64,000 nt of DNA from an uncultured Blastocatellia bacterium (lineage in GTDB: Bacteria; Acidobacteriota; Blastocatellia; Chloracidobacteriales; Chloracidobacteriaceae): assembly GCA_937934745.1 (NCBI GenBank), contig CALGZC010000028.1:1-64000 (forward strand). Direction: 5' to 3'. A program made the position numbers and the translations under genes. Of the stretch, positions 1-64,000 are shown one piece after another. The notes under the pieces are model-generated. The model ran no database searches and was not told the DNA's origin. It saw only the letters and a list, made by a program, of their open reading frames with translations. How positions within the stretch are numbered: the first letter of the stretch is position 1; every line of letters starts with the position of its first letter.

Positions 1-137
1 TGCTCGGCGGTCACCTTCCCCACTGCCTCCCAACAGCGCAGCGTCGTTACCGACACGCCTAACGCCGAAGCCGCTTCACCGATGCTTACGAATCTCCCTG
101 TATTGGACAGTACGGCATTGTTTTGATGGTATTTCAT
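1..137 (-). CDS. N-terminal fragment of an IS607-type serine recombinase (TnpA), cut by the window edge
   Basis: Reading the minus strand from the ATG at 137-135 gives 45 codons without a stop up to the edge. Residues about 16-40 look like a MerR-type helix-turn-helix (FVSIGEAASALGVSVTTL followed by RCWEAVGK). In IS607-family transposases this motif precedes the serine resolvase domain, and the TnpA protein mediates DNA-strand exchange. The catalytic part and any tnpB partner lie outside the window. The start codon is 19 bases beyond the panC stop, on the same strand, so the element would sit directly downstream of panC. A MerR-like regulator is the alternative. The protein family call is inference from the helix-turn-helix alone. 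Confidence 0.55.
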   Translation of the reverse strand, partial: MKYHQNNAVLSNTGRFVSIGEAASALGVSVTTLRCWEAVGKVTAE

Positions 138-156
138 CAACCAAACCGTTCAGGTC

Positions 157-1044
157 CTACTCATCGCCACCCAGAATGATGTTGTCCGTCAGCCGGACAT
201 GGCCGACATGCGCTGCTAAAGCCAGCAAGCAGTCTGCGTTTTCGGGAACAGCAGGTAACGGATTGAGATTGTCAAGATCCACCAGGGCAACGTACTCCGG
301 GCGCACCAGCGGCTCAGTTGCCAACACCTCCCGCACTGCATCAATCAGGGTGGCGGCGTCGCGTACACCATCACGCTCCACCAGCATCTGTGCCCGTTGC
401 AAGCTGCGGTAGAGGACCGGCGCGGCGCGGCGTTCGGCCGGATTGAGCAAAGCATTTCGTGACGAGATCACCAGACCATCCGGCCCACGCAACGTCGGAC
501 AGATGACGACTTCGGTGTCCATTGAAAGATCGCGCACCATGCGCCGAATAATGATTGACTGCTGGGCATCTTTCTGGCCGACCAGCGTAAAGTGCGGTTG
601 GACGATATTGATCAGCTTGTTGACAATGGTCGTGACGCCACGGAAATAGTTCGGTTGGTTAGCACCGCATAACCGGCAATCCAAAATGTCCGTGGTGACA
701 TAGGTGAGAAAGTCTTCCGGGTAAATTTCATCCATGCTCGGCGCAAACAACACATCAACGCCTTTGTTGGCCACCAGCTCGGCATCGCGCGCCAGATCGC
801 GCGTTGGAACTTCAAACTCATCGTCGCCCTGGAAGTAAATCGGGTTGAAAAAGATGGAAACAACCACGACGTCGGCTATGATTTGGGCGCGGCGGATCAA
901 ACTGGCATGCCCCTCATGCAGGGCACTCATCGTCGGAATGAGCGCCAGCTTTTTTCCATCGCGCTTCAGGCGCGGGGCTAACATCCGCATGCGTGGAATT
1001 CGCGTGACAATTTCCATCGTCTGTACCGATGCTTCGTGGGGCAA
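157..1044 (-). CDS. panC: Pantothenate synthetase
   Basis: Condenses pantoate with beta-alanine using ATP, the last step of pantothenate (vitamin B5) synthesis in the cytosol. Visible family motifs are PTMSALHEGH at residues 37-46 (ATP-binding HIGH-like motif), the GQKDAQQ segment and the RGPDGLVISSRN segment near the KMSKS-like loop. Length 295 is slightly above the usual 280. The far start is a TTG at 1044; an ATG at 1017 (residue 10, MEIVTRI) is equally plausible, and neither has a convincing ribosome binding site. The usual VNPMQF-type segment reads FFNPIYFQ and is followed by a slightly divergent loop. It is unlinked to panB or panD here. Confidence 0.93.
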   Translation of the reverse strand: MPHEASVQTMEIVTRIPRMRMLAPRLKRDGKKLALIPTMSALHEGHASLIRRAQIIADVVVVSIFFNPIYFQGDDEFEVPTRDLARDAELVANKGVDVLFAPSMDEIYPEDFLTYVTTDILDCRLCGANQPNYFRGVTTIVNKLINIVQPHFTLVGQKDAQQSIIIRRMVRDLSMDTEVVICPTLRGPDGLVISSRNALLNPAERRAAPVLYRSLQRAQMLVERDGVRDAATLIDAVREVLATEPLVRPEYVALVDLDNLNPLPAVPENADCLLALAAHVGHVRLTDNIILGGDE

Positions 1045-1082
1045 GAACGATGGACCGCCCTTGCCGTAAAATGGTTCGCAGC

Positions 1083-1799
1083 TTACATCTGGTGACTTTC
1101 GGGCTGTAGCACCAGCTCATTTAAAACACCGTTGCCGGTGTGTGAAGCAGCAAACAAAATGGCACGCGCCGCTTCGTCAAGCGACAACATTTTGTCACGT
1201 TGGACGCGCATGGCAATGGTATCCCAAAACGACGAATCAACGCCGCCAAAGTGCAGCAGCGTAAAGCGAATGCCGCTCCGCTTTAGATCAAGCGCCATCG
1301 CGCGTGTCAGCCCGGTGACGGCAAACTTCGAGGCGCAGTAGCCGGCCGCCTGCATCATGGCCATGCGACCGAGAATTCCGGGGATATTGATAACCAGGCC
1401 ACCACCTGTTTTGGCCATTTCTGCCGCCGCCAGTTGGGTGACAGTAAACACGCCGCGCACATTGACGGCGAGCATTCGATCCAGCTCCTCTTCGGTCAAC
1501 TCTTGGAATGGCTTGAGAATTCCAATCCCGGCTGCATTGACGACCACATCAATGCGCCCCAGTTCGGCGACTGTTGTGGTGACAAAGGTTGCCACCTGCT
1601 CACGGCGTGTCGTATCCGTCGGCAGGGCGACAACACGCCGCCCCAGTCGCCGAATCTCAGCGGCGACCGCTTCAAGCTCTGCCCCTGTTCGTGATCCAAT
1701 AGCGACATCAGCGCCGTGGCGGGCAAAGGCGAGGGCAGCTGCGCGTCCGATACCACGACCGCCACCCGTAATCAGCACAACTTTTCCGCTAAAATCCAT
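1083..1799 (-). CDS. Short-chain dehydrogenase/reductase fold protein lacking the catalytic serine
   Basis: A 238-residue Rossmann protein. The cofactor loop TGGGRGIG is at residues 11-18, NAAG at 88-91 and the YxxxK pair is Y154/K158 (GYCASKF). In classical SDRs a serine lies 13 residues before the tyrosine; here that position is Gly141 in INIPGILG. Either it catalyses poorly, has shifted chemistry, or acts as a binding protein. The ATG at 1799 is chosen over an in-frame start 21 bases further out because AGGAG (complement of 1808-1812) sits 8 bases upstream. It is divergent from the PBP1B-like gene, so a promoter region for both should lie around 1800-1886. The substrate cannot be read from sequence. 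Confidence 0.85.
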   Translation of the reverse strand: MDFSGKVVLITGGGRGIGRAAALAFARHGADVAIGSRTGAELEAVAAEIRRLGRRVVALPTDTTRREQVATFVTTTVAELGRIDVVVNAAGIGILKPFQELTEEELDRMLAVNVRGVFTVTQLAAAEMAKTGGGLVINIPGILGRMAMMQAAGYCASKFAVTGLTRAMALDLKRSGIRFTLLHFGGVDSSFWDTIAMRVQRDKMLSLDEAARAILFAASHTGNGVLNELVLQPESHQM

Positions 1800-1886
1800 G
1801 CATCTAACTCCTGAAACCAATCTTCAAACGACGTAGGCTTGGCCAAGCGACGCTTGGTGGGCCGTAGCAACACATGCGCTAGCCTC

Positions 1887-4277
1887 ATGACAGGAAACCA
1901 CTTCGCCTTCAAGAACAATCCACGGGTTTTTCGCAAAAAGCGCTGGTGGCAACACCTGGTGACGCCGCGCCGTATTTTCCTGCTGGCACTCGCGTTGCTC
2001 CCCATTGTTGGGGTGCTGCTCTACTACTACGTCGTGTTTTCGTCGCTGATCGACCGAAAGCTGCAAGGCGAAGCATTCGTGCGGGCAAGCGGCATCTATG
2101 CAGCGCCGGCGCGGATTATCCGGGGCGGCGCATTCGGCAAGACACAGATTCTGGATTATCTCGCCCGCGCCGGTTACACCGCCCAACCGTCGGGCTACGA
2201 TCTCAGCCGCGGCCACTATCGGCTCAACGGCAACCGGCTCGACATCGTACCGAGCGCCAACGTCCAACATGCGAGCTGGTACTTCCCTGCTGTTCGGATT
2301 CGCTTCAACGGCAACACGCCGGTCGCAATCACTGAACTATCCGGCCAAAAGGCGCTTTCCGAATGCCTTCTTGAGCCTCCGCTGCTGACCGCCCTTAATC
2401 AGGAACGTGAAAAGCGGAAAATCGTTGAGTTCAACGACCTCCCCAAAACACTGGTCAACGCTATTGTCGCTGTTGAGGACCGACGTTTTTTCGACCACCC
2501 CGGCATTGACATTCGCAGCCTGGCCCGTGCCGTGTACAACAACTTTTTCGAGCGGGACGGCACCCTTCAAGGCGGTTCGACCATTACCCAGCAACTGGTC
2601 AAAAACTTCTTCCTGACCCCGGAGCGCACGCTCAGCCGCAAGCTCAAGGAAGCCTACATCGCCGTTCTGCTCGAAACACGCCTGACCAAACAGCAGATTT
2701 TCCAGCTGTACTGCAACGAGATTTATCTGGGGCAGGACGGCAGTTACTCGATCAACGGTGTCGGCGAAGCGGCGCGCTTTTATTTCACCAAGAATGTCTC
2801 CAACCTCACACTACCGGAGGCAGCCTTTCTGGCGGGGATCATTCGCGGCCCTGGCTACTACTCGCCGTTCAAACATCCTGACCGGGCGCTAGAACGACGC
2901 AATAAAGTCCTGGGAGATATGCTCGATGTCGGCTTCATTACCCAGGCAGAGTACGATCAAGCCAAGGCAGCCGCGCTGGGCGTGGCGCCGCGCCGTGCCG
3001 CGAGCAACGTTGATGCTCCCTACTTCCTTGACTATCTTCAGCACGTCCTTGCCGAACGAAAACTCGATTGGGTGTTATCCGACCCGGCAACACGCCTGTA
3101 CACCACTCTCGACCTTAACCTCCAGCAGGCGGCAACAGAGGCGGTGCAAAACGGTATTGCCAATCTGAGCAAAAAGCCGGCTTCCGGTCTGGATGCGGCC
3201 CTGATTGCCCTTGACGCGCACACGGGCGACATTCTGGCGATGGTGGGTGGGCGGGACTACGCCCAATCGCAATTGAACCGCGTGACCGAGGCTCGCCGCC
3301 AACCCGGTTCGGTGTTCAAACCCTTTGTTTATACAGCGGCAATTGAGAAGCGGGTCGTCACACCGTCGTCGTTGTTCAAAGACGAGAAACGCACATTCCC
3401 CTACGGAGACGGACAAACCTACAGTCCCGATAACTTTGGACAAGCGTACAGCAACCAGTACGTCACCGTTCGCACTGCCCTGACCAAATCGTTGAACGTG
3501 GTGACAGTCAGTGTGGCCGAAGCGGTCGGTTACAACCGGGTGGCGCAGATGGCGGAACGGTGTGGCTTACCACGCCCGGAGGCCTATCCGAGCCTCGCGC
3601 TGGGCGTGAAGGAGGCAACGCCGATGGAAGTTGCACGCGCCTACACGGTGTTCCCCAACCGCGGTCTGCGGGTTGAGCCACGCGCACTGACCCTGATCAC
3701 CAATGGGAAAGGCGAACCGGTGGAGAGTTTTGAACCACAGACGAAGGCCGTGGTGTCGCCCGACGTGGCAGCAGTCATGACACATTTGTTACGCGGGCCG
3801 GTTGAGCGCGGAACGGCCGCCAAGGCGAAGGGCTTGACCAAAGCCCTTGCCGGGAAAACTGGGACGAGCCGGGATGGATGGTTTGCCGGTTTCACACCCC
3901 ATCTGGTGTGTGTTGTGTACGTCGGCTATGACGACAATCGTCAACTCGGCCTCACAGGTGGCAGTTCGGCCCTTCCAATTTTCCTGAGCTTTATGCGGGC
4001 CGTGCTTAAGTTTCGCCCCGATCTCGCCGGCGATAGCTTCCCAGAAGCCGACGGCGTCGAGAAAGTCACCGTTGATTTGCAAACCGGCTTGCTGCCGTCC
4101 CCCTCCTGTCCAGGGGAGACGATTGAGGAATGGTTTCTGGCCGGGACATCACCGAAAAAAATCTGCACGCAACTTGACTCCGAAGCCAGCAGCGCACCTG
4201 ACCCAGTTGCCGATCCCGATGTCACGTTACCGCTGTTTGAACTGCCGCTCCTCAAGCTACCGCCGCCACCACAGTGA
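1887..4277 (+). CDS. Bifunctional penicillin-binding protein, PBP1B-like
   Basis: Inner-membrane peptidoglycan synthase combining glycosyltransferase and transpeptidase activity. A basic N-terminus is followed by one membrane segment (IFLLALALLPIVGVLLYYYV), a UB2H-like stretch (GIYAAPARIIRGG), the GT51 domain with EDRRFFDHPG (catalytic Glu near residue 197) and GGSTITQQL, and then the transpeptidase with SVFK (Ser about 475), SLN and KTG (Lys about 657). The C-terminal tail is proline-rich and ends PLLKLPPPPQ. The ATG at 1887 gives 796 residues. An in-frame TTG at 1839 would add 16 residues; neither has a clear ribosome binding site. A second, PBP1A-type enzyme is encoded at 25549-28266. Confidence 0.92.
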   Translation: MTGNHFAFKNNPRVFRKKRWWQHLVTPRRIFLLALALLPIVGVLLYYYVVFSSLIDRKLQGEAFVRASGIYAAPARIIRGGAFGKTQILDYLARAGYTAQPSGYDLSRGHYRLNGNRLDIVPSANVQHASWYFPAVRIRFNGNTPVAITELSGQKALSECLLEPPLLTALNQEREKRKIVEFNDLPKTLVNAIVAVEDRRFFDHPGIDIRSLARAVYNNFFERDGTLQGGSTITQQLVKNFFLTPERTLSRKLKEAYIAVLLETRLTKQQIFQLYCNEIYLGQDGSYSINGVGEAARFYFTKNVSNLTLPEAAFLAGIIRGPGYYSPFKHPDRALERRNKVLGDMLDVGFITQAEYDQAKAAALGVAPRRAASNVDAPYFLDYLQHVLAERKLDWVLSDPATRLYTTLDLNLQQAATEAVQNGIANLSKKPASGLDAALIALDAHTGDILAMVGGRDYAQSQLNRVTEARRQPGSVFKPFVYTAAIEKRVVTPSSLFKDEKRTFPYGDGQTYSPDNFGQAYSNQYVTVRTALTKSLNVVTVSVAEAVGYNRVAQMAERCGLPRPEAYPSLALGVKEATPMEVARAYTVFPNRGLRVEPRALTLITNGKGEPVESFEPQTKAVVSPDVAAVMTHLLRGPVERGTAAKAKGLTKALAGKTGTSRDGWFAGFTPHLVCVVYVGYDDNRQLGLTGGSSALPIFLSFMRAVLKFRPDLAGDSFPEADGVEKVTVDLQTGLLPSPSCPGETIEEWFLAGTSPKKICTQLDSEASSAPDPVADPDVTLPLFELPLLKLPPPPQ

Positions 4278-4526
4278 CGACACGCGATTAGTCTTTCCGT
4301 TTACAACGGCGAGTGTGGGGGGGGGGCATCTGACCTGCCTCATTGCAAAGGCATCCCCGACGGAGCACAAACTCCGGGTGTGCCCGCCGGCAGCGCCGTC
4401 CCTCCCGGCTGACACACCCAGGGTGCTTTACCGGCTCACCGCTTTTGTTCATCCTGTTGGCTACAAAACTTAACCCTGAATTGCACGGTTGCCGCGACTG
4501 GACGCGGACCGCGTTCGGCTTGAGCT
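4278..4526. other. Non-coding gap with a run of ten G
   Basis: Between the PBP1B-like gene and leuS. It holds a homopolymer of ten G at 4317-4326 and a small hairpin (CGGAG at 4361-4365 pairing with CTCCG at 4372-4376). I see no convincing ORF, tRNA or terminator, and no T-box-like antiterminator upstream of leuS. The G run is a likely place for sequencing or replication slippage. Confidence 0.5.
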
Positions 4527-7061
4527 ATGCACGAAAAATACCAACCCCACGTTATTGAAGAACACTGGCAGCGCGTTTGGCGCACCGAACAAACCTTTGC
4601 TGCCCGCGATGACGGCACGCGCCCACGTTACTACATGCTGGAAATGCTGCCGTACCCATCGGGACGTATTCATCTCGGCCACGTTCGCAACTACAGCATC
4701 GGCGACGCCGTGGCCTGGTACAAGCGGCTGCGCGGCTATGATGTCCTGCACCCGATGGGCTGGGATGCTTTTGGGCTACCGGCCGAAAACGCGGCCATCA
4801 AACACGGCGCGCGCCCCGATGCGTGGACGTTCCACAACATTGCGGCCATGCGCGCGCAATTGCAACGCTTGGGCTTCAGCTATGACTGGAGTCGCGAAAT
4901 TGCGACCTGCCGCCCGGAGTACTACCGGTGGAATCAGTGGATGTTTATCCAACTCTTCAAGAAAGGGCTGGTGTACCGCAAGCGGTCGGTTGTCAACTGG
5001 TGCCCGAAGTGCAACACAAGTCTGGCAAATGAGCAGGCCGAAGGTGGCTACTGTTGGCGGCACGAAGACACACCGGTTGAACAACGGGAACTAGAACAGT
5101 GGTTCGTTCGGCAGACATACTACGCGGAAGAACTGCTGGCCGGCATCGAGGGAGTCCTGCGGGAGGGGTGGCCTGGCCACGTTCTGAAGCGGCAGCGGGA
5201 TTGGATCGGCCGCAGCGAAGGCGCAGAAGTTGACTTCGCCCTGGCCGACACCCCGCATGTGAAGATTCGGATTTTCACAACACGGCTGGACACAATTTAC
5301 GGCGCCAACGCGATCATTGTCGCCCCGGAGCATCCGCTGATGCCAACGCTGCTCGAACACAGCCCGGTTCGTGCCAAAGTGGCAGCGTTTGTTGAGCGCA
5401 GTACGGCCCAGCCGCTCCGCGAACGCACCGAGTCGCGCGAAAAAGAAGGCGTAGCAATCGGCCTTGCCGCCGTCAATCCGTTCAATGGCGAACGCTTGCC
5501 GGTCTGGACGGCCAACTTTGTTCTCGCACAGTATGGCACGGGGGCGCTGATGAGCGTCCCGGCGCATGACGAGCGCGACTTTGAGTTCGCGCAAAAGTAT
5601 GGACTTCCCATCCGCCGTGTTGTCTGGGATGCCGAACCCAACACCTCCAACGCCACACCGGACTCGTCCACACTCCCATTTCTAGAAGAAGGACGACTCG
5701 GCGCCGACTGTGGCCCGTTCGCAGGCCTGCCGTCCGATGCAGCGCGCGCGGCGATGGCGGACTACGCCGAAGCGCAGGGATTCGGCAAACGAACAGTTGT
5801 CTATCGCCTGCGCGACTGGGGTATTTCCCGCCAACGCGCGTGGGGTACCCCGATCCCTATGATCCACTGCGACGCCTGTGGAACGATTTCACCCGAACAA
5901 GAGGAAAACCTACCCGTCCTGTTGCCGCCAGATCTGGATTTTTCTGCCGGCGCACCACTGGCAACACACCCAACGTTTACCAAGGTCACCTGCCCCACCT
6001 GCGGAGCGCCTGCGCGGCGCGACACCGACACGATGGATACCTTTGTGGACTCCAACTGGTATTACTTTCGCTACTGCGATCCGCACAACGACCGGCAGCC
6101 GTTTGACACGGCAACGGTCAAACGGTGGTTGCCGGTGGATTTCTACATCGGTGGGGATGAACATGCCGTCATGCACCTGATTTATACGCGGGCTTGGACC
6201 ATGATGATGCGCGACATTGGCCTGATTGACTTCGGCGAGCCGGTCAAGCGCCTGCTCACGCAGGGCATGGTTATCCTCAACGGGGCAAAAATGTCGAAAT
6301 CGCTGGGGAACATCGTTGACCCGGACGAAATGATCCGCCGCTACGGTGCCGATGCCACGCGGCTGTCGATCTTGTTTGCAGCTCCACCGGAACGAGAAGT
6401 AGATTGGAAGCGGGTCACGGATGAACACGGCGGCGACGATTACCCGGCGGCGGAAGGCGCGATGCGCTATCTGGCGCGTGTCTGGCGGTTGGCGCATCGG
6501 TGGCGCGACCGGTGCCGCGCTGTGACCGGGCTGCCAGAAATCACCTCACCGGTGGTAGAAGCAGCCCGGCGTGCAACGCATCAGGCGATTGCACGCGCGA
6601 CAGATGCTTTTGAAAATGGCCTGCGACTCAATGTCGTCGTCGCCATCTGCATGGAGCTGACCAATGCCCTCTATGAATTTGATACCGCAGTCGGCACGAC
6701 GACCGAAGTTGCAGCCGCCCAAACCATGCGCGAAGGGCTGGAGGCGTTGACGCTGATGCTGACGCCGTTAGCCCCGCATCTTGCCTCCGAGCTGTGGCGT
6801 GAGCTGGGCCAGACCATCCCGCTGTCTGAAGCCGCCTGGCCGACCTATGACCCCGCGCTCGCCTGTGAACCACAACTCGAGATTCCGGTGCAAGTCAACG
6901 GCAAGCTCAAAAGCAAGGTGCTGGTCGCACCGGATGTCACCGATGCTGCGTTGGAAGCGGCAGCACTGGCAGACGCCAAAATCAAAGCCCTGACCGACGG
7001 CAAAACCATCGCCAAGGTCATCGTCGTCCCTAAGCGGCTGGTTAACATCGTCCTGCGGTGA
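4527..7061 (+). CDS. leuS: Leucyl-tRNA synthetase
   Basis: Class Ia synthetase that charges tRNA-Leu in the cytosol. It has PYPSGRIHLGH (HIGH motif), the GWDAFGLPAENAA segment, a zinc-type C-x2-C pair (WCPKCNTS), an editing domain with a TTRLDT-type motif, a second zinc-like element (HCDACG and CPTCGAP), and AKMSKSLGN near residue 590. The C-terminal PVQVNGKLKSK segment is typical of bacterial LeuRS. Length 844 fits the family. The upstream Shine-Dalgarno is weak. The neighbouring bchC starts 41 bases later, so bchC may be read from the same transcript. Confidence 0.97.
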   Translation: MHEKYQPHVIEEHWQRVWRTEQTFAARDDGTRPRYYMLEMLPYPSGRIHLGHVRNYSIGDAVAWYKRLRGYDVLHPMGWDAFGLPAENAAIKHGARPDAWTFHNIAAMRAQLQRLGFSYDWSREIATCRPEYYRWNQWMFIQLFKKGLVYRKRSVVNWCPKCNTSLANEQAEGGYCWRHEDTPVEQRELEQWFVRQTYYAEELLAGIEGVLREGWPGHVLKRQRDWIGRSEGAEVDFALADTPHVKIRIFTTRLDTIYGANAIIVAPEHPLMPTLLEHSPVRAKVAAFVERSTAQPLRERTESREKEGVAIGLAAVNPFNGERLPVWTANFVLAQYGTGALMSVPAHDERDFEFAQKYGLPIRRVVWDAEPNTSNATPDSSTLPFLEEGRLGADCGPFAGLPSDAARAAMADYAEAQGFGKRTVVYRLRDWGISRQRAWGTPIPMIHCDACGTISPEQEENLPVLLPPDLDFSAGAPLATHPTFTKVTCPTCGAPARRDTDTMDTFVDSNWYYFRYCDPHNDRQPFDTATVKRWLPVDFYIGGDEHAVMHLIYTRAWTMMMRDIGLIDFGEPVKRLLTQGMVILNGAKMSKSLGNIVDPDEMIRRYGADATRLSILFAAPPEREVDWKRVTDEHGGDDYPAAEGAMRYLARVWRLAHRWRDRCRAVTGLPEITSPVVEAARRATHQAIARATDAFENGLRLNVVVAICMELTNALYEFDTAVGTTTEVAAAQTMREGLEALTLMLTPLAPHLASELWRELGQTIPLSEAAWPTYDPALACEPQLEIPVQVNGKLKSKVLVAPDVTDAALEAAALADAKIKALTDGKTIAKVIVVPKRLVNIVLR

Positions 7062-7102
7062 AGCGCGAACAGCGCCTGACCCGCACCTTGAACAGATAAC
7101 GC

Positions 7103-8050
7103 ATGGAAGCCATTGTCATTTACGCACCTCATGAAATCGGTCTGCAAACCATCCCCCTGCCGCCGATGACACCCACGTCAGTGCGGGTCGCCACCCGGCT
7201 GACCTCCATCAGCGCCGGAACTGAACGGATGACACTCGAAGGGCGGTTGCCCGGCATGCCGCAACTGCGCTACCCGCTCATTCCGGGTTATGAAACGGTC
7301 GGTGTCGTCGTGGAAGTCGGTGAGGACGTGTCCCCGGAGCAGTTCCAAGTCGGTGACCGCGTCTTTTTACCCGGTACAATCCGCTACGAGGGCTTCTTCT
7401 CGGTTTTTGGGGGACAAGTTTCTGAGTCCGTCAACGACGTGACGCGCCCCATTAAGATCTCGTCCAACATGACAGATGAAACGGCGCTGCTGTTGGCACT
7501 CGGCGCGACGGCCTGGCATGGCGTGCGCGACCTGGTCGCAGCAGGCAGCCGGCCGTCTGTCCTGGTGCTGGGCCAGGGTATTGTTGGACAGTTGGCAGCA
7601 CGTATGCTGACCCACCTGGGAGCGGAAGTCACCATCGCCGACACGATCGCCTTCCGCGTTGGGTTGGGTGAAGCCGACCACTTCATTGTTGTCAACCAGG
7701 AAAGTGATATCCCGTCCGACACATATGATGTCGTCGTCGAGGCAACCGGCAACATCGCATGCTTTGACACAGCCGTGCGTGCACTCAAAAAACGCGGGCA
7801 CCTTCGCTCACTCGGCTTCTACGAAGAGATTCGTCTGGCATTTGGGCCGGCCTTCATCAAGGAGATTCGGCTTGACATTGCCGGCGAATGGGATGCCGAT
7901 GATATGACGTTCACCCTCCGGTTTCTCGCCGACCACGATGCCCAGCTCCGGCAGTTGATCACGCACCAATTGCCGGCCCGTGAGCCTCAACGGGCCTATA
8001 CCGTCGCACTCCGCGACCCCGAGTGTTTGAAAATCGCACTCACATGGTAA
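7103..8050 (+). CDS. bchC: Bacteriochlorophyllide a dehydrogenase (BchC)
   Basis: A 315-residue zinc-less MDR-type dehydrogenase. BchC oxidises the C3 hydroxyethyl group of the chlorin/bacteriochlorin ring to the 3-acetyl group on the way to bacteriochlorophyll a. Visible are the N-terminal GroES-like segment (ISAGTERMTLEGRLPGMP, then YPLIPGYETVG) and the nucleotide-binding loop VLGQGIVGQLAARM near residue 155. The chain is shorter than in generic alcohol dehydrogenases, as expected for BchC. It is followed by bchZ, an earlier-acting gene of the same branch, which strongly supports the call. bchX and bchY are not in the window. Confidence 0.9.
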   Translation: MEAIVIYAPHEIGLQTIPLPPMTPTSVRVATRLTSISAGTERMTLEGRLPGMPQLRYPLIPGYETVGVVVEVGEDVSPEQFQVGDRVFLPGTIRYEGFFSVFGGQVSESVNDVTRPIKISSNMTDETALLLALGATAWHGVRDLVAAGSRPSVLVLGQGIVGQLAARMLTHLGAEVTIADTIAFRVGLGEADHFIVVNQESDIPSDTYDVVVEATGNIACFDTAVRALKKRGHLRSLGFYEEIRLAFGPAFIKEIRLDIAGEWDADDMTFTLRFLADHDAQLRQLITHQLPAREPQRAYTVALRDPECLKIALTW

Positions 8051-8229
8051 GTTGGTTGCAGGGTGGATACTGCGGTGTCTAACCTGAATTTTCGCCGACA
8101 ACGTTCACGGGCCGATGTTCCCCGGCCCTGGTTACGTGATGCTGGTTGTGTGAGTGCGGCAGACACCGCCGCGCTCGATGTCCTGTACTCTCTGCCTCTA
8201 CTCTCTGCTCGATTGGGAGCGTCCCGCCT

Positions 8230-9792
8230 ATGCTGCTGTCACAGGAAGTCGAAACTCTTGCCCAGAGCGCCCTGCGCGCCGGACTCACGCTGAACGTCAA
8301 ACGCGATGTCGACACAAGCAATGCGTTCTGGGGCGCATTATTTACCTTTGGCTGTCTGCCCGATGTACAGGTGGTCATTAACGGACCGGTGGGATGCTAC
8401 ACGCTGCCGATTACTTCGATCCTCAACTACACTGACACCATTCCGAATCTGCCGAACGTCATCTCAACCGACTTTACGGAACGCGAAGTCACGCTTGACG
8501 GTACAAACCCCATCTTGCGCGCAACCCTGGAGGGCCGCTCAACACTCAATGCGCACCGCCGCGCCACAATTGTCCTTACAACGCAGGAAAGTGAACTCAT
8601 CAGTACGGATGGCTTCGAGTCCGGTCTCAGTGTTCATGACGGTATTGCGCAGTTTGATAGCCGTGCACTTCAGGACGACGAATGGCAGGGACGTGAGTCG
8701 GCACTGCTGTACCTGTATGAGAACCGCGAATGGTTACTGGCGGCATCCGGTTATGACGCGGCAGCACTCCGCTCCGCCGTCGTGCGGACAAAACCACGGG
8801 TGACCATCATCGGTCCGACCTACGGCTGCTTCAACAGCTATGCCGATCTCGCCGAAATCGAACGGCTGGTGGAGGGCATTGGGGCCGAGGTCAGTTGCGT
8901 CATGCCATTCCGGTCGCGCGTCAAAGATTTGGCGACTATGGATGACTGCGATGCCTGCATTGTGATGTATCGAGAGTTCGGCGCGGCGCTGGCCGCCCGC
9001 CTGCACAAGCCATATCTTTATGCTCCGTTTGGCATTCAGGATACAACAGCGTTTCTGCGCGAGCTGGGGCGGATCCTCGGTCGGACGGACGAAGCAGAAG
9101 CCTTCATTGCCCGTGAAAAGCAAACCACGCTCAAGGCTTTTTGGGACCTGTGGCGCAGTCCTCACCAGGACTTCTTCGGTACGTCGAGTTTTGGTGTCGT
9201 CGCAGGGGAAACCTACACCCATGGGTTGCGGCGTGTTCTCCAGGACGAGTTCGGTATGCGTCCAACCATCGTCGCTTCCCGACAGGCAAAGTCAGGTCCC
9301 CTTGCCTACAGCGCCATTGATGTTCGACAGACGCTGATTGATGACCCGCCGATGATTATGTTCGGCTCAATCAATGAAAAAATCTACATCAGTGAGTTGG
9401 AGCTGTTGACAAGCTACATTCCGGCGTCCTTTCCAGGGCCGGTTGTTCGCCGGGCAACAGGGACACCGTTTATGGGGTACGCCGGCGTCGTGTATCTGGC
9501 ACAGGAAATCAGCAACTTTCTGTTTGAAATTCTGTTCCGCCACCTGCCGGTGGAAGGACTCGAACGCAAGCAAGCCGAAGAGACCACGCTGGCCATTTCC
9601 GAGGCCGAGATTTCCTGGCATCCTGACGCGGTTGAGCGCATGAATGTCGTTTTGAAGAAAGTCCCGTTCTTCGTGCGCATTTCGGCCAGCAAGAAGCTTC
9701 GCATAGAAGCAGAGCGCGAGGCTGTCCAGCGGCGCATTCGAGAGGTCACGCCGGACATTATTGACGATGTTGCACGTCGCTTCGCCCGGTAA
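8230..9792 (+). CDS. bchZ: Chlorophyllide a reductase subunit Z
   Basis: One half of the NifDK-like catalytic component of chlorophyllide oxidoreductase (BchXYZ), which reduces ring B of chlorophyllide to the bacteriochlorin level. Diagnostic segments are FWGALFTFGCLPDVQVVINGP, VGCYTLPITSILNYTD (with a probable cluster-ligand Cys), IIGPTYGCFNSYADL, VMYREFGAALA, the TLKAFWDLWRSPHQDFFGTSSFG segment, SINEKIYISELE and IPASFPGPVVRRATGTPFMGYAG. ATG 8230 (520 residues) is chosen because GGGAG lies about 11 bases upstream; an in-frame start at 8146 would add an atypical Cys/Arg-rich leader. The partner BchY and iron protein BchX must be encoded elsewhere, which is an unusual separation. Confidence 0.93.
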   Translation: MLLSQEVETLAQSALRAGLTLNVKRDVDTSNAFWGALFTFGCLPDVQVVINGPVGCYTLPITSILNYTDTIPNLPNVISTDFTEREVTLDGTNPILRATLEGRSTLNAHRRATIVLTTQESELISTDGFESGLSVHDGIAQFDSRALQDDEWQGRESALLYLYENREWLLAASGYDAAALRSAVVRTKPRVTIIGPTYGCFNSYADLAEIERLVEGIGAEVSCVMPFRSRVKDLATMDDCDACIVMYREFGAALAARLHKPYLYAPFGIQDTTAFLRELGRILGRTDEAEAFIAREKQTTLKAFWDLWRSPHQDFFGTSSFGVVAGETYTHGLRRVLQDEFGMRPTIVASRQAKSGPLAYSAIDVRQTLIDDPPMIMFGSINEKIYISELELLTSYIPASFPGPVVRRATGTPFMGYAGVVYLAQEISNFLFEILFRHLPVEGLERKQAEETTLAISEAEISWHPDAVERMNVVLKKVPFFVRISASKKLRIEAEREAVQRRIREVTPDIIDDVARRFAR

Positions 9793-9803
9793 AGTAGCGT
9801 CGT

Positions 9804-9840
9804 TGACGCAGCCATCGATGCAGCAATCAACGTTGCGTCA
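9804..9840. repeat. Inverted repeat in the bchZ / ATP-grasp spacer
   Basis: TGACGCA at 9804-9810 is matched by TGCGTCA at 9834-9840 with a 23-base loop. The right arm ends directly before the strong GGAAGGAG ribosome binding site of the next gene. It could form a leader hairpin that affects translation or transcript stability. It has no U-run, so it is not a standard terminator. Regulation is inference only. Confidence 0.35.
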
Positions 9841-9854
9841 GGAAGGAGACCTGC

Positions 9855-11093
9855 ATGGATGAGTATGCCGAATTTGCCCATGCGGTGTACGCCACCGGTG
9901 TACTGTCCGACCCCTGGCTCTGGGGACAGCCCCGTTTCCGGTTGAACGGTGTCGTCTTGTCACCGGAACTGGCGGCCCGGTTGGCGGAAGCAGCCGAGGC
10001 GGTGACATACCTGCACCAGGAACTCGTTGAAATCCTACTTGACGCACCGGACCTCATCACCTCTTTCTATCAGTTGACGCCGTTTCAACGTCTGATGTGG
10101 CATGCGGCAGGTGGCTTGTGGCACGGGATGGCGCGGGCAGACGTGTTTGTGTGTACGGACGGGCGTATTCAGTGCTGTGAACTCAACAGTGATACACCGT
10201 CAGGCCAGCCGGAGGCCGTTTGGCTCAACCAACTGCGGTTGGCGGCCCATCCCGGTATGGTCGATCCAAACGCTGACTTACCGGCACGCTTCGTCGCCAT
10301 GCTGCGCGAAAGCCATGCCAAGCGAACAGACCTACCACTCGAAAGCGTCGGCATTGTTTATCCAACTGAGTTGACGGAAGACCTGTGCATGATTGCGGCG
10401 TTTTCCCGTTGGCTCACGGCGGCCGGAATTCGGGTTGTGGCGGGCTCGCCGTACAACGTACGCCGCACATCACTGGGTATCAGCTTGCTCGGTGAACCGG
10501 TGGATTTGATTCTGCGCCACTACAAAACCGACTGGTGGAGCGAACGCATCCCGGTCTGGGCCGACGCCGAGGCATATCCAGATGACGAGCCGCTGACAGA
10601 GCCGCTGCTGGCACTCCTGGATGCCGATCTGGAAGGCAAAGTGACCATCGTTAATCCGTTTGGCGCCGTCGTGACACAAAACAAGCTTTCCCTTGCGTTT
10701 TTCTGGGAAGAGATGGCGCGCTTCTCACCTGAGGCGCAGGCAGTGATCCGGCGCTTCATTCCAGAGACCTACCGGCTGACATGTATGCCACCGGATCGGC
10801 TGCTTGCCGAACGCGAGCATTGGGTGATCAAAAGCAATTACGGCTGCGAGGGCAGCGAGACTGTTTGCGGGCCCTTTGTGACGCCAGAGGTGTGGGAACG
10901 GGCAATTGAGTTAGCACTTCCCCAACATTTTGTGGTACAGCGTTTTTTTGTGGCGCAGGCCGACGCCGAAGGCTGGATTCCCAACTACGGTGTGTTTGTG
11001 TTGGGCGGCAGCGCAGTCGGGTTTTTCACCCGCCTGTCCAAAACCACTACGGAATACAGCGCCATCACCGCACCAACGTTTGTTGCCCTGTGA
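9855..11093 (+). CDS. Circularly permuted ATP-grasp protein, glutathionylspermidine-synthase-like
   Basis: A 412-residue protein with features of the GSP_synth-type permuted ATP-grasp fold: an early acidic/Asn patch (CELNSDTPSGQP), the Gly-rich ATP loop KSNYGCEGSETVCG near residue 335, and a C-terminal HFVVQRFF segment. Such enzymes form amide bonds using ATP, but the substrate here is unknown. A strong AAGGAG ribosome binding site lies 6-8 bases upstream of the ATG. It sits 62 bases after bchZ on the same strand, so it may be cotranscribed with the bacteriochlorophyll genes. A related but divergent protein is encoded at 51219-52577. Its role in pigment metabolism is a speculation from position. 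Confidence 0.75.
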   Translation: MDEYAEFAHAVYATGVLSDPWLWGQPRFRLNGVVLSPELAARLAEAAEAVTYLHQELVEILLDAPDLITSFYQLTPFQRLMWHAAGGLWHGMARADVFVCTDGRIQCCELNSDTPSGQPEAVWLNQLRLAAHPGMVDPNADLPARFVAMLRESHAKRTDLPLESVGIVYPTELTEDLCMIAAFSRWLTAAGIRVVAGSPYNVRRTSLGISLLGEPVDLILRHYKTDWWSERIPVWADAEAYPDDEPLTEPLLALLDADLEGKVTIVNPFGAVVTQNKLSLAFFWEEMARFSPEAQAVIRRFIPETYRLTCMPPDRLLAEREHWVIKSNYGCEGSETVCGPFVTPEVWERAIELALPQHFVVQRFFVAQADAEGWIPNYGVFVLGGSAVGFFTRLSKTTTEYSAITAPTFVAL

Positions 11094-11116
11094 AGAGACA
11101 CCGGCGATTGACGCGA

Positions 11117-12538
11117 TCACATTGCTCGCAATCGGCGGAGGATGGTTTCGCCATCTACCGTTGGGGAGGCCAACACCTCACATGCATCCGCCACATAGTG
11201 TACCCGGCGCATGCCGACCAAAACGCAGCTCAGGTCGGGCAAACTCCGCAGCGTATTAATGGCCATCTGGCTCAGCGTCTGTCGCTCGTTGACATAGCCG
11301 GCCGCCGCCAGCTGTTTTCGCACCGTGTCGGATTGCGCCTGGGATTGCGCCGCAGCGAAATCGGCCATGGTTTTGAGGGCCGCATTGGCCAACTCAACAA
11401 AACGGTCGCGCCAGGCCGTAAAACCGGCTCGCTGCCGAGGTGGCGGCGATAACTGGCCTAACCAATCTTGAACAGGCCAGATAACCAGACGGGCGGCATT
11501 TTGTTCCCACACAAACACAGAATCAATTTGTGGCGCCAGGCGAAGTAATCGTGCAGCGAGGCCGCCCTGTGGCAGGGGCGACAGACCGAACTCCACCGTT
11601 AGCCTCGCTTCATGGTCACGTAGCGACGATAACGCCTGCGCCAGCCACTCTAACGCCGGACGATCCAACCGGAAATCAAAATCAGCCAGTCGAACCATCT
11701 GCCGGCCGTTGAAAGCGTTGAGCGGCCGGTTAGCGAGCGCCCCAATACCCTTGGCAGCGCAAAATGCTAGCAGCGACCTGCCTTCGTTGTTGATTTCCGT
11801 CACCGCACCGGTTTCAAATAGGTTGAGTGGGAACTGCACCACCCTGAAATGATGGTCGGGCGTGACCGTTTCTGCCTGCGCCCAGCAGCGCGCCAAACTT
11901 ACCTGCGTCGGATGCTGTGCCGGGAGAGGAAAGTTATTGGAAGAAATACCGTAGAAACGAATCGTCCCGGAGGCAACCTGTGTTTCAAGGAAGGCAAATG
12001 CTTCGCGGATGCGACGATAAAACTCTTCCCGGTCAGCCACTGTGACACCACGCTTTTCACAAGCGTTGAGAAAATACTCGGGATTGTGCAGCAGGAAAAC
12101 GTCGAGCGTCGCCAGGCCCATGCGCTCACGGCTACGTTCAATCTGGGTTGCCAGAAATTCCGGGTGAATACAGTGCCACAGACCAGGAGCATACTTGACA
12201 ACTTCCGGGAAATGCCGTTGCTGTGCTAGGCGCAGATTATCGCCTTGGATGTAACCACCTTTTGTCACCACGATGATAGTAGCGCGGTCAACATCACGCA
12301 GCACACGCCCAACGGTTCGTTCTGCACCCCCGTCGGTGTAATTTGCGCTCGTGTCAATCAAGTTACCACCGCGCGCCAGATAGTCCCGCAGCGCGGCTTC
12401 GTGTGCCGGATTATCCTCCTCAATGCGATAACAACCAAAGCCCATCGGATGGCACCACAGCCCGGTCTGACCAAGGGGTTTGAAAAAGGGCGGTGGTGTC
12501 CCCTGAGATTGTGCAAAGCCTTCGATCATGCTGGTCAT
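11117..12538 (-). CDS. Aldo/keto reductase family protein with a long C-terminal extension
   Basis: The NADPH-dependent aldo/keto reductase tetrad is visible: Asp and Tyr in DTSANYTDGGAE, Lys in VTKGGY and His in LLHNPEY. The strand ISSNNFPLP also fits the barrel. At 473 residues it is about 140 longer than typical members; the additional part after about residue 300 is mixed helical and ends with the segment INTLRSLPDLSCVLVGMRR, which resembles the usual AKR end. So the extra material looks like an insertion rather than a tail. ATG 12538 (or 12529) is preferred, because the more distal in-frame ATG at 12583 lies in the loop of a terminator hairpin. It converges with the ATP-grasp gene. Confidence 0.8.
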   Translation of the reverse strand: MTSMIEGFAQSQGTPPPFFKPLGQTGLWCHPMGFGCYRIEEDNPAHEAALRDYLARGGNLIDTSANYTDGGAERTVGRVLRDVDRATIIVVTKGGYIQGDNLRLAQQRHFPEVVKYAPGLWHCIHPEFLATQIERSRERMGLATLDVFLLHNPEYFLNACEKRGVTVADREEFYRRIREAFAFLETQVASGTIRFYGISSNNFPLPAQHPTQVSLARCWAQAETVTPDHHFRVVQFPLNLFETGAVTEINNEGRSLLAFCAAKGIGALANRPLNAFNGRQMVRLADFDFRLDRPALEWLAQALSSLRDHEARLTVEFGLSPLPQGGLAARLLRLAPQIDSVFVWEQNAARLVIWPVQDWLGQLSPPPRQRAGFTAWRDRFVELANAALKTMADFAAAQSQAQSDTVRKQLAAAGYVNERQTLSQMAINTLRSLPDLSCVLVGMRRVHYVADACEVLASPTVDGETILRRLRAM

Positions 12539-12570
12539 CTGCCGGTTGTAGGCTCCTGTGGACGAACAAA

Positions 12571-12596
12571 AAAGCCTTCGCATTCGCGAAGGCTTT
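12571..12596 (-). terminator. Rho-independent terminator of the pilMNOPQ-roadblock transcript
   Basis: A perfect 11-base-pair stem (12571-12581 with 12586-12596, four-base loop ATTC). On the minus strand the stem is followed by a U-run formed by the complement of the A-run at 12568-12573. It lies 26 bases after the stop of the Roadblock gene and before the aldo/keto reductase. This is the clearest terminator in the window. Confidence 0.9.
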
Positions 12597-12622
12597 GTAC
12601 AGCGACGTCGCGGTTTGTGAGA

Positions 12623-12994
12623 CTAGATGAATTCTTTTTCGAGCAGCAAGTGCGCTTTGCGCAGTTCAAAGCGCGCACGTCCTATATTGCCGTCAGGGTC
12701 AAGGACAATAATGATGAAGTACTCACGGCCGATCAGGCGCACCACCAATCGGAAGGCATCCGACATCAGCGTAAGCTCATTGAGTAATCCGACGCCGGTG
12801 TCGGATGCCATCCGCATTGTATTCCGAAGCAGCGTTGCATGGGATGTGGCAATCAGTGCCACCCGCTCGCTGAGGCTGATTTTTGATGGGACTTGAACGT
12901 GCTCAATTGCCAATCCGTCGAGCCCCATAATCACAATACCAATGCTGCCCTCAACCCGTTCGAGGATCCGCTCGAGCAGCTCTGTAAATGTCAC
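12623..12994 (-). CDS. Roadblock/LC7-domain protein, MglB-like
   Basis: A 123-residue single-domain protein. The pattern (an amphipathic first helix LLERILERVEGSIG, then GIVIMGLDGLAIEHV, LRNTMRMASDTGVGLLNEL, FRLVVRLIGREYFIIIVL) fits the Roadblock/LC7 fold. The best-known bacterial member is MglB, the GTPase-activating partner of MglA that sets type IV pilus polarity in Myxococcus. It starts with GTG at 12994 inside the stop of pilQ (GTGA overlap), so it is translationally coupled to the pilus secretin. No MglA-like GTPase is seen in the window. Its role in pilus regulation is inferred from the operon. Confidence 0.8.
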   Translation of the reverse strand: MTFTELLERILERVEGSIGIVIMGLDGLAIEHVQVPSKISLSERVALIATSHATLLRNTMRMASDTGVGLLNELTLMSDAFRLVVRLIGREYFIIIVLDPDGNIGRARFELRKAHLLLEKEFI

Positions 12995-15681
12995 GGACGC
13001 CCTCCAACGGCAGGCTGTGGGGAAACGGGTGGTTCACCGCCTGAGAGAATATTCTCACCCCGACCGATCCGCGGCGTGATGAAGAAAAGGAGTTCGCCGG
13101 TGGTACGCGACAAAGAACGCCGCTTGAATAGCTCACCCAACAGCGGGAGCCTGGAAATGCCCGGTGTCCGAAAGACATCGTTCGTTTCGGTATCATTGAG
13201 GACACCGCCGATGACAGTTGTACCGCCGTCTGGGACAATAACCTGTGTCGTCGCCGACCGCCGGTTGATGCTGGTAAAGCCGTTGATCACCTGACCCGGT
13301 GCGTCGTTACTGACCGACACAGTCAGCAAGACATTTCCTTCGGTTGTGATTTGCGGTGTAATGTTCATTCCGATCGTTGCATTGACAAACGTGACGGTCT
13401 GCGCCACACCGACACCTGCTGTAGCAATAAACGGAATCTGCGTACCGGAGGCAATGGTCGCTTGAGTGTTGTTAAGAACCGTCACACGCGGCGCAGCAAT
13501 TGATTTGGCAATACCCTTTTGTTCATTGGCAGTCAGCGTTGCGGCCAGCAGGCTGGTGCCAATCGGGCCGGTCGTGAGACCAAGGACCGACGAGCCGCCC
13601 CCGGAGATGCCAGGCGCAGCCCGTGGTCCGATGAGCAAACCAGGGATCAGTGAGCCTGACGAAGTTGCAGGACCTTCATTCGGTGGCTGAATAAATGTTC
13701 CCGATGAGGTTGAGAAAGCAGCCGCACGCCCCTGCCGGGTCAGTGCAGCGGCGAAGAGCTGAACGCCCAGTTCCCGGGCGAAGTTCCGTGAAGCGAAAAC
13801 AATCCGCGCTTCGATCTCAACCTGCGGCTCAGGGACATCCAGCCGTGCAATCACATCGCGCACATTCTCTAGATATGAAGGGATGTCGGTGATGATGATG
13901 GTATTTGTCCGGGGATTGATCGAGATCCGCCCGGCAGGAGAGAGCGATTGCTGCACAATCCCAACAAAGCCAATCCCTCCTAGAGTTCCCCCGATCGGCT
14001 GCCCACCCGGACCTTGAAGGGCAACCCCACCCCCAGCTTGTGCTTGAGCAGAATTTTGGTCAACGCGCTCGTACTTCAACTTGAAGTACTCCGTCACCGT
14101 TGGAGCGCTGTAAATTTCCTGCAGGCGCTGATTGCGAAGATTTTGCTCTTCCGTCGTGATGGCGGCAACGGTCGCCACTCGGACGATCATCCCCTCACGC
14201 CGGTAGGTCAGTTGATTCGCTCGAAAAATAGATTCCAGGACTTGCGTCCACGGCACTTGATTGACCTTGAGTGTCACCGGCACCTTGCTCACAGACTGAT
14301 CTAAAATAAAGTTGACGTCATAGTTATCCGAAATAAACCGGAGGATATCCGACAAGTCGACGCCTGTAATATCTAGGCTAATCGGCTCACCTTGGTAAGA
14401 AGGATCGCCAAACTGCGCCCCACGATTACTGCCCTGTGGCTTGCGTCCAGCGACCGGTGCCGAGGCGTGAGATACATTGGGAGGCAAGGCAGTCGCCGCC
14501 TTGGGTGATACCGTGGGAGGAGAAGCAGCAGCGACACGGCGTGCAACCGGCACCATCAGCGCTGCCGGCTCAGGCTTGGCCTCAACCGGACGCAGAGACT
14601 TCGGCGCCTCAGAAGGATTGTTATCAGCGTTGTCATTAGAAGCCTCGTTTGCAGTCTGCACAGCGGTTGAAGTCGGCTCAGCCTTAGCTGCCGCGGATGG
14701 GGTCATCGTGCTGTCGGCAGCAGTCGACTTCGTACCCCTTGTCTCTGCTGTTGTCGGTGCAGACGTCACAGTGGTAGCAGCAACCTGCTCGTCGCCAAAG
14801 CGTACCATCAGCCCGTTTTCTGATGCATCTACCGTATAGGGGATGACCTGCTTCAGATCAAAGACTACGCGGGTGGTGCGCCTGTCCGGCTCACCAATGC
14901 GAATCCGAGATACCAACCGGCCATCACCTGAAAGGGTGCGTTTTTCAACGGAGGCGACGGCGTCATACAGGTCAATCACCAAGCGGGTTGGGCTCTGGAG
15001 GAGAAAGTGGTTGTACTTCGCCTTGGCAGTCAACTTCAATTCGGCAACGGTCTTGCGTTCGACTTCAGCCAGCATCACGGCATGGAGCGCAGGAGATTGA
15101 GGGCCGACCGATTTCCCAACCTGTGGCGTACCCAGGTGGCTGTTGTACACAACCGACTGAACGGGACGTGCCGTAGTATCACGTCCGGCTGGATTATGTC
15201 CGGCGGCAAGCACCGTCTCGGCTGTTTCACCGACGACTTCACGAGCCATTGCTGCTGGCTCGAATTCGATCACCAGTGTTTTGGCGTCATCACGCAAATA
15301 TGAGCGAACTTCACAGGCCTCACGCAGTGTAACGTCCAGCCGAGCTGTGGGCTGGTCAGCCATATTTGACCTGACGGCAATGGCTGCTACCAACCCCTGT
15401 TCCAAACGGTACTCGGGCAAGAGGGCTGAGGTGTCGGCACCGTACAGTTCAATGGTGACGAGCTGTGGCCCTAGCTTTGAGACGTGATAATCCAGACGTG
15501 CTGCGCTCTCGAGCTGCACACGTGTTGTACGCGGTGAATCCGTGCGCACGTCGAGTGTAGAAACAACCACCGTTTCCGGTGCCTTATCCAGGGCCTGCAG
15601 CGGCGTTGCCCCACAGAATGCAAACCCACAAAACAGGAGTAATGCCGCACCGGTGCAGGAACGTTTCGGCAGGAATTTCAT
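12991..15681 (-). CDS. pilQ: Type IV pilus secretin PilQ
   Basis: An outer-membrane secretin of 896 residues through which the pilus fibre passes. It begins with a signal peptide (GAALLLFCGFAFCGATPLQA). Two AMIN-type segments (about 40-140 and 205-300) follow, then a Pro/Ala/Thr-rich linker (about 310-440) and the STN/N1 region (ISLDITGVDLSDILRFISDN). The secretin core comes next, with VPDGGTTVIGGVL and the signature SRLPLLGELFKRRSLSRTTGELLFFITPRI near the C-terminus. A Gly/Ala-rich loop about residues 700-740 is typical of a gate region. It is followed at a GTGA overlap by the Roadblock gene. Confidence 0.95.
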   Translation of the reverse strand: MKFLPKRSCTGAALLLFCGFAFCGATPLQALDKAPETVVVSTLDVRTDSPRTTRVQLESAARLDYHVSKLGPQLVTIELYGADTSALLPEYRLEQGLVAAIAVRSNMADQPTARLDVTLREACEVRSYLRDDAKTLVIEFEPAAMAREVVGETAETVLAAGHNPAGRDTTARPVQSVVYNSHLGTPQVGKSVGPQSPALHAVMLAEVERKTVAELKLTAKAKYNHFLLQSPTRLVIDLYDAVASVEKRTLSGDGRLVSRIRIGEPDRRTTRVVFDLKQVIPYTVDASENGLMVRFGDEQVAATTVTSAPTTAETRGTKSTAADSTMTPSAAAKAEPTSTAVQTANEASNDNADNNPSEAPKSLRPVEAKPEPAALMVPVARRVAAASPPTVSPKAATALPPNVSHASAPVAGRKPQGSNRGAQFGDPSYQGEPISLDITGVDLSDILRFISDNYDVNFILDQSVSKVPVTLKVNQVPWTQVLESIFRANQLTYRREGMIVRVATVAAITTEEQNLRNQRLQEIYSAPTVTEYFKLKYERVDQNSAQAQAGGGVALQGPGGQPIGGTLGGIGFVGIVQQSLSPAGRISINPRTNTIIITDIPSYLENVRDVIARLDVPEPQVEIEARIVFASRNFARELGVQLFAAALTRQGRAAAFSTSSGTFIQPPNEGPATSSGSLIPGLLIGPRAAPGISGGGSSVLGLTTGPIGTSLLAATLTANEQKGIAKSIAAPRVTVLNNTQATIASGTQIPFIATAGVGVAQTVTFVNATIGMNITPQITTEGNVLLTVSVSNDAPGQVINGFTSINRRSATTQVIVPDGGTTVIGGVLNDTETNDVFRTPGISRLPLLGELFKRRSLSRTTGELLFFITPRIGRGENILSGGEPPVSPQPAVGGRP

Positions 15682-15817
15682 AACTCTCCTCCGATAAAAA
15701 ATCCGCTAAATTGATTGATAAAAAGCCGAGACCTGACCAAACGACTCAATGACCTCGCGCAGCTGGAGACAGGCGTGACGTCCTTCAATCTGCAAAGGTG
15801 CCCACATTACCGAGTGG

Positions 15818-16513
15818 CTACTGAGCAGCTGTCGGGGTAGCACTAGCTTTCGGGATGTAGTCTAGAAAGCGTTGCTTCGTCACAAGTGTTCCGTTGCTTC
15901 GAACAATGATCTCAGAGCAAACAAGCCGCCCCACAACCTGCGCATCCGTAACGCCAAAAGTGCGCGGCGCGCGTTCAATTTTGACAACCGATCCGTTCCA
16001 GAACTTTGATCCCTCACGCACAAACATTGTCGCACCAGAGCGACGATCCTTGACCAAAGCACCGAGACCACGCTCGGTTGAGTAAATACCCATAACAGTT
16101 AGTTCTTCTACAAGGTATTTCTCAGATTCAGCCGGTGGCGGCTGCCCCTGATCTAGGCGACGGTCTCGAATCTCGCGCCATTTGGCCTCGCGCGTCGGGA
16201 AATCTGGGTAAGGTAAATCGGTAACAGGTGGGCGAAAAGGTTCGCGGAGCTTGCCACTGTCGCGGAATGGATCATTGTTCGGGCGGCGAAACGGATCGCG
16301 GCCGGTTCCGGTGTAAGTTGGCGATAAAGCGTCAGCCGGAGGCCCTTGCGCCGATTTCTGTGATCCCTGTATATCAGACGGCGATGACTGTAAACCTGCC
16401 GTCGCTTTCTGTGCCACTGCCGAAGGTGACTGACCTAGAGCCGGCACCGTACAGCATAATAAACCGGACAACAGCCACGCTCGGCAGGTACAGAAATCAA
16501 TATAAGCGTCCAT
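15818..16513 (-). CDS. pilP: Type IV pilus assembly protein PilP-like
   Basis: A 231-residue secreted protein lying between pilO and pilQ. It has a hydrophobic leader (WLLSGLLCCTVPALG) with Cys residues, which may make it a lipoprotein. A low-complexity linker with RDPFRRPNNDPFR follows, and then a C-terminal beta-rich domain (LVEELTVMGIYSTERGLGALVKDRRSG, then MFVREGSKFWNGSV). In known systems PilP links the inner-membrane PilNO complex to PilQ. Sequence similarity is weak; order in the operon carries the call. A GGGGA sequence lies just upstream of the ATG. Confidence 0.75.
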   Translation of the reverse strand: MDAYIDFCTCRAWLLSGLLCCTVPALGQSPSAVAQKATAGLQSSPSDIQGSQKSAQGPPADALSPTYTGTGRDPFRRPNNDPFRDSGKLREPFRPPVTDLPYPDFPTREAKWREIRDRRLDQGQPPPAESEKYLVEELTVMGIYSTERGLGALVKDRRSGATMFVREGSKFWNGSVVKIERAPRTFGVTDAQVVGRLVCSEIIVRSNGTLVTKQRFLDYIPKASATPTAAQ

Positions 16514-16534
16514 AGTTTTTTCCCCATGTTTTAC

Positions 16535-16559
16535 AAGCTCTTAAGATAAAAAAGAGCTT
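16535..16559. repeat. Inverted repeat in the pilO-pilP spacer
   Basis: AAGCTCTT at 16535-16542 pairs with AAGAGCTT at 16552-16559 around a 9-base A-rich loop. It lies in a 145-base AT-rich gap, about 20 bases before the pilP start on the minus strand. It may adjust expression of pilP relative to pilMNO or protect the mRNA. It lacks a proper U-run. Confidence 0.35.
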
Positions 16560-16658
16560 AAGACAGAGATAAAAATTTTGGCAATTGTTTTTTCATTCTA
16601 TACCTCACAGTTTATGCTTAATTGGATCCTACTAATCAGTCCCCATGATTCCTCACGC

Positions 16659-17237
16659 TCAGTTAGATTCCTCGCTGGCGCTTAGAATGTCCTTTTCCGA
16701 AGCGAAAAACACCGTAAGCTTATAACTTGCCTCAATTGTCAGCCTTGGTGTTTGCGCGCTTGCTTGACGAATTTCCACGTCAGATACCTTCACAATTCGC
16801 TGGAGAGCAGCAATATCTGCAAAAAACTGACCGACCTGATCATAGGTTGCGCCAGCCTTGACGTCGATTGACTTCTCATAGAGAAAATCACGCTTCTGAA
16901 CATTGCCCGGGCGAAACTCACGTACTACAGCCGAACGTGTTTTGGCTATGTTTTGCAGCTGTGCCAGTGTCTCTGAAAGACGTACCTCTTCAGGTATGTT
17001 CGCACGGTATGCCTGCAAATCGCGCATGTATTCTTCTATTTTCTTCTTGTACTCATTGATTTGCACTCGAACGTTCTCTAACTCTTGAACTTCTTGTTCT
17101 ATCTTTTGGGCTTCTTTTTCATCACGGCTGGCTTGCTCACGTAAGTCAGCACAAAAAAATTGGTCAAGGAGGATAAATATGACCACGCCAGCAAAAATGA
17201 TGATTACAATCTGAAACAAAATTTTTTGACGAAACAT
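16659..17237 (-). CDS. pilO: Type IV pilus inner-membrane protein PilO
   Basis: A 192-residue bitopic protein with one membrane helix (FQIVIIIFAGVVIFILL, about residues 7-25), a periplasmic coiled coil (EKEAQKIEQEVQELENV, about 38-75) and a ferredoxin-like C-terminal domain (YDQVGQFFADIAALQRIVKV). It pairs with PilN in the alignment subcomplex. It is 24 bases downstream of pilN. The coding stretch is visibly more AT-rich than most of the window. Confidence 0.88.
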   Translation of the reverse strand: MFRQKILFQIVIIIFAGVVIFILLDQFFCADLREQASRDEKEAQKIEQEVQELENVRVQINEYKKKIEEYMRDLQAYRANIPEEVRLSETLAQLQNIAKTRSAVVREFRPGNVQKRDFLYEKSIDVKAGATYDQVGQFFADIAALQRIVKVSDVEIRQASAQTPRLTIEASYKLTVFFASEKDILSASEESN

Positions 17238-17261
17238 ATGAAGGCTCCTTGGCCGTTTGAG

Positions 17262-17918
17262 CTATTTTCCAGCTTGTGCCGTCTGAGTCGCTCCGGGGGG
17301 AGCTGCCGGCTGAGGTGGATTGTAATCGCAAACAATAGTAAACTTTAGGGATTGTTGTTCGGTGGCATCAGGAAATGCTTGCCCTGCTTCTTGGAATGTT
17401 GGATTGACATTTGTGAAAAGACCGTTTGAGCGCAGCTCTAATTGCTGTGCAAATTCCGTAATAATATCTCTGTTCCTTTTTTCCTTATCCTTTTCGACCC
17501 GGTCAACTACTCCCTCAATAGTGACATTATTACCGCGCAAGGTCAGACGCTCAAGACGCACACCAACCGGAATTCGGGCATTGACCTGGGACATAACACT
17601 CACCGGACCACGCCGCTCGGCGTCGAGTTTTCTGATCATATCAAGGCGTGTCTCGATAAGCTTTTTCTTTTTCTCATACTCATCACGCTCTTTTTTTACT
17701 TTTTCTAACTCAGCCTTATTCTTCTTTGCCTGTTCGAGACGCTCTTTGGCTTCAACTCTTTTTCCGTCACTAAAGTAGTAATCAACTCCAACAGCAATTA
17801 TAACTATAACCAAGACAATAACAGCCAAAATGACTACCACAATCGATTGCACCGGTGCCGGTGCAGTCGTTGGTGTAGGTTCACTGACAGCACTTGTTGC
17901 AAGATTGATTCTTGGCAT
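17262..17918 (-). CDS. pilN: Type IV pilus inner-membrane protein PilN
   Basis: A 218-residue protein. It has a short cytosolic N-terminus beginning MPRINLA, typical of PilN (a conserved INL motif that contacts PilM), then a membrane helix (VVVILAVIVLVIVIIAVGV, about 27-46), a charged coiled coil (about 60-95) and a periplasmic domain with GVRLERLTLRGNNVTIEG. It lies between pilM and pilO. The last 20 residues are Pro/Ala-rich. No good ribosome binding site is seen upstream of the ATG. Confidence 0.9.
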   Translation of the reverse strand: MPRINLATSAVSEPTPTTAPAPVQSIVVVILAVIVLVIVIIAVGVDYYFSDGKRVEAKERLEQAKKNKAELEKVKKERDEYEKKKKLIETRLDMIRKLDAERRGPVSVMSQVNARIPVGVRLERLTLRGNNVTIEGVVDRVEKDKEKRNRDIITEFAQQLELRSNGLFTNVNPTFQEAGQAFPDATEQQSLKFTIVCDYNPPQPAAPPGATQTAQAGK

Positions 17919-18037
17919 AATCAGACGTACTGCCGGCCATCAAGGCGAACGCCCTAACCGACAACCTTTCCTTACATTGAACACTCAGAGTGTAGCCACT
18001 GCCTTACTCTTGAAGCTTATGTTTTAGATCGCAGTTA

Positions 18038-19114
18038 TTACTCTCCCGGTCGCCTGGCCGCTAAGCCAACGGCAACCGCCATCATTGGCGAGATTTCACG
18101 AATGTACTCTTCGTCTTTTTTCGGGCTTATAACAATCTGAGACGGATTGAACGCATTGAATCGTTCAACAGGGATACCAAACCGTTCCGAAAAAATAGAG
18201 GTTAGCCCGGAAACTTTTGAGCTTCCACCGGCGACCAACACCTGGTCCACAGGGGCGACATCTCCAGAAGGACTGGTTGACCGCCAGAAATCCAGTGTTT
18301 TCTGCACCTCCATGGCGATGATGTCTGTCACCGAATCAAGCAAGGACTGCGCATCACTGAGCTGTAAGCCGCTGTCGGTCGGGATACCACGTTTGAGTGC
18401 TTCAGCCTGTTCAAAAGTGAGACCTAACTCTTTCTGAAGCAAGTCGGTGTATTGGTTGCCACCCGCTGAAATATCGCGGACGAACACCGAGTTTGACCCA
18501 CGGACAATATTGATGTTTGTCACCGACGCACCGATGTTCAGCAGGACAACGGTCGCCGTTGGCATCGGCTGGTAGTTGACCTCATAGGCGTTTTGCAGGG
18601 CAAAGGCGTCAACATCAATGACAACTGCATTGCGCCCGGCCTGTGAGATGACCGTCGTGTACTGAGCAATCTTGTCACGTTTACACGCGACCAGGAGAAC
18701 CTGCATGACGCCGGCAGACGGGTCACGGCTGACGACCGAGTAATCTAAGTTGACATCGGTAATATCAAATGGAATGTGCTGATCAGCCTCCCACTGAATC
18801 CGCTCTGCTAATTCGTCGTCAGTCATGTAGGCGACTTCGATCTTCTTGATAATGACCGAGTGACCCGAGACTGATGTGTTCACATCCCGATTCTTGATGT
18901 TGTTCTCAGCCAGCAGTCGGCCGATGGTGTCACTGACATGGTTGAGATCGATAATGTGACCGTCTACGATAGCGTCCGGAATCAGACTGGCATGCCCTAT
19001 CGCTACGAGCTCAAACCCCCTCTTGAGGGGCTTAAGCTCAACCGCCTTGACAGCGCTCGAACCAATGTCAACGCCTACAACGGTTTTGGCACCACCGAAA
19101 CTCAGTAGGCCCAT
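18038..19114 (-). CDS. pilM: Type IV pilus actin-like ATPase PilM
   Basis: A 358-residue cytosolic FtsA/actin-like protein that binds the PilN N-terminus. Visible are the phosphate-1 loop VVGVDIGSSAVKAVEL (residues about 12-27), the TVVLLNIGASVTNINIV second phosphate loop and LVAGGSSKVSGL near the adenosine site. It is the first gene of the pilMNOPQ operon on the minus strand, and the operon promoter should lie in the 494-base gap upstream of it. Confidence 0.95.
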   Translation of the reverse strand: MGLLSFGGAKTVVGVDIGSSAVKAVELKPLKRGFELVAIGHASLIPDAIVDGHIIDLNHVSDTIGRLLAENNIKNRDVNTSVSGHSVIIKKIEVAYMTDDELAERIQWEADQHIPFDITDVNLDYSVVSRDPSAGVMQVLLVACKRDKIAQYTTVISQAGRNAVVIDVDAFALQNAYEVNYQPMPTATVVLLNIGASVTNINIVRGSNSVFVRDISAGGNQYTDLLQKELGLTFEQAEALKRGIPTDSGLQLSDAQSLLDSVTDIIAMEVQKTLDFWRSTSPSGDVAPVDQVLVAGGSSKVSGLTSIFSERFGIPVERFNAFNPSQIVISPKKDEEYIREISPMMAVAVGLAARRPGE

Positions 19115-19608
19115 AGCCTAATCCATCGCCTCCATTTCTCGCGGGGATGAGATGCAGTCCGGCAAGAGCGAACAAAGGGAGTTGTTCCGCACATTTGGAA
19201 ATCACAAACAGCCGGTTTGACCGAACAGTGGCGTGGCTCCAACGAAATTGGCTTGTGCGCGTCACTGCGTTGTGCCTGCCACCGTGCTCGTCATTGTTAA
19301 GATCGTTAAACCTGGCTACGGGTCACACTACACAGCGCCGGCGACGTAAGTCTTTGGAGCAACGAACGCAAAGCCCCGCGATAAACGACCGCCTTGTATC
19401 TTTTGTGTAGTGTATGGTTACCACCGCCTCTCCGGCGCGTCAACCTCTTTTTAAGCGGCAACAACATGAATCCAGGGTAAGCTTTTGCAATTTCAACTTC
19501 CTACCTTACCGCCGACCCAATGCCTAAGCCCTTAGGCATGTTGCGGTCACGCGCCACATGACAACTCAGCACATTGCAACTCAGTTGGAAACACACTAGA
19601 GTCGAGGC
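19115..19608. other. Divergent intergenic region between pilM and the DUF3352-like gene
   Basis: A 494-base gap with no credible ORF or RNA gene. It should contain the pilMNOPQ promoter and that of the gene at 19609. I see one strong palindrome at 19520-19539 (separate entry). I cannot assign promoter boxes with confidence. Confidence 0.6.
19520..19539. promoter_or_regulatory. 20-base palindrome, possible operator
   Basis: ATGCCTAAG at 19520-19528 is followed by CC and the exact reverse complement CTTAGGCAT at 19531-19539. The two-base centre is too small for a good RNA hairpin, so a binding site for a dimeric regulator is more likely. It lies 70 bases before the GTG of the DUF3352-like gene and about 405 bases before pilM. 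The regulator is not identified. Confidence 0.45.
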
Positions 19609-21402
19609 GTGAACAAACGCCCCAACGCTTCCATCATACGCCGTTTTCGATGGTCCGTGGCGGCCCTGGTTCTCATCGGCGGATGGCTTTGGTGGTCGGT
19701 ACGGCCACAGCCACCACCGTACAACTTAGCCCGCTACAGCCCACGTGAGGCCTTGTTTTTTATCGAGGCAACTTCCCTGCCCACTGGCCTCCGTCGCCTT
19801 GAGACCCTGACGTTCTGGAAAGCAATCAGCAGGGCAATCGGTTTTCCCAAACAACTTGATGATCTGCTGACCGGCGCACGCCTGCTGGCATGGCTCAATG
19901 TCGGTCCGGCGGAAGCGCGTTTGCTGACACGCGCCCGGTGGGGTCTGGTTGTCACCGGACTGAGTGCCGAGGTTGTTCCCCCGACAGCACAACCGACTTC
20001 AGAACTGAAGTCTCAGCCGTCTGACGACAGCGTGGTACTGGATGTCACACCCCGCTTCACCTTGTGCCTGACAAGCGAACTACCCGCCGAGCAAACGATT
20101 GCCGTTGCCCGTCACTTCCTGCCGCTTGTGGCGCGCAGATTCTTGGGCGGTGATACCGAGCTCACGGAAGTCACCTACCAAGGTGTTCTCCTCCTGTGTT
20201 TCCGTCATCCAGACCATCCGATGACGGCGCTGTGGGCAGCTGCAGACGGGACGGCCCTTCTGCTCGCCAATGATGAAGCTGCCGTTCAGTCATGTCTTGA
20301 TGCAGCTGCCGGTCGCCGTGCTGCACTGGCCGACTTATCGGCTTTCCAACAGGCACGCCGTATGGTCAGCGGCGAACAAGCATTGCTCTTTGCGTTTGCC
20401 AATCCTGCCGGACTTGGCGCAGCGCTGCGGATCGGAACCAACCACGCTGCAGGCGGCGGTACCGTCTCATCCAACGGACAAGCACAGTCGCTGATGACTT
20501 CCCTTCTTGCAGAGCTTTCCGATGGGCTTGGCTACAGTTTAGACGTTCAGGACGGACAGGTGCTGGATCGTTACTATCTGGCGTTACATCCGAACGTTGT
20601 CACCGCACTCCGGTCGCATCTGACGTCGCCGAGCCTTCGTTCGCCGGTGGAACAGCCTGTCACGATGGCGAACAGCACCACCTACATCGGACTGGCGCGC
20701 CCACTGGCGGCGCTTGATCGTCTCCAAGCTGCGGTTGCTGCCCGTAGCAACGCCGCCGTCGCCTTGTTTACCCGCGAACTCGTTGCCGGGGTACGTGAGC
20801 GCTATGGCATTCGCCCGCGCGAATGGCTAGACGATCTACTGGACGACCAGTGGCTTCTCATCAGCGTAGAAGCTCCACCGAACGGTAAAACCATCCTTGG
20901 GGTGCGCGTTCGCGACAGAGTGCGGCTGTTGCCGACACTGGAGCGCTACCTCTGTGCCGATGGCGCCCGCCTCCTCAATCCCTCTCCGAACTATGCCGGT
21001 GTGCCACTTGTTGTTTCGACCCATAGCGACCAACGTGCGGCGTGTTTTCTCGACAACTGGCTTTTCCTCGGCAACCGGCCGGCATTGGAATCCCTCCTCG
21101 ACGGGTTTCAGACAGCAGTCCTGCCGCCCCAGTCGCTCCCGTCACTTCCTGCAGGAACCTTTCTCTATCGGCGTTACCGGTCGCAAGCGGACCTCAAAAC
21201 CGCGACCTTGGCCCTCATTGCGCTCACCCGCGCTGGTGACGCCGTGCCGGCCTGGGTGGAAGAAGCGGATGTCCGGCAGGCCATTGAGCAACAGCCCCCG
21301 GCAACGGGCTACCTACGGCTTGAGCCTGAGGGATGCTCCGGCGAAATGCGGTCGCCCATCGGTAATCTCGCGTATTTGGCTTCGTTTCTTGCCAAACCCT
21401 GA
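19609..21402 (+). CDS. Membrane-anchored protein of unknown function, DUF3352-like
   Basis: A 597-residue protein with one N-terminal membrane helix (SVAALVLIGGWLWWSV, about 13-28) and a large predicted periplasmic part. It has the segment PREALFFIEATSLPTGLRRLE, repeated blocks such as ALLLANDEAAVQSCLDAA and LFLGNRPALESLLDGF, and the phrase GTFLYRRYRSQAD. The arrangement resembles DUF3352 proteins, whose function is unknown. The start is a GTG with GAGG only one base away, so the true start is uncertain. It is followed 54 bases later by rimO. The family assignment is tentative. Confidence 0.65.
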   Translation: MNKRPNASIIRRFRWSVAALVLIGGWLWWSVRPQPPPYNLARYSPREALFFIEATSLPTGLRRLETLTFWKAISRAIGFPKQLDDLLTGARLLAWLNVGPAEARLLTRARWGLVVTGLSAEVVPPTAQPTSELKSQPSDDSVVLDVTPRFTLCLTSELPAEQTIAVARHFLPLVARRFLGGDTELTEVTYQGVLLLCFRHPDHPMTALWAAADGTALLLANDEAAVQSCLDAAAGRRAALADLSAFQQARRMVSGEQALLFAFANPAGLGAALRIGTNHAAGGGTVSSNGQAQSLMTSLLAELSDGLGYSLDVQDGQVLDRYYLALHPNVVTALRSHLTSPSLRSPVEQPVTMANSTTYIGLARPLAALDRLQAAVAARSNAAVALFTRELVAGVRERYGIRPREWLDDLLDDQWLLISVEAPPNGKTILGVRVRDRVRLLPTLERYLCADGARLLNPSPNYAGVPLVVSTHSDQRAACFLDNWLFLGNRPALESLLDGFQTAVLPPQSLPSLPAGTFLYRRYRSQADLKTATLALIALTRAGDAVPAWVEEADVRQAIEQQPPATGYLRLEPEGCSGEMRSPIGNLAYLASFLAKP

Positions 21403-21456
21403 CGTATGCTCCCGGTTTAACACACGACTTCGCCGACGGAGAAGACAAAACGCACC

Positions 21457-22896
21457 ATGACGGTTCACCGGCCAACCTTGGGCATGGTTAGTCTGGGCTG
21501 CCCTAAAAATCTTGTGGACAGCGAAGTGATGTTGGGTTTGGCGATGCAGTCCGGCTATGCGGTCACCGATGACGCCGGAAGTGCTGATGTCATTGTTGTC
21601 AATACCTGCGGCTTTATTGAGGACGCCAAGCAAGAGTCCATTGAGACGATTCTTGAAATGGCTGCCCTCAAAGCAGCGCGTCCCGGGCAACGGTTGATCG
21701 TCGCCGGTTGTCTGGTTGAACGCTATCGCCGGGAACTCCCGGCGGAGCTGCCAGAAGTTGATGCTTTCCTTGGCACAAATGAGCTGGAACAGCTCCCACG
21801 CCTGCTGGAGCGTTCGCAGGCTGCCATTGTGCCGCACCCCGTGATATTACGCCAGCGCGGGCGCGTCCCGGCGCGTGAGCGTGACCGTCCCGATGCTAAC
21901 TACCTCTACAGCGATACCACCCCCCGCCTCCGAACAACGCCGAAACACTACGCCTATGTCAAAATTGCCGAGGGCTGTGACCATCCCTGTGCGTTTTGCT
22001 CGATTCCACAGATGCGAGGCAACCTGCGCAGCCGGCAGATTGGCTCAATTCTGGCCGAAGTCGAGCGCCTTGTGGCGGACGGCGTTCGGGAAATCATTCT
22101 CATCGGGCAGGACACAACCAGTTACGGCGAAGACCTGGGACTCAAGGATGGGCTGGCACAGTTGCTGCGCACACTGGCCCAGGTCCAGGAGGTGACGTGG
22201 ATTCGTTTTCTTTATGCTTACCCAACGCGCATCAGTGACACCCTGCTCGATGTTCTAGCCGGTGAACCGAAGCTCTGTCCGTACATTGACATGCCACTTC
22301 AGCATGCCGCGACGGGCATGTTGCAGGCTATGCGGCGGCCTGGCTCACGGACGTTTTTGGAAAAGCTCATTGCCCGCATCCGCGCGCGTGTACCCGGGGT
22401 GGCGTTGCGGACAACATTCATCGTCGGCTATCCCGGTGAAACGCAGGCCGACTTTGATGTACTGCTCGATTTCTGCGAGGCACAGGCCTTTGATTGGGTC
22501 GGTGCATTCGTCTATTCGGATGAAGAAGGGACACCGGCGTTCGATCTGCCGGATAAAGTGCCAGGGCCGATTGCCGAAGCCCGACGGGCAAAACTGATGC
22601 AGCTTCAGGCGCGTATCTCGAAGCAGCGGCTCAAGCGGTTCAAGCGACGGGTCGTAGAGGTGTTGTTTGAAGGGGTTTCAGATGACAGTGACCTTATTTG
22701 GCAGGGACGCCTGGCAACCCAAGCACCGGGCATTGACGGGCGGGTGCTCATCACCGATGCTCCGGCCGATCTGCCACCGCCCCGACTCGGCGATGTGGTC
22801 AAGGTTGAGATTACTGCCACTCACACTTACGACATAGTCGGCCGGATCGTTGCCGATCCCCGCACCGGTGCCCCATCCCCTTACCATCTGTCATGA
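21457..22896 (+). CDS. rimO: Ribosomal protein S12 methylthiotransferase RimO
   Basis: A radical SAM enzyme of 479 residues that methylthiolates an aspartate of ribosomal protein S12. It has the N-terminal MTTase domain with three cluster cysteines (SLGCPKNLVDSE, VVNTCGFI, IVAGCLVERY), the radical SAM motif CDHPCAFCSIP (C-x3-C-x2-C) near residue 175, and a C-terminal TRAM domain. The SLGCPKNLVDSE form separates RimO from MiaB. Its last four bases overlap the start of the asparaginase gene (ATGA), which suggests coupling. Confidence 0.95.
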   Translation: MTVHRPTLGMVSLGCPKNLVDSEVMLGLAMQSGYAVTDDAGSADVIVVNTCGFIEDAKQESIETILEMAALKAARPGQRLIVAGCLVERYRRELPAELPEVDAFLGTNELEQLPRLLERSQAAIVPHPVILRQRGRVPARERDRPDANYLYSDTTPRLRTTPKHYAYVKIAEGCDHPCAFCSIPQMRGNLRSRQIGSILAEVERLVADGVREIILIGQDTTSYGEDLGLKDGLAQLLRTLAQVQEVTWIRFLYAYPTRISDTLLDVLAGEPKLCPYIDMPLQHAATGMLQAMRRPGSRTFLEKLIARIRARVPGVALRTTFIVGYPGETQADFDVLLDFCEAQAFDWVGAFVYSDEEGTPAFDLPDKVPGPIAEARRAKLMQLQARISKQRLKRFKRRVVEVLFEGVSDDSDLIWQGRLATQAPGIDGRVLITDAPADLPPPRLGDVVKVEITATHTYDIVGRIVADPRTGAPSPYHLS

Positions 22897-23954
22897 CGCT
22901 GCAGGCTTCTGTTATCGCCCCGCAGGCTGCGCCCGCTTCAACCCCGGCGCCGGTATTGGTTGAAGTTTGGCGCGGGACGGCGGTGGAATCGCAGCACCGT
23001 GGGTCCGTCGTGGCAGCAACGGCGCAGGGAAGGATTGTCGCCGCCGTCGGCGATCCGCATCAGCTTTGTTTTCTGCGCTCGGCAGCCAAGCCCTTCCAGG
23101 CGATGGTCGTCATCCGCACCGGCGCCTTGGAACGCTTTCGTATCACGCCGCCGGAGTTGGCGATCATTGCTGCCTCACACAACGGCGAACCGGAACACAC
23201 GGCCGTCGTCGCAGGACTGCTGGAGCGCCTGGGGTTGCCGGCGACGGCGCTGCGGTGTGGAATCCATCCCCCATTCAACGGCGCAGCGGCGCGCCGGCTG
23301 GCCGGCGTTACACTAACCCCGTTGCACAACAACTGTTCCGGTAAGCACGCGGGCATGCTAGCCGGTTGTTTGGCAGCCGGATTTTCGACCGAAGATTACG
23401 ATGCAGTAACGCATCCGCTGCAAGCAGCAGTGGCGCAGATGATTGCCGACATGTGTGGCGTTGCCGGCGCAACTATGCCGGTTGCCCTCGACGGCTGCAC
23501 GGTGCCGACGTGGGCCGTGCCGCTCGCAGCGCTAGCGGTCGGCTACGCGCGACTTTTTGCACACTCGCCTTACCCGGACGAGAGTTGCCGCGTTACGGCG
23601 GCCATGCTGGCTTACCCGGAACTTGTCGGCGGAACAGAACGGATTGACACCGACCTCATGCACGCTATGTCGGGACAGATGCTGTCGAAAGTCGGAGCGG
23701 AGGGCGTTCATGTCGTCGCCGTACCGTCAAGTCACCGTTTCCCGGACGCACTGGGCATCGCTGTCAAGATTGAGGACGGAGATAGCTTCCGTGCGCGCAA
23801 CACGGCAATCTTGGCGGCACTGCGCCAGTTGGACCTGCTCGATGCCGCAGCATACGCAGCTCTGACTACCCAGTACAGCCGCCCAATTCTCACGCACCGT
23901 CAGCAGCTTGCCGGAGAACTGCGCCCCGTGTTTTCACTTGACTCAGCCGTGTAG
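22893..23954 (+). CDS. Asparaginase of the rhizobial (ReAV) family
   Basis: A 353-residue protein of the asparaginase family II (PF06089 type), which hydrolyses L-asparagine to aspartate and ammonia. Visible are FLRSAAKPFQAM (the S-x2-K catalytic pair of this family), IIAASHNGEPEH (second Ser) and HNNCSGKHAGML (conserved Cys and His near the metal site), plus VALDGCTVPTW. It is unrelated in fold to the EcAII type. The start lies in the rimO stop (ATGA overlap). The C-terminal part HRQQLAGELRPVF is also conserved. Confidence 0.85.
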   Translation: MTLQASVIAPQAAPASTPAPVLVEVWRGTAVESQHRGSVVAATAQGRIVAAVGDPHQLCFLRSAAKPFQAMVVIRTGALERFRITPPELAIIAASHNGEPEHTAVVAGLLERLGLPATALRCGIHPPFNGAAARRLAGVTLTPLHNNCSGKHAGMLAGCLAAGFSTEDYDAVTHPLQAAVAQMIADMCGVAGATMPVALDGCTVPTWAVPLAALAVGYARLFAHSPYPDESCRVTAAMLAYPELVGGTERIDTDLMHAMSGQMLSKVGAEGVHVVAVPSSHRFPDALGIAVKIEDGDSFRARNTAILAALRQLDLLDAAAYAALTTQYSRPILTHRQQLAGELRPVFSLDSAV

Positions 23955-24132
23955 AGTGGCCAACGACATAAGCCGCCGTTGCGCGCCCTAAGTAGGACGG
24001 GGTGTGGCCTGAGGTCGGGTCGCTACCGGCCGTCTGCCGACAGGACGCGGCCCAAACCGTTACGCCGTTTTGGACCGTCTTCGGTGAAGAGCGCTTTGCC
24101 CGGTCTGGGAGAAACCTTATCGGCAGCAGACC

Positions 24133-25491
24133 TCACTCAAAAAGGCTGTCCACAAAAGCCTCCGGCGAAAACACGGTCAGGTCGTCAAGCTGCTCACCCG
24201 TTCCGACATACCGGATGGGCAGGCCCAACTCACGCGCAATCGCAACCACAATGCCGCCTTTAGCCGTCCCATCCAGCTTGGTCAGGACAAGACCCGTCAC
24301 CGGTACGGTCTTGGCAAACTGCCGGGCTTGTTCCAGCCCGTTTTGTCCGGTTGCAGCATCCATCACCAACAACACCTCGTGGGGGGCCTGGGGCACTTCG
24401 CGCCGGGCAATGCGGGACATCTTTTCCAGCTCGTTCATCAAGTTGACCTTGGTGTGGAGGCGCCCAGCCGTATCTACAATGACGACGTCGGCATTGCGTG
24501 ACTTGGCTGCCTGCAAAGCGTCATACACGACTGCTGCCGGGTCTGTGCCGGGTTTTTGGCGGATAATCGGGATCCCGACCCGTTCGGCCCACACCATCAG
24601 TTGGTCGGCCGCAGCCGCTCGGAAGGTATCTGCTGCGCAAACGATCACGTCATTCCCCTCACGCTTGATGAGGTTGGCCAACTTCGCAATAGTCGTCGTT
24701 TTCCCAACGCCGTTGACACCAACCACCATCATGACATACGGCCGAATATCCGGTGCTAAGTCAGCTTCAGAACGCACGGCGCGACCGGACACGGACTTCA
24801 CCGGCGCACGGAGCAGGGCCAGGAGTTCCTGGCGCAGCACCCGCTTGAGTTCCTCGGTGTCGTTGAGGAGCTTGCGGTCAACCTGCGTGCGAATCTTTTC
24901 AACCAGTTCCATTGTTGTGCGCACGCCAATATCGGCCCCGATGAGGATTTCTTCTAGCTCGTCCAGCACCTCCGGGCTAATGACTTTCTTGCCGTGAATC
25001 AGCGTATCCAACCGCCCGACCAGTTGCTGCCGCGTCCGCCGGACGGCGTTTTTCATCCGTAGCAAGAAGGTTGGCTTCGATGGCTCGAGGGCCGGTTCCG
25101 GGGACGGTGCAGACCGGGACGCAGCCGCCGGCTCAGCGCCGGGCGGTGTCGCCGGCTCAGGTGTGGATGTGACTTCTGCTGGTGGTCGTCCCAACCAGCG
25201 GGATAGAAGCCCGCGTCTCTCCGGCAGTGGTGACACCTCCGGCGGCAGGACTTCCATCACCGGCAACGGTGTGGATGCCGGTGGCGACACCTCTGTCGCG
25301 GCCTCTACAACTGGCGTCACACCCGGCTTGACGCTCTCGGCTCCGGGGAGCAGATGGGCTTCCTCCGGCGCGGATGTAGGAGCAGATGTGGGAGTAGCGA
25401 CTACGGCTGGAATCGGCTCGCTTCCGAACAGCGTTGTCAGCCCGGCCCGTTCGGCCGGCGTTTCGTCCTTCTTACGTCTCCAGAATACCAT
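24133..25491 (-). CDS. ftsY: Signal recognition particle receptor FtsY
   Basis: A GTPase that docks SRP-ribosome complexes at the membrane. At 452 residues it has a long acidic/Pro-rich N-terminal A domain (about 1-145), an N domain ([23 protein letters not shown]) and the G domain with G1 [22 protein letters not shown]3 DTAGR and G4 [10 protein letters not shown]. It lies 57 bases after the PBP1A gene on the same strand. The 3' neighbour converges, with a 178-base gap that contains a weak hairpin (24102-24107 with 24127-24132). Confidence 0.96.
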
Positions 25492-25548
25492 GGCGTTCCT
25501 TCAACACCTTCCGCCACAATTTGTCCGGGGCCCTGACAGGAACCAGCC

Positions 25549-28266
25549 CTAACGGTCGGGCTCCGGCGTTTGGCGGCGCGGCGTCGCCTGACGCGGAGGC
25601 TCTTCGTGCGGCTCATCTTTGACAAACGACGGTTTCTTAATGTTTGGCTTTGGCAGCGTTGGGAGAGAGCTGTCCTGGTTGCGGGTCTCACGTCCCTGGG
25701 CACGCTTGGCAGACCGTGCCTCATCCACGGCGGTTTGTCCGGCGGATTCCTCCATCAGGGTGTGGTCACGGTGCAGCGTGACCGGCTCGTCTGCTGGCAC
25801 TGCCGGCGGGCGCCCCGTTGCCGCCTGTTTTGCCGATGAGGTCGCCGTATCCGCTATCAAGGCAGCCACATCACTTTCCAGGGTTTTCCGTTCCTGTTGG
25901 TCGCGTTCTGCCTGTAGCTTTTCGAGTTCCGCATCGGGGGCGGGGGCCTTGTCAAACGTCTCCAGCGGCTTCCCACGCAGATAAACCTTCATAAATTCGA
26001 TCCAAATTGGCAGGGCAGCCTGACTGCCGGTCTCACCGCGTCCAAGCGTCCGCTTCTCGCCCGGGTAGCCAATCCAAACGCCACAGGTCAACGACGGGGT
26101 GTAACCGATGAACCAGGCATCCGTCCAATCGTTGACCGTCCCAGTTTTGCCGCCTAGTTGACGCTTATTTAGCTCACCGGCGGTCACAGCACGGATTTTT
26201 GCCGCTGTCCCAGCGTCAACAACGGCGCGCATCATATCCACCATCTGGGCAGCAACATACGCCGAAACAACACGGGTTTCGCGCTCGGTCTCATCGCGAT
26301 CAAAGTCAAAGACCGTCCGACCGTCATAGTCGAGAATCCGGCGGATCAGATGCGGCTTCGCGCGTTTTCCCTGGTTGGGAAACACCGAATAGGCCGACAC
26401 CATTTCAATCAGGGGGACTTCCGTCGCTCCCAGCGCCGACGGCAGATAGGGTGCCATCGGGTTGGTAATGCCGAAACGGCGCACCATTTCGGCACCGCGG
26501 CGAATACCGACGCTGGCCAGCAGGCGTACGGCCGGAATGTTCCGGGATTTGGCCAGGGCCGTCCGCAGTGGAATCAAACCGGTAAACCCACCATCATAGT
26601 TGCGCGGCGACCAATTACCGGATTGGAACGGCGTGTCGGACACCAGATCGTCCGGAGTCCAGCCGTTTTCAATTGCTGCCGCGTAGATAAACGGCTTGAA
26701 GCAAGAGCCGGTCTGCCGGTTCGCCTGCGTGGCATTGTTGAACTTCGACTGCGAAAAATCATAGCCACCGACAAGGACTTTAATTTCACCGGTTTGGGCG
26801 TTCAGACACAGCATCGCCCCGGCGACGGCCGGCATCTGACATAGCTCGACTTGCAGGATACCGTCACTGCCGGCCGTCGCCGGGGCCGGATGACTTTCAC
26901 GACGTCCCTTACGGACAGTCGGCGCGGGTGGGGCAGGAAGCCCAACATCTCCGACAACCGGCATGAGGGCATCGTCGCGAGGGGCGCCGCCCTTGATCAG
27001 GAACATCGGGAGGTCGCCCTCGCGCAGCGGCTGGGTGGGTGGGAAGGTCACCGTTGCGCGGTACTTCCCAAACGACACTTCGGCCGTTCGACCGACAACG
27101 CGCGTCACCAAGCCGTGGAGGTACATACCGTTGAACGGTTCGTAAGCCCACTCTGGATGGCGGTAAGTGGACAGCTCCTTGCCCTTCAGTTCTTCCAGAA
27201 CATTGTGGATGGGAGCATCGCGCCGCAGGCCGCCGTGCCGCTCTTCATACCGGTGTAACCCCCACCGCACAGCGTTGACTGCCTGAATCTGCGCAGGTGC
27301 ATCAATGGTTGTAATCACCTGCAAACCGCCGCTGTGCGTCCCGCGCGTCCCGAAGCGACTTTCCAGCTCGCGGCGCACTTCTTCGACAATGTAGGCAAAC
27401 GGGCCGCTGGTGTTGAGTTCACGCGCCGACGTGACGTTCAACTTAAGATCGGTTGCTTTGGCGGCTTCGGCCTCGGCCGGGGTGATGTACCCTGCTTCGA
27501 GCATGTTCGTAATCACCAGGTTTCGCCGCCGCTTTGCCTCCTGAGGCCTGAGAATCGGCGAGTACCCAGAGGGCGCTTTGGGAATGGCGGCCAGCAGGGC
27601 GCACTCCTCAATTGTGCAGTCCTTGACCGACTTGCCGAAGTAGTACTGCGCGCCGGCCTCAACGCCGTACGCGCCGCCGCCCAGATTGATTTGGTTGCAG
27701 TACAGCTCCATGATTTGCTCTTTGCTGTACTGGCGTTCAATTTGCAGCGCAAGGATGGCCTCTCGCAGCTTGCGTTCCAGGGTTCGCTCCGGGGACAAGA
27801 ACAAGATTTTCGCCAACTGCTGGGTCAGGGTTGAGCCGCCCTCGACGGTACGGCCGGCCAGGAAGTTTTTCCAGGCGGCGCGCGCCAGCCCGATTGGATC
27901 GATGCCCCAGTGGTGCTCAAAGCGGGCATCCTCGATTGCCATGATTGCCTGCCGCATGCGTAGGGGGATTTCCTCATACGTGAGCGGTACGCGACGCTCA
28001 AGGGCGAATTCGCCGATCACAGTCCGTCCATCCTCGGCGTACACGCGCGTCACCACACTGGGCTGAAAATCAGCCAGCGCCGCCACTTGGCGCTGATCGT
28101 CGGTGGTGGCAAACCACTGCAAAAACAGCCACATTGTCAGCGAGCCGACAGCCGCCGCTCCCAACAACGCCGGCGGAAGAAGCAGCAACCGGCGGCGCCA
28201 ATCCACCTGTTGACCAGGAGCGGCCGGGGCTTCATCAGGGTGAGACGAGCTGAGCATGTCTGACAT
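25549..28266 (-). CDS. Bifunctional penicillin-binding protein, PBP1A-like
   Basis: A 905-residue peptidoglycan synthase. A short cytosolic tail is followed by a membrane helix (LLLLPPALLGAAAVGSLTMWLFL), the GT51 domain (AIEDARFEHHWG, EGGSTLTQQLAK), an OB-like/ODD insertion between the domains (about 365-480), and the transpeptidase with SCFK (TGSCFKPFIYAA), SRN and KTG (LGGKTGTVND). The last 120 residues are charged and low-complexity, probably disordered. The start is the ATG at 28266 (or 28257). The first gene of an apparent two-gene unit with ftsY; the selenocysteine tRNA lies upstream on the same strand. Confidence 0.93.
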   Translation of the reverse strand: MSDMLSSSHPDEAPAAPGQQVDWRRRLLLLPPALLGAAAVGSLTMWLFLQWFATTDDQRQVAALADFQPSVVTRVYAEDGRTVIGEFALERRVPLTYEEIPLRMRQAIMAIEDARFEHHWGIDPIGLARAAWKNFLAGRTVEGGSTLTQQLAKILFLSPERTLERKLREAILALQIERQYSKEQIMELYCNQINLGGGAYGVEAGAQYYFGKSVKDCTIEECALLAAIPKAPSGYSPILRPQEAKRRRNLVITNMLEAGYITPAEAEAAKATDLKLNVTSARELNTSGPFAYIVEEVRRELESRFGTRGTHSGGLQVITTIDAPAQIQAVNAVRWGLHRYEERHGGLRRDAPIHNVLEELKGKELSTYRHPEWAYEPFNGMYLHGLVTRVVGRTAEVSFGKYRATVTFPPTQPLREGDLPMFLIKGGAPRDDALMPVVGDVGLPAPPAPTVRKGRRESHPAPATAGSDGILQVELCQMPAVAGAMLCLNAQTGEIKVLVGGYDFSQSKFNNATQANRQTGSCFKPFIYAAAIENGWTPDDLVSDTPFQSGNWSPRNYDGGFTGLIPLRTALAKSRNIPAVRLLASVGIRRGAEMVRRFGITNPMAPYLPSALGATEVPLIEMVSAYSVFPNQGKRAKPHLIRRILDYDGRTVFDFDRDETERETRVVSAYVAAQMVDMMRAVVDAGTAAKIRAVTAGELNKRQLGGKTGTVNDWTDAWFIGYTPSLTCGVWIGYPGEKRTLGRGETGSQAALPIWIEFMKVYLRGKPLETFDKAPAPDAELEKLQAERDQQERKTLESDVAALIADTATSSAKQAATGRPPAVPADEPVTLHRDHTLMEESAGQTAVDEARSAKRAQGRETRNQDSSLPTLPKPNIKKPSFVKDEPHEEPPRQATPRRQTPEPDR

Positions 28267-28370
28267 AGCGTGGCTTTCGTTCCTCAGGATTTAGCAAGCG
28301 CAACCCGAAGTGGATTATTCGCCGACCGACCGTGTTGTGCAATCCGCACCGGACGGAGCCCAGATGCCGG

Positions 28371-28465
28371 CGAAGGCGTGTGGGAGTTGAACCCACCCGT
28401 CCGTATCTTCATACGGACGCACCGGATTTGAAGTCCGTGACGGCCACCCGACCGCATGCGCCTCC
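28371..28465 (-). tRNA. selC: tRNA-Sec (anticodon UCA)
   Basis: The minus strand folds into a selenocysteine tRNA. An 8-base acceptor arm starts GGAGGCGC at 28465 and pairs with ACGCCTTC (one G-U, one C-A), with discriminator G as in E. coli selC. The D-stem is CGGTC/GGCCG. The anticodon loop CTTCAAA carries UCA. A very long variable arm has a perfect 9-base-pair stem (CGTCCGTAT / ATACGGACG, loop GAAG). The T-arm is GTGGG-TTCAACT-CCCAC, giving an 8+5 helix as known for bacterial tRNA-Sec. CCA is not encoded. It implies that UGA is recoded to selenocysteine in some genes; selA, selB and selD are not in the window. Confidence 0.93.
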
Positions 28466-28574
28466 CCAAACTCGTGAGACGTGTTTCAGGTCGCAGCCCT
28501 TGGCGCAGCGCCCACCTGCCGGCGTCTCAACTGGATTCCATCGCTTGGCCCGGCTACAGCAACCTGGTGTCCGA

Positions 28575-29696
28575 CTACAACAGCTTAGCGGCGACAATCC
28601 CGCGCTCGGTGGCGGCGACGGCCCACCCGGCGACCAGATGGAGCGCCGAAAAAATCCGCTCCGCTGCCAACTGCCACCGTGCGACAATCCGCCCGTCCAC
28701 GCTGTTGACAACGGTAATTTCGTGATCGTCAAGTGCCGCCACCGCAACGGTGTTCTCCGTCAAACGCACGGGTGGTGCCGTCAACCGCCCGGCCATTTGT
28801 TGTCGCCAGAGCATTTCGCCGGTGCGTCCGGCAAAAGCATACAGAAAGTTATCATACGAAGCGACAAGTATCCGCCCGTGGTCAATCAGCGGCGGCGCGG
28901 CAACCGTCCCACCGGTGCGCCGTCGCCACCGGATGCGCCCGTCAGCGCGGCGGATGGCCACCACTTCACCGTGCGCCGTGCCACAGTACACGCGCTCGGT
29001 ATCACCCACGGCCGGCCCCGGTGGTGCGCCTACGACGCATACCCACTGCCGTTCGCCATTCGCTGTGCGCAGCCGCCACAGGGTGCCGGACGTTGTCCCG
29101 ACCAACACACCATCGCCGTCGCCAGTGAGGTGAGCGGTAAAGTCACCAGTTACGCGCCAGATGACAGAGCCATCGGATGGCGCAAATGCGGCTAGGGCTG
29201 TCGTCCCAAATCGTGCGTATAACCGCGCACCGTCGCCGACCAAGGGCGAGGTAATCGGGGACGGCAGCGCCACTTCGCACCGGGCAACACCGGTTGCAGC
29301 ATCAAGCAGGCGTATAACGCCGGTCACCCCTACCCCATCGGCTGCCGGGCGCATCGCGCAGGCAACGAGCTGGTCACCCAGTCGGTACAGCGTACCCGTC
29401 GTCGCTACACCGGGCGCGGTTTCCCACAAACGAGAACCGTCATGCCGCGCCAGGGCGACGACTCTCCCACTGCGCAGCGGAACATAGACCGTCGTTTCCG
29501 TCACCAGCGGCTCTTGTCGCGCACCATCTGGGTCTAGGTAGAGCCATTCGGTCGGCAGGGTGACCGGTGGGACGGCAGCGCGGCCGTTCAGGGACGTTCC
29601 CACCCGCAGACGCGGCTGCTGTCGGGCAAGCGCCGTCGCGGCGATGAGCGACACGGGTATCAGGTAGATCAGCCGGCGGCGAGTGTATGTGGTCAT
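28575..29696 (-). CDS. Exported PQQ-like beta-propeller protein
   Basis: A 373-residue protein with a signal or anchor segment (LIYLIPVSLIAATALA, about 9-24) and repeated propeller blades: VVALARHDGSRLWETAPG, LAAFAPSDGSVIWRVTG, VVAIRRADGRIRWRRRTGG, LYAFAGRTGEMLWRQQMAG. Each has the xAxDGxxxW pattern of PQQ/BamB-type repeats. It may act as a scaffold in the periplasm; no PQQ-binding residues can be claimed. Its ATG overlaps the stop of the enoyl-CoA hydratase (ATGA at 29693-29696), indicating an operon. Confidence 0.82.
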   Translation of the reverse strand: MTTYTRRRLIYLIPVSLIAATALARQQPRLRVGTSLNGRAAVPPVTLPTEWLYLDPDGARQEPLVTETTVYVPLRSGRVVALARHDGSRLWETAPGVATTGTLYRLGDQLVACAMRPAADGVGVTGVIRLLDAATGVARCEVALPSPITSPLVGDGARLYARFGTTALAAFAPSDGSVIWRVTGDFTAHLTGDGDGVLVGTTSGTLWRLRTANGERQWVCVVGAPPGPAVGDTERVYCGTAHGEVVAIRRADGRIRWRRRTGGTVAAPPLIDHGRILVASYDNFLYAFAGRTGEMLWRQQMAGRLTAPPVRLTENTVAVAALDDHEITVVNSVDGRIVARWQLAAERIFSALHLVAGWAVAATERGIVAAKLL

Positions 29697-30460
29697 GCCA
29701 AGCCTCCGTGACGGCCTGCCCCATCAACAAAGCGCTGCGCCCCGCGCCGGGTCTCATCAGAGGCCACGACAACCATCCCCCGCCGAAACTCGTTGTGCAG
29801 CGCTGCTTCCCAGTCCAGCTCGGCCTGCTCATAGAGCGACAGGCGGTCACTGCGCAGGCAAGTTTGCGGAAATGCCGCAATGTCCTGCGCCAACGCCAGG
29901 GCCGTTTCAAGCGCCTTCCCCGGAGGACAGAGACGATTGACAAGACCTATTGCCAGGGCTTCGTCGGCACGGACCGGACGTCCGGTCAGGATGAGGTCCA
30001 TGGCCCGCCCGAAGCCGATCAGGCGCGGGAGGCGGACCGTCCCGCCGTCTATGAGCGGAACCCCAAAGCGCCGGCAAAAAACGCCGAACACAGCCGTTTC
30101 GGCGGCCACCCGGAGATCGCACCACAGCGCCAGTTCCAGTCCCCCCGCAACGGCGTACCCTTCCACGGCCGCAATCACGGGCTTAGATAAGCGGCGGCGG
30201 GTTGGCCCCATCGGCGCTATGCCGGTCTCATGAAGGTTGACGCGCGCGCCTGCCGCCACGGCTTTGAGATCGGCGCCGGCGCAGAAATGCCCACTGCTGC
30301 CGGTCAGGACGGCGACAGGGCACGTGTCATCAGCGTCAAACCGCGCAAACGCCGCGTCCAGCGCTGCCGCCGTCAGGTCATCCACGGCATTGCGCACCTG
30401 CGGCCGCCGGAGCGTGACGACGGCGATACCTTCCTGAAGTTCGTATGTTACGGTCTCCAT
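29693..30460 (-). CDS. Enoyl-CoA hydratase/isomerase family protein
   Basis: A 255-residue crotonase-fold protein. It has the oxyanion-hole segments GHFCAGADLKAV (residues about 58-69) and AVEGYAVAGGLELAL, and LPRLIGFGRAMDLILTGRPVRADEALAIGLV, typical of the family. At the second catalytic-Glu region it reads GVFCRRFGVPLIDGGT, with no Glu where EckH-type hydratases have it, so it may be an isomerase or another crotonase subtype. The ATG 30460 is used; an upstream in-frame start would add an unlikely Cys-rich leader. It is downstream of a PhaC-like gene (22 bases). Confidence 0.85.
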   Translation of the reverse strand: METVTYELQEGIAVVTLRRPQVRNAVDDLTAAALDAAFARFDADDTCPVAVLTGSSGHFCAGADLKAVAAGARVNLHETGIAPMGPTRRRLSKPVIAAVEGYAVAGGLELALWCDLRVAAETAVFGVFCRRFGVPLIDGGTVRLPRLIGFGRAMDLILTGRPVRADEALAIGLVNRLCPPGKALETALALAQDIAAFPQTCLRSDRLSLYEQAELDWEAALHNEFRRGMVVVASDETRRGAQRFVDGAGRHGGLA

Positions 30461-30482
30461 GCAGACGTTCAAAGCGCCGGCG

Positions 30483-31643
30483 TTATGACACCTTGCGCAA
30501 CGTGGCCGCCAGTTGCACAGCACCGACCGGCAGCGGGACGACAGGAGCCGGCTTCGCCCTGGTGACCCGCTGCAGCTGGGAACGTTGCTCCAACCACTCG
30601 GCCGTCACCTGCCACGTGCGCTGGGCTTGCGAGCTGATGAGCATGCCGAGATGTCCGCCCTTGACAAAGCGAACGGTGACGTCTTTCGTCGTCAGTTTGT
30701 CCGTCACGGCCGTGACAGCAGCCGGCGGTACCAAGCGATCTTCCCGGCTGGCAATGACCAGGACTGCAGCCCGAATGCGCTCATAACAAACCCGGCGGCG
30801 ACCGACAACGAACTGACCGGTCATCAGCTCATTGCCGAGGACCAAGTGATTCAACAACTGCTTGAAAGCAGCTTCGGTGAGGTTGACGTACTCCAGGTGC
30901 CGTCCTCCGTCGGGACGGGGCGTCCTGATAAAATCAGGGTCGCTTAACCCACGCCAGAACTCCACCGGATGCCGTAGGATGGCATCGGGATGCAGCAGAT
31001 GAAAGGCAGCATTGCAAACCGCGGCCGGAATGTAGCCATAATGCGCCGCAAGTGTCGCTAATGGTTGGCGTGAAACACCGGCCAGCACGCGATGGAGCAT
31101 CATTGCCGAGAAATCGGTTGGGGTGCCGATGGTGACGAGGTTGCGGATGCCGGCCTGCGGGTGCAGGGCGGCATAGCAGTTGGCAAAAATCCCCCCCAGG
31201 CAATAGCCAACAAGGGAGAGCTCGTCGCAACCGGTCACTTGCTTGACCAGTCGCACGCCCTGGTGGACACGATGCGCAATATACCGCCCAAGTGATAGCC
31301 GGCGGTCGCGCGCCTGCGGTTTCCCGTAGTCCAGGAGGAAGACGTCGTAGCCGGACTCAACAAGGTAACGCGCCAGACTGCGTTTTGGATGCAGTTCAAA
31401 CACGTCGGCTGTGACCATGAGGGGTGGCACAAGTAAAATCGGGAGGCAGCGCCGCGGCCGCCGTAGCGGACGGTACCGCCGGAGTTTCAACGTCGGCGCG
31501 TCCAGGAGCAATTCGTACTGCAGTGGGCGTGTGGCTGCCTTTGCGCAACGTGGACGGCCTCCGACGTAGCCCTCCTCCCCCAGCGGGCCGGTCGGTGGAC
31601 CAAACAACGATGTAAAAAGGCGTTCCGCGAGCAACAGCGACAT
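30483..31643 (-). CDS. PhaC-type alpha/beta hydrolase (polyhydroxyalkanoate synthase-like)
   Basis: A 386-residue alpha/beta hydrolase. The nucleophile elbow is GYCLGG, i.e. cysteine in place of serine as in polyhydroxyalkanoate synthases. Asp in SREDRLVPP and His in KGGHLGML complete the triad. The segments PILLVPPLM and YDVFLLDYGKPQ are also typical of PhaC. It could polymerise hydroxyacyl-CoA, and the adjacent enoyl-CoA hydratase would fit supply of that substrate. No PhaE/PhaR or phasin is seen. The ATG 31643 is preferred to 31685, because the latter overlaps the divergent start of the phosphopantetheinyl transferase. Confidence 0.78.
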   Translation of the reverse strand: MSLLLAERLFTSLFGPPTGPLGEEGYVGGRPRCAKAATRPLQYELLLDAPTLKLRRYRPLRRPRRCLPILLVPPLMVTADVFELHPKRSLARYLVESGYDVFLLDYGKPQARDRRLSLGRYIAHRVHQGVRLVKQVTGCDELSLVGYCLGGIFANCYAALHPQAGIRNLVTIGTPTDFSAMMLHRVLAGVSRQPLATLAAHYGYIPAAVCNAAFHLLHPDAILRHPVEFWRGLSDPDFIRTPRPDGGRHLEYVNLTEAAFKQLLNHLVLGNELMTGQFVVGRRRVCYERIRAAVLVIASREDRLVPPAAVTAVTDKLTTKDVTVRFVKGGHLGMLISSQAQRTWQVTAEWLEQRSQLQRVTRAKPAPVVPLPVGAVQLAATLRKVS

Positions 31644-31683
31644 AGCAGCACCACACCTGAGAGCTTGAGCATTCAAAAACACC

Positions 31684-32427
31684 ATGACGGCGGGTTACTT
31701 AAACCAAAGGATACTTCAATCGGCAACTCCGGCAGCACGGGAATGGACGTTGCAGCCGGAAACCATCTACCTCTGGTGGCTGTCCCTGTCTGGGCCGGTG
31801 CTGCCGGCCGATGCTGCCCTGCTCAGCCCGGACGAACACCGGCGAGCGCAGCGGTTCGTGCCGCCGGAAGTTGCACGGCGTTTTCGGCGGGGACGTGCCC
31901 ACCTGCGCCGCATCCTGGCGGGCTACCTCGGCGTGTTGCCGCAGAAGCTGCGCTTTGCCTACACACCAAACGGCCGACCATTCGTTCAGGAAGCGCCGTA
32001 CCTGTCGTTTAGTCTCGCCCACAGCGGTAATGTGGGCCTCCTTGCAGTCGCTTGCAACCGGCGCATCGGGGTGGATGTTGAGCTGCCCGGCCGAACAGAT
32101 CGCTGGTCGGCCATTGCGCAGCGGTGCTTGCCGCCTGCGGCGCGACAACGTTTCCAGGCGCTGCCGGAAGCCGACCGCGCCTGGGCAGCGCGGCGTGGGT
32201 GGACACGCCACGAGGCCTTTCTCAAAGCCAGTGGACAAGCAGCCATGCAGCGCCTGCTGCGGTGGGAAATGCCTTGCATGGCGCACTTGACCGAATTCAC
32301 GATAGAGGACTCACACGGTTGTTCCTGGTTGGTTACGGACGTTTCAGAAACAAGCGTCTGTGCCACGTTAGTCGTGGAGCGTTTATCGCCTGAGCCACCC
32401 GTCTTGGTTGCCGCCTGTTGGCGGTGA
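31684..32427 (+). CDS. 4'-phosphopantetheinyl transferase (Sfp type)
   Basis: A 247-residue enzyme that would move the phosphopantetheine arm from CoA to carrier proteins. Visible are RFVPPEVARRFRRGRAHLRRILAGYL, the GRPFV segment, LSFSLAHSGNVGLLA, RRIGVDVE (Mg-binding Asp/Glu) and WTRHEAFLKASG. The last motif normally reads W-x-x-K-E-A-x-x-K; here the first Lys is His. The ATG overlaps the region used by the divergent PhaC gene; a TTG at 31750 is a shorter alternative start. No carrier protein, NRPS or PKS gene lies next to it, so it may serve fatty acid synthesis or a distant cluster. Confidence 0.88.
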   Translation: MTAGYLNQRILQSATPAAREWTLQPETIYLWWLSLSGPVLPADAALLSPDEHRRAQRFVPPEVARRFRRGRAHLRRILAGYLGVLPQKLRFAYTPNGRPFVQEAPYLSFSLAHSGNVGLLAVACNRRIGVDVELPGRTDRWSAIAQRCLPPAARQRFQALPEADRAWAARRGWTRHEAFLKASGQAAMQRLLRWEMPCMAHLTEFTIEDSHGCSWLVTDVSETSVCATLVVERLSPEPPVLVAACWR

Positions 32428-32470
32428 CGCTTGAAAACGACCCGGCGTCTTTATTCCCGCCCCTGTACCC

Positions 32471-34258
32471 ATGAACCCCCTTCACGAGCGTCTGAGCAAC
32501 CTTATCATCACCCGGTTGGTCACCGTTTCGACGCTGCTGGCGCTGGCCGTCGCCATGGCCCGCTCCGATAACTCGTGGGCAAATGCCAATATCAACCCCC
32601 AGCCCCTTGTCCTCCTTGCGGTCACGGTCGGGGCGCTGTCGGTGGTGTATTTCACCTGGCTCAGGATGTCTGAACGGTACCTGCTTCAGGCCTACGTCCA
32701 ACTCCTGGGCGATGTGGCCTGCGTCACGTGGTTGACCTACCAGATGCGCGACTCGGCCTTTCCGCTCGCGCCACTGTACCTCGTGCTTGTGTTTGTGGCG
32801 GCCATGATCCTGCCGCGCATCGGCACGCTTGCGATTGGTGTCGCCTGCGCCGTGGCCTACGTCGGGTTGCTCATCGCGTTCAAAACCGGGCTGTTGCTGG
32901 GCGGCTACGAGGTCGTAGAGCCAAACGTGCGCTACCTCCAAAACAACCCACTACTGTACGTCGTTGCCATTCTGGCGTTGACGGTGCTTGGCGGCCAGCT
33001 TGCCGAACGTCTCCGCCGCAGCGACGCCGAGCTGGAGACTGCTGCCCGCGACTTGGCCCAACTGCGTGCCTTCAACGAACGGATTGTTGAAAGCGTCAAA
33101 AGTGGGTTGGTGACGGTTGACCTCACAGGTCGGATTATGACGTTCAACCGTGCAGCCGAAGAAATCACTGGATACCGCGCCCACCAGGTGCGTGGCAAAC
33201 AGCTCCAGGAGGTCTTCGACGCCCTCGATCAGTTCTCTCCCGCCGAGTCGTCGCCGGTCATCTCCCCCAAGGAGGATTTCCGGCGATTTGAAGTTGACTG
33301 TCACGCGGCTAACGGACGTGCCCTCCGGCTCGGCTTTGCTGTCTCGCCGTTGACAAGCGAATCCGGGGAAACGACCGGTTATGTTTTTTCTTTTCAGGAC
33401 CTCACCGAAATCCTCAAGCTCGAGGAAGAAGTCCGGCGGCAAGACCGACTTGCCGCACTTGGCAAAATGGCAGCCGGCATTGCCCACGAAATTCGCAACC
33501 CGCTGGCCGCCATGCGTGGCTCAATCCAACTGCTGCAATCGGAACTGACGCTGGACGCCGAACAGTCCAAGCTGATGCGGATCATCCTGCGGGAATCAGA
33601 TCGGCTCAACCGAACGGTGGAGGACTTCCTTCGATATGCCCGCCCTCGGCCGCTTCAGTTAGCCTCGATCAGGCTCGAACGGCTCATCGGGGATACGATT
33701 TCTTTGCTGCAACACAGCCCTGAAATGCGTCCTGACCACACCGTTACCCTTGACATCCCACCCGATCTCCCCCCGATTGTCGCCGATGGGGATCAGATCA
33801 AACAAGTGCTGTGGAACTTGGTGCAGAACGCTATTCAGGCCATGCCACAGGGCGGACAACTCACCATCACCGTCCGCCCAACCACCGAGTACGTCGAGAT
33901 TTCCCTCACCGACACCGGAACCGGCTTCCCACCGGATAACCTGGCGCGTCCGTTTGAACCCTTCACCTCGCACCGTGAGGGTGGAACAGGGTTAGGTATG
34001 GCTATCGTTTATCAGATTGTCTCTGACCATGGGGGACGCGTCAAAATCGGGAACCGCACAGACGGCGTGACCGGAGCGGAAGTGACCGTGGCTCTCCCCT
34101 GGCAGACTCCAGCTCCGACGTCACAACCGACCTCTGCAACAGATTCACGGCTGACCCACCGACGCACACCGACCGGTATTTCTGCTCCGGCAGCGTTGGC
34201 GTCAGCTGAGACAACACCCACCAATCACACCGTCTCAAATGGAGACAAGGTGTCCTGA
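32471..34258 (+). CDS. Membrane histidine kinase with PAS domain, PilS/NtrB-like
   Basis: A 595-residue sensor kinase. Several hydrophobic segments form about six membrane helices (residues 12-185), followed by a coiled linker, a PAS domain (SGLVTVDLTGRIMTFNRAAEEITGY), HisKA with AAGIAHEIRNPLAAMRGS (phospho-acceptor His), and HATPase with N-box LVQNAIQAMP, DTGTGFPP and GGTGLGMAIV. The last 45 residues are Thr/Ser/Pro-rich. This layout matches PilS, which controls pilin genes with PilR through sigma-54. The likely partner regulator is encoded at 35949-37355 on the other strand, separated by a glycosyltransferase gene. Confidence 0.9.
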   Translation: MNPLHERLSNLIITRLVTVSTLLALAVAMARSDNSWANANINPQPLVLLAVTVGALSVVYFTWLRMSERYLLQAYVQLLGDVACVTWLTYQMRDSAFPLAPLYLVLVFVAAMILPRIGTLAIGVACAVAYVGLLIAFKTGLLLGGYEVVEPNVRYLQNNPLLYVVAILALTVLGGQLAERLRRSDAELETAARDLAQLRAFNERIVESVKSGLVTVDLTGRIMTFNRAAEEITGYRAHQVRGKQLQEVFDALDQFSPAESSPVISPKEDFRRFEVDCHAANGRALRLGFAVSPLTSESGETTGYVFSFQDLTEILKLEEEVRRQDRLAALGKMAAGIAHEIRNPLAAMRGSIQLLQSELTLDAEQSKLMRIILRESDRLNRTVEDFLRYARPRPLQLASIRLERLIGDTISLLQHSPEMRPDHTVTLDIPPDLPPIVADGDQIKQVLWNLVQNAIQAMPQGGQLTITVRPTTEYVEISLTDTGTGFPPDNLARPFEPFTSHREGGTGLGMAIVYQIVSDHGGRVKIGNRTDGVTGAEVTVALPWQTPAPTSQPTSATDSRLTHRRTPTGISAPAALASAETTPTNHTVSNGDKVS

Positions 34259-34311
34259 CCGGTGGGCACAGCGCCTGCGTCCGCCGGCACAGCGGGCAGC
34301 ACGTCGGCAAG

Positions 34312-35952
34312 CTATTCGGCAGTGGTCGCCAACTGACCGGCGGCACGCTTGATCTCAAGGTGGACGCCTAGACCGTTGAGCAATGAGGCAATACCGACAT
34401 ATCCATAGCCAACCACAAAGATGGAAAGAAACGGGAGGACGCCCCAGATGCGACTGTGCACGGCATAGGCCGTCGTCAGGATGAAGTAAAACGCCATGCC
34501 GATTTCAAGAATGGGCAACCACCCCATGTTCCGACGGTACTTCTTATGCTGCCATGCCTTAGCGGTTGATGTAGCGTCAATGGCATATTTTGGCGTCCTC
34601 ATAAAACTGCTCTGAATACCTAGTAAAGCCTCTAAAACAGCTTTTGCATTGCTGATCGAGATGCCGACGCCGATGGCCATCGCGAGATAAATCATCAGTA
34701 GATCCTTCCAACGTCGGCCGTGCAACTCCTTGAGCGATACAAAGTAGTATGACGTGACGGAAAAGGTGGAAAGTAGAAGAAACGGTACATCCAAAAGCAT
34801 CAGGTGAAACAAACCTTGATTGTACCGTACGATCAGAATCGGGAGATGAAGCAGATGAAATACAATCATCAACGGGTAAATCAAGTTCCCCGAAAGATGA
34901 AAGAATGTTTCGACCTTGGCATGCAGCGGCAAATTCAAACCGCCCAGGCGTGGAAGAATTTTGAGGGCAACTTGCGTATATCCCTTCGCCCAACGGCGCT
35001 GTTGAACCTTGAAGGCATTGATGTCCACCGGTAACTCGGCGGGGACATCTTCATCGAGAATGTACACAAACTTCCAGCCCAGCAGCTGCGCGCGGTAACT
35101 TAAATCCGTGTCCTCGGCCAGTGTATCCGCCTGCCAGCCGCCTGACCATTCGATCGCTTCCCGTCGCCACATGCCGGCCGTTCCGTTGAAGTTGAAAAAA
35201 CCGCCGCTCCGATGCCGGGCCGTGTGCTCAACGACAAAATGACCGTCCAGCATGACGCTCTGCACACGTGTCAGCAGGTTGTAATCGGCGTTGAGGTGAC
35301 TCCACCGGAACTGAACAACACCAACCCGTGGCTCTGTGAAGTAATGAATCATCTTGCGGATGCAGTCCGGCTTCGGCTGAAAGTCCGCGTCAAAAATGAG
35401 AATGAACTCCCCTTTGGCCACTTTGAGACCTTCGCTCAGCGCCCCGGCTTTGAAGCCCCGGCGGTCGGTCCGGTGCAAGTAAACGATGTCCACACCTTGC
35501 GCGGCATAGCGTTCTACAGCCGACCGGGCAATGGCCTGTGTTTCATCGGTTGAGTCATCGAGAACCTGAATCTCCAGCTTGTCTTTTGGGTAGTCCAAAG
35601 CTACACAGGCTGCCAGCAGTCGTTCGACGACATACATCTCATTGAACAGGGGTAGCTGGACCGTAACATGCGGGAGATGTTCTTCGTCAAAGTAGGCTTT
35701 TGGCTTTGGACGGAAACTGTGGTACTTCAGAAAGAGGTAGGTGATTCTAAGCCGGTATGCCCCATAGACGGCCAGAATGAAGAGTAAGCCGAAGTAGAGA
35801 ATGAGGATCGTCCAGTCCAGAGTATCTGACGTGTAGAGATAACTGATGTTATTTGTCCTTGAAAATTTCTCCAGCCCGGGGATTTCCTGAAGTGTGAACC
35901 ACCAACTGTGGTCCTGCTCTCCAAAAGATATTATGTACATAAATGCCGTCAT
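34312..35952 (-). CDS. Processive membrane glycosyltransferase, family 2 (CesA/CslA-like)
   Basis: A 546-residue integral membrane enzyme that would transfer sugars from a nucleotide-sugar, possibly making a beta-mannan or glucomannan-type polysaccharide. Motifs: QLPLFNEMYVVERLL, QVLDDSTDETQ (D, first Asp), FDADFQPKPDC (DxD), LAEDTDLSYRAQLLGW (TED-like) and QQRRWAKGY (QxxRW). One membrane segment precedes and several follow the catalytic domain. Its ATG lies in the TGA of the sigma-54 regulator upstream (ATGA overlap), so it is expressed with it. Substrate is not determined by the sequence. Confidence 0.88.
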   Translation of the reverse strand: MTAFMYIISFGEQDHSWWFTLQEIPGLEKFSRTNNISYLYTSDTLDWTILILYFGLLFILAVYGAYRLRITYLFLKYHSFRPKPKAYFDEEHLPHVTVQLPLFNEMYVVERLLAACVALDYPKDKLEIQVLDDSTDETQAIARSAVERYAAQGVDIVYLHRTDRRGFKAGALSEGLKVAKGEFILIFDADFQPKPDCIRKMIHYFTEPRVGVVQFRWSHLNADYNLLTRVQSVMLDGHFVVEHTARHRSGGFFNFNGTAGMWRREAIEWSGGWQADTLAEDTDLSYRAQLLGWKFVYILDEDVPAELPVDINAFKVQQRRWAKGYTQVALKILPRLGGLNLPLHAKVETFFHLSGNLIYPLMIVFHLLHLPILIVRYNQGLFHLMLLDVPFLLLSTFSVTSYYFVSLKELHGRRWKDLLMIYLAMAIGVGISISNAKAVLEALLGIQSSFMRTPKYAIDATSTAKAWQHKKYRRNMGWLPILEIGMAFYFILTTAYAVHSRIWGVLPFLSIFVVGYGYVGIASLLNGLGVHLEIKRAAGQLATTAE

Positions 35953-37355
35953 TTGATGTTATAGTTTTTGATCTTGCTGTTGAGAGTAGTTGGGTTCAGC
36001 CCAAGGAGCTTGGCAGCCCGGCTCTGGTGATTGCGCGTCAGTTCCAGCGCCCGCCGAATGAGTTCAATTTCAAACTGCGCCACCACATCGTAGAAATGAA
36101 TGCCCTGTGAGATGTCCAGCTGTGAAGATAGCCAGCCGCTGGGTAAGTTCGTTCGCGAGCCTTTTGCCGGGGTATTCAGGATTTCATCACGCAGGCACTC
36201 TACGGTCAGCGAGTTGGTGCGCGAGATGACGACTGCACGCTCGATGACGTTCTCCAGCTCACGGACATTGCCGGGAAAAGGATAGGCTTCCAGCAGCGCC
36301 AGTACGTCGGGAGCAATGTCTTCGGACATGTGGCGCTGATTTTCGGCGTTATACTTGCGAATAAAATGCCGCGCCAGGGGTAAAATATCCTCCGGCCGCT
36401 CCCGCAGAGGTGGAATCCTAATCGTGATGACATTGAGGCGGTAGAACAGATCCTCGCGGAATTTGCCCTCTTGCACGGCTTGCTTCAAGTCGAGGTTTGT
36501 AGCGGCAACAATGCGCGTATCTACCCGGTGGGGCGTGGTCTCGCCCAGCGGAATGAACTCACGCTCCTGAATCACGCGCAGCAACTTACTCTGGGTTTCA
36601 AAAGCGATATTGCCGATTTCATCGAGAAACAGCGTCCCGCCGTCGGCAATGTCAAACAGCCCCTTCTTGGCCGTAAACGCACCGGTAAAAGCGCCGCGGG
36701 CATGCCCGAAGAGTTCGCTCTCCAAAAGCTCCGTGGGGATGTTGCCGCAGTTGACCGGAACAAACTGGCCGGATTTAGCACGCGGACTTGCGAAATGGAT
36801 GGCACGGGCAATGAGTTCCTTACCAGTACCGGATTCTCCTTGAATCAACACCGTCGTCCGGGCCGGCGCAATCTGTTCGACCAGGGATAGAATGTCGCGC
36901 ATGGCAGCGCTCCGCGCCACGATGCCATGCATTTCGGCGCTTTGCTGCAACGTCCGCTTTAGCTGCGCGTGTTCCTCATCCTTGTGCCGCCGCCGGACAC
37001 CGGCTTCAACGACACGCAGAATGTCGCTGTTCTCAAAAGGTTTGCGGATGCAGTTAAATGCGCCCCGCTGCCAGGCCGCGACTGCCGTTTCAAAGGTGGC
37101 ATAGGCGGTGATCATAATCACCACTGCCTCCGGGTCGTGTTTAAGTAGGGCGTCTAACGTCGCCAACCCACCCATGCCGGGCATGGAGACATCCAGCAGC
37201 ACCACATCGAAGACATGTCCACGGTATAGCTCAAGGCCTTCTTCACCTGTTCGGGCAAGCTTGACGCTGTAGCCTGCACTTGAGAGCAGGGTTTCCAGCA
37301 CGTCGCGCATGACCTCTTCATCATCTATGACCAGCAACGAACCTTTTCTCGGCAT
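35949..37355 (-). CDS. Sigma-54 dependent response regulator, NtrC/PilR-like
   Basis: A 468-residue transcription factor. The receiver has DDEE near residue 11, phospho-acceptor Asp55 (LLDVSMPG) and KPF. The AAA+ domain has Walker A GESGTGKELIA, the sigma-54 contact motif GAFTGA, Walker B GGTLFLDEIG and the R-finger region LYRLNVITIRIPPLRER. A Fis-type helix-turn-helix lies at the end (NHQSRAAKLLGLNPTTLNSKIKNY). It activates sigma-54 promoters; the likely sensor is the kinase at 32471-34258. It is coupled to the glycosyltransferase by an ATGA overlap and follows aroA by 32 bases. Confidence 0.92.
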   Translation of the reverse strand: MPRKGSLLVIDDEEVMRDVLETLLSSAGYSVKLARTGEEGLELYRGHVFDVVLLDVSMPGMGGLATLDALLKHDPEAVVIMITAYATFETAVAAWQRGAFNCIRKPFENSDILRVVEAGVRRRHKDEEHAQLKRTLQQSAEMHGIVARSAAMRDILSLVEQIAPARTTVLIQGESGTGKELIARAIHFASPRAKSGQFVPVNCGNIPTELLESELFGHARGAFTGAFTAKKGLFDIADGGTLFLDEIGNIAFETQSKLLRVIQEREFIPLGETTPHRVDTRIVAATNLDLKQAVQEGKFREDLFYRLNVITIRIPPLRERPEDILPLARHFIRKYNAENQRHMSEDIAPDVLALLEAYPFPGNVRELENVIERAVVISRTNSLTVECLRDEILNTPAKGSRTNLPSGWLSSQLDISQGIHFYDVVAQFEIELIRRALELTRNHQSRAAKLLGLNPTTLNSKIKNYNIK

Positions 37356-37387
37356 CGCGCCTCTCTCGCAACCTGCCCGCGGCAGGG

Positions 37388-38695
37388 CTACCCCTGAAGC
37401 TGTTCCAGGCAGGTAAAAAAGTCTGGAAACGACACCCGAACGCAGGCCGCGTCGTCAAGCGTGGTTGGGCCGGCAGCCACCAGCGCCGCAACAGCAAAGG
37501 CCATGGCAATACGGTGATCGCCCGCGGTGTGGATAGCCGCACCACGTAACCGCTGGCCACCGGAGACGGTCAAGCCATCCGGACGCTCTTCCACAACGGC
37601 ACCCATGGCACGCAGGTTGCTCGCCGTCAGCGCCAGACGATCGCTTTCTTTGACGCGCAGCTCTCCGGCGTCGGCAACGTCGAGACCGGCGAAGTGTGCG
37701 CCAAGGACAGCGAGGATTGGGATTTCGTCAATGGCGTTGGCAGTCAGGGCGCCAGATACCTGGAAAGGCCGCACCGGACGCGGTGTTGCAGGCGTGATGC
37801 GGAGGTCCCCAACCGGCTCGCCACCCTCAAAACGGGGATTGATCACGTTAATCTCCACGCCGGCATTGCGCAGCACCGTCAGAAAGCCGGTGCGGGTGGG
37901 ATTCAATCCAACGTTTTCGATGCTTAGGTCAGCTGCCGGCAGCATCAAACCGGCGGCAATGAAAAATGCCGCGGCCGAAAAATCACCTGGCGCACGCAAC
38001 CGCCCTGGACTGCGCACCGGCACACCGCCGACCACCGTGCAGGCAGCCTGCTGAACGTCCACCGAAACCCCAAACGCGCCCAGCAAGCGCTCCGTATGGT
38101 CACGGGTTGGAGTCAGCTCGATGATCGTTGTCTTGCCGGTGGCAAACAGCCCGGCCAGCAATAGGCAAGATTTGACCTGTGCGCTGGCCATCGGCACTTC
38201 ATAGGTGATCCCCTGTAAGCGGCCACCTCGGATGGACAGCGGCGCAAAATTGTCCTCCGTGGCAATCACCACCGCCCCCATGCGGCGCAGCGGCTCAATA
38301 ATGCGCCGCATCGGCCGGCGGCGCAGTGAAGCATCGCCGGTCAGAGAGGTTTCAAACGGCTGTCCGGCAACTACCCCTGCCAGTAAACGGATGGTTGTCC
38401 CAGAATTGGCCGCATCGAGTGGCGTCGGACTCGGCCGCAGGCCCGTCCGACCCACCCCACTGACAACCACCTCCGACGCCACCGTGCGGATGCCGACACC
38501 TAACCGCCTTAGGCAGTCTAAGGTCGCCGCACAGTCGGCGCTGTCAGAGAAGTTTTCCAGTGTGGTGTCCCCATCGGCAATGGCCGCCAACATCGCCATC
38601 CGATGCGAAATGGATTTGTCACCGGGCAGCTGAACCCGCCCGAACAAACGGCGGGCCGGTTCAAGACGCCGCACCATAGCGGACTCCACCGTCAC
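37388..38695 (-). CDS. aroA: 3-phosphoshikimate 1-carboxyvinyltransferase (EPSP synthase)
   Basis: A 435-residue enzyme of the shikimate pathway that joins phosphoenolpyruvate to shikimate-3-phosphate. Motifs are LPGDKSISHRMAML at the N-terminus, LDAANSGTTIRLLAG, LTGDASLRRRPMRRI and ASAQVKSCLLLAGL. The NSGTTIR form resembles class II enzymes rather than the NAGTAMR class I form. GTG 38695 overlaps the prkA stop (GTGA), while an ATG at 38677 is possible. It is an essential housekeeping gene in an unexpected operon with prkA and a sigma-54 regulator. Confidence 0.94.
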   Translation of the reverse strand: MTVESAMVRRLEPARRLFGRVQLPGDKSISHRMAMLAAIADGDTTLENFSDSADCAATLDCLRRLGVGIRTVASEVVVSGVGRTGLRPSPTPLDAANSGTTIRLLAGVVAGQPFETSLTGDASLRRRPMRRIIEPLRRMGAVVIATEDNFAPLSIRGGRLQGITYEVPMASAQVKSCLLLAGLFATGKTTIIELTPTRDHTERLLGAFGVSVDVQQAACTVVGGVPVRSPGRLRAPGDFSAAAFFIAAGLMLPAADLSIENVGLNPTRTGFLTVLRNAGVEINVINPRFEGGEPVGDLRITPATPRPVRPFQVSGALTANAIDEIPILAVLGAHFAGLDVADAGELRVKESDRLALTASNLRAMGAVVEERPDGLTVSGGQRLRGAAIHTAGDHRIAMAFAVAALVAAGPTTLDDAACVRVSFPDFFTCLEQLQG

Positions 38696-40623
38696 CGTGA
38701 CAGCAGGCTACCGACGTAGTTGAGCAACTCATTGGCGCTCTCGGGTGTGTAGCCATGCTTTTTCACCAGTCGATCAATGACCTCGTTAATGCGGCGCAAC
38801 TGATCGGCATCCGGCGACTTGGTTGAGGTTGTAATTTTGACAATGTCCTTGAGATCGGCAAAGATTTTCTTCTCAATGGCCTCCTTGAGGCGCTCGTGCG
38901 ATGTGTACTCAAAACGCTTGCCTTTGCGGGCGTACGTTGAGATTCGAATCAGGATTTCCTGCCGGAACATGTTCTTGGCGTTTTCTGAAATCCCGATCTG
39001 TTCCTCAATCGAACGCATGAGGCGTTCATCCGGTTCCATTTCCTCTTCGGTAATGGCATCCTTGATCTTCTCTTTGTTGCAGTAAGCCTCCACATTGTCG
39101 AGGTAGTTGTCGCAGATGCTCTTTGCCATTTCCTCGAAGGAGTAAACGAAAGCTCGCTGCACTTCGGTTTTAGCTATTTCGTCATATTCCTTCCGTACCA
39201 GCGTCAGCAGATTAAGATACCGCTCACGCTCTTCCGGTGTAATGCCTGTGTGCTGATCAAAGCCATCACGGATGGCGCGCAGGGCATCAATCGGCGTGAT
39301 GTATTTCTTCGATTCCTGCACCAGCGCACTTGACAGACGGTTGATAATGTAGCGCGGTGAAATGCCAAACATTCCCTCGCGAACCGTTTCGGCTTTCAGC
39401 TCTTTGACATCCTTGCTCTTGAAGCCGTCAACATCCTCCCCGTCGTAGAGTTTCATCTTCTTGATCAAATCCACATTGGCACGCTTGGGCTGCTCGAGCC
39501 GCGTCAGTACAGCAAACATTGCTGCAACGCGCAGGGTGTAAGGCGCAATGTGGACACCCTGCAGGCTGCTTTGTGAAAGCAGCTTCTTATAGATGCGTTC
39601 TTCCTCTGAAACCTTGAGGTTGTAGGGGACCTTGATCATGATGATCCGGTCCTGCAAGGCTTCATTTTTCTTGTTGCCGACAAAAGCCAGGTACTCATTC
39701 TCATTCGTATGCGAAATAATAACCTCGTCGGCGTAGATCATGGCGTACCGGCCGGTCTTGATCGCTTGCTCCTGGGACAGCGTCAGCAGCGAATACAGGA
39801 ACTTTTCATCGCACTTGAGGATTTCGATGAACTCCATCATGCCCCGATTGGCGACGTTGAGTTCACCATCGAAGCGATAGGCGCGCGGATCGCTTTCCAC
39901 ACCGACTTCGCCGATGGTGGAAAGGTCAATTGAGCCGGTCAGTTCAGAGACATCCTGGGATTTGGGATCGCTCGGTGCGAACGTCCCGATCCCCACACGG
40001 TCCTTTTCGGAGAAGACAATCCGCTCCACAATGACATCTTCGTGGCGGCCCTTGTAGGTGTGCTCTAAGTCGTAACGTGCCTGCGGGCTGAGTTCACCCT
40101 CAATGTAAATCCCATAGTGTTTCTGGATTTCGGGACGCAATTCCTGTGGGATCAGGTGCATCGGATCGCCGTGCATCGGATCACCCTTGATGGCGTAAAC
40201 GGCACCCTCCTCTGTGCGCGTCCACTTCTCCAGTCCGCGCTTGAGCAGGGTCACGATGGTGGACTTACCACCCCCGACCGGCCCCATCAGCAGCAAAATC
40301 CGCTTGCGCACCTCTAAACGCTGTGCAGCGGACTTGAAATACTCAACCAACTGCTCAATAGCCTCATCAATGCCAAAGAGTTCCTCACTGAAGAAGTTGT
40401 AGCGCGTAACCTCGTCGCGCGTTCCCGGATTGATGACCGTCGTACCGGCGGCCAAAATCATGTCGCAGATGCGGGCGTGCGCCAGTTGCGTCAGTTTGGG
40501 CCGCTTGACCGCCATCTCGAAGTACTCGCGGAAGGTCCCCTCCCAATGTAGTGAAGCGCGATCCCGGCGGTGCGCTTCCAAAAGTTGGGTAATATCGGGC
40601 TTTGAAGGTGCAGTATCAGACAT
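38692..40623 (-). CDS. prkA: Serine protein kinase PrkA
   Basis: A 643-residue PrkA-family protein: an AAA-like N-terminal domain with Walker A GPVGGGKST near residue 115 and a C-terminal kinase-related domain. Conserved segments are YKGRHEDVIVERIVFSEKDRVGIGTF, MMEFIEILKCDEKFLYSLL, IIMIKVPYNLKVSEEERIYKKLL and GISPRYIINRLSSAL. PrkA proteins relate to stress and nitrogen or carbon metabolism; some act as AAA+ proteases. The ATG 40623 (MSDTAPSKPDI) is chosen; an upstream frame adds an unlikely leader through a repeat region. SpoVR and YeaH partners, common with PrkA, are not seen here. Confidence 0.93.
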   Translation of the reverse strand: MSDTAPSKPDITQLLEAHRRDRASLHWEGTFREYFEMAVKRPKLTQLAHARICDMILAAGTTVINPGTRDEVTRYNFFSEELFGIDEAIEQLVEYFKSAAQRLEVRKRILLLMGPVGGGKSTIVTLLKRGLEKWTRTEEGAVYAIKGDPMHGDPMHLIPQELRPEIQKHYGIYIEGELSPQARYDLEHTYKGRHEDVIVERIVFSEKDRVGIGTFAPSDPKSQDVSELTGSIDLSTIGEVGVESDPRAYRFDGELNVANRGMMEFIEILKCDEKFLYSLLTLSQEQAIKTGRYAMIYADEVIISHTNENEYLAFVGNKKNEALQDRIIMIKVPYNLKVSEEERIYKKLLSQSSLQGVHIAPYTLRVAAMFAVLTRLEQPKRANVDLIKKMKLYDGEDVDGFKSKDVKELKAETVREGMFGISPRYIINRLSSALVQESKKYITPIDALRAIRDGFDQHTGITPEERERYLNLLTLVRKEYDEIAKTEVQRAFVYSFEEMAKSICDNYLDNVEAYCNKEKIKDAITEEEMEPDERLMRSIEEQIGISENAKNMFRQEILIRISTYARKGKRFEYTSHERLKEAIEKKIFADLKDIVKITTSTKSPDADQLRRINEVIDRLVKKHGYTPESANELLNYVGSLLSR

Positions 40624-40670
40624 GGCAGCGACTCCCGTCACAGACGATGAGATGCAAGAATCCAGCGCAA

Positions 40671-40705
40671 GCAGCCTGCGCGCAGCCTGCGTTGGGTGCG
40701 CAGGC
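40671..40705. repeat. REP-like tandem and inverted repeat before prkA
   Basis: GCAGCCTGCG is repeated at 40671-40680 and 40682-40691. The second copy's GCCTGCG (40685-40691) pairs with CGCAGGC at 40699-40705, giving a perfect seven-base stem with a seven-base loop. It lies in the gap between divergent prkA and the PIN gene. The GCAGGC/GCCTGC core is shared with the repeat at 61163-61207. Confidence 0.55.
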
Positions 40706-40781
40706 CATCTGATAGAAAAGTATGGGCGCATTCGGCGTCAGCGTCAATTGTCGAACAGATGGAAAGGCTTGTCAGTTACCG

Positions 40782-41246
40782 GTGAAACTAACGCTCTACC
40801 TTGAAACATCCGTAGTCGGGGCATACCTTGACAATGATGACCCTTTCCGGCGCGATCTCACCTTGCGCTGGTGGGAGTATGACATGAACGAATACGAGGC
40901 GTTTGTCTCGCCTCTGGTGCGCCACGAGCTTGAACAACTGGCAGAACCACACCGGTCGGCCTACCTCAACTTGATCCGCCCGTTGCCACAGCTTCCCGTT
41001 CGGGACGAGGCCGCCATGCTGGCCACAGGTTACGTCGGCTGCGGTATTTTTCAGCGGCGCTTCCTCGCCGATGCCTTTCACGTCGCGCTGGCTTCGGTCC
41101 ACAACATTGACTTTTTCGTTACCTGGAACTTCGGGCATATTGCCAGCATTCACCGGCAGGCACGTGTGCGGCGATATAACCTGACAAGCGGCTTTCCCTG
41201 CCCGATGATTGTAACCCCGGAGTTTCTGGTCCACACCGGCCTATGA
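40782..41246 (+). CDS. PIN-domain protein (VapC-like)
   Basis: A 154-residue putative ribonuclease of the PIN family. It begins with LTLYLETSVVGAYLDND, the form with ETS found in one PIN subgroup, then SPLVRHELEQL (conserved Glu) and RRFLADAFHVALASVHNIDFFVTWNFGHI (Asp-rich end). Such proteins are toxins of type II toxin-antitoxin pairs or RNA-processing enzymes. No small antitoxin ORF is seen directly upstream, so it may be an orphan. The GTG start at 40782 is favoured by the typical beginning VKLTLYLET. Confidence 0.75.
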   Translation: MKLTLYLETSVVGAYLDNDDPFRRDLTLRWWEYDMNEYEAFVSPLVRHELEQLAEPHRSAYLNLIRPLPQLPVRDEAAMLATGYVGCGIFQRRFLADAFHVALASVHNIDFFVTWNFGHIASIHRQARVRRYNLTSGFPCPMIVTPEFLVHTGL

Positions 41247-41315
41247 ACAATCCACCAGCACGTCTCCTCAGGGTCAGCTCGACCTCAACAGCGCCAACAA
41301 GCGCAAAGAGCAACT

Positions 41316-42432
41316 ATGAAACGGGTTCTCCTGGTTGAAGACGACACCACCATCGCGCAACTGACCGCCAACTGGCTCAACCAACATCCAGATGGTTTTT
41401 CCGTGCTGACGGCCAAACACGGACGGGAGACACTTGACCTCTTGGCGTGCCATCCCGTGGACATCGTTGTGAGCGACCTGCACATGCCTGTGATGGACGG
41501 GTTTGAGCTAATTGCTCATCTTCATGAGCGAACAGATCAACCTCCCCATCATTATCATGACTGCCATGGTTGTCAGTGATGTCGAACGCCGTCTCCAGCC
41601 CATCGGGCCGCTGCCGATCCTTCGGAAACCTCTAAGCGTTACAACACTGTATCACGTGATCTGCAATGAGCTGAACGCACAGCGGCAGGGCACGATTCAG
41701 GGACTGACACTGTCTTCATTCCTGCAACTGCTCGAGGTCGAACGCAAAAGTTGCGTTCTGCGCGTTGTCGCCGAGGGCCAGGTCGGCTATCTCTACTTCA
41801 ATGACGGTGAGCTGATCCATGCCGAAACCGGCACCCAGGAGGGGCACGCGGCAGACTACGACATCCTGGTGTGGGAAGGCGTCAAACTCCAGATGACACC
41901 GTTGCCGGCCATCCTGCCGCCGCGTACGCTCCACGACCGGCTGACGGGTCTGTTGATGGAAGCTTTTCGGCAACGCGATGAGGCAGAGGAAGCTCGCCGC
42001 CAAACGCTTCTGGCGAATTCAAGTGCCTTCTCGGATTCGACTGCCCTGCTGGAAGCTGCATGGGCCGGCGCCGCCCAAACGGCAGAGACCGCCCTGCTCA
42101 CTACGCCGGACGCCACCAACCCGCCTCCCGATCGGCAGGCCACAACGTCTGACCTCCGCACTGCCGAGTTCCTGCTCACCCTTGCCGACCGCCTGCTCCA
42201 GACGCCGGTCGAAGACACCAAAACCTACGCCGTTGTGCCGGAACTGCGCCGCCATATCGAAGGCTATGCCTTGAACCAGCAGAGTGTGACGTTCTTGCGT
42301 TTGTTCGACGGGCGCCGGACGCTCAGTGAACTGCTTTCCACCGCATCTTCCGACGCGCTGGCTTTTCTGTTCCTGATCGGGGGCATGCGTGCGGCCGGTC
42401 TGCTGCAGGAAGTTGCCACACCGGCAGACTGA
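41316..42432 (+). pseudogene. Receiver-PATAN (DUF4388) response regulator split by a frameshift
   Basis: Frame one (41316-41579) encodes the first part of a receiver (LLVEDD, VVSDLHMPVMDGFELIAHL with phospho-acceptor Asp) and runs into a stop. The continuation IMTAMVV, then PILRKPLS with the receiver's conserved Thr-type and Lys positions, is in the next frame (from about 41524, ATG at MSEQINLP) and flows into a PATAN/DUF4388 domain (LTLSSFLQLLEVERKSCVLRV, YLYFNDGELIHAETG) and a 180-residue tail. Deleting one base near 41520-41525 joins both halves. It may be a sequencing error, a true inactivation, or two coupled ORFs. PATAN regulators act in surface motility and phototaxis in other bacteria. 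Confidence 0.8.
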
Positions 42433-42575
42433 AAAGTGACGTAAACTGTCCATAGTTAAGTGACCAGGTGAGAAAAAAAACAGTGACTTCATAGAAATTT
42501 CGGCATATCCTCCTCCTACGCGACATTGGGACGCACTGCACGGCGCACAGTCCGAAGGTTTTACCAAGGAGACCT

Positions 42576-43460
42576 ATGTCAAAAGACGACCTTTCACTTT
42601 CTCCGACATCCGCAGCACCGGAGCAGCAGGTGCGGCACGGTTTAGAACAGCTCCCCACTCTAACGCGGCTTCTATACCGTTGGTGTGTCGGACTCATCAA
42701 CCGCACCCTTGAGCGCTTTCCCGGTCTCCAGCACGGTCTCACCCGCCTAGAGGCGGCGGAGACAACCATCCGCCGGCTCCGGCTGGAACGCGATGAGGCA
42801 CTGGGCTTCCTTCGTGAACGCAATAACGAGTTGGCGCATTACGACACGGCGCTTCGCAACCTGCTGGCGGCAGCCGGTGAAGTCAGTCGCGACTTAGACG
42901 CCATCCGGCAATCTGCCCTTGTACATCAGACGCGCATCGTTGAGCATATCAACCAGTTGGTTAACCATATTCTTCAACTCCAGCACAGCCTGCAGGTGGC
43001 AGCCTCGGATATGCAGGAAGCACAGACGGAACTCGATGCCGTGACATTGGCTGTTCGCCACTATCAGGCGCGGGTTGAACACCTGACGCAACAACTTCAG
43101 CAGAGCCTTTGGGAAGCATCGCTCGACATGGCCGCAATCGGGACTGAACTGGATGGCATTACCTCGGCTTTCCGTGACCACCAAGCCCAACTCGATCGTC
43201 GAATCGGGCTGAAAGACATGGCGTTGCTGAACCTGCTGGATGCCTCACGGCAGGCAGAAGCCGAATTGGACCTGCTTACCCAACAGGTCCAACGCCACCA
43301 GAAGGTTTTTTCGCGGACCTACCACGCAGCTCTAGCCGAAAACAATCGTTTATCGCAAGAGTTGGAAACCATTGTCGCAGAAGTTGCCCAGACCAACAGC
43401 CTCACGGCCGCGCACATTCAGGCGCTTGAGGCCGAACTCGCCGCCCTGCGCGCACGATAG
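42576..43460 (+). CDS. Coiled-coil protein of unknown function
   Basis: A 294-residue soluble protein with no recognised catalytic domain. After a short disordered start it is largely helical, with long heptad-like stretches (RLEAAETTIRRLRLERDEALGFLRERNNEL, about 65-95, and ILQLQHSLQVAASDMQEAQTELD, about 130-155) and an internal resemblance between ASDMQEAQTELDAVTLAVRHYQARV and SLDMAAIGTELDGITSAFRDHQAQL, suggesting a duplicated helical unit of about 45 residues. A strong AAGGAG lies 6 bases before the ATG. It follows the receiver-PATAN gene by 143 bases and may belong to the same pathway. Function unknown. Confidence 0.75.
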   Translation: MSKDDLSLSPTSAAPEQQVRHGLEQLPTLTRLLYRWCVGLINRTLERFPGLQHGLTRLEAAETTIRRLRLERDEALGFLRERNNELAHYDTALRNLLAAAGEVSRDLDAIRQSALVHQTRIVEHINQLVNHILQLQHSLQVAASDMQEAQTELDAVTLAVRHYQARVEHLTQQLQQSLWEASLDMAAIGTELDGITSAFRDHQAQLDRRIGLKDMALLNLLDASRQAEAELDLLTQQVQRHQKVFSRTYHAALAENNRLSQELETIVAEVAQTNSLTAAHIQALEAELAALRAR

Positions 43461-43546
43461 TTGCGCGCAATGGTTACAACAGCCTGGTAGGCAAACAGTC
43501 TCGGCCGGGGAGTCGGCCGAAAACAGTGCGTGGTGAGCCGAACGCT

Positions 43547-43620
43547 GGACGCTGAAAACGGACGCTGACAGGCAGTGGACGCTGATAGCGTCAGGGGAGG
43601 ACGCTGATGGCGTCAGGGGA
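43547..43620. repeat. Four GGACGCTGA direct repeats, two with dyad symmetry
   Basis: GGACGCTGA occurs at 43547-43555, 43560-43568, 43577-43585 and 43599-43607. The last two belong to adjacent 22-base units (43577-43598 and 43599-43620) differing in one base, and each contains GACGC...GCGTC, so each can form a small hairpin or bind a dimeric regulator. They lie about 100-170 bases upstream of the photosynthesis-like cluster beginning at 43718. A role in its control is inference. Confidence 0.7.
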
Positions 43621-43717
43621 ACCGGGGCTTCCCAGTAACGACTGAGGATGGTCAAGAACCGTCCCAAAGGAGCGATACCCTGAATCCAGTACCGAATCCC
43701 CCCATTAGAACAACGTT

Positions 43718-44413
43718 ATGAAAACCCAGCCCTACACGGTTCGACGCATTGTCCAGGAAACTTCGGATGTCCGTTCGTATATCCTTGAGTTCGGAGATCA
43801 CCCCTTTAGCTTTACACCGGGACAATTTGTGATCTTCAATCTCAATGCCAACCAGCAGGCTCCGCTTACGATTAGCTCGTCACCGCATGACCAAAAGTAT
43901 TTTCAGGTGACCGTCAAGCGCATCGGCAACTTTGGGACACAGTTTTATGACAATGTCCAGATTGGAGATACGTTGTACGCCAGCGAGCCGATGGGACAAT
44001 TCAAATTACAAACTGAAAATCTCGATCCGATTTGCTTTATCGGGAGAGACTACTGCATTACGGCAGCGCGGAGTTTTTTTTACTATCTCCTCATTCAACA
44101 ACCTCAGCGACGTATGACTCTCTTCCACGAGATCAGTGACCCTGACCAGATTCTCTATCAAAACGAGTTCAAGTTTTTTGAACAAAACAGTCCGCTGACA
44201 CGCATTCTGATCCTTGACCAGCCAAACCGCCCTGCAGGTTGGAATGGCGGATTAGGCCGTTTGACACCGATCATGCTCAGGAGCCTATATCTTGAAAACA
44301 CCAACACAAAATTCTTTGCCGCCGGCGAACATGCGGAGATAAAATTTTACCAACAGCTTTTCCAATCGGCTGAAATTCCAAAGCAGAACATCGCCGTCGA
44401 ACGTTGGAGTTAA
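43718..44413 (+). CDS. Ferredoxin-reductase-like protein with a degenerate nucleotide site
   Basis: A 231-residue protein with an FAD-binding barrel (FTPGQFVIFNL, then TISSSPHDQKYFQVTVKRIGNFGTQF) and a second domain resembling the NAD-binding half of FNR-type proteins. The flavin motif RxYS reads PLTI, and the NAD(P)H loop GGxGIxP reads GRDYCITAA; the C-terminal CGP is AAGE. Binding of NAD(P)H is thus doubtful and flavin binding uncertain. It may relay electrons between the adjacent ferredoxin and another partner, or be a structural relative. Base composition is more AT-rich than its neighbours. It is followed by the ferredoxin gene after 5 bases. Confidence 0.75.
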   Translation: MKTQPYTVRRIVQETSDVRSYILEFGDHPFSFTPGQFVIFNLNANQQAPLTISSSPHDQKYFQVTVKRIGNFGTQFYDNVQIGDTLYASEPMGQFKLQTENLDPICFIGRDYCITAARSFFYYLLIQQPQRRMTLFHEISDPDQILYQNEFKFFEQNSPLTRILILDQPNRPAGWNGGLGRLTPIMLRSLYLENTNTKFFAAGEHAEIKFYQQLFQSAEIPKQNIAVERWS

Positions 44414-44418
44414 GCGCC

Positions 44419-44892
44419 ATGAAAACCTTGACATTGCAGCCAATTAACAAGACGATTGCAGTTAAGACAGACACCAAAGTACTTGATACCTTGTTGGCTT
44501 CGCAGTGCGAGGTCGCCATGGCCTGCGGTGGCATGGGGTTATGTGCCACCTGTCATGTCTTCGTTCTCCAGGGGGAACAATCTCTGACGCCGCGCACGGA
44601 ACGTGAAATCCGTACCCTCGGCACCATTACCGGCGCTACGGCGCGCTCGCGGCTGTCCTGTCAGGCGCGGATCATCGGTGATGGGGTGGTTGTCGAACTG
44701 CCCGAGGGGATGTACCTTCAAAATATTGAAGACTTACGAGTGCTGGTCGGCAAGCGGGCAGAAGTCCCGATTTTGCACCCGCGTGATGGTCGCGTCCTGA
44801 TCGACCGTGGGAAAATCATTACAAAGTCGAGAATTCTTGAACTCGAAGGCGAAGACTTTGACATGACCAAGCTTGCGGCGTCGGCCATCTAG
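44419..44892 (+). CDS. 2Fe-2S ferredoxin
   Basis: A 157-residue protein with plant-type 2Fe-2S ligands: Cys36, Cys42 and Cys45 (ACGGMGLCATC) and Cys81 (RLSCQ). An extra Cys lies at 30. After the roughly 95-residue ferredoxin domain comes a 60-residue C-terminal extension (PEGMYLQNIEDLRVLVGKRAE, later PRDGRVLIDRG) that is not part of a normal small ferredoxin. ATG 44419 follows the reductase stop by 5 bases, so the two are probably expressed together. In the cyanobacterial cluster it resembles, ferredoxin-type genes accompany the V4R genes. Confidence 0.88.
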   Translation: MKTLTLQPINKTIAVKTDTKVLDTLLASQCEVAMACGGMGLCATCHVFVLQGEQSLTPRTEREIRTLGTITGATARSRLSCQARIIGDGVVVELPEGMYLQNIEDLRVLVGKRAEVPILHPRDGRVLIDRGKIITKSRILELEGEDFDMTKLAASAI

Positions 44893-45053
44893 TTGGCAAT
44901 TCAGCCGTAAGCGGAGGCGTGTCACATGCTAGGACCATCGGTAAGAGTGATGCTTTGATTCTCACCGTGGAAATCTGCTCTCACAAAACCAGCCCCCGGC
45001 AACAAACAGTCGGTAAACCCCGGACCAACCTATTTCTGAGGAAGTAAACACCT

Positions 45054-45716
45054 ATGGCAATCAACGTAGCAGACGGCGGCATTAAGAACTACCACAACTA
45101 TTTTGTCCCGGAAGATTTCCTTTCCCGTGACCCACGTACCCGTACTATCCGGCTGCGTGATGGACAACGAGGCGTTTATGCTTCAGAAGATTTCATCACA
45201 AGTCTGCATGCCGGGCTGGACGAAGAAGTTGGCGACGCCGCCAATCTGGTTATGTACAAGTGCGGTTATGAGTGGGGCGTCAGTGATATGAAACGCTTCG
45301 CCGAAAAAATGCGCCATGAATTCGGCGGTGGCAAGCTCGACATCTGGCAAATGAACCGCAAATTTGTTCTCGAATCTTGGTGGTGGCCACTCACAACAGA
45401 GGGCTGGGGCGCTTGGGCGATTGACTTCAGTTTTGAAAAACAAGGCATGGTTTTTGTCACGATTAAGAACTCTGCTGTGGCGAAAGCGATGGAACAAGTC
45501 GGCAAGCCAGTTTGCTACATGTACGCTGGGATGTTTGCCGGTGTCTTCAGCGTTTTTGATCGTGAGGAACGAGGTGGTATTGAAGTACAATGTTATTCAA
45601 TGGGTAACGACTGCTGTAAATTCATTGTTGGGTCACAGAAGAAAGTCAATGCAGCCGAGTTCTGGCGACGTGAAGGCGCTTCGGCACAGGAAATCATGGA
45701 AAAGCTGGTTGACTAA
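45054..45716 (+). CDS. V4R-domain protein (BchJ-type fold), first copy
   Basis: A 220-residue soluble protein. The C-terminal half carries the V4R (4-vinyl reductase) signature VCYMYAGMFAGVFSVFD, GIEVQCYSMGNDCCKFIVG with Cys154, Cys180 and Cys187/188. V4R domains bind small hydrophobic or tetrapyrrole-type ligands; BchJ takes part in bacteriochlorophyll synthesis. The N-terminal half has many aromatic residues (ESWWWPLTTEGWGAWAIDFSF). A GAGG ribosome binding site lies 10 bases before the ATG. A second, divergent V4R protein is encoded at 46982-47626. Confidence 0.85.
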   Translation: MAINVADGGIKNYHNYFVPEDFLSRDPRTRTIRLRDGQRGVYASEDFITSLHAGLDEEVGDAANLVMYKCGYEWGVSDMKRFAEKMRHEFGGGKLDIWQMNRKFVLESWWWPLTTEGWGAWAIDFSFEKQGMVFVTIKNSAVAKAMEQVGKPVCYMYAGMFAGVFSVFDREERGGIEVQCYSMGNDCCKFIVGSQKKVNAAEFWRREGASAQEIMEKLVD

Positions 45717-45767
45717 CATCGCAACTCAACAGCTTTTGTGCGCTCCTTTCCCCCCAGGCATCAGACT

Positions 45768-46286
45768 ATGACAATGTTTAGTCTCTCTCTTCCCCAAGAT
45801 TTACTCGACGAGCAGGAGGCATTGCTGGAGCGGATTGCCCGCTGCCGTGAAAAGCTCAGCCTTGCCATCCAACGCGCCCGTGCAGCGCTGAGTCTGGAGG
45901 ACACGGCCGAAGTGTTCTTCACCGAGCTGGTCCCCTGGGCACAGCGCGGCAGCGGACCAGTCCGCTCCATCGTGCGCCCCTCCTCCACGCGGCTGACAGC
46001 CTCTACCGGGCGTGCAACCGGTGGATTGATTCCGTTGCCGGTGGAGATTGCACCGCCACCACCAGCCGAGACGGGAGCGCCAAAGCCAAGTGCAGCGGCA
46101 TCGGTAACGCCGGAGCAGGTGTTGGCAAACGAACCCGCGGCCACTACGTTCTTCCAAAACCTACCCTGGGAGATGAGCAAGAGTGGTGGCCCGACGACGC
46201 GCTCTCCGTGGTCAAGTTCCGGCACCAGCGAACTGTTGCGGGCAGCGACAGAGAGCGCCATCCGCGCCTCACAGGTCAAAAAATAA
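45768..46286 (+). CDS. Uncharacterised protein with two FFxxLxPW-like motifs
   Basis: A 172-residue protein between the first V4R gene and the phycobilisome-fold gene. The N-terminus is a charged helix (DEQEALLERIARCREKLSLAIQRARA, about 12-40). A proline/alanine-rich, probably disordered middle separates two similar short motifs, FFTELVPW (about 47) and FFQNLPW (about 128), each followed by a small basic/Gly segment. Such duplicated short motifs in a disordered chain are typical docking sites for a partner. No known domain is recognised. Position matches slr0145 of the cyanobacterial cluster, but homology to it has not been tested. Confidence 0.75.
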   Translation: MTMFSLSLPQDLLDEQEALLERIARCREKLSLAIQRARAALSLEDTAEVFFTELVPWAQRGSGPVRSIVRPSSTRLTASTGRATGGLIPLPVEIAPPPPAETGAPKPSAAASVTPEQVLANEPAATTFFQNLPWEMSKSGGPTTRSPWSSSGTSELLRAATESAIRASQVKK

Positions 46287-46385
46287 GTCAACCGACTGCT
46301 TCGCCTGATCCTCCCTCAGGACGCCTTGACCGCGCCCGTGTCGAGGCGTCCCTGTGCGAAGCTTCACTGGAGGTTATGTTCATCT

Positions 46386-46985
46386 ATGACAGCACCGGCT
46401 ACTGCAGTTCCACCACACCGCCACCCTGACTTGGCAAATATGTTCCGGCAGGCAGAAGGGAAATACTTCACCGACGCCGAGTTTGCCAAGCTGGAAAGCT
46501 ACTATCCAAACCTGTCTGCCCACATCGAAGCGGCCAAAGATGTGCGGGCGAAGGAAACCGGCATTGTCGGGCGCAGCGTGAAGGAAATCTACACGATGTA
46601 TCCCTACGAGCAGTACCACGAACACGCGACAGCAAAGTGCGTCCGCGACGCGCGCTACGTGCTTTCCTATGCCACCCTTTCCATGCTGATTGACGATCCG
46701 CGCTGGTTTGAGAACAAGCTTCTCATCTGGATGAAAACCATTCTTCAGGCGTTTGAGTTTCCGGAAACAGGGCAGACTGAAGCCATGCGCGAAGCTTTCT
46801 CGAAGATTGACCCGGCGCTGGCGACGAAACTCAAATCGTTCAAGGGTAAGGTCAAGTCCATTTACCACATGTACTATGTCGTCAAGCGCGAGTGTCAGCA
46901 GGACTTACAACCGACGACATTTCGATTGCTGTTGCCTTATCTCGATCTGGCGATGAACGTTTTATCGGAGGACTACGGAGCATGA
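46386..46985 (+). CDS. Phycobilisome-fold globin-like protein
   Basis: A 199-residue, helix-rich protein. The segment AKCVRDARYVLSYATLSMLIDD (residues 83-104) aligns with the chromophore-binding helix of phycobiliproteins, including Cys85 (equivalent to the bilin-attaching Cys84), Arg87 and Asp88, followed by LLIWMKTILQAFEFP, which matches the next helix (typically GLRETYQALGTP). The N-terminal AEGKYFTDAEFAKLESYY also fits. A 35-residue extension follows with a further Cys170. It is not a phycobilisome subunit in a normal context; bilin binding is untested. ATG 46386 is used, with GGAGG about 12 bases upstream. Overlaps the next gene by ATGA. Confidence 0.8.
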   Translation: MTAPATAVPPHRHPDLANMFRQAEGKYFTDAEFAKLESYYPNLSAHIEAAKDVRAKETGIVGRSVKEIYTMYPYEQYHEHATAKCVRDARYVLSYATLSMLIDDPRWFENKLLIWMKTILQAFEFPETGQTEAMREAFSKIDPALATKLKSFKGKVKSIYHMYYVVKRECQQDLQPTTFRLLLPYLDLAMNVLSEDYGA

Positions 46986-47626
46986 TGCGCGCCACGGTAG
47001 ATTTACTTGAAGGCCTGGAAAACTTCTTTGACGAGTCGCGGTTAGGGTTTGATCTGCGGGAAGGCGTGCTGTGGAATCCGGCCAAAACCCGGCTGTGTTT
47101 GCTGTCAACCGACTTCCTATCCGGGGTCTACACGGCTGTCAAGGACGAAGCCGGACCGGCGTGGCCGGTCATTTTCAAGACCTGCGGACGCATTTGGGGT
47201 GAGCGCATCATGCGCCGGTTAGAGCGTGAAGCGCAGACGGTTGGCAACCTCCAGCTGCGCGAAATGCCGATCTCCATGTTTTTGCGCTTTTTCCGCGAGT
47301 ATTTCGTCTATCATGGCTGGGGGTTGATGACGATTGATGTCTCGCAGGCGCGGGAGACAGGGATTGTGACGGCGGCGCTGGAAGACTCCGTCTTTGCCGA
47401 GGTTATTCGCGACGAAGAAGATTTTTCAGACCCTATGATTGCCGGTATTCTTGCCGGAATGCTAAGTCACATCAGCGGCCACGACCTGGACTGTGTACAA
47501 ACGGCCTGTATCTCGCGTGGTGCCGAAGCCAGTCGCTTCGTCGTGACCGGCGCCGGGCGGTTGCGTGGCATCCAGGACAAGATCAAATCCGGCATGACGC
47601 ACGAGCAAGTCGTTGCCACAGTTTAG
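46982..47626 (+). CDS. V4R-domain protein, second copy
   Basis: A 214-residue protein with a V4R-like C-terminal half: AGILAGMLSHISGHDLDCVQTACISRGAEASRFVV (about 154-188) with Cys171 and Cys176. The N-terminal half is mixed helical (LLEGLENFFDESRLGFDLREGVL). It is clearly diverged from the V4R protein at 45054, with little identity outside the domain. The start is the ATG at 46982 (or 46985), inside the stop of the phycobilisome-like gene (ATGA) and preceded by GGAG, indicating translational coupling and probably a shared complex or pathway. Confidence 0.8.
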   Translation: MMRATVDLLEGLENFFDESRLGFDLREGVLWNPAKTRLCLLSTDFLSGVYTAVKDEAGPAWPVIFKTCGRIWGERIMRRLEREAQTVGNLQLREMPISMFLRFFREYFVYHGWGLMTIDVSQARETGIVTAALEDSVFAEVIRDEEDFSDPMIAGILAGMLSHISGHDLDCVQTACISRGAEASRFVVTGAGRLRGIQDKIKSGMTHEQVVATV

Positions 47627-47684
47627 CTCATCCGGTTACAAACCGACCCAGCGGGTACCGGCATTTCGTTGCTGAGAGTCCCTT

Positions 47685-49487
47685 ATGACGGCTTTTTACG
47701 AAAACATTAAAATTCTGGGCAGTGGAGCGCATGCCATTGTTCACCTGGCGCGCGATGCGACCACCGGCGAGCTGTATGCAATCAAGGAATTTTTGGGCGG
47801 CGGTCGCGCCGCCCATCTCTTTTTCCGTGAGTTGTCCTCGTTGGTATCGCTCCAGCACCCCAACATTGTCCGCTGTTTTGATGTCATTTACGGACAAGGT
47901 AACACCCGCAACAAATTAGTCCTGGAATATGCTCCTGGGGGCAGCCTCCGTGATGTGCTCAACCAGCAGGGAATATTGGCAGTTCCCGAGGCCATCCAGG
48001 CGATGCGAGATGTAGCTGCCGGGTTAGCCTATGCCCACGCACAACAGGTCCTGCACCGCGACCTGAAGCCCGAAAATATCCTTGTTTTTCCCAATCCGGC
48101 CACTGGCCACACAACCTACAAGATTGCCGATCTTGGCATCGCCAATCACCTGGCGAATGTGTTTGACCAGCAGAAACCCAATGGGTCGCCTGCCTACATG
48201 GCACCGGAGCAGTTTTATGACTTTTCAACCTACGCCAGCGATCTCTATTCGCTCGGCGTCATCTTTTATGAGATTGTGACCGGCAACCGCCCCTTCCATG
48301 GGTTGCCGGAAGAGCTTTTCGTTCAGCACGCCAAGCAACCACCGAACCTAGAGCCGGTGCCCGAGGCAGTGCGGCCGATCATTGCCGCGCTGCTGCAGAA
48401 GTCTCCCGGTGAGCGACTCAAATCGGCGCAAACGCTGTGTGCCTTGCTGGAGGCGCAACGGACGCCAACGGTCGCCGTTCACTCTGAGGACAATGTCCCT
48501 GAGCCGACGCCTGCCGCGGCGTCTCCGGGAACTGCGGCGGCGGATGCTGTCTTACCGACAACAGATGGCACGTCATCACTCATATCCCTGTTTACGTATG
48601 AACTGGCCGGTAGCCAGCAGTTGTTCACGCTCAATCCGGGCCGGCGGGCAGTGGTGTACATCGTGGATGATCGCACGACCGGTTTTCTCGAACTTGACCG
48701 CCGGCGCTTTATGCCGTACTTCCTGCCCGAACGCATCATGGCAACAGCAGCACCGGCAATCGAGGCCCCAATCAGTTACTTTGCGACCAACCGTCATCTG
48801 TATGCGCTCGCCATGACGGAGACCACGCCCCGCCGACTGTTTCAACTGCCCTTCCGGGTCGTGAGTCTGGCCGTGACGCCATCGGAAACATTATTGGTCC
48901 TGGCCAATAACACGGTCGTCGCCGGTTACTCGCCAGAAGGGCGGCGGCAGTGGGAAATCGAGTTATACAACTATCTCCAGGCACCGCAAGTGCTCGTGCT
49001 GGGCGACGACGATATTCTTGTCTCATCGGGACCAATTCATCCGGCGGTGACGTGGTTAGACGCGCGTGGACGCATCAAGTACCGTATCGGACTCTCGTCG
49101 CCGGCCCTCAGCTTGTTCCGTTCCGCAAGCGACGGCGATTTTCGTGTCGTACTCTTCGGTGATGGCAGCCAACAACCGACACGGATACTGACATTCCGTG
49201 GCGACTGTGAGATAGCGTCCCGCAGGCTTGACGAGTCCGTCTATGCAGCCAAAAGCCACGGGGAGCTCGTCACGTTTTCCCACCCTTCCGGCCGCATCTC
49301 ACTCGCTCTGGGTGGATCACCAATTGCCGAATATCAGTCGGTAGGTATGATACTAGACGATGCTTGGGTGCCGGCAGCGCAGGCGTATGTGAACCTTGAG
49401 CGCCGGCTGCCGCGTACCTACCTCAATGTGTTTCGCCTGACACCGACACTCCACTGCCGGGAAAGACCGAACGCCGATGTATCGTAA
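47685..49487 (+). CDS. Serine/threonine kinase, SpkG-like
   Basis: A 600-residue protein with an N-terminal eukaryotic-like kinase: glycine loop GSGAHAIVH, Lys34 (YAIKEFL), HRDLKPEN at 124-131, metal Asp149 in IADLGI (ADLG instead of DFG) and GSPAYMAPEQ. About 300 residues follow without a membrane helix, rich in beta strands (RRLFQLPFRVVSLAVTPSETLLVLANN, then RQWEIELYNYLQAPQVLVLGDDDILVSSG) and resembling a propeller-like sensor. This lack of a membrane anchor is unusual for bacterial kinases. It follows the second V4R gene by 58 bases and may phosphorylate cluster proteins. PP2C and FHA genes are at 54054-56595. Confidence 0.9.
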   Translation: MTAFYENIKILGSGAHAIVHLARDATTGELYAIKEFLGGGRAAHLFFRELSSLVSLQHPNIVRCFDVIYGQGNTRNKLVLEYAPGGSLRDVLNQQGILAVPEAIQAMRDVAAGLAYAHAQQVLHRDLKPENILVFPNPATGHTTYKIADLGIANHLANVFDQQKPNGSPAYMAPEQFYDFSTYASDLYSLGVIFYEIVTGNRPFHGLPEELFVQHAKQPPNLEPVPEAVRPIIAALLQKSPGERLKSAQTLCALLEAQRTPTVAVHSEDNVPEPTPAAASPGTAAADAVLPTTDGTSSLISLFTYELAGSQQLFTLNPGRRAVVYIVDDRTTGFLELDRRRFMPYFLPERIMATAAPAIEAPISYFATNRHLYALAMTETTPRRLFQLPFRVVSLAVTPSETLLVLANNTVVAGYSPEGRRQWEIELYNYLQAPQVLVLGDDDILVSSGPIHPAVTWLDARGRIKYRIGLSSPALSLFRSASDGDFRVVLFGDGSQQPTRILTFRGDCEIASRRLDESVYAAKSHGELVTFSHPSGRISLALGGSPIAEYQSVGMILDDAWVPAAQAYVNLERRLPRTYLNVFRLTPTLHCRERPNADVS

Positions 49488-49668
49488 GCCGCGCTTCCTT
49501 GAGAAACTGCATGCTATCCGGGAAAACCTTGCCGAAGCCTGCGGCTACGATGCGGAGCAGTTGGCCGCTCTGCTGCGCTGTGAGCCCTCACCTGGGCCAG
49601 CTGCCTCACCGGATGAGCCGCCGGCACCTTCGTTTTCTACCCCCGTACCCTCCCAATCCGGCCAATGA
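49477..49668 (+). CDS. Small conserved-type protein of 63 residues
   Basis: Overlaps the kinase stop by 11 bases and the following HtrA gene start by ATGA, so it is placed like a real coupled gene. Its first half (RKPRFLEKLHAIRENLAEACGYDAEQLAALLR) resembles short bacterial proteins with a PKFLEELHxIREEL-type helix; the second half is Pro/Ser-rich and disordered. Function unknown; a role with the kinase is conceivable. Confidence 0.6.
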   Translation: MYRKPRFLEKLHAIRENLAEACGYDAEQLAALLRCEPSPGPAASPDEPPAPSFSTPVPSQSGQ

Positions 49669-50702
49669 TTCGTGTCTGCCTCTGTATTCCGGTTTGCCTG
49701 TCGGTCTGGCTGGGCGCCCTTTCGGTGCGCACCTTTGCACAACGCACAACACCGCTGCGTTCGGCAGCACGTCAACCCTCTGCCCCCAGGACGCCATTGC
49801 CAACGATCGCGGACGTTGTTGCCAGCACCAATGGCGGTGTCGTCAACATTCAGTCTGTTTCGGAAGACGGCGGCGCTTCTATCGGCAGTGGTTTTTGCCT
49901 TGATGCCAAAGGTGAGATTATCACCAACTTTCATGTCATCCGGGATGCCCTCAAGGTCGGCGGCCCGATTCTGGTCGTCACGCAAGATGGGCGGACGCTT
50001 GCAGCCAGCGTTCGGGGATATGATGAAGCGACCGATTTAGCCCTGCTTGAAGTGGATGTCGGTCAAAACCCACTGCCGGTGCTGGCGCTGGGAGACAGCG
50101 ATGCCGTACGAGTCGGTGACTGGGTCATTGCCATCGGAAGCCCGTTTGAACTTGACCACACCGTGACGGTGGGCATCATCAGTGGCAAGGGGCGCAGCGG
50201 TTTGGACGGCGCCTACGACGACTTCTTGCAAACCGACGCTGCCATTAACTTCGGTAACTCTGGCGGCCCGCTGGTGGCGTTGACCGGCGAAGTGGTCGGT
50301 ATCAACACACTGGTGCTGGCACGCGGGCAAGGGCTGGGCTTTGCCATTCCCGTCAATATCCTGAAGGATATCCTGCCCGACCTACGCACAATAGGGCGGG
50401 TACGCCGGCGCTCAATCGGGGTTGAAGCTGTAGACATTTCGGCTTTTGATCGGCGTGGCCTGGGGTTACCGGGTACTGCACGGGGGGTACGGGTGGTCAA
50501 AGTTGAACGCGGTCTGCCCGGCGACCAGGCGGGTTTGCGCCGCGAAGATATTATCCTTGCTGTCAACGATACGCCGGTGTTATCCAGTGGGCAATTCAAC
50601 CGGCTCATCGCCCGTAGCCGCCCGGGTGCGCCCCTTCAGATTCGCATTCGCCGCGAAGAGAAGGAATACACCGTAACCGCTTTACCTATCGAAAAGAAGT
50701 AG
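49665..50702 (+). CDS. Periplasmic serine protease, HtrA/DegP-like, with one PDZ domain
   Basis: A 345-residue protein with a signal peptide (VCLCIPVCLSVWLGALSVRTFAQ), the trypsin-like domain with His in TNFHVI, Asp in ATDLALLEV and Ser in NFGNSGGPL, and one C-terminal PDZ domain (VRVVKVERGLPGDQAGLRREDIILAVND). It degrades or refolds damaged envelope proteins. Its start overlaps the small gene upstream by ATGA. There is no second PDZ, so it is more DegS-like in layout but soluble. Confidence 0.92.
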   Translation: MIRVCLCIPVCLSVWLGALSVRTFAQRTTPLRSAARQPSAPRTPLPTIADVVASTNGGVVNIQSVSEDGGASIGSGFCLDAKGEIITNFHVIRDALKVGGPILVVTQDGRTLAASVRGYDEATDLALLEVDVGQNPLPVLALGDSDAVRVGDWVIAIGSPFELDHTVTVGIISGKGRSGLDGAYDDFLQTDAAINFGNSGGPLVALTGEVVGINTLVLARGQGLGFAIPVNILKDILPDLRTIGRVRRRSIGVEAVDISAFDRRGLGLPGTARGVRVVKVERGLPGDQAGLRREDIILAVNDTPVLSSGQFNRLIARSRPGAPLQIRIRREEKEYTVTALPIEKK

Positions 50703-50764
50703 TAGCTGTGGGCCCGCTACACTGCGCGGGGGACAATTCAAGAAAGGATTTCTCCGACCAACAC

Positions 50765-51211
50765 ATGACCCCTCATGATCCCTACCAGCAGACACCTTAT
50801 CCCCCTTCCAACCCGTACCAAGCCATGCCCCCGAGTGGTGGGCAACAGCCGGAAGGGCCGTTGGGGCTACAGCCAAACATCGCCGGGATGCTCGCCTACG
50901 CCCCCTGCTGCATCGGCTTGGTGATGTCTATCGTTCTGCTCGCCACAGAAAAAACCAACCGGTTTATTAAGTTTCACGCTTGGCAGGGGTTGTTGGTTCA
51001 TCTCCTACTGTCGGTCATTGTTGCATTCAACTCAATCATAAGTTTCATTCTGAGTAATGTCAGCACGGCACTGTCGGTGCTGACAACACTCTTTGGGCTG
51101 GTGATCTTTCTTGCCGGACTCGGGCTGTCCGCCTTTTTGATGGTCAAGGCATACAACAATGCGACACCAAAGTTGCCCCTGATCGGCGACTTTGCCGCAA
51201 AGCAGTCTTAA
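50765..51211 (+). CDS. DUF4870-like small membrane protein
   Basis: A 148-residue protein. A Pro/Gln-rich disordered N-terminus (first 40 residues) is followed by LGLQPNIAGMLAYAPCCIGLVMSIVLLATE, NRFIKFHAWQGLLVHLLLSVI and a final membrane segment (LFGLVIFLAGLGLSAFLMVKAY), giving about three helices. The IKFHAWQ motif is characteristic of DUF4870 proteins, whose function is unknown. The stop is 7 bases before the next gene. Confidence 0.82.
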   Translation: MTPHDPYQQTPYPPSNPYQAMPPSGGQQPEGPLGLQPNIAGMLAYAPCCIGLVMSIVLLATEKTNRFIKFHAWQGLLVHLLLSVIVAFNSIISFILSNVSTALSVLTTLFGLVIFLAGLGLSAFLMVKAYNNATPKLPLIGDFAAKQS

Positions 51212-51218
51212 GAATCTC

Positions 51219-52577
51219 ATGCAAGCTGCCATTGACGATTTTCACCGCCTGATCACCGACAATCCATCAGCCGCCGAGGCGGACGCCGATCAACTCGCTG
51301 CAGCTCTTGTGGCACGTGGGATTCTCTTTGCGGGAAAGCCAATGCCGGTTCACCTGCGTCCGTACTTCTTTGCCCCTAACCGGCGATGGGAACTGACCAC
51401 AGCAGCGGCAAGTGTCATACAGGCTGCTCTGGCGGCTGAACAGGGATTGTTCGGCGGCGACCGGGAACAACTGTACACCGCACTGCGTCTGCAGGACGCC
51501 GAACGGCAGCTTCTACGTATCTACCCCGGTTATGCAGAGACCGTCGTGTGGACCCGCCTCGACGCCTTTCCCACGGCCGACAACATTTTCTTTCTGGAGT
51601 TCAATCACGACGCGCCAGCCGGCATCGGCTATTCGGCAGCCCTGATGGAAATATATGTTACGCTGCCGATTGTGCAGCGTTTCGCCGAGTACTACACGCT
51701 GCAACTGGATGATCCTCGGCCGGCTTTGCTGGAAGCTTTACTCGGTGCCTACCGTGCGTTTGGCGGTACAGCCCACCCAACCATCGGTATCGTGGACTGG
51801 ACAAATGTCCGCACGTCGTCCGACCAGTTGATCCTCCGTGAGTACTTCATTGCGCAGGGGTATCCAGCGGTCATCGCCGACCCGCGTGATGTGGCGCTGC
51901 GGCAGGGGGCTTTATACGCCGGGGATACACGATTGGACATTGTTTACCGGCGTGTGGTGACCAGCGAATTACTGACCAAACTCGACGAAACCCGCGACTT
52001 TGTCACAGCTTACCGAACTCGTGCTGCCTGTTTCATCAACTCATTTCGCTGCCGCGTGAGCGAAAACAAGGCGTTTTTCAGCTTTCTCACCGACCCGGAA
52101 CAACTGCCATTTCTGCCGGAGAGCACCCGGCAGACGCTGCTGAGACACCTGCCCTGGACGCGCACGGTAACAGAGCAAACCGTTCGCTTGCCTGATGGGC
52201 GCTGTGTTGATTTGTGTGAGTACGTTGCCCGGCACCGGGCAGACTACGTACTCAAGCCGGCGGATGCCTATGGTGGGCAGAACGTCTATGTCGGCAGTGA
52301 GACGGACGAAGCGACGTGGACACAGGCATTGCAGCAAGCAGTCAAAGACGATGCCCTCTGGATTGTTCAGCAGCGTGTCCCGACACCTACCGAAGTCTTC
52401 CCCATTCGCCGGTCCACCGGCGGCTTTGACTTCCAGTTGATGAAATACAACGTCAATCCATTCTACCTTGGAGGTCGCATTGCCGGCGCTGTGGTACGCA
52501 CTTCCCAAAACGCCGTGATCAACGTCAGCGCCGGCGGCGGCAGTGTCCCCACCTTCACGGTGACACCGCGTTACTGA
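51219..52577 (+). CDS. Circularly permuted ATP-grasp protein, second type
   Basis: A 452-residue protein of the ATP-grasp superfamily, with an acidic metal patch in EFNHDAPAGIGYSAAL (about 127-142), RADYVLKPADAYGGQNVYVGSE (ATP-binding region, about 345-366) and LWIVQQRVPTPTEVFPI. It differs clearly from the bchZ-linked copy at 9855 but shares the general order of elements. The ATG 51219 is 7 bases after the DUF4870 stop; a TTG at 51192 lies inside that gene. Substrate unknown. The stop codon lies in a 13-base tandem duplication. Confidence 0.72.
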   Translation: MQAAIDDFHRLITDNPSAAEADADQLAAALVARGILFAGKPMPVHLRPYFFAPNRRWELTTAAASVIQAALAAEQGLFGGDREQLYTALRLQDAERQLLRIYPGYAETVVWTRLDAFPTADNIFFLEFNHDAPAGIGYSAALMEIYVTLPIVQRFAEYYTLQLDDPRPALLEALLGAYRAFGGTAHPTIGIVDWTNVRTSSDQLILREYFIAQGYPAVIADPRDVALRQGALYAGDTRLDIVYRRVVTSELLTKLDETRDFVTAYRTRAACFINSFRCRVSENKAFFSFLTDPEQLPFLPESTRQTLLRHLPWTRTVTEQTVRLPDGRCVDLCEYVARHRADYVLKPADAYGGQNVYVGSETDEATWTQALQQAVKDDALWIVQQRVPTPTEVFPIRRSTGGFDFQLMKYNVNPFYLGGRIAGAVVRTSQNAVINVSAGGGSVPTFTVTPRY

Positions 52578-52592
52578 AACGCGTTACTGAAA
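52567..52592. repeat. 13-base tandem duplication at the ATP-grasp stop codon
   Basis: CGCGTTACTGAAA occurs at 52567-52579 and again at 52580-52592. The TGA of the upstream gene is in the first copy, so the second copy is non-coding. This looks like a recent slippage duplication. Confidence 0.8.
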
Positions 52593-52903
52593 AACGTCGC
52601 CCGGCTTGACCTGCGGCGACGTGCCTCACCGCCACAACGAAGGTTGACCGCCCCTCTTCCTCAGGAGGCAGTTGTTTCTCCCCAGCCAAAGCACTGCTCG
52701 GCAGTGTTTATTCCCCAACACCAGGTTGCTCTATCACAATAAACAATCGGGGAGTTGTGCCGAATACGGTAAACGTGCGGCGCAGAGCAGCTTCATAGGT
52801 AGGGCAGGCTCGGCACCGTCACTTTTCCGAGCCATCACTTCTGGGTCGTGACGTTTCAGCAAGCCTCGGGTTTGCGCCGGCAGCATCTGCTCTTCCGTTT
52901 TCG
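52578..52903. other. Non-coding gap between convergent genes
   Basis: A 326-base gap between convergent genes. It holds one weak hairpin (52594-52601 with 52615-52622, 13-base loop, no U-run), which may help to end the plus-strand transcript. I see no ORF that I can support and no RNA gene. Confidence 0.5.
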
Positions 52904-53953
52904 CTAGGGTGCTGCCTGAACCATACTGCGGCGGGCCTCCTCAATAGCAGCCTTAGCGTCTTTGACAATCTTGAGCGCGTTCGGCTCGCTCGGAATCGAG
53001 GCATCCAGCATAATGAAGCGGCTTCTGTACGTGCGCTGGCCGTCGTTGGTGACATAGGCACGTAGTTCCCCCAGCGCCTTGGTTTCGTAGTTGTTCACCA
53101 CCAGCGCCGTCTCACCAACGGTTTCCAACGTTAGCAACGACGGCTGAGTATGCCCAACAATCATCACGTCTACATCGGTCAGCTCGGCGGCCAGGGCTTT
53201 GGCTTGGTCGAGCGGCAAGTAGGCCAGTACCACCACAACATCGGCACGCGCTCTGAGGTCAGGGAGAACTTCCTTGAGTGCTGTGGCTGGATCGCGCCAA
53301 ACGTAGCCTGTTCCCTCGCTGGGCGCTGGCTCGCACACACCGGTAATTCCAATCCGCAGCTTGCCGCCCTTAGAAAAACGAGGCGATGTTACCTCCTTGA
53401 TAAGAAAACGCGGCAGGGTGATGTGCGTTTTCTTGTCCGCAGCCGGAGTCGCATTCGCAGAAAGATAGGCTTTGAGAACCGGGAAATCCGTCGTGGCCTG
53501 TTTGGCGGCCTGTGTCGTGAAGTATCGGTGCAGGACGCGCAAATCTTGATAGGTCAGATTGATGGCGTCAAACGGATAGGCGCTGTAGCCTCGCAGGGCA
53601 TACTCGTTCTGCACCAACACGTCCTTGAAGGGAGGATTGAGTAACACGCCCTGGTCGTTGAACATCGCCCCAACACTGAGTTCTAGCAACGGTGTTTGCG
53701 GGAAGGCTTCACGAAAGGCCTTGGCCAGCATGACACGGCGGTGCAGTCCCCCACTGGGATTGGCCGGACAACCGCACGTATCGAGGTTAGCGTGGGTCTC
53801 GCCAGAAAAGTGAACGACAAAAACGGCATTGTCATCTGCGCCAAGCGCATGCGCGGGGACGGCTTGGGTCTGCGCCGGTGTTGGGAACCACACTGAAACA
53901 CTGCCCAACAACAAAGCCAGACAAACAGCCAGAGAAAAGGCGCGATACAACAT
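52904..53953 (-). CDS. Exported metallophosphatase-like protein with eroded metal-binding sites
   Basis: A 349-residue secreted protein with a signal peptide (AFSLAVCLALLLGSVSVWF). It resembles the 5'-nucleotidase/UshA-type metallophosphatases that carry CGC-x-GGL-x-RR (here TCGCPANPSGGLHRR). Normal metal motifs are altered: DxHG reads SGETHA, DxGDxF reads LSVGAMF, and the GNH region reads NLTYQDL; only GHTQ near the end keeps its His. So it probably lacks normal phosphatase activity. The ATG 53953 is used, since the longer frame runs into the next gene and a GAGG lies about 11 bases upstream. Confidence 0.7.
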   Translation of the reverse strand: MLYRAFSLAVCLALLLGSVSVWFPTPAQTQAVPAHALGADDNAVFVVHFSGETHANLDTCGCPANPSGGLHRRVMLAKAFREAFPQTPLLELSVGAMFNDQGVLLNPPFKDVLVQNEYALRGYSAYPFDAINLTYQDLRVLHRYFTTQAAKQATTDFPVLKAYLSANATPAADKKTHITLPRFLIKEVTSPRFSKGGKLRIGITGVCEPAPSEGTGYVWRDPATALKEVLPDLRARADVVVVLAYLPLDQAKALAAELTDVDVMIVGHTQPSLLTLETVGETALVVNNYETKALGELRAYVTNDGQRTYRSRFIMLDASIPSEPNALKIVKDAKAAIEEARRSMVQAAP

Positions 53954-54053
53954 CACAACGAGCCTCGCAAAGTACGGGGTCACCCCCCAAGCCCAAGAGA
54001 AACACATCAATGCCGGGAGGTTTGTTTGGCAATATCGGCAGCCCGCCCACACG

Positions 54054-55748
54054 TCAGGGATGCAGGGAGGAACGAAACGCATGGGGAAGCAATACCTCTG
54101 AACCTTGTTCCAGCACTTTGGTCGCCTTGTCTAAGAGCTTTTCTTCCGGGCGACCCTTCCTGCCGGGTTCCTTTGCCTCTCGCGGCGGCAGCGGAAGGCC
54201 ATCCATCCACTCCGTAATCCGGTTCACTTCTTGTTCGATATTTGCAACCGACAAGTCATCCGCGCCGGCTTCACGGCGACGGTGGCGGTCAAGGGTATCT
54301 GCGAGTTGTTTGAGTCGGTCACGGTTTGCCTGACAGGCCTTGCGTACATCCTCGTAGCCGGGCAGTTCCTGCATTCGAGCAGCGAGTTCATCAGCCTGTT
54401 GCTTGGCCAGTTTGAGTTTTTTCTCAAGGTCCACCAGATCAGGTGTCAGGCTATCATCCTTGCGGCCGATGCCGCTCGGAGTTGGGGAAACAGACGGTGG
54501 GTTAGGTCTCACATCTGACGGCAGGTCTGCCGGCTGCATCACCGACGGCTCCTTACCGGATGCGGACTGTTTGGCAGCGCGCGCGTGGAGGACCCAAACC
54601 ATAGCTGCTACACCGGCCACGACGATCAGACCGACGGCCGCCAGCGCCAAGACAACAAACAGCTTACCGCCTGTTGAAGTGGGTGGCGACACAGCAGAGG
54701 CCTCTGCCGAACCGTTGGGCGATGCCAGGAGACGCGTTGAACGCTCCGCCGGCGGCGAGGATGATGACTCAACAGAGGCTGCCGGGGGAGACAAATTCGA
54801 GCAGGTTTCGACGCTGTGAAGCTCGGTGGTGACTGGCTCGGGCGTGATCTTGGAGGTTATCTTGTCGTCGGTGGGCGCTGCGGAGATAAACAGTTGCGTC
54901 ACGCGGGTATTGCCCAGGACTTCACAACCCACCCGCGCAACTTCGGCAATGACGACCGTCACGTTGTCTTCCCCACCGCGTTCGTTGGCCACCCTCACCA
55001 GGTCCTCAGCCGCTGCGGACAGAGAGTCGGCGTTCGTCACATAACGCACCAGTTCGTGCGCCTCGATCTTGTTGGACAGCCCATCGCTACACAGCAGAAA
55101 GATGTCACCCGGTTGGATGGTCTCAGTGGTAATGTCAGTATTGACGACGCGCTGTGTACCTAATGCCTGGAGAATGACATTGGATGGGACATTGGCGACC
55201 GGCATGCCAGCTTTTTTCGCAGCAGCGGCCCAGGATTGATCCTCTGTGAGTTGGCGAATCGTGCCGTTGCGAATGAGGTAGGCGCGTGAGTCACCCACCT
55301 GCGCCACGACAGCGCCCTGCGCCGAAAGGTGCACAGCAGTGAGTGTGGCCCCAAGGCCGCGTACGGCGCTTTCATTCTGCGAGCGTTCCCAGATTGCGGC
55401 ATTGGCTCTTTCGGCAGCAGAACGCATCGCTTCGCTGCTGGGGACACCTTTCCCAATCTGCTGCAGCATTTCCTGGGTGACAATCTTCACAGCCATTTCA
55501 CTGGCGACTTCACCCGCTGCTGCTCCCCCCATACCATCGCTGACAATCAACAACGTTCCCAGCGGGCCAAGGCGGTGCCAGGCGACATCAGGTAACAGCG
55601 CTGCCTCGCGGTGCGTCAAGCCCACCCGTTGAGTGGTGAGATCGACCACCTGCAGATTGTCTTCATTGCCGGCACGCCGCATACCGATGTCCGTGCGCAC
55701 CGAAACCGACACCCAAGTTTCCGCTTCGTTGGATGCAGAAGCCGTCAT
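54054..55748 (-). CDS. PP2C-type protein phosphatase with membrane anchor and coiled coil
   Basis: A 564-residue protein. The PP2C domain (about 14-265) has the metal motifs RRAGNEDNL, VSDGMGGAAAGEVAS, VGDSRAYLI, LLCSDGLSNKI and GGEDNVTVVI. A Ser/Pro-rich linker, a membrane helix (LFVVLALAAVGLIVVAGVAAMVWVL, about 360-385) and a C-terminal periplasmic coiled coil (about 425-520) follow. It removes phosphate from Ser/Thr and is the natural counterpart of the kinase at 47685. It is 73 bases downstream of the FHA-protein gene on the same strand. Confidence 0.9.
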   Translation of the reverse strand: MTASASNEAETWVSVSVRTDIGMRRAGNEDNLQVVDLTTQRVGLTHREAALLPDVAWHRLGPLGTLLIVSDGMGGAAAGEVASEMAVKIVTQEMLQQIGKGVPSSEAMRSAAERANAAIWERSQNESAVRGLGATLTAVHLSAQGAVVAQVGDSRAYLIRNGTIRQLTEDQSWAAAAKKAGMPVANVPSNVILQALGTQRVVNTDITTETIQPGDIFLLCSDGLSNKIEAHELVRYVTNADSLSAAAEDLVRVANERGGEDNVTVVIAEVARVGCEVLGNTRVTQLFISAAPTDDKITSKITPEPVTTELHSVETCSNLSPPAASVESSSSPPAERSTRLLASPNGSAEASAVSPPTSTGGKLFVVLALAAVGLIVVAGVAAMVWVLHARAAKQSASGKEPSVMQPADLPSDVRPNPPSVSPTPSGIGRKDDSLTPDLVDLEKKLKLAKQQADELAARMQELPGYEDVRKACQANRDRLKQLADTLDRHRRREAGADDLSVANIEQEVNRITEWMDGLPLPPREAKEPGRKGRPEEKLLDKATKVLEQGSEVLLPHAFRSSLHP

Positions 55749-55821
55749 CCATCCCTCACACGTGCTGCTGATTCAGTGTTCATGACGCAGGCGCAGGTTG
55801 GTTTTTGGCCAAGAGGTGACA

Positions 55822-56595
55822 TCACACCTCGAAGCGAAACAACTGCTTGCCGATCAAAATCACATCGCCCGATTTGAGCGTGACCGGACCGTCGATTTTC
55901 TTGAACGTCCCATTTCGGGAGTTGTCGTCCTGAAGGATGAATTCGTTGCCTTGTCGAACAATGCGGGCGTGCCGACCTGACATGTAGCCGTCGTGGGGGA
56001 AGCGAAGGTCACCTGAGTTGCGGCCAATCGTCAGTTCATCGCTCTTGATCTCATACACTTCACCTTCTCCCCCACCTTCTTGAATCAGGTACAAACGCGC
56101 CGTTCGCGTCGGCGGACGCTCAGAGGTGCGGACAATAGTCTTCATTAACGGCGACGGCAGTGGAGCGCCACATCCGGCACAGAAACTATTGGTTGCCGGA
56201 TTCACCTTGCCACAGTGATCACAAACCACCGTGTCGCCCGAATCGGCGAGGGGCGATTGCGCCACGACGGTAGAGGGTGCCACCGGGACGGCCGGTTGGG
56301 CTATAACCGTTGGCGGCACGGCTGTCGGCTGGACCGCTGGTTGGGCAACGACCGTCGGTGGTACCGCAGGTTGGGCGACAATCGTCGGCGGGACCGGTGG
56401 GGGCGGCACAACAACTGTCGGTGGAATCTCAACTGAGCGCGCGCCAGACACAGCAGAACCAGGCGATGTTGCCTGCGCTGCCGATGTTGATTCGGCCTTC
56501 AGTGGCGAGCCACACTGCTGACAATACAGCCAGTCTGCCGCATTAGGCGCACCACACACTGAACAAGCCACTTCACCCGGAGCGTTGAAATTCAT
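55822..56595 (-). CDS. Zinc-ribbon and FHA-domain protein
   Basis: A 257-residue cytosolic protein. Two small zinc ribbons (CSVCG-x-CQQCG, about 10-30, and CDHCG-x-CAGCG, about 125-145) flank a repeated proline-rich linker made of PPTVVAQPAV-like units (at least five copies). The C-terminal FHA domain has ELTIGRNSGDLRFP, SGRHARIV and DDNSRNGTFKKI, which recognise phosphothreonine. Such proteins join Ser/Thr kinase signalling. Expressed with the PP2C gene. Confidence 0.88.
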   Translation of the reverse strand: MNFNAPGEVACSVCGAPNAADWLYCQQCGSPLKAESTSAAQATSPGSAVSGARSVEIPPTVVVPPPPVPPTIVAQPAVPPTVVAQPAVQPTAVPPTVIAQPAVPVAPSTVVAQSPLADSGDTVVCDHCGKVNPATNSFCAGCGAPLPSPLMKTIVRTSERPPTRTARLYLIQEGGGEGEVYEIKSDELTIGRNSGDLRFPHDGYMSGRHARIVRQGNEFILQDDNSRNGTFKKIDGPVTLKSGDVILIGKQLFRFEV

Positions 56596-56906
56596 ATCGT
56601 TCTCACAATGTCCAAATCCTGCCTATGCGGCTGGACTTGCAATCCTTACTTGATTTAGTCGTAATAAGCGCCATTGCACTCCCTAGCGCTTGGTTTGCGC
56701 CTTTCTGTTGATGTCTACAAGTTTGCTGTGAATGGTGTTGCAACGATACGGACATAACTATACATACGCCTGTATCTGTAAAACAAGCCGAAATCCAGCA
56801 CAGTCCGTGACCCAGATAAGGCAGCGTGCCGAGTGGCACCGACGTCTGCGAGTATCACGGCCGCCACAACAATGCCGTGACGCCCGATCAACCTTCCCCG
56901 GCATGG
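56596..56906. other. Divergent intergenic region
   Basis: A 311-base gap between the divergent FHA and tyrS genes, AT-richer than its surroundings. It should hold promoters for both. I see no conserved tRNA or T-box-like leader and cannot define the -35/-10 boxes. Confidence 0.45.
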
Positions 56907-58187
56907 ATGACCATGTTTTTTGACGAACTCACTTGGCGCGGCCTTGTCCAAGACCACACCCCCGAGCTGGCGGAGCATCTGGCAAGGCAGCGCAACTTGA
57001 CGGTGTACGCCGGCTTCGACCCAACGGCACCCAGCCTGCATGTCGGCAATCTTCTGCCCTTGATCACCCTTGTCCGCTTTCAGCGCGCAGGACATCGGCC
57101 GCTGGCGCTGGCCGGCGGGGGCACAGGACTGATCGGTGATCCCAGCGGCAAAGCAGACGAACGCCCACTACTTGATGCGGACACCATCACGGCTAATGTG
57201 GTGGCAATTGAACGGCTACTGACACAATTTCTCGATTTTTCAGGAACCAACGCCGCGCGGATTGTCAACAACCTGGACTGGTTGGGTGACGTGCGTTTGC
57301 TGAGTTTCTTGCGCGAAACCGGCAAACACTTCTCGATCAACATGATGCTCGGTAAGGAGTCGGTGCGCCGCCGGTTGGAAACAGGGATCTCATACACCGA
57401 GTTCAGCTACATGCTCTTGCAGGCGCGCGATTACCTTGAACTGTATGACCGCTACAACTGCACACTCCAAATCGGCGGCAGTGACCAGTGGGGGAACATT
57501 ACGGCCGGCATCGAACTCATCCGGCGAGTGCGGGGTTGTGCTGTTCATGGTCTCACAATCCCGCTCGTCACCAAGGCGGATGGCAGCAAATTTGGTAAGA
57601 CCGAACAGGGCGCGGTCTGGCTGACGGCCGACCGAACCTCGCCCTATGAGTTCTACCAGTTTTGGTTCAACACGGAAGATGCGGTTGTCATTCGGTACCT
57701 GAAGGCTTTTACATTTCTCACCCCTGAAGCCATTGCTGCGCTAGAAGCGGCCGTTGCCACAGCTCCGGAGACGCGAGAAGCACAACGCACCCTGGCGACG
57801 ACCGTCACGGAGTTCGTCCATGGCTCGGACGGATTACGGACGGCACTGGCGGCAACCGATATCCTTTTCGGCGGCAAGCCCATCGCCGATCTTGATGCGG
57901 CTACCTTACTGGCCATCTTTCAGGACACACCTTCAACTGAAGTTTCGGCGGCGCTGTTTGCCGGCGCAGGCGCCTTGCTCACCGACCTGGCGACAGCAAC
58001 CAAACTGGTCGGATCAAAAAGCGAAGCGCGCCGTCTGATTGAGGGTGGAGGGCTGTATTTCAATAATCGGCGCGTCGAGTCGGTGTACAGCCGTGTCACC
58101 CGTGAGCAGCTCATCGGAGGACAGTACGGTGTTCTGCGCAAAGGCGCACGCACATACCACTTGATTCGTTCCGTGGGCACCGTCTAA
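56907..58187 (+). CDS. tyrS: Tyrosyl-tRNA synthetase
   Basis: A 426-residue class Ic synthetase charging tRNA-Tyr. It has YAGFDPTAPSLHVGNLLPLI (HIGH motif, with Asn in place of the second His), GGGTGLIGDPSGK, LQIGGSDQWGNI, the KFGKTEQGAVWL loop (KMSKS-equivalent) and a C-terminal S4-like domain (SKSEARRLIEGGGLYFNNRRV). The HVGN variant is known to be tolerated in this enzyme class. The ATG at 56907 (or 56913) is preferred, with an unexplained ribosome binding site. It is followed 11 bases later by the methyltransferase gene. Confidence 0.95.
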   Translation: MTMFFDELTWRGLVQDHTPELAEHLARQRNLTVYAGFDPTAPSLHVGNLLPLITLVRFQRAGHRPLALAGGGTGLIGDPSGKADERPLLDADTITANVVAIERLLTQFLDFSGTNAARIVNNLDWLGDVRLLSFLRETGKHFSINMMLGKESVRRRLETGISYTEFSYMLLQARDYLELYDRYNCTLQIGGSDQWGNITAGIELIRRVRGCAVHGLTIPLVTKADGSKFGKTEQGAVWLTADRTSPYEFYQFWFNTEDAVVIRYLKAFTFLTPEAIAALEAAVATAPETREAQRTLATTVTEFVHGSDGLRTALAATDILFGGKPIADLDAATLLAIFQDTPSTEVSAALFAGAGALLTDLATATKLVGSKSEARRLIEGGGLYFNNRRVESVYSRVTREQLIGGQYGVLRKGARTYHLIRSVGTV

Positions 58188-58198
58188 CACAGCACACG

Positions 58199-59326
58199 AT
58201 GACCCCTCTGGAGCGCCACATCCGCGAACAGATTGCTCGCCGAGGCCCGCTGACATTTCGTGACTTCATGGCTCTGGCGCTGTACGACCCACGGTACGGC
58301 TACTACATGACGGCAGGAGAGCGCATTGGCCGCCAGGGCGACTTTTACACTGCCGTCAGTGTTTCCCATCACTTCGGACAGTTGCTGGCACGACAGGTTC
58401 TGGCCGTGTGGCAGGCGCTAGAGCGGCCGGCGAATTTCACCGTTGTCGAATGTGGAGCCGGGACCGGCGACCTCGCAGCAGACATCCTGACCGAACTGCG
58501 CACTGTAGCGCCAGACTGTTTGCAAGGGCTGCGCTACGTCGTTTGCGAAATCAGCCCTGTCATGCAAGCCGAACAAGCGGCACGCCTGCTCCCCTTTGCA
58601 GGGCACGTCGTCTGGTGCAATCTGGATGCCCTCGCTGCCACGCCCATTACCGGTTTGATCTTCTCCAATGAGTTGGTGGACGCATTGCCCGTGCACTTCC
58701 TCGGCGTTCGGGAAGGGTGCATTCGGGAGGGTCTGGTAGCGGTTCACGACGGTCAACTCCAACTTGTATGGGCGGCGCCGACACGACCGCAAGCTTTCCG
58801 CGACTATCTCACGCAAGGTGAACTCGTACTCAGGGAAGGCGACCGGTGCGAAGTTGCGCTTGATGCTGTTATCTGGCTGGCGCAAGCGGCAGCAGCCCTG
58901 GAGCGCGGATACCTGGTGACAATTGACTACGGCGATACAGGCGACCACCTTGGCGGTCGCCCAACCGGAACATTTCGCTGCTTCAACCGCCACCGTGTAT
59001 CAGAGGATGTCTTCACGGCCATTGGGCAGCAGGACATGACGGCCGACGTGAACTTTTCGGCACTGATCAACTATGGAAAGTCGTACGGTTTGCGCACCGT
59101 TCACCTGACCCGACAAGCCGACTACCTGATACAACTCGGGTTGCTCGATCTGCTTCAGGCCCATACACCGTTATCCGGAACTCCGGACGACCTCAAAGCC
59201 CGCCTGGCACTCAAGCACTTTCTCGTGCCGGGTGGCTTCGGCGACCGCTTCAAGGTACTGGTGCAAGCGAAAGGCGCTGTCCCGAATCATCTCCCGCGTC
59301 CGCCGGTCGCCCTACAGGTGTTTTGA
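58199..59326 (+). CDS. MidA/NDUFAF7-type SAM-dependent methyltransferase
   Basis: A 375-residue protein of the DUF185 family. It has RFDFMALALYDPRYGYYM-like start (FRDFMALALYDPRYGYY), the SAM loop VVECGAGTGDLAADIL near residue 83, FSNELVDALPVHFL, and YLVTIDYGDTGD with GTFRCFNRH. The eukaryotic relative methylates an arginine of respiratory complex I; the bacterial substrate is uncertain. The last 15 bases overlap the convergent gene end. Confidence 0.85.
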   Translation: MTPLERHIREQIARRGPLTFRDFMALALYDPRYGYYMTAGERIGRQGDFYTAVSVSHHFGQLLARQVLAVWQALERPANFTVVECGAGTGDLAADILTELRTVAPDCLQGLRYVVCEISPVMQAEQAARLLPFAGHVVWCNLDALAATPITGLIFSNELVDALPVHFLGVREGCIREGLVAVHDGQLQLVWAAPTRPQAFRDYLTQGELVLREGDRCEVALDAVIWLAQAAAALERGYLVTIDYGDTGDHLGGRPTGTFRCFNRHRVSEDVFTAIGQQDMTADVNFSALINYGKSYGLRTVHLTRQADYLIQLGLLDLLQAHTPLSGTPDDLKARLALKHFLVPGGFGDRFKVLVQAKGAVPNHLPRPPVALQVF

Positions 59327-60271
59327 CAACTCCCGCAACAACGGATGAACAACCAGGGTTTGGTCGTCGTCCAGGGTGTGGACGAGGCAGTTGGCTGCCG
59401 CTAGTGCCTGATGGAGTTCGTACCCGGCAGGTGTTGTCAAGTCACCGTCTTTGAGCAGCCGCACCGACGCATCGAACGGGAACGGCAAGCGCCGAAGAAA
59501 TTCCCGTAACAGTTGAACCAGCACCGATTCTCTGGTGGGTGCCAGCAACGCCTCAAAGTTAATGCGCAAGTAGGAAGGCAATCCATGCGCTATCTGGACC
59601 GCTAAGTTGACGGCAGCGGCTTGGCCGCCGGTTCGCTCGACAATCAGCCCGGCTTCATCGCCGCTGATGTCATAGCGGGCAACCTGGGCAAAGTAGCGGA
59701 CCACATCTTCCGGGTCAAAACGCAAATCCGCCTCGGTAATGTCGAGCCGCGCAACACGCCCCCGAATAGTGCGCTTGAACAACGGAGGTCGCTGCGTAGC
59801 GACGATGATTTGCATTGGCGGCGGAAGGTCGGCAGCCGTTTGTTCAATCAGGGCATTGACCGTCGGTGCGTCCGCCACAGTCTCGAAGTTATCCAGAACT
59901 AAAGTTTCGATGTCTAACCCACGCATGCCGCTGACGACGAATTGGACTGCCGGTCGAATGTCATTCGGGTTAAGAATGTGATAGTCTGTCACAATCGGCA
60001 AACGGTAGAGCGCCGCGCAAACGTCGGCGATGAACGTGTTCAGGGTTGCATCGGCCGCATCAAGCGCCAACCAGGCCACCTGAGCGTTTGGACGGTGAGC
60101 CACGGCACTCAACAGCGTTGTTTTGCCGTAGCCGGGCGGCGCTTCAACCACCACCAAGGGCACGTGAAAATTGCCGGCGAGCAGATTGCTCAAATACGCC
60201 CGGTGGTATGCCCGCCGATGGGGGCGCACCGGTGCGCGCTTCGTTTGGAGTAGTGACTCAACAAACGTCAT
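59312..60271 (-). CDS. MalT-like STAND ATPase lacking TPR and helix-turn-helix
   Basis: A 319-residue protein. Walker A is EAPPGYGKTTLL near residue 45, the sensor strand TLVLDNFETV is a Walker B type, and VATQRPP plus a winged segment follow, all as in the NTPase module of MalT/LuxR-type (LAL) regulators. Full-length regulators of this type have about 850 residues with a TPR-like receptor and a DNA-binding end; both are missing here, with a normal stop. It may be a truncated regulator or a stand-alone ATPase. The ATG 60271 is used; the GTG at 60292 is possible. Confidence 0.75.
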   Translation of the reverse strand: MTFVESLLQTKRAPVRPHRRAYHRAYLSNLLAGNFHVPLVVVEAPPGYGKTTLLSAVAHRPNAQVAWLALDAADATLNTFIADVCAALYRLPIVTDYHILNPNDIRPAVQFVVSGMRGLDIETLVLDNFETVADAPTVNALIEQTAADLPPPMQIIVATQRPPLFKRTIRGRVARLDITEADLRFDPEDVVRYFAQVARYDISGDEAGLIVERTGGQAAAVNLAVQIAHGLPSYLRINFEALLAPTRESVLVQLLREFLRRLPFPFDASVRLLKDGDLTTPAGYELHQALAAANCLVHTLDDDQTLVVHPLLRELSKHL

Positions 60272-60388
60272 AGAGGCGACTTCACCGACCACACATCGCC
60301 GACTTCCCCGGCGCGCGCTTCTGAGCTCTCATGAAGCAGATCATGAGGCAGGCGCGGTCGTGACCGGGGTATCGCGCTATTTGGTGAG

Positions 60389-60832
60389 CTATTTGATGAT
60401 CAGGACAGGACAATGCGCCCGGTGCATCACACGGTCGCATACACTGCCGAGCAAAAAGGAGGCAATGGGGCCACGTCCACGACTGCCGATTACGATGAGG
60501 TCAAAGGCTTCGTTCTCAGCAACCGAGACGATGGTAGCAGCAGGCGGGCCAATCTCATAACGCATCAGAAACGGCACCCCACTCGGGCGGAGGACTTCGG
60601 CCGTCCGTTCGAGCACGGCGTTGGCCGATTCCCGCTGAAACCGCGCAACCTTTTCCGGATCGATACCCAGCTCATAGCCGGGCAGGCTGATGTACGCCAT
60701 CTCATTGAACGGCTCCATCACAAACAGCAACGTGATGGCACTCTGGGTCTTTGTCGCCAGTTCGGCCGCCGCCTGTGCTGCTTTCAGGGCCGTTTCCGAA
60801 CCATCTGTCGCCAACAACATTTTCTCGAACAT
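60389..60832 (-). CDS. Universal stress protein, UspA family
   Basis: A 147-residue single-domain protein. It begins FEKMLLATDGSETALKAAQ, has LIVIGSRGRGPIASFLLGSVCDRVMHRAHCPVLII at the end, and the GxRGxG ATP-binding loop, typical of ATP-binding UspA proteins. Middle segment YEIGPPAATIVSVAENEAFD fits. The ATG 60832 is used; a longer frame to 61033 adds a low-quality leader. Its substrate is not defined. Confidence 0.9.
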   Translation of the reverse strand: MFEKMLLATDGSETALKAAQAAAELATKTQSAITLLFVMEPFNEMAYISLPGYELGIDPEKVARFQRESANAVLERTAEVLRPSGVPFLMRYEIGPPAATIVSVAENEAFDLIVIGSRGRGPIASFLLGSVCDRVMHRAHCPVLIIK

Positions 60833-61534
60833 AAGGGTGACCCCGTGCTGAAAAGGTTGCCGTTTCACGCTGACGACCGCAAAGCCGTCCTCACCCGAAC
60901 GCCATCGTGCGCACCGACGGCCGAAGGACAACCCCACCTGCTTTCCGCCAGAGACCGTGTTCCCTACTGCTTCACACGCTCTTCCCGGAACTCGGTTGGT
61001 CGCCTCGCTTGGCGTCGCCGGCAATTTGGTCACAGCCAGCGACGGTCTTTGCCGTAACCGTTACTTGCAAGACATCTGAAACAAGATGCATAAAACCTAC
61101 GTGCTATAGCGTAACCTTGACCGGCGTTTGAGTCCAACATTCTTGGTGCAGCTCCTGGGAGCGCAGGCGTCGCGCCTGCACCGCATTCTTGAGGAGGCGT
61201 CCCGCCTGCACGTCCTTGCGGGTGTGTGCAGGCGCAGTTGGGAGCCGGCTCGGCAGGCAGAATCGGCAAGCGGGGGAGGAACCCACTGCAGCGACGACAG
61301 GGCGATGCAGGGCCGCGCCCGAACGCCAGCGGCATTGCCGGCCTGAGTGTAGGAAGAAGACCGGGTTGAGTCGGTTTGACTCACAGCCTGGTTGACGGTA
61401 AAAGCTTTTCTGTCGTTGAAACAAGCGCGGCGGAAACCGGACTCTTCTTGGTTTACCGTCGGTGATGCCAAGGGTTCGCACCACCAGGGTGGAGCCTTCC
61501 ACTACTACAAAGGTATGGACTTTACGAAATCACT
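60833..61534. other. Non-coding region with REP-like repeats upstream of hemL
   Basis: About 700 bases between the stress-protein start and hemL. It contains GCAGGCG/CGCCTGC inverted repeats (see 61163-61207) and a G/C-rich stretch that reads as short pseudo-proteins with ASRLH-like words, a known artefact of such repeats. The hemL promoter should lie near 61400-61530. Directly before hemL, an ATG at 61516 opens a nine-codon frame ending at 61545, overlapping the hemL start. Confidence 0.5.
61163..61207. repeat. GCAGGCG/CGCCTGC inverted repeats
   Basis: GCAGGCG at 61163-61169 pairs with CGCCTGC at 61173-61179 around TCG. A second unit, AGGCG-TCC-CGCCT at 61195-61207, repeats the pattern, and a further GCAGGCGC follows about 25 bases later. 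It shares its core with 40671-40705, so it is a dispersed REP-type element. Confidence 0.75.
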
Positions 61535-62848
61535 ATGCCTGTGACCGTAGAAACTGAAACAATTGGGCCGAGTCGTTCAGAGATCCTTTTCAAGCAAGCC
61601 TGTGCCGTTATTCCCGGCGGTGTTAACAGCCCGGTGCGCGCTTTCCGTGGCGTTGGGGGCACACCGTTGTTTATTCGCTCCGCACACGGCCCGTACATTA
61701 CTGATGTAGATGGTAAGCGGTATGTGGATTACATCGGCTCGTGGGGGCCGATGATTCTCGGACACGCGCACCCGGAGGTTTTGGCAGCGATCCACTCGGT
61801 CATTGAGCGCGGCACGTCATTTGGCGCACCGACGGAGCTAGAGGTCGAGATTGCTGAACTGATTGTTTCGTTGGTGCCATCGGTGGAAAAAGTCCGTATG
61901 GTCAGCAGTGGCACGGAGGCAACGATGGCCGCGATTCGTGTCGCGCGCGGCTTTACCGGACGGCGCAAGATCATCAAGTTTATCGGTTGCTACCATGGTC
62001 ATGGGGACGCGTTTCTCGTCAAGGCAGGGTCGGGTGTTGCCACGTTAGGCCTGCCGGATAGCCCCGGTGTTCCGGCAGAAATCTCGCAGCAAACCATTGC
62101 CGTCCCGTACAACGATGTAGCTGCCGTTGAAGCTGCTTTCGCTGCTTACCCGGATGACATTGCGGCTGTCATTGTCGAGCCGGTTGTCGGCAACATGGGC
62201 TGCGTCGTTCCAAAACCGGGTTACTTACAAAGCTTGCGTGACCTGACGCAACAATACGGTGCCGTACTGATCTTCGACGAAGTCATGACCGGCTTCCGAT
62301 TGGCACGCGGCGGCGCGCAGGAGCTGTACGGTGTGACCCCCGATATGACCTGTCTCGGCAAGGTGATGGGCGGCGGGCTTCCGGCTGCGGCCTACGGTGG
62401 GCGGGCAGACATTATGGATTGGGTTGCCCCGGCCGGTCCGGTCTATCAGGCAGGGACGCTGTCGGGGAACCCGGTGGCAATGGCGGCCGGACTGACAACT
62501 CTACGCCTACTCCAGCAGCCCGGTGTGTACGACACACTGGAACGGCAGGCCAAAAAGGCGGCTGAGGGGCTGCTTAAGCTCATTCACAAAGCCGGATACC
62601 CGGCAACACTCAATCGGGTCGGCTCAATGTTTACGATCTTTTTCACGGCCGACGAGGTAACGGACTGGGACTCAGCGGCGCGCAGCAACACGGCGCTGTT
62701 TGCCCAGTTTTTCCACGCCATGCTGCACGAGGGCGTGTATCTGCCCCCGTCGCAGTACGAAGCGGCTTTCATGGGACTGGCACACACCGATGAAGTTGTC
62801 GAGGTGACACTGGCGGCAGCCGAACGCGCCCTGAGTAAGCTGACGTAG
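61535..62848 (+). CDS. hemL: Glutamate-1-semialdehyde 2,1-aminomutase
   Basis: A 437-residue PLP enzyme making 5-aminolevulinate from glutamate semialdehyde, the C5 route that feeds heme and chlorophyll synthesis. It has [74 protein letters not shown] and the PLP lysine in [10 protein letters not shown]. It is a supply gene for bacteriochlorophyll, consistent with bchC/bchZ. Alternative family members (ornithine aminotransferase-like) are unlikely because of the GSA-AM-type N-terminus. Confidence 0.96.
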
Positions 62849-62939
62849 TTCTGGTTTGCGCCGGCTTTGTTTCCAGACATGAGGCCCCGGCGTGCGCCAA
62901 CTGGCAGGCTCGCCAATAACACCTCCCGTATTTTCGCCT

Positions 62940-63488
62940 ATGCCGCGTCTAGCCGAGCAAATTCGTGTCCATGCCCCATATCTTGGCTTGAGTGGACTGC
63001 TGGTGTTGATGGTTCTGGGCAGCTTGTTGGCACCGCAACCCACAGGACGCCCACCCACAGACGGGCGGCGTCCACTTGCAGTCACAGGCGATGTCATTCG
63101 GTTGCGCTTTGATTACATCAAGAACGCCGACTATGCTTTCGACCCACGCGCGACCACGCCACTCCCGCCCCCACCTGAGCTACAGGCGCTCGACGGCAAA
63201 CAGGTCGAAATTGCCGGCTTTGCGTTGCCGCTCTACAGTCCGACGGGACAGACAGAGTTTCTGCTGACGCAATCGGCAAACGGCTGCTGCTTTGGGGCGC
63301 CGCCGATGCTGCAACACATGATCTTGGTGCGCGCCGGACAACTCAAAGTCGGCGGCTATGGGGAGCCGATTGTTGTTCGCGGAACCTTTTCTGTCGGGCC
63401 AGAGTGGGAAGACGGCTACGTGACCAGTTTGCTCCGGATTCAGGCCACGGCGATCCAGGCGCTGGCCGATGGCCGCGACGTTGAGTGA
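62940..63488 (+). CDS. DUF3299-like membrane-anchored protein
   Basis: A 182-residue protein with one N-terminal membrane helix (YLGLSGLLVLMVLGSLLA) and an extracytoplasmic domain having LQALDGKQVEIAGFALPL, EFLLTQSANGCCFGAPPM and YGEPIVVRGTFSVG. The ldGk..i.GF.lPl and CCxGxPP pattern is that of DUF3299; the CC pair may bind a metal or be redox active. The ATG 62940 is used; an in-frame GTG at 62892 is possible. It follows hemL by 91 bases. Function unknown. Confidence 0.75.
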   Translation: MPRLAEQIRVHAPYLGLSGLLVLMVLGSLLAPQPTGRPPTDGRRPLAVTGDVIRLRFDYIKNADYAFDPRATTPLPPPPELQALDGKQVEIAGFALPLYSPTGQTEFLLTQSANGCCFGAPPMLQHMILVRAGQLKVGGYGEPIVVRGTFSVGPEWEDGYVTSLLRIQATAIQALADGRDVE

Positions 63489-63538
63489 CATTGCGTAGCG
63501 TGACATTGCTTAGCCCGCAGCACACTGTTACGCCACCT

Positions 63539-63979
63539 TTACGCCGAAGCCGAGCGCAGGAAGCGGCACTCGGCGCAGTACCCATACACCTCAAACGCAT
63601 GCTTGACAATAGAAAACTGCTTGCGCAGCGCCTGTGTCATGAGCTTCGTCTCAACCGGGCACCAGTCTAAGCGAATGCTTTTGTGACAGTTGAGGCAGAT
63701 AGCGTAGTGGCGGTGTTCGTCTCCTTGGAACTCAAACCGTGCGACATCTCGGTTCTGAAGGTTTGATTGGTGCACCAACCCGACATCCGTCAGCAAGGTG
63801 AGGTTGCGGTAAACAGTGTCCAGGCTGACGTGCGGATGCACCTTTGTCACCTCCCGGTAGACCTCCTGCGCCGTCATTGGGCGGGAAGACTCCATGAGGG
63901 TTCGGAGGACGGTTGACCGCTGCGGCGTCATCTTTTGCCCGCGCTTTTTGAGTACGCCTAAAGCTTCGTCAAATGTCAT
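63539..63979 (-). CDS. Fur-family metal-dependent regulator
   Basis: A 146-residue repressor. A winged helix (MTPQRSTVLRTLMES, then TAQEVYREV and SLDTVYRNLTLLTDVGLV) is followed by the regulatory metal site DEHRHYAICLNC and a structural zinc pair of CxxC motifs (CLNC, CAEC). This composition fits Fur, Zur or PerR; the exact metal is not decidable from sequence. The ATG 63979 with AAGG 7 bases upstream is preferred to a TTG at 63997. Confidence 0.9.
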   Translation of the reverse strand: MTFDEALGVLKKRGQKMTPQRSTVLRTLMESSRPMTAQEVYREVTKVHPHVSLDTVYRNLTLLTDVGLVHQSNLQNRDVARFEFQGDEHRHYAICLNCHKSIRLDWCPVETKLMTQALRKQFSIVKHAFEVYGYCAECRFLRSASA

Positions 63980-64000
63980 TACTCCACCTTGGCTCAATGC

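Follow-up and report, generated by a model that had tools for sequence, protein, structure and literature searches.

A selenocysteine tRNA gene of Chloracidobacterium, its decoding machinery and a predicted redoxin client

Description

The window analysed here is a 64-kb stretch of bacterial DNA in which a preliminary description placed a complete selenocysteine tRNA (tRNA-Sec) at 28371-28465. Such a gene raises two questions: whether it belongs to a functional selenocysteine (Sec) system, and which proteins that system would serve. Matches to named congeners assign the DNA to the genus Chloracidobacterium. The genome that carries the gene (3.29 Mb, 73 contigs, 99.89% complete) was examined by targeted searches and in selected stretches, together with its relatives, comprising a family sample of 10 genomes (seven of Chloracidobacterium plus three sister genera) and four genomes of the sister family.

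The tRNA-Sec gene

The sole tRNA gene reported by ARAGORN in the window is tRNA-SeC (tca) at 28369-28465 on the minus strand, and the Rfam covariance model RF01852 matches it over its full length (28372-28465, minus; 65.2 bits, E = 5.1e-11), above the gathering threshold of 47 bits. With a cloverleaf fold (z = -3.2 against shuffled sequences), these results bear out the earlier claim of a complete tRNA-Sec with a UCA anticodon, and the fold also yields the 9-base-pair variable stem described before. The coordinates given for the gene run exactly from G1 to G73; its strand, which had been left unstated, is minus. The gene and its parts are as follows.

28371..28465, minus: tRNA-Sec gene (selC), G1 to discriminator G73 (ARAGORN, Rfam, fold and alignment of 14 orthologues)
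28459..28465, minus: 5' strand of the acceptor stem, seven standard pairs with 28372-28378 (fold)
28440..28455, minus: D arm, 6-bp stem and 4-nt loop (fold)
28429..28431, minus: anticodon UCA, which reads UGA (ARAGORN, anticodon position 35)
28398..28419, minus: long variable arm, 9-bp stem and GAAG loop (fold)
28380..28396, minus: T arm, 5-bp stem and loop UUCAACU (fold)

The discriminator G73 lies at 28371, giving the gene both UCA and G73, and is followed by CC at 28370-28369; the gene does not encode the final A of CCA (GCCG). In the fold, the strands of the variable stem are CGUCCGUAU-GAAG-AUACGGACG. The minus-strand neighbours are a BamB-like beta-propeller gene (28575-29696) and a penicillin-binding protein gene (25549-28266). 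A tRNA-Sec gene was found in all 14 genomes of the order that were searched, and in their alignment the stems are conserved with compensation.

The acceptor was previously called an 8-base arm, which holds for its number of positions but not for its pairing, as the fold and the alignment place C8 (28458) opposite A (28379), a C.A mismatch. Seven of the eight pairs are therefore standard, and with a T stem of 5 bp the arrangement is 8/5 in positions. Among the 14 genomes of the order, the alignment shows C.A at this pair in 10, A.A in three others and C-G in a single genome, so that it is mostly mismatched in the order although an 8-bp acceptor has been described as the main determinant for SelB (PMC7609411).

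Compared with bacterial tRNA-Sec of the E. coli 8/5 type (RF01852), the molecule shares the UCA anticodon, the 6-bp D stem with 4-nt loop, the long variable arm, the 13-position acceptor/T arm and G73. It differs in the C.A at the eighth acceptor pair, the 9-bp variable stem and the unencoded 3' A of CCA.

Sec machinery in the same genome

Lack of all sel genes had been named beforehand as the result that would mark the tRNA as a relic. Instead, selA (contig C10, 7720-9114; 505.7 bits, cut-off 268), selB (contig C41, 1633-3504; 341.6 bits, cut-off 242) and selD (contig C1, 11319-12245; 376.6 bits, cut-off 125) are all present above the curated equivalog cut-offs, and SelB has its GTPase domain and C-terminal winged helices. 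The three genes and the tRNA-Sec gene are scattered over four contigs. Within the order, selD is found in 14 of 14 genomes and selA in 13 of 14; the one without a match is a draft of 83% completeness.

By analogy with the established E. coli pathway, SerRS would load tRNA-Sec with serine, SelD would make selenophosphate, SelA would use it to convert Ser to Sec on the tRNA, and SelB would bring Sec-tRNA to UGA codons followed by a SECIS hairpin.

A redoxin gene with an in-frame UGA

In-frame UGA codons flanked on either side by coding potential were sought in the window and in the 18-19 kb surrounding selA, selB and selD each. The scan revealed no recoded UGA in the ORFs of the window and no selenoprotein in any of these stretches; its few hits were rejected as shadow frames or as genes lying side by side. 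Three molybdopterin-oxidoreductase genes of the same genome have no UGA in the matched domain; by sequence reading, one is NuoG-like and two are without Cys/Sec at the expected site. UGA is likewise absent from the thioredoxin-family genes (PF00085) of all seven Chloracidobacterium genomes.

The genome has 16 AhpC/TSA-family matches, and one of these contains an in-frame UGA (contig C55, 54836-55210). Recoded genes had been predicted from the tRNA, and this conserved redoxin, with a SECIS-like hairpin, provides a candidate outside the window:

Contig C55, 54761-55282 (outside the window): full UGA-containing redoxin gene, 174 residues, AhpC/TSA fold

The motif reads YLTRIVDRGFI-U-PF-C-YPRLVELRERY. 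The gene is present in all seven Chloracidobacterium genomes (78-85% protein identity), with the UGA at the same codon in each. Median dN and dS are 0.094 and 1.07 on the 5' side of the UGA and 0.108 and 1.24 on the 3' side; purifying selection is equal on either side of the codon, with dN/dS of about 0.09. A DUF4760 protein is encoded upstream, a zinc-ribbon protein and an RluD-type pseudouridine synthase downstream, and the gene order is the same in a second Chloracidobacterium.

The protein matches PF00578 with 78 bits and the NCBIfam model SelL_rel_redox with 43 bits, below the latter's cut-off of 120. The possibility that U replaces the peroxidatic Cys was rejected, because in the alignment it coincides with the Thr of TxxC in PrxQ and so forms UxxC. 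We infer that the protein is a UxxC thiol/selenol oxidoreductase. Prx-like thiol:disulfide oxidoreductase selenoproteins with pfam00578 and UxxC have been described (PMC9312934); the redoxin has the same PF00578 fold and UxxC site, whereas the Chloracidobacterium subfamily differs from them in an insertion before the motif.

Downstream of the UGA, starting about 15-16 nt after its U, the redoxin gene has the hairpin CGCGACU-GGUCG-AGUUGCG, with GGUCG as the loop. Degenerate codons whose amino acid is invariant vary synonymously in 102 of 118 cases over the gene, yet six of the seven over the hairpin are synonymously invariant (Fisher p = 1.6e-5; test region fixed from an earlier fold of one sequence). 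A run of 20 invariant nucleotides, the longest in the gene ahead of one of 8, begins 15 nt past the U of UGA. Such synonymous-site constraint is as would be expected of a bacterial SECIS; the free energy of the hairpin is unexceptional (z -0.2 to -1.1). The fdhF-type SECIS of E. coli has a GGU loop, like the redoxin hairpin, and hairpin loops with a GU core occur in most Sec redoxins and in the Sec-SelD genes of relatives.

Interpretation

The locus is very probably the one selC gene belonging to a standard bacterial Sec system that functions; the tRNA-Sec gene is real and almost certainly working. Were it instead a relic left after loss of Sec decoding, the C.A mismatch in the acceptor and the lack of recoded UGA in the window genes or near selA, selB and selD would find an explanation; this reading is excluded because selA, selB and selD are intact in the same genome, and conservation of the tRNA with compensated stems in 14 genomes and selection on the UGA-containing redoxin leave it a negligible probability. 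It is also highly improbable that the molecule is merely tRNA-Sec-like and has another role, as a selC-type tRNA-Cys or an allo-tRNA (Mukai et al., cited in PMC7609411) that places Cys or Ser at UGA codons or at other sites. Both kinds resemble tRNA-Sec, and allo-tRNAs have been reported from Acidobacteria (PMC7609411), but the UCA anticodon, G73, the 13-position acceptor/T arm (against the 12-bp arm of allo-tRNA) and the dedicated SelA and SelB alongside speak for tRNA-Sec.

We also infer that Sec is actually inserted at the redoxin UGA. Annotation by translation table 11 would end at this codon, in keeping with a true stop followed by a separate gene or a pseudogene in the downstream half. 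That is scarcely likely given that the UGA occupies the same codon in seven species, that dN/dS is the same on either side, that UGA yields UxxC, the site of a selenoprotein subfamily already known, and that the hairpin is constrained. Since the same bacterium also has the remaining Sec machinery and at least one gene for a Sec redox protein, the tRNA-Sec itself is ordinary. As in the E. coli SelA/SelB/SelD/selC pathway, all four components are present and a hairpin lies shortly 3' of the UGA; unlike there, the genes are on four contigs and the client found is a redoxin, not a formate dehydrogenase. Mechanism and parts are those of the textbook bacterial Sec system.

Sec use across the family

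In every one of the 10 family genomes SelD carries Cys (KRAGCAAK), and none of their molybdopterin-oxidoreductase (PF00384) genes contains UGA. In contrast, SelD of the sister family has Sec (CGGUASK) in all four genomes, with hairpins of GGU/AGU loop after the Sec codon, and in two of the four a molybdopterin-oxidoreductase gene also contains UGA. Each of the 10 family genomes encodes at least one AhpC/TSA-type redoxin whose gene contains UGA. In Chloracidobacterium this is the UPFC protein; the three other genera have TlpA-like proteins with WASW-U-GPC (WASWUGPCRAEFPH), whose genes share a nearly identical SECIS-like hairpin (GUGCGGAGUUUCCGCAC), and one of these genera additionally has an FYRGYW-U-PWC protein. 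A sample of 118 genomes from across the class yielded many more Sec-redoxins, with UPFC, UPYC, UPWC or related sites, and a short hairpin lies 3' of the UGA in most of them.

According to Zhang et al. (2006; PMC1794560), all selenoprotein-containing bacteria known at the time had Sec-FdhA or Sec-SelD, which they proposed to maintain the Sec trait. Neither is seen in the 10 family genomes, with their Cys-SelD and UGA-free PF00384 genes, and on these gene predictions the family does not fit the 2006 generalisation (PMC1794560), to which later surveys may already list exceptions. Sec-redoxins appear to sustain the trait in the family, on an incomplete selenoproteome that covers redoxins, SelD, PF00384 and the thioredoxins of the genus. 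We lean towards the view that the family keeps Sec decoding without Sec-formate dehydrogenase or Sec-SelD, and that what sustains it is a set of thioredoxin-fold Sec proteins that is not the same in all genera. If true, this would overturn the FdhA/SelD requirement proposed for trait retention. The contrast between the families, Sec-SelD (plus UGA-containing molybdopterin oxidoreductase in two genomes) against Cys-SelD with Sec-redoxins, lends itself to a clean test of the factors that make a lineage retain Sec decoding.

No treatment of the selenoproteins or tRNA-Sec of Chloracidobacterium was found in the open-access literature searched. With these results a phototrophic genus of acidobacteria joins those that have a complete Sec system, and a client gene, which standard annotation would cut short at the UGA, is identified in it. 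Family-wide Sec retention, apparently for redoxins as far as the incomplete selenoproteome goes, is a supported and mildly new observation.

The host had also been described as a probable phototrophic acidobacterium, in line with the Chloracidobacterium congener matches and with a BchB-type protein encoded in the window, which supports phototrophy directly:

8146..9792, plus: BchB-like light-independent protochlorophyllide reductase subunit (PF00148, 135 bits; PF08369 PCP_red, 37 bits)

A V4R-domain protein is encoded at 45054-45716 of the window; the V4R domain also occurs in bacteriochlorophyll-biosynthesis proteins.
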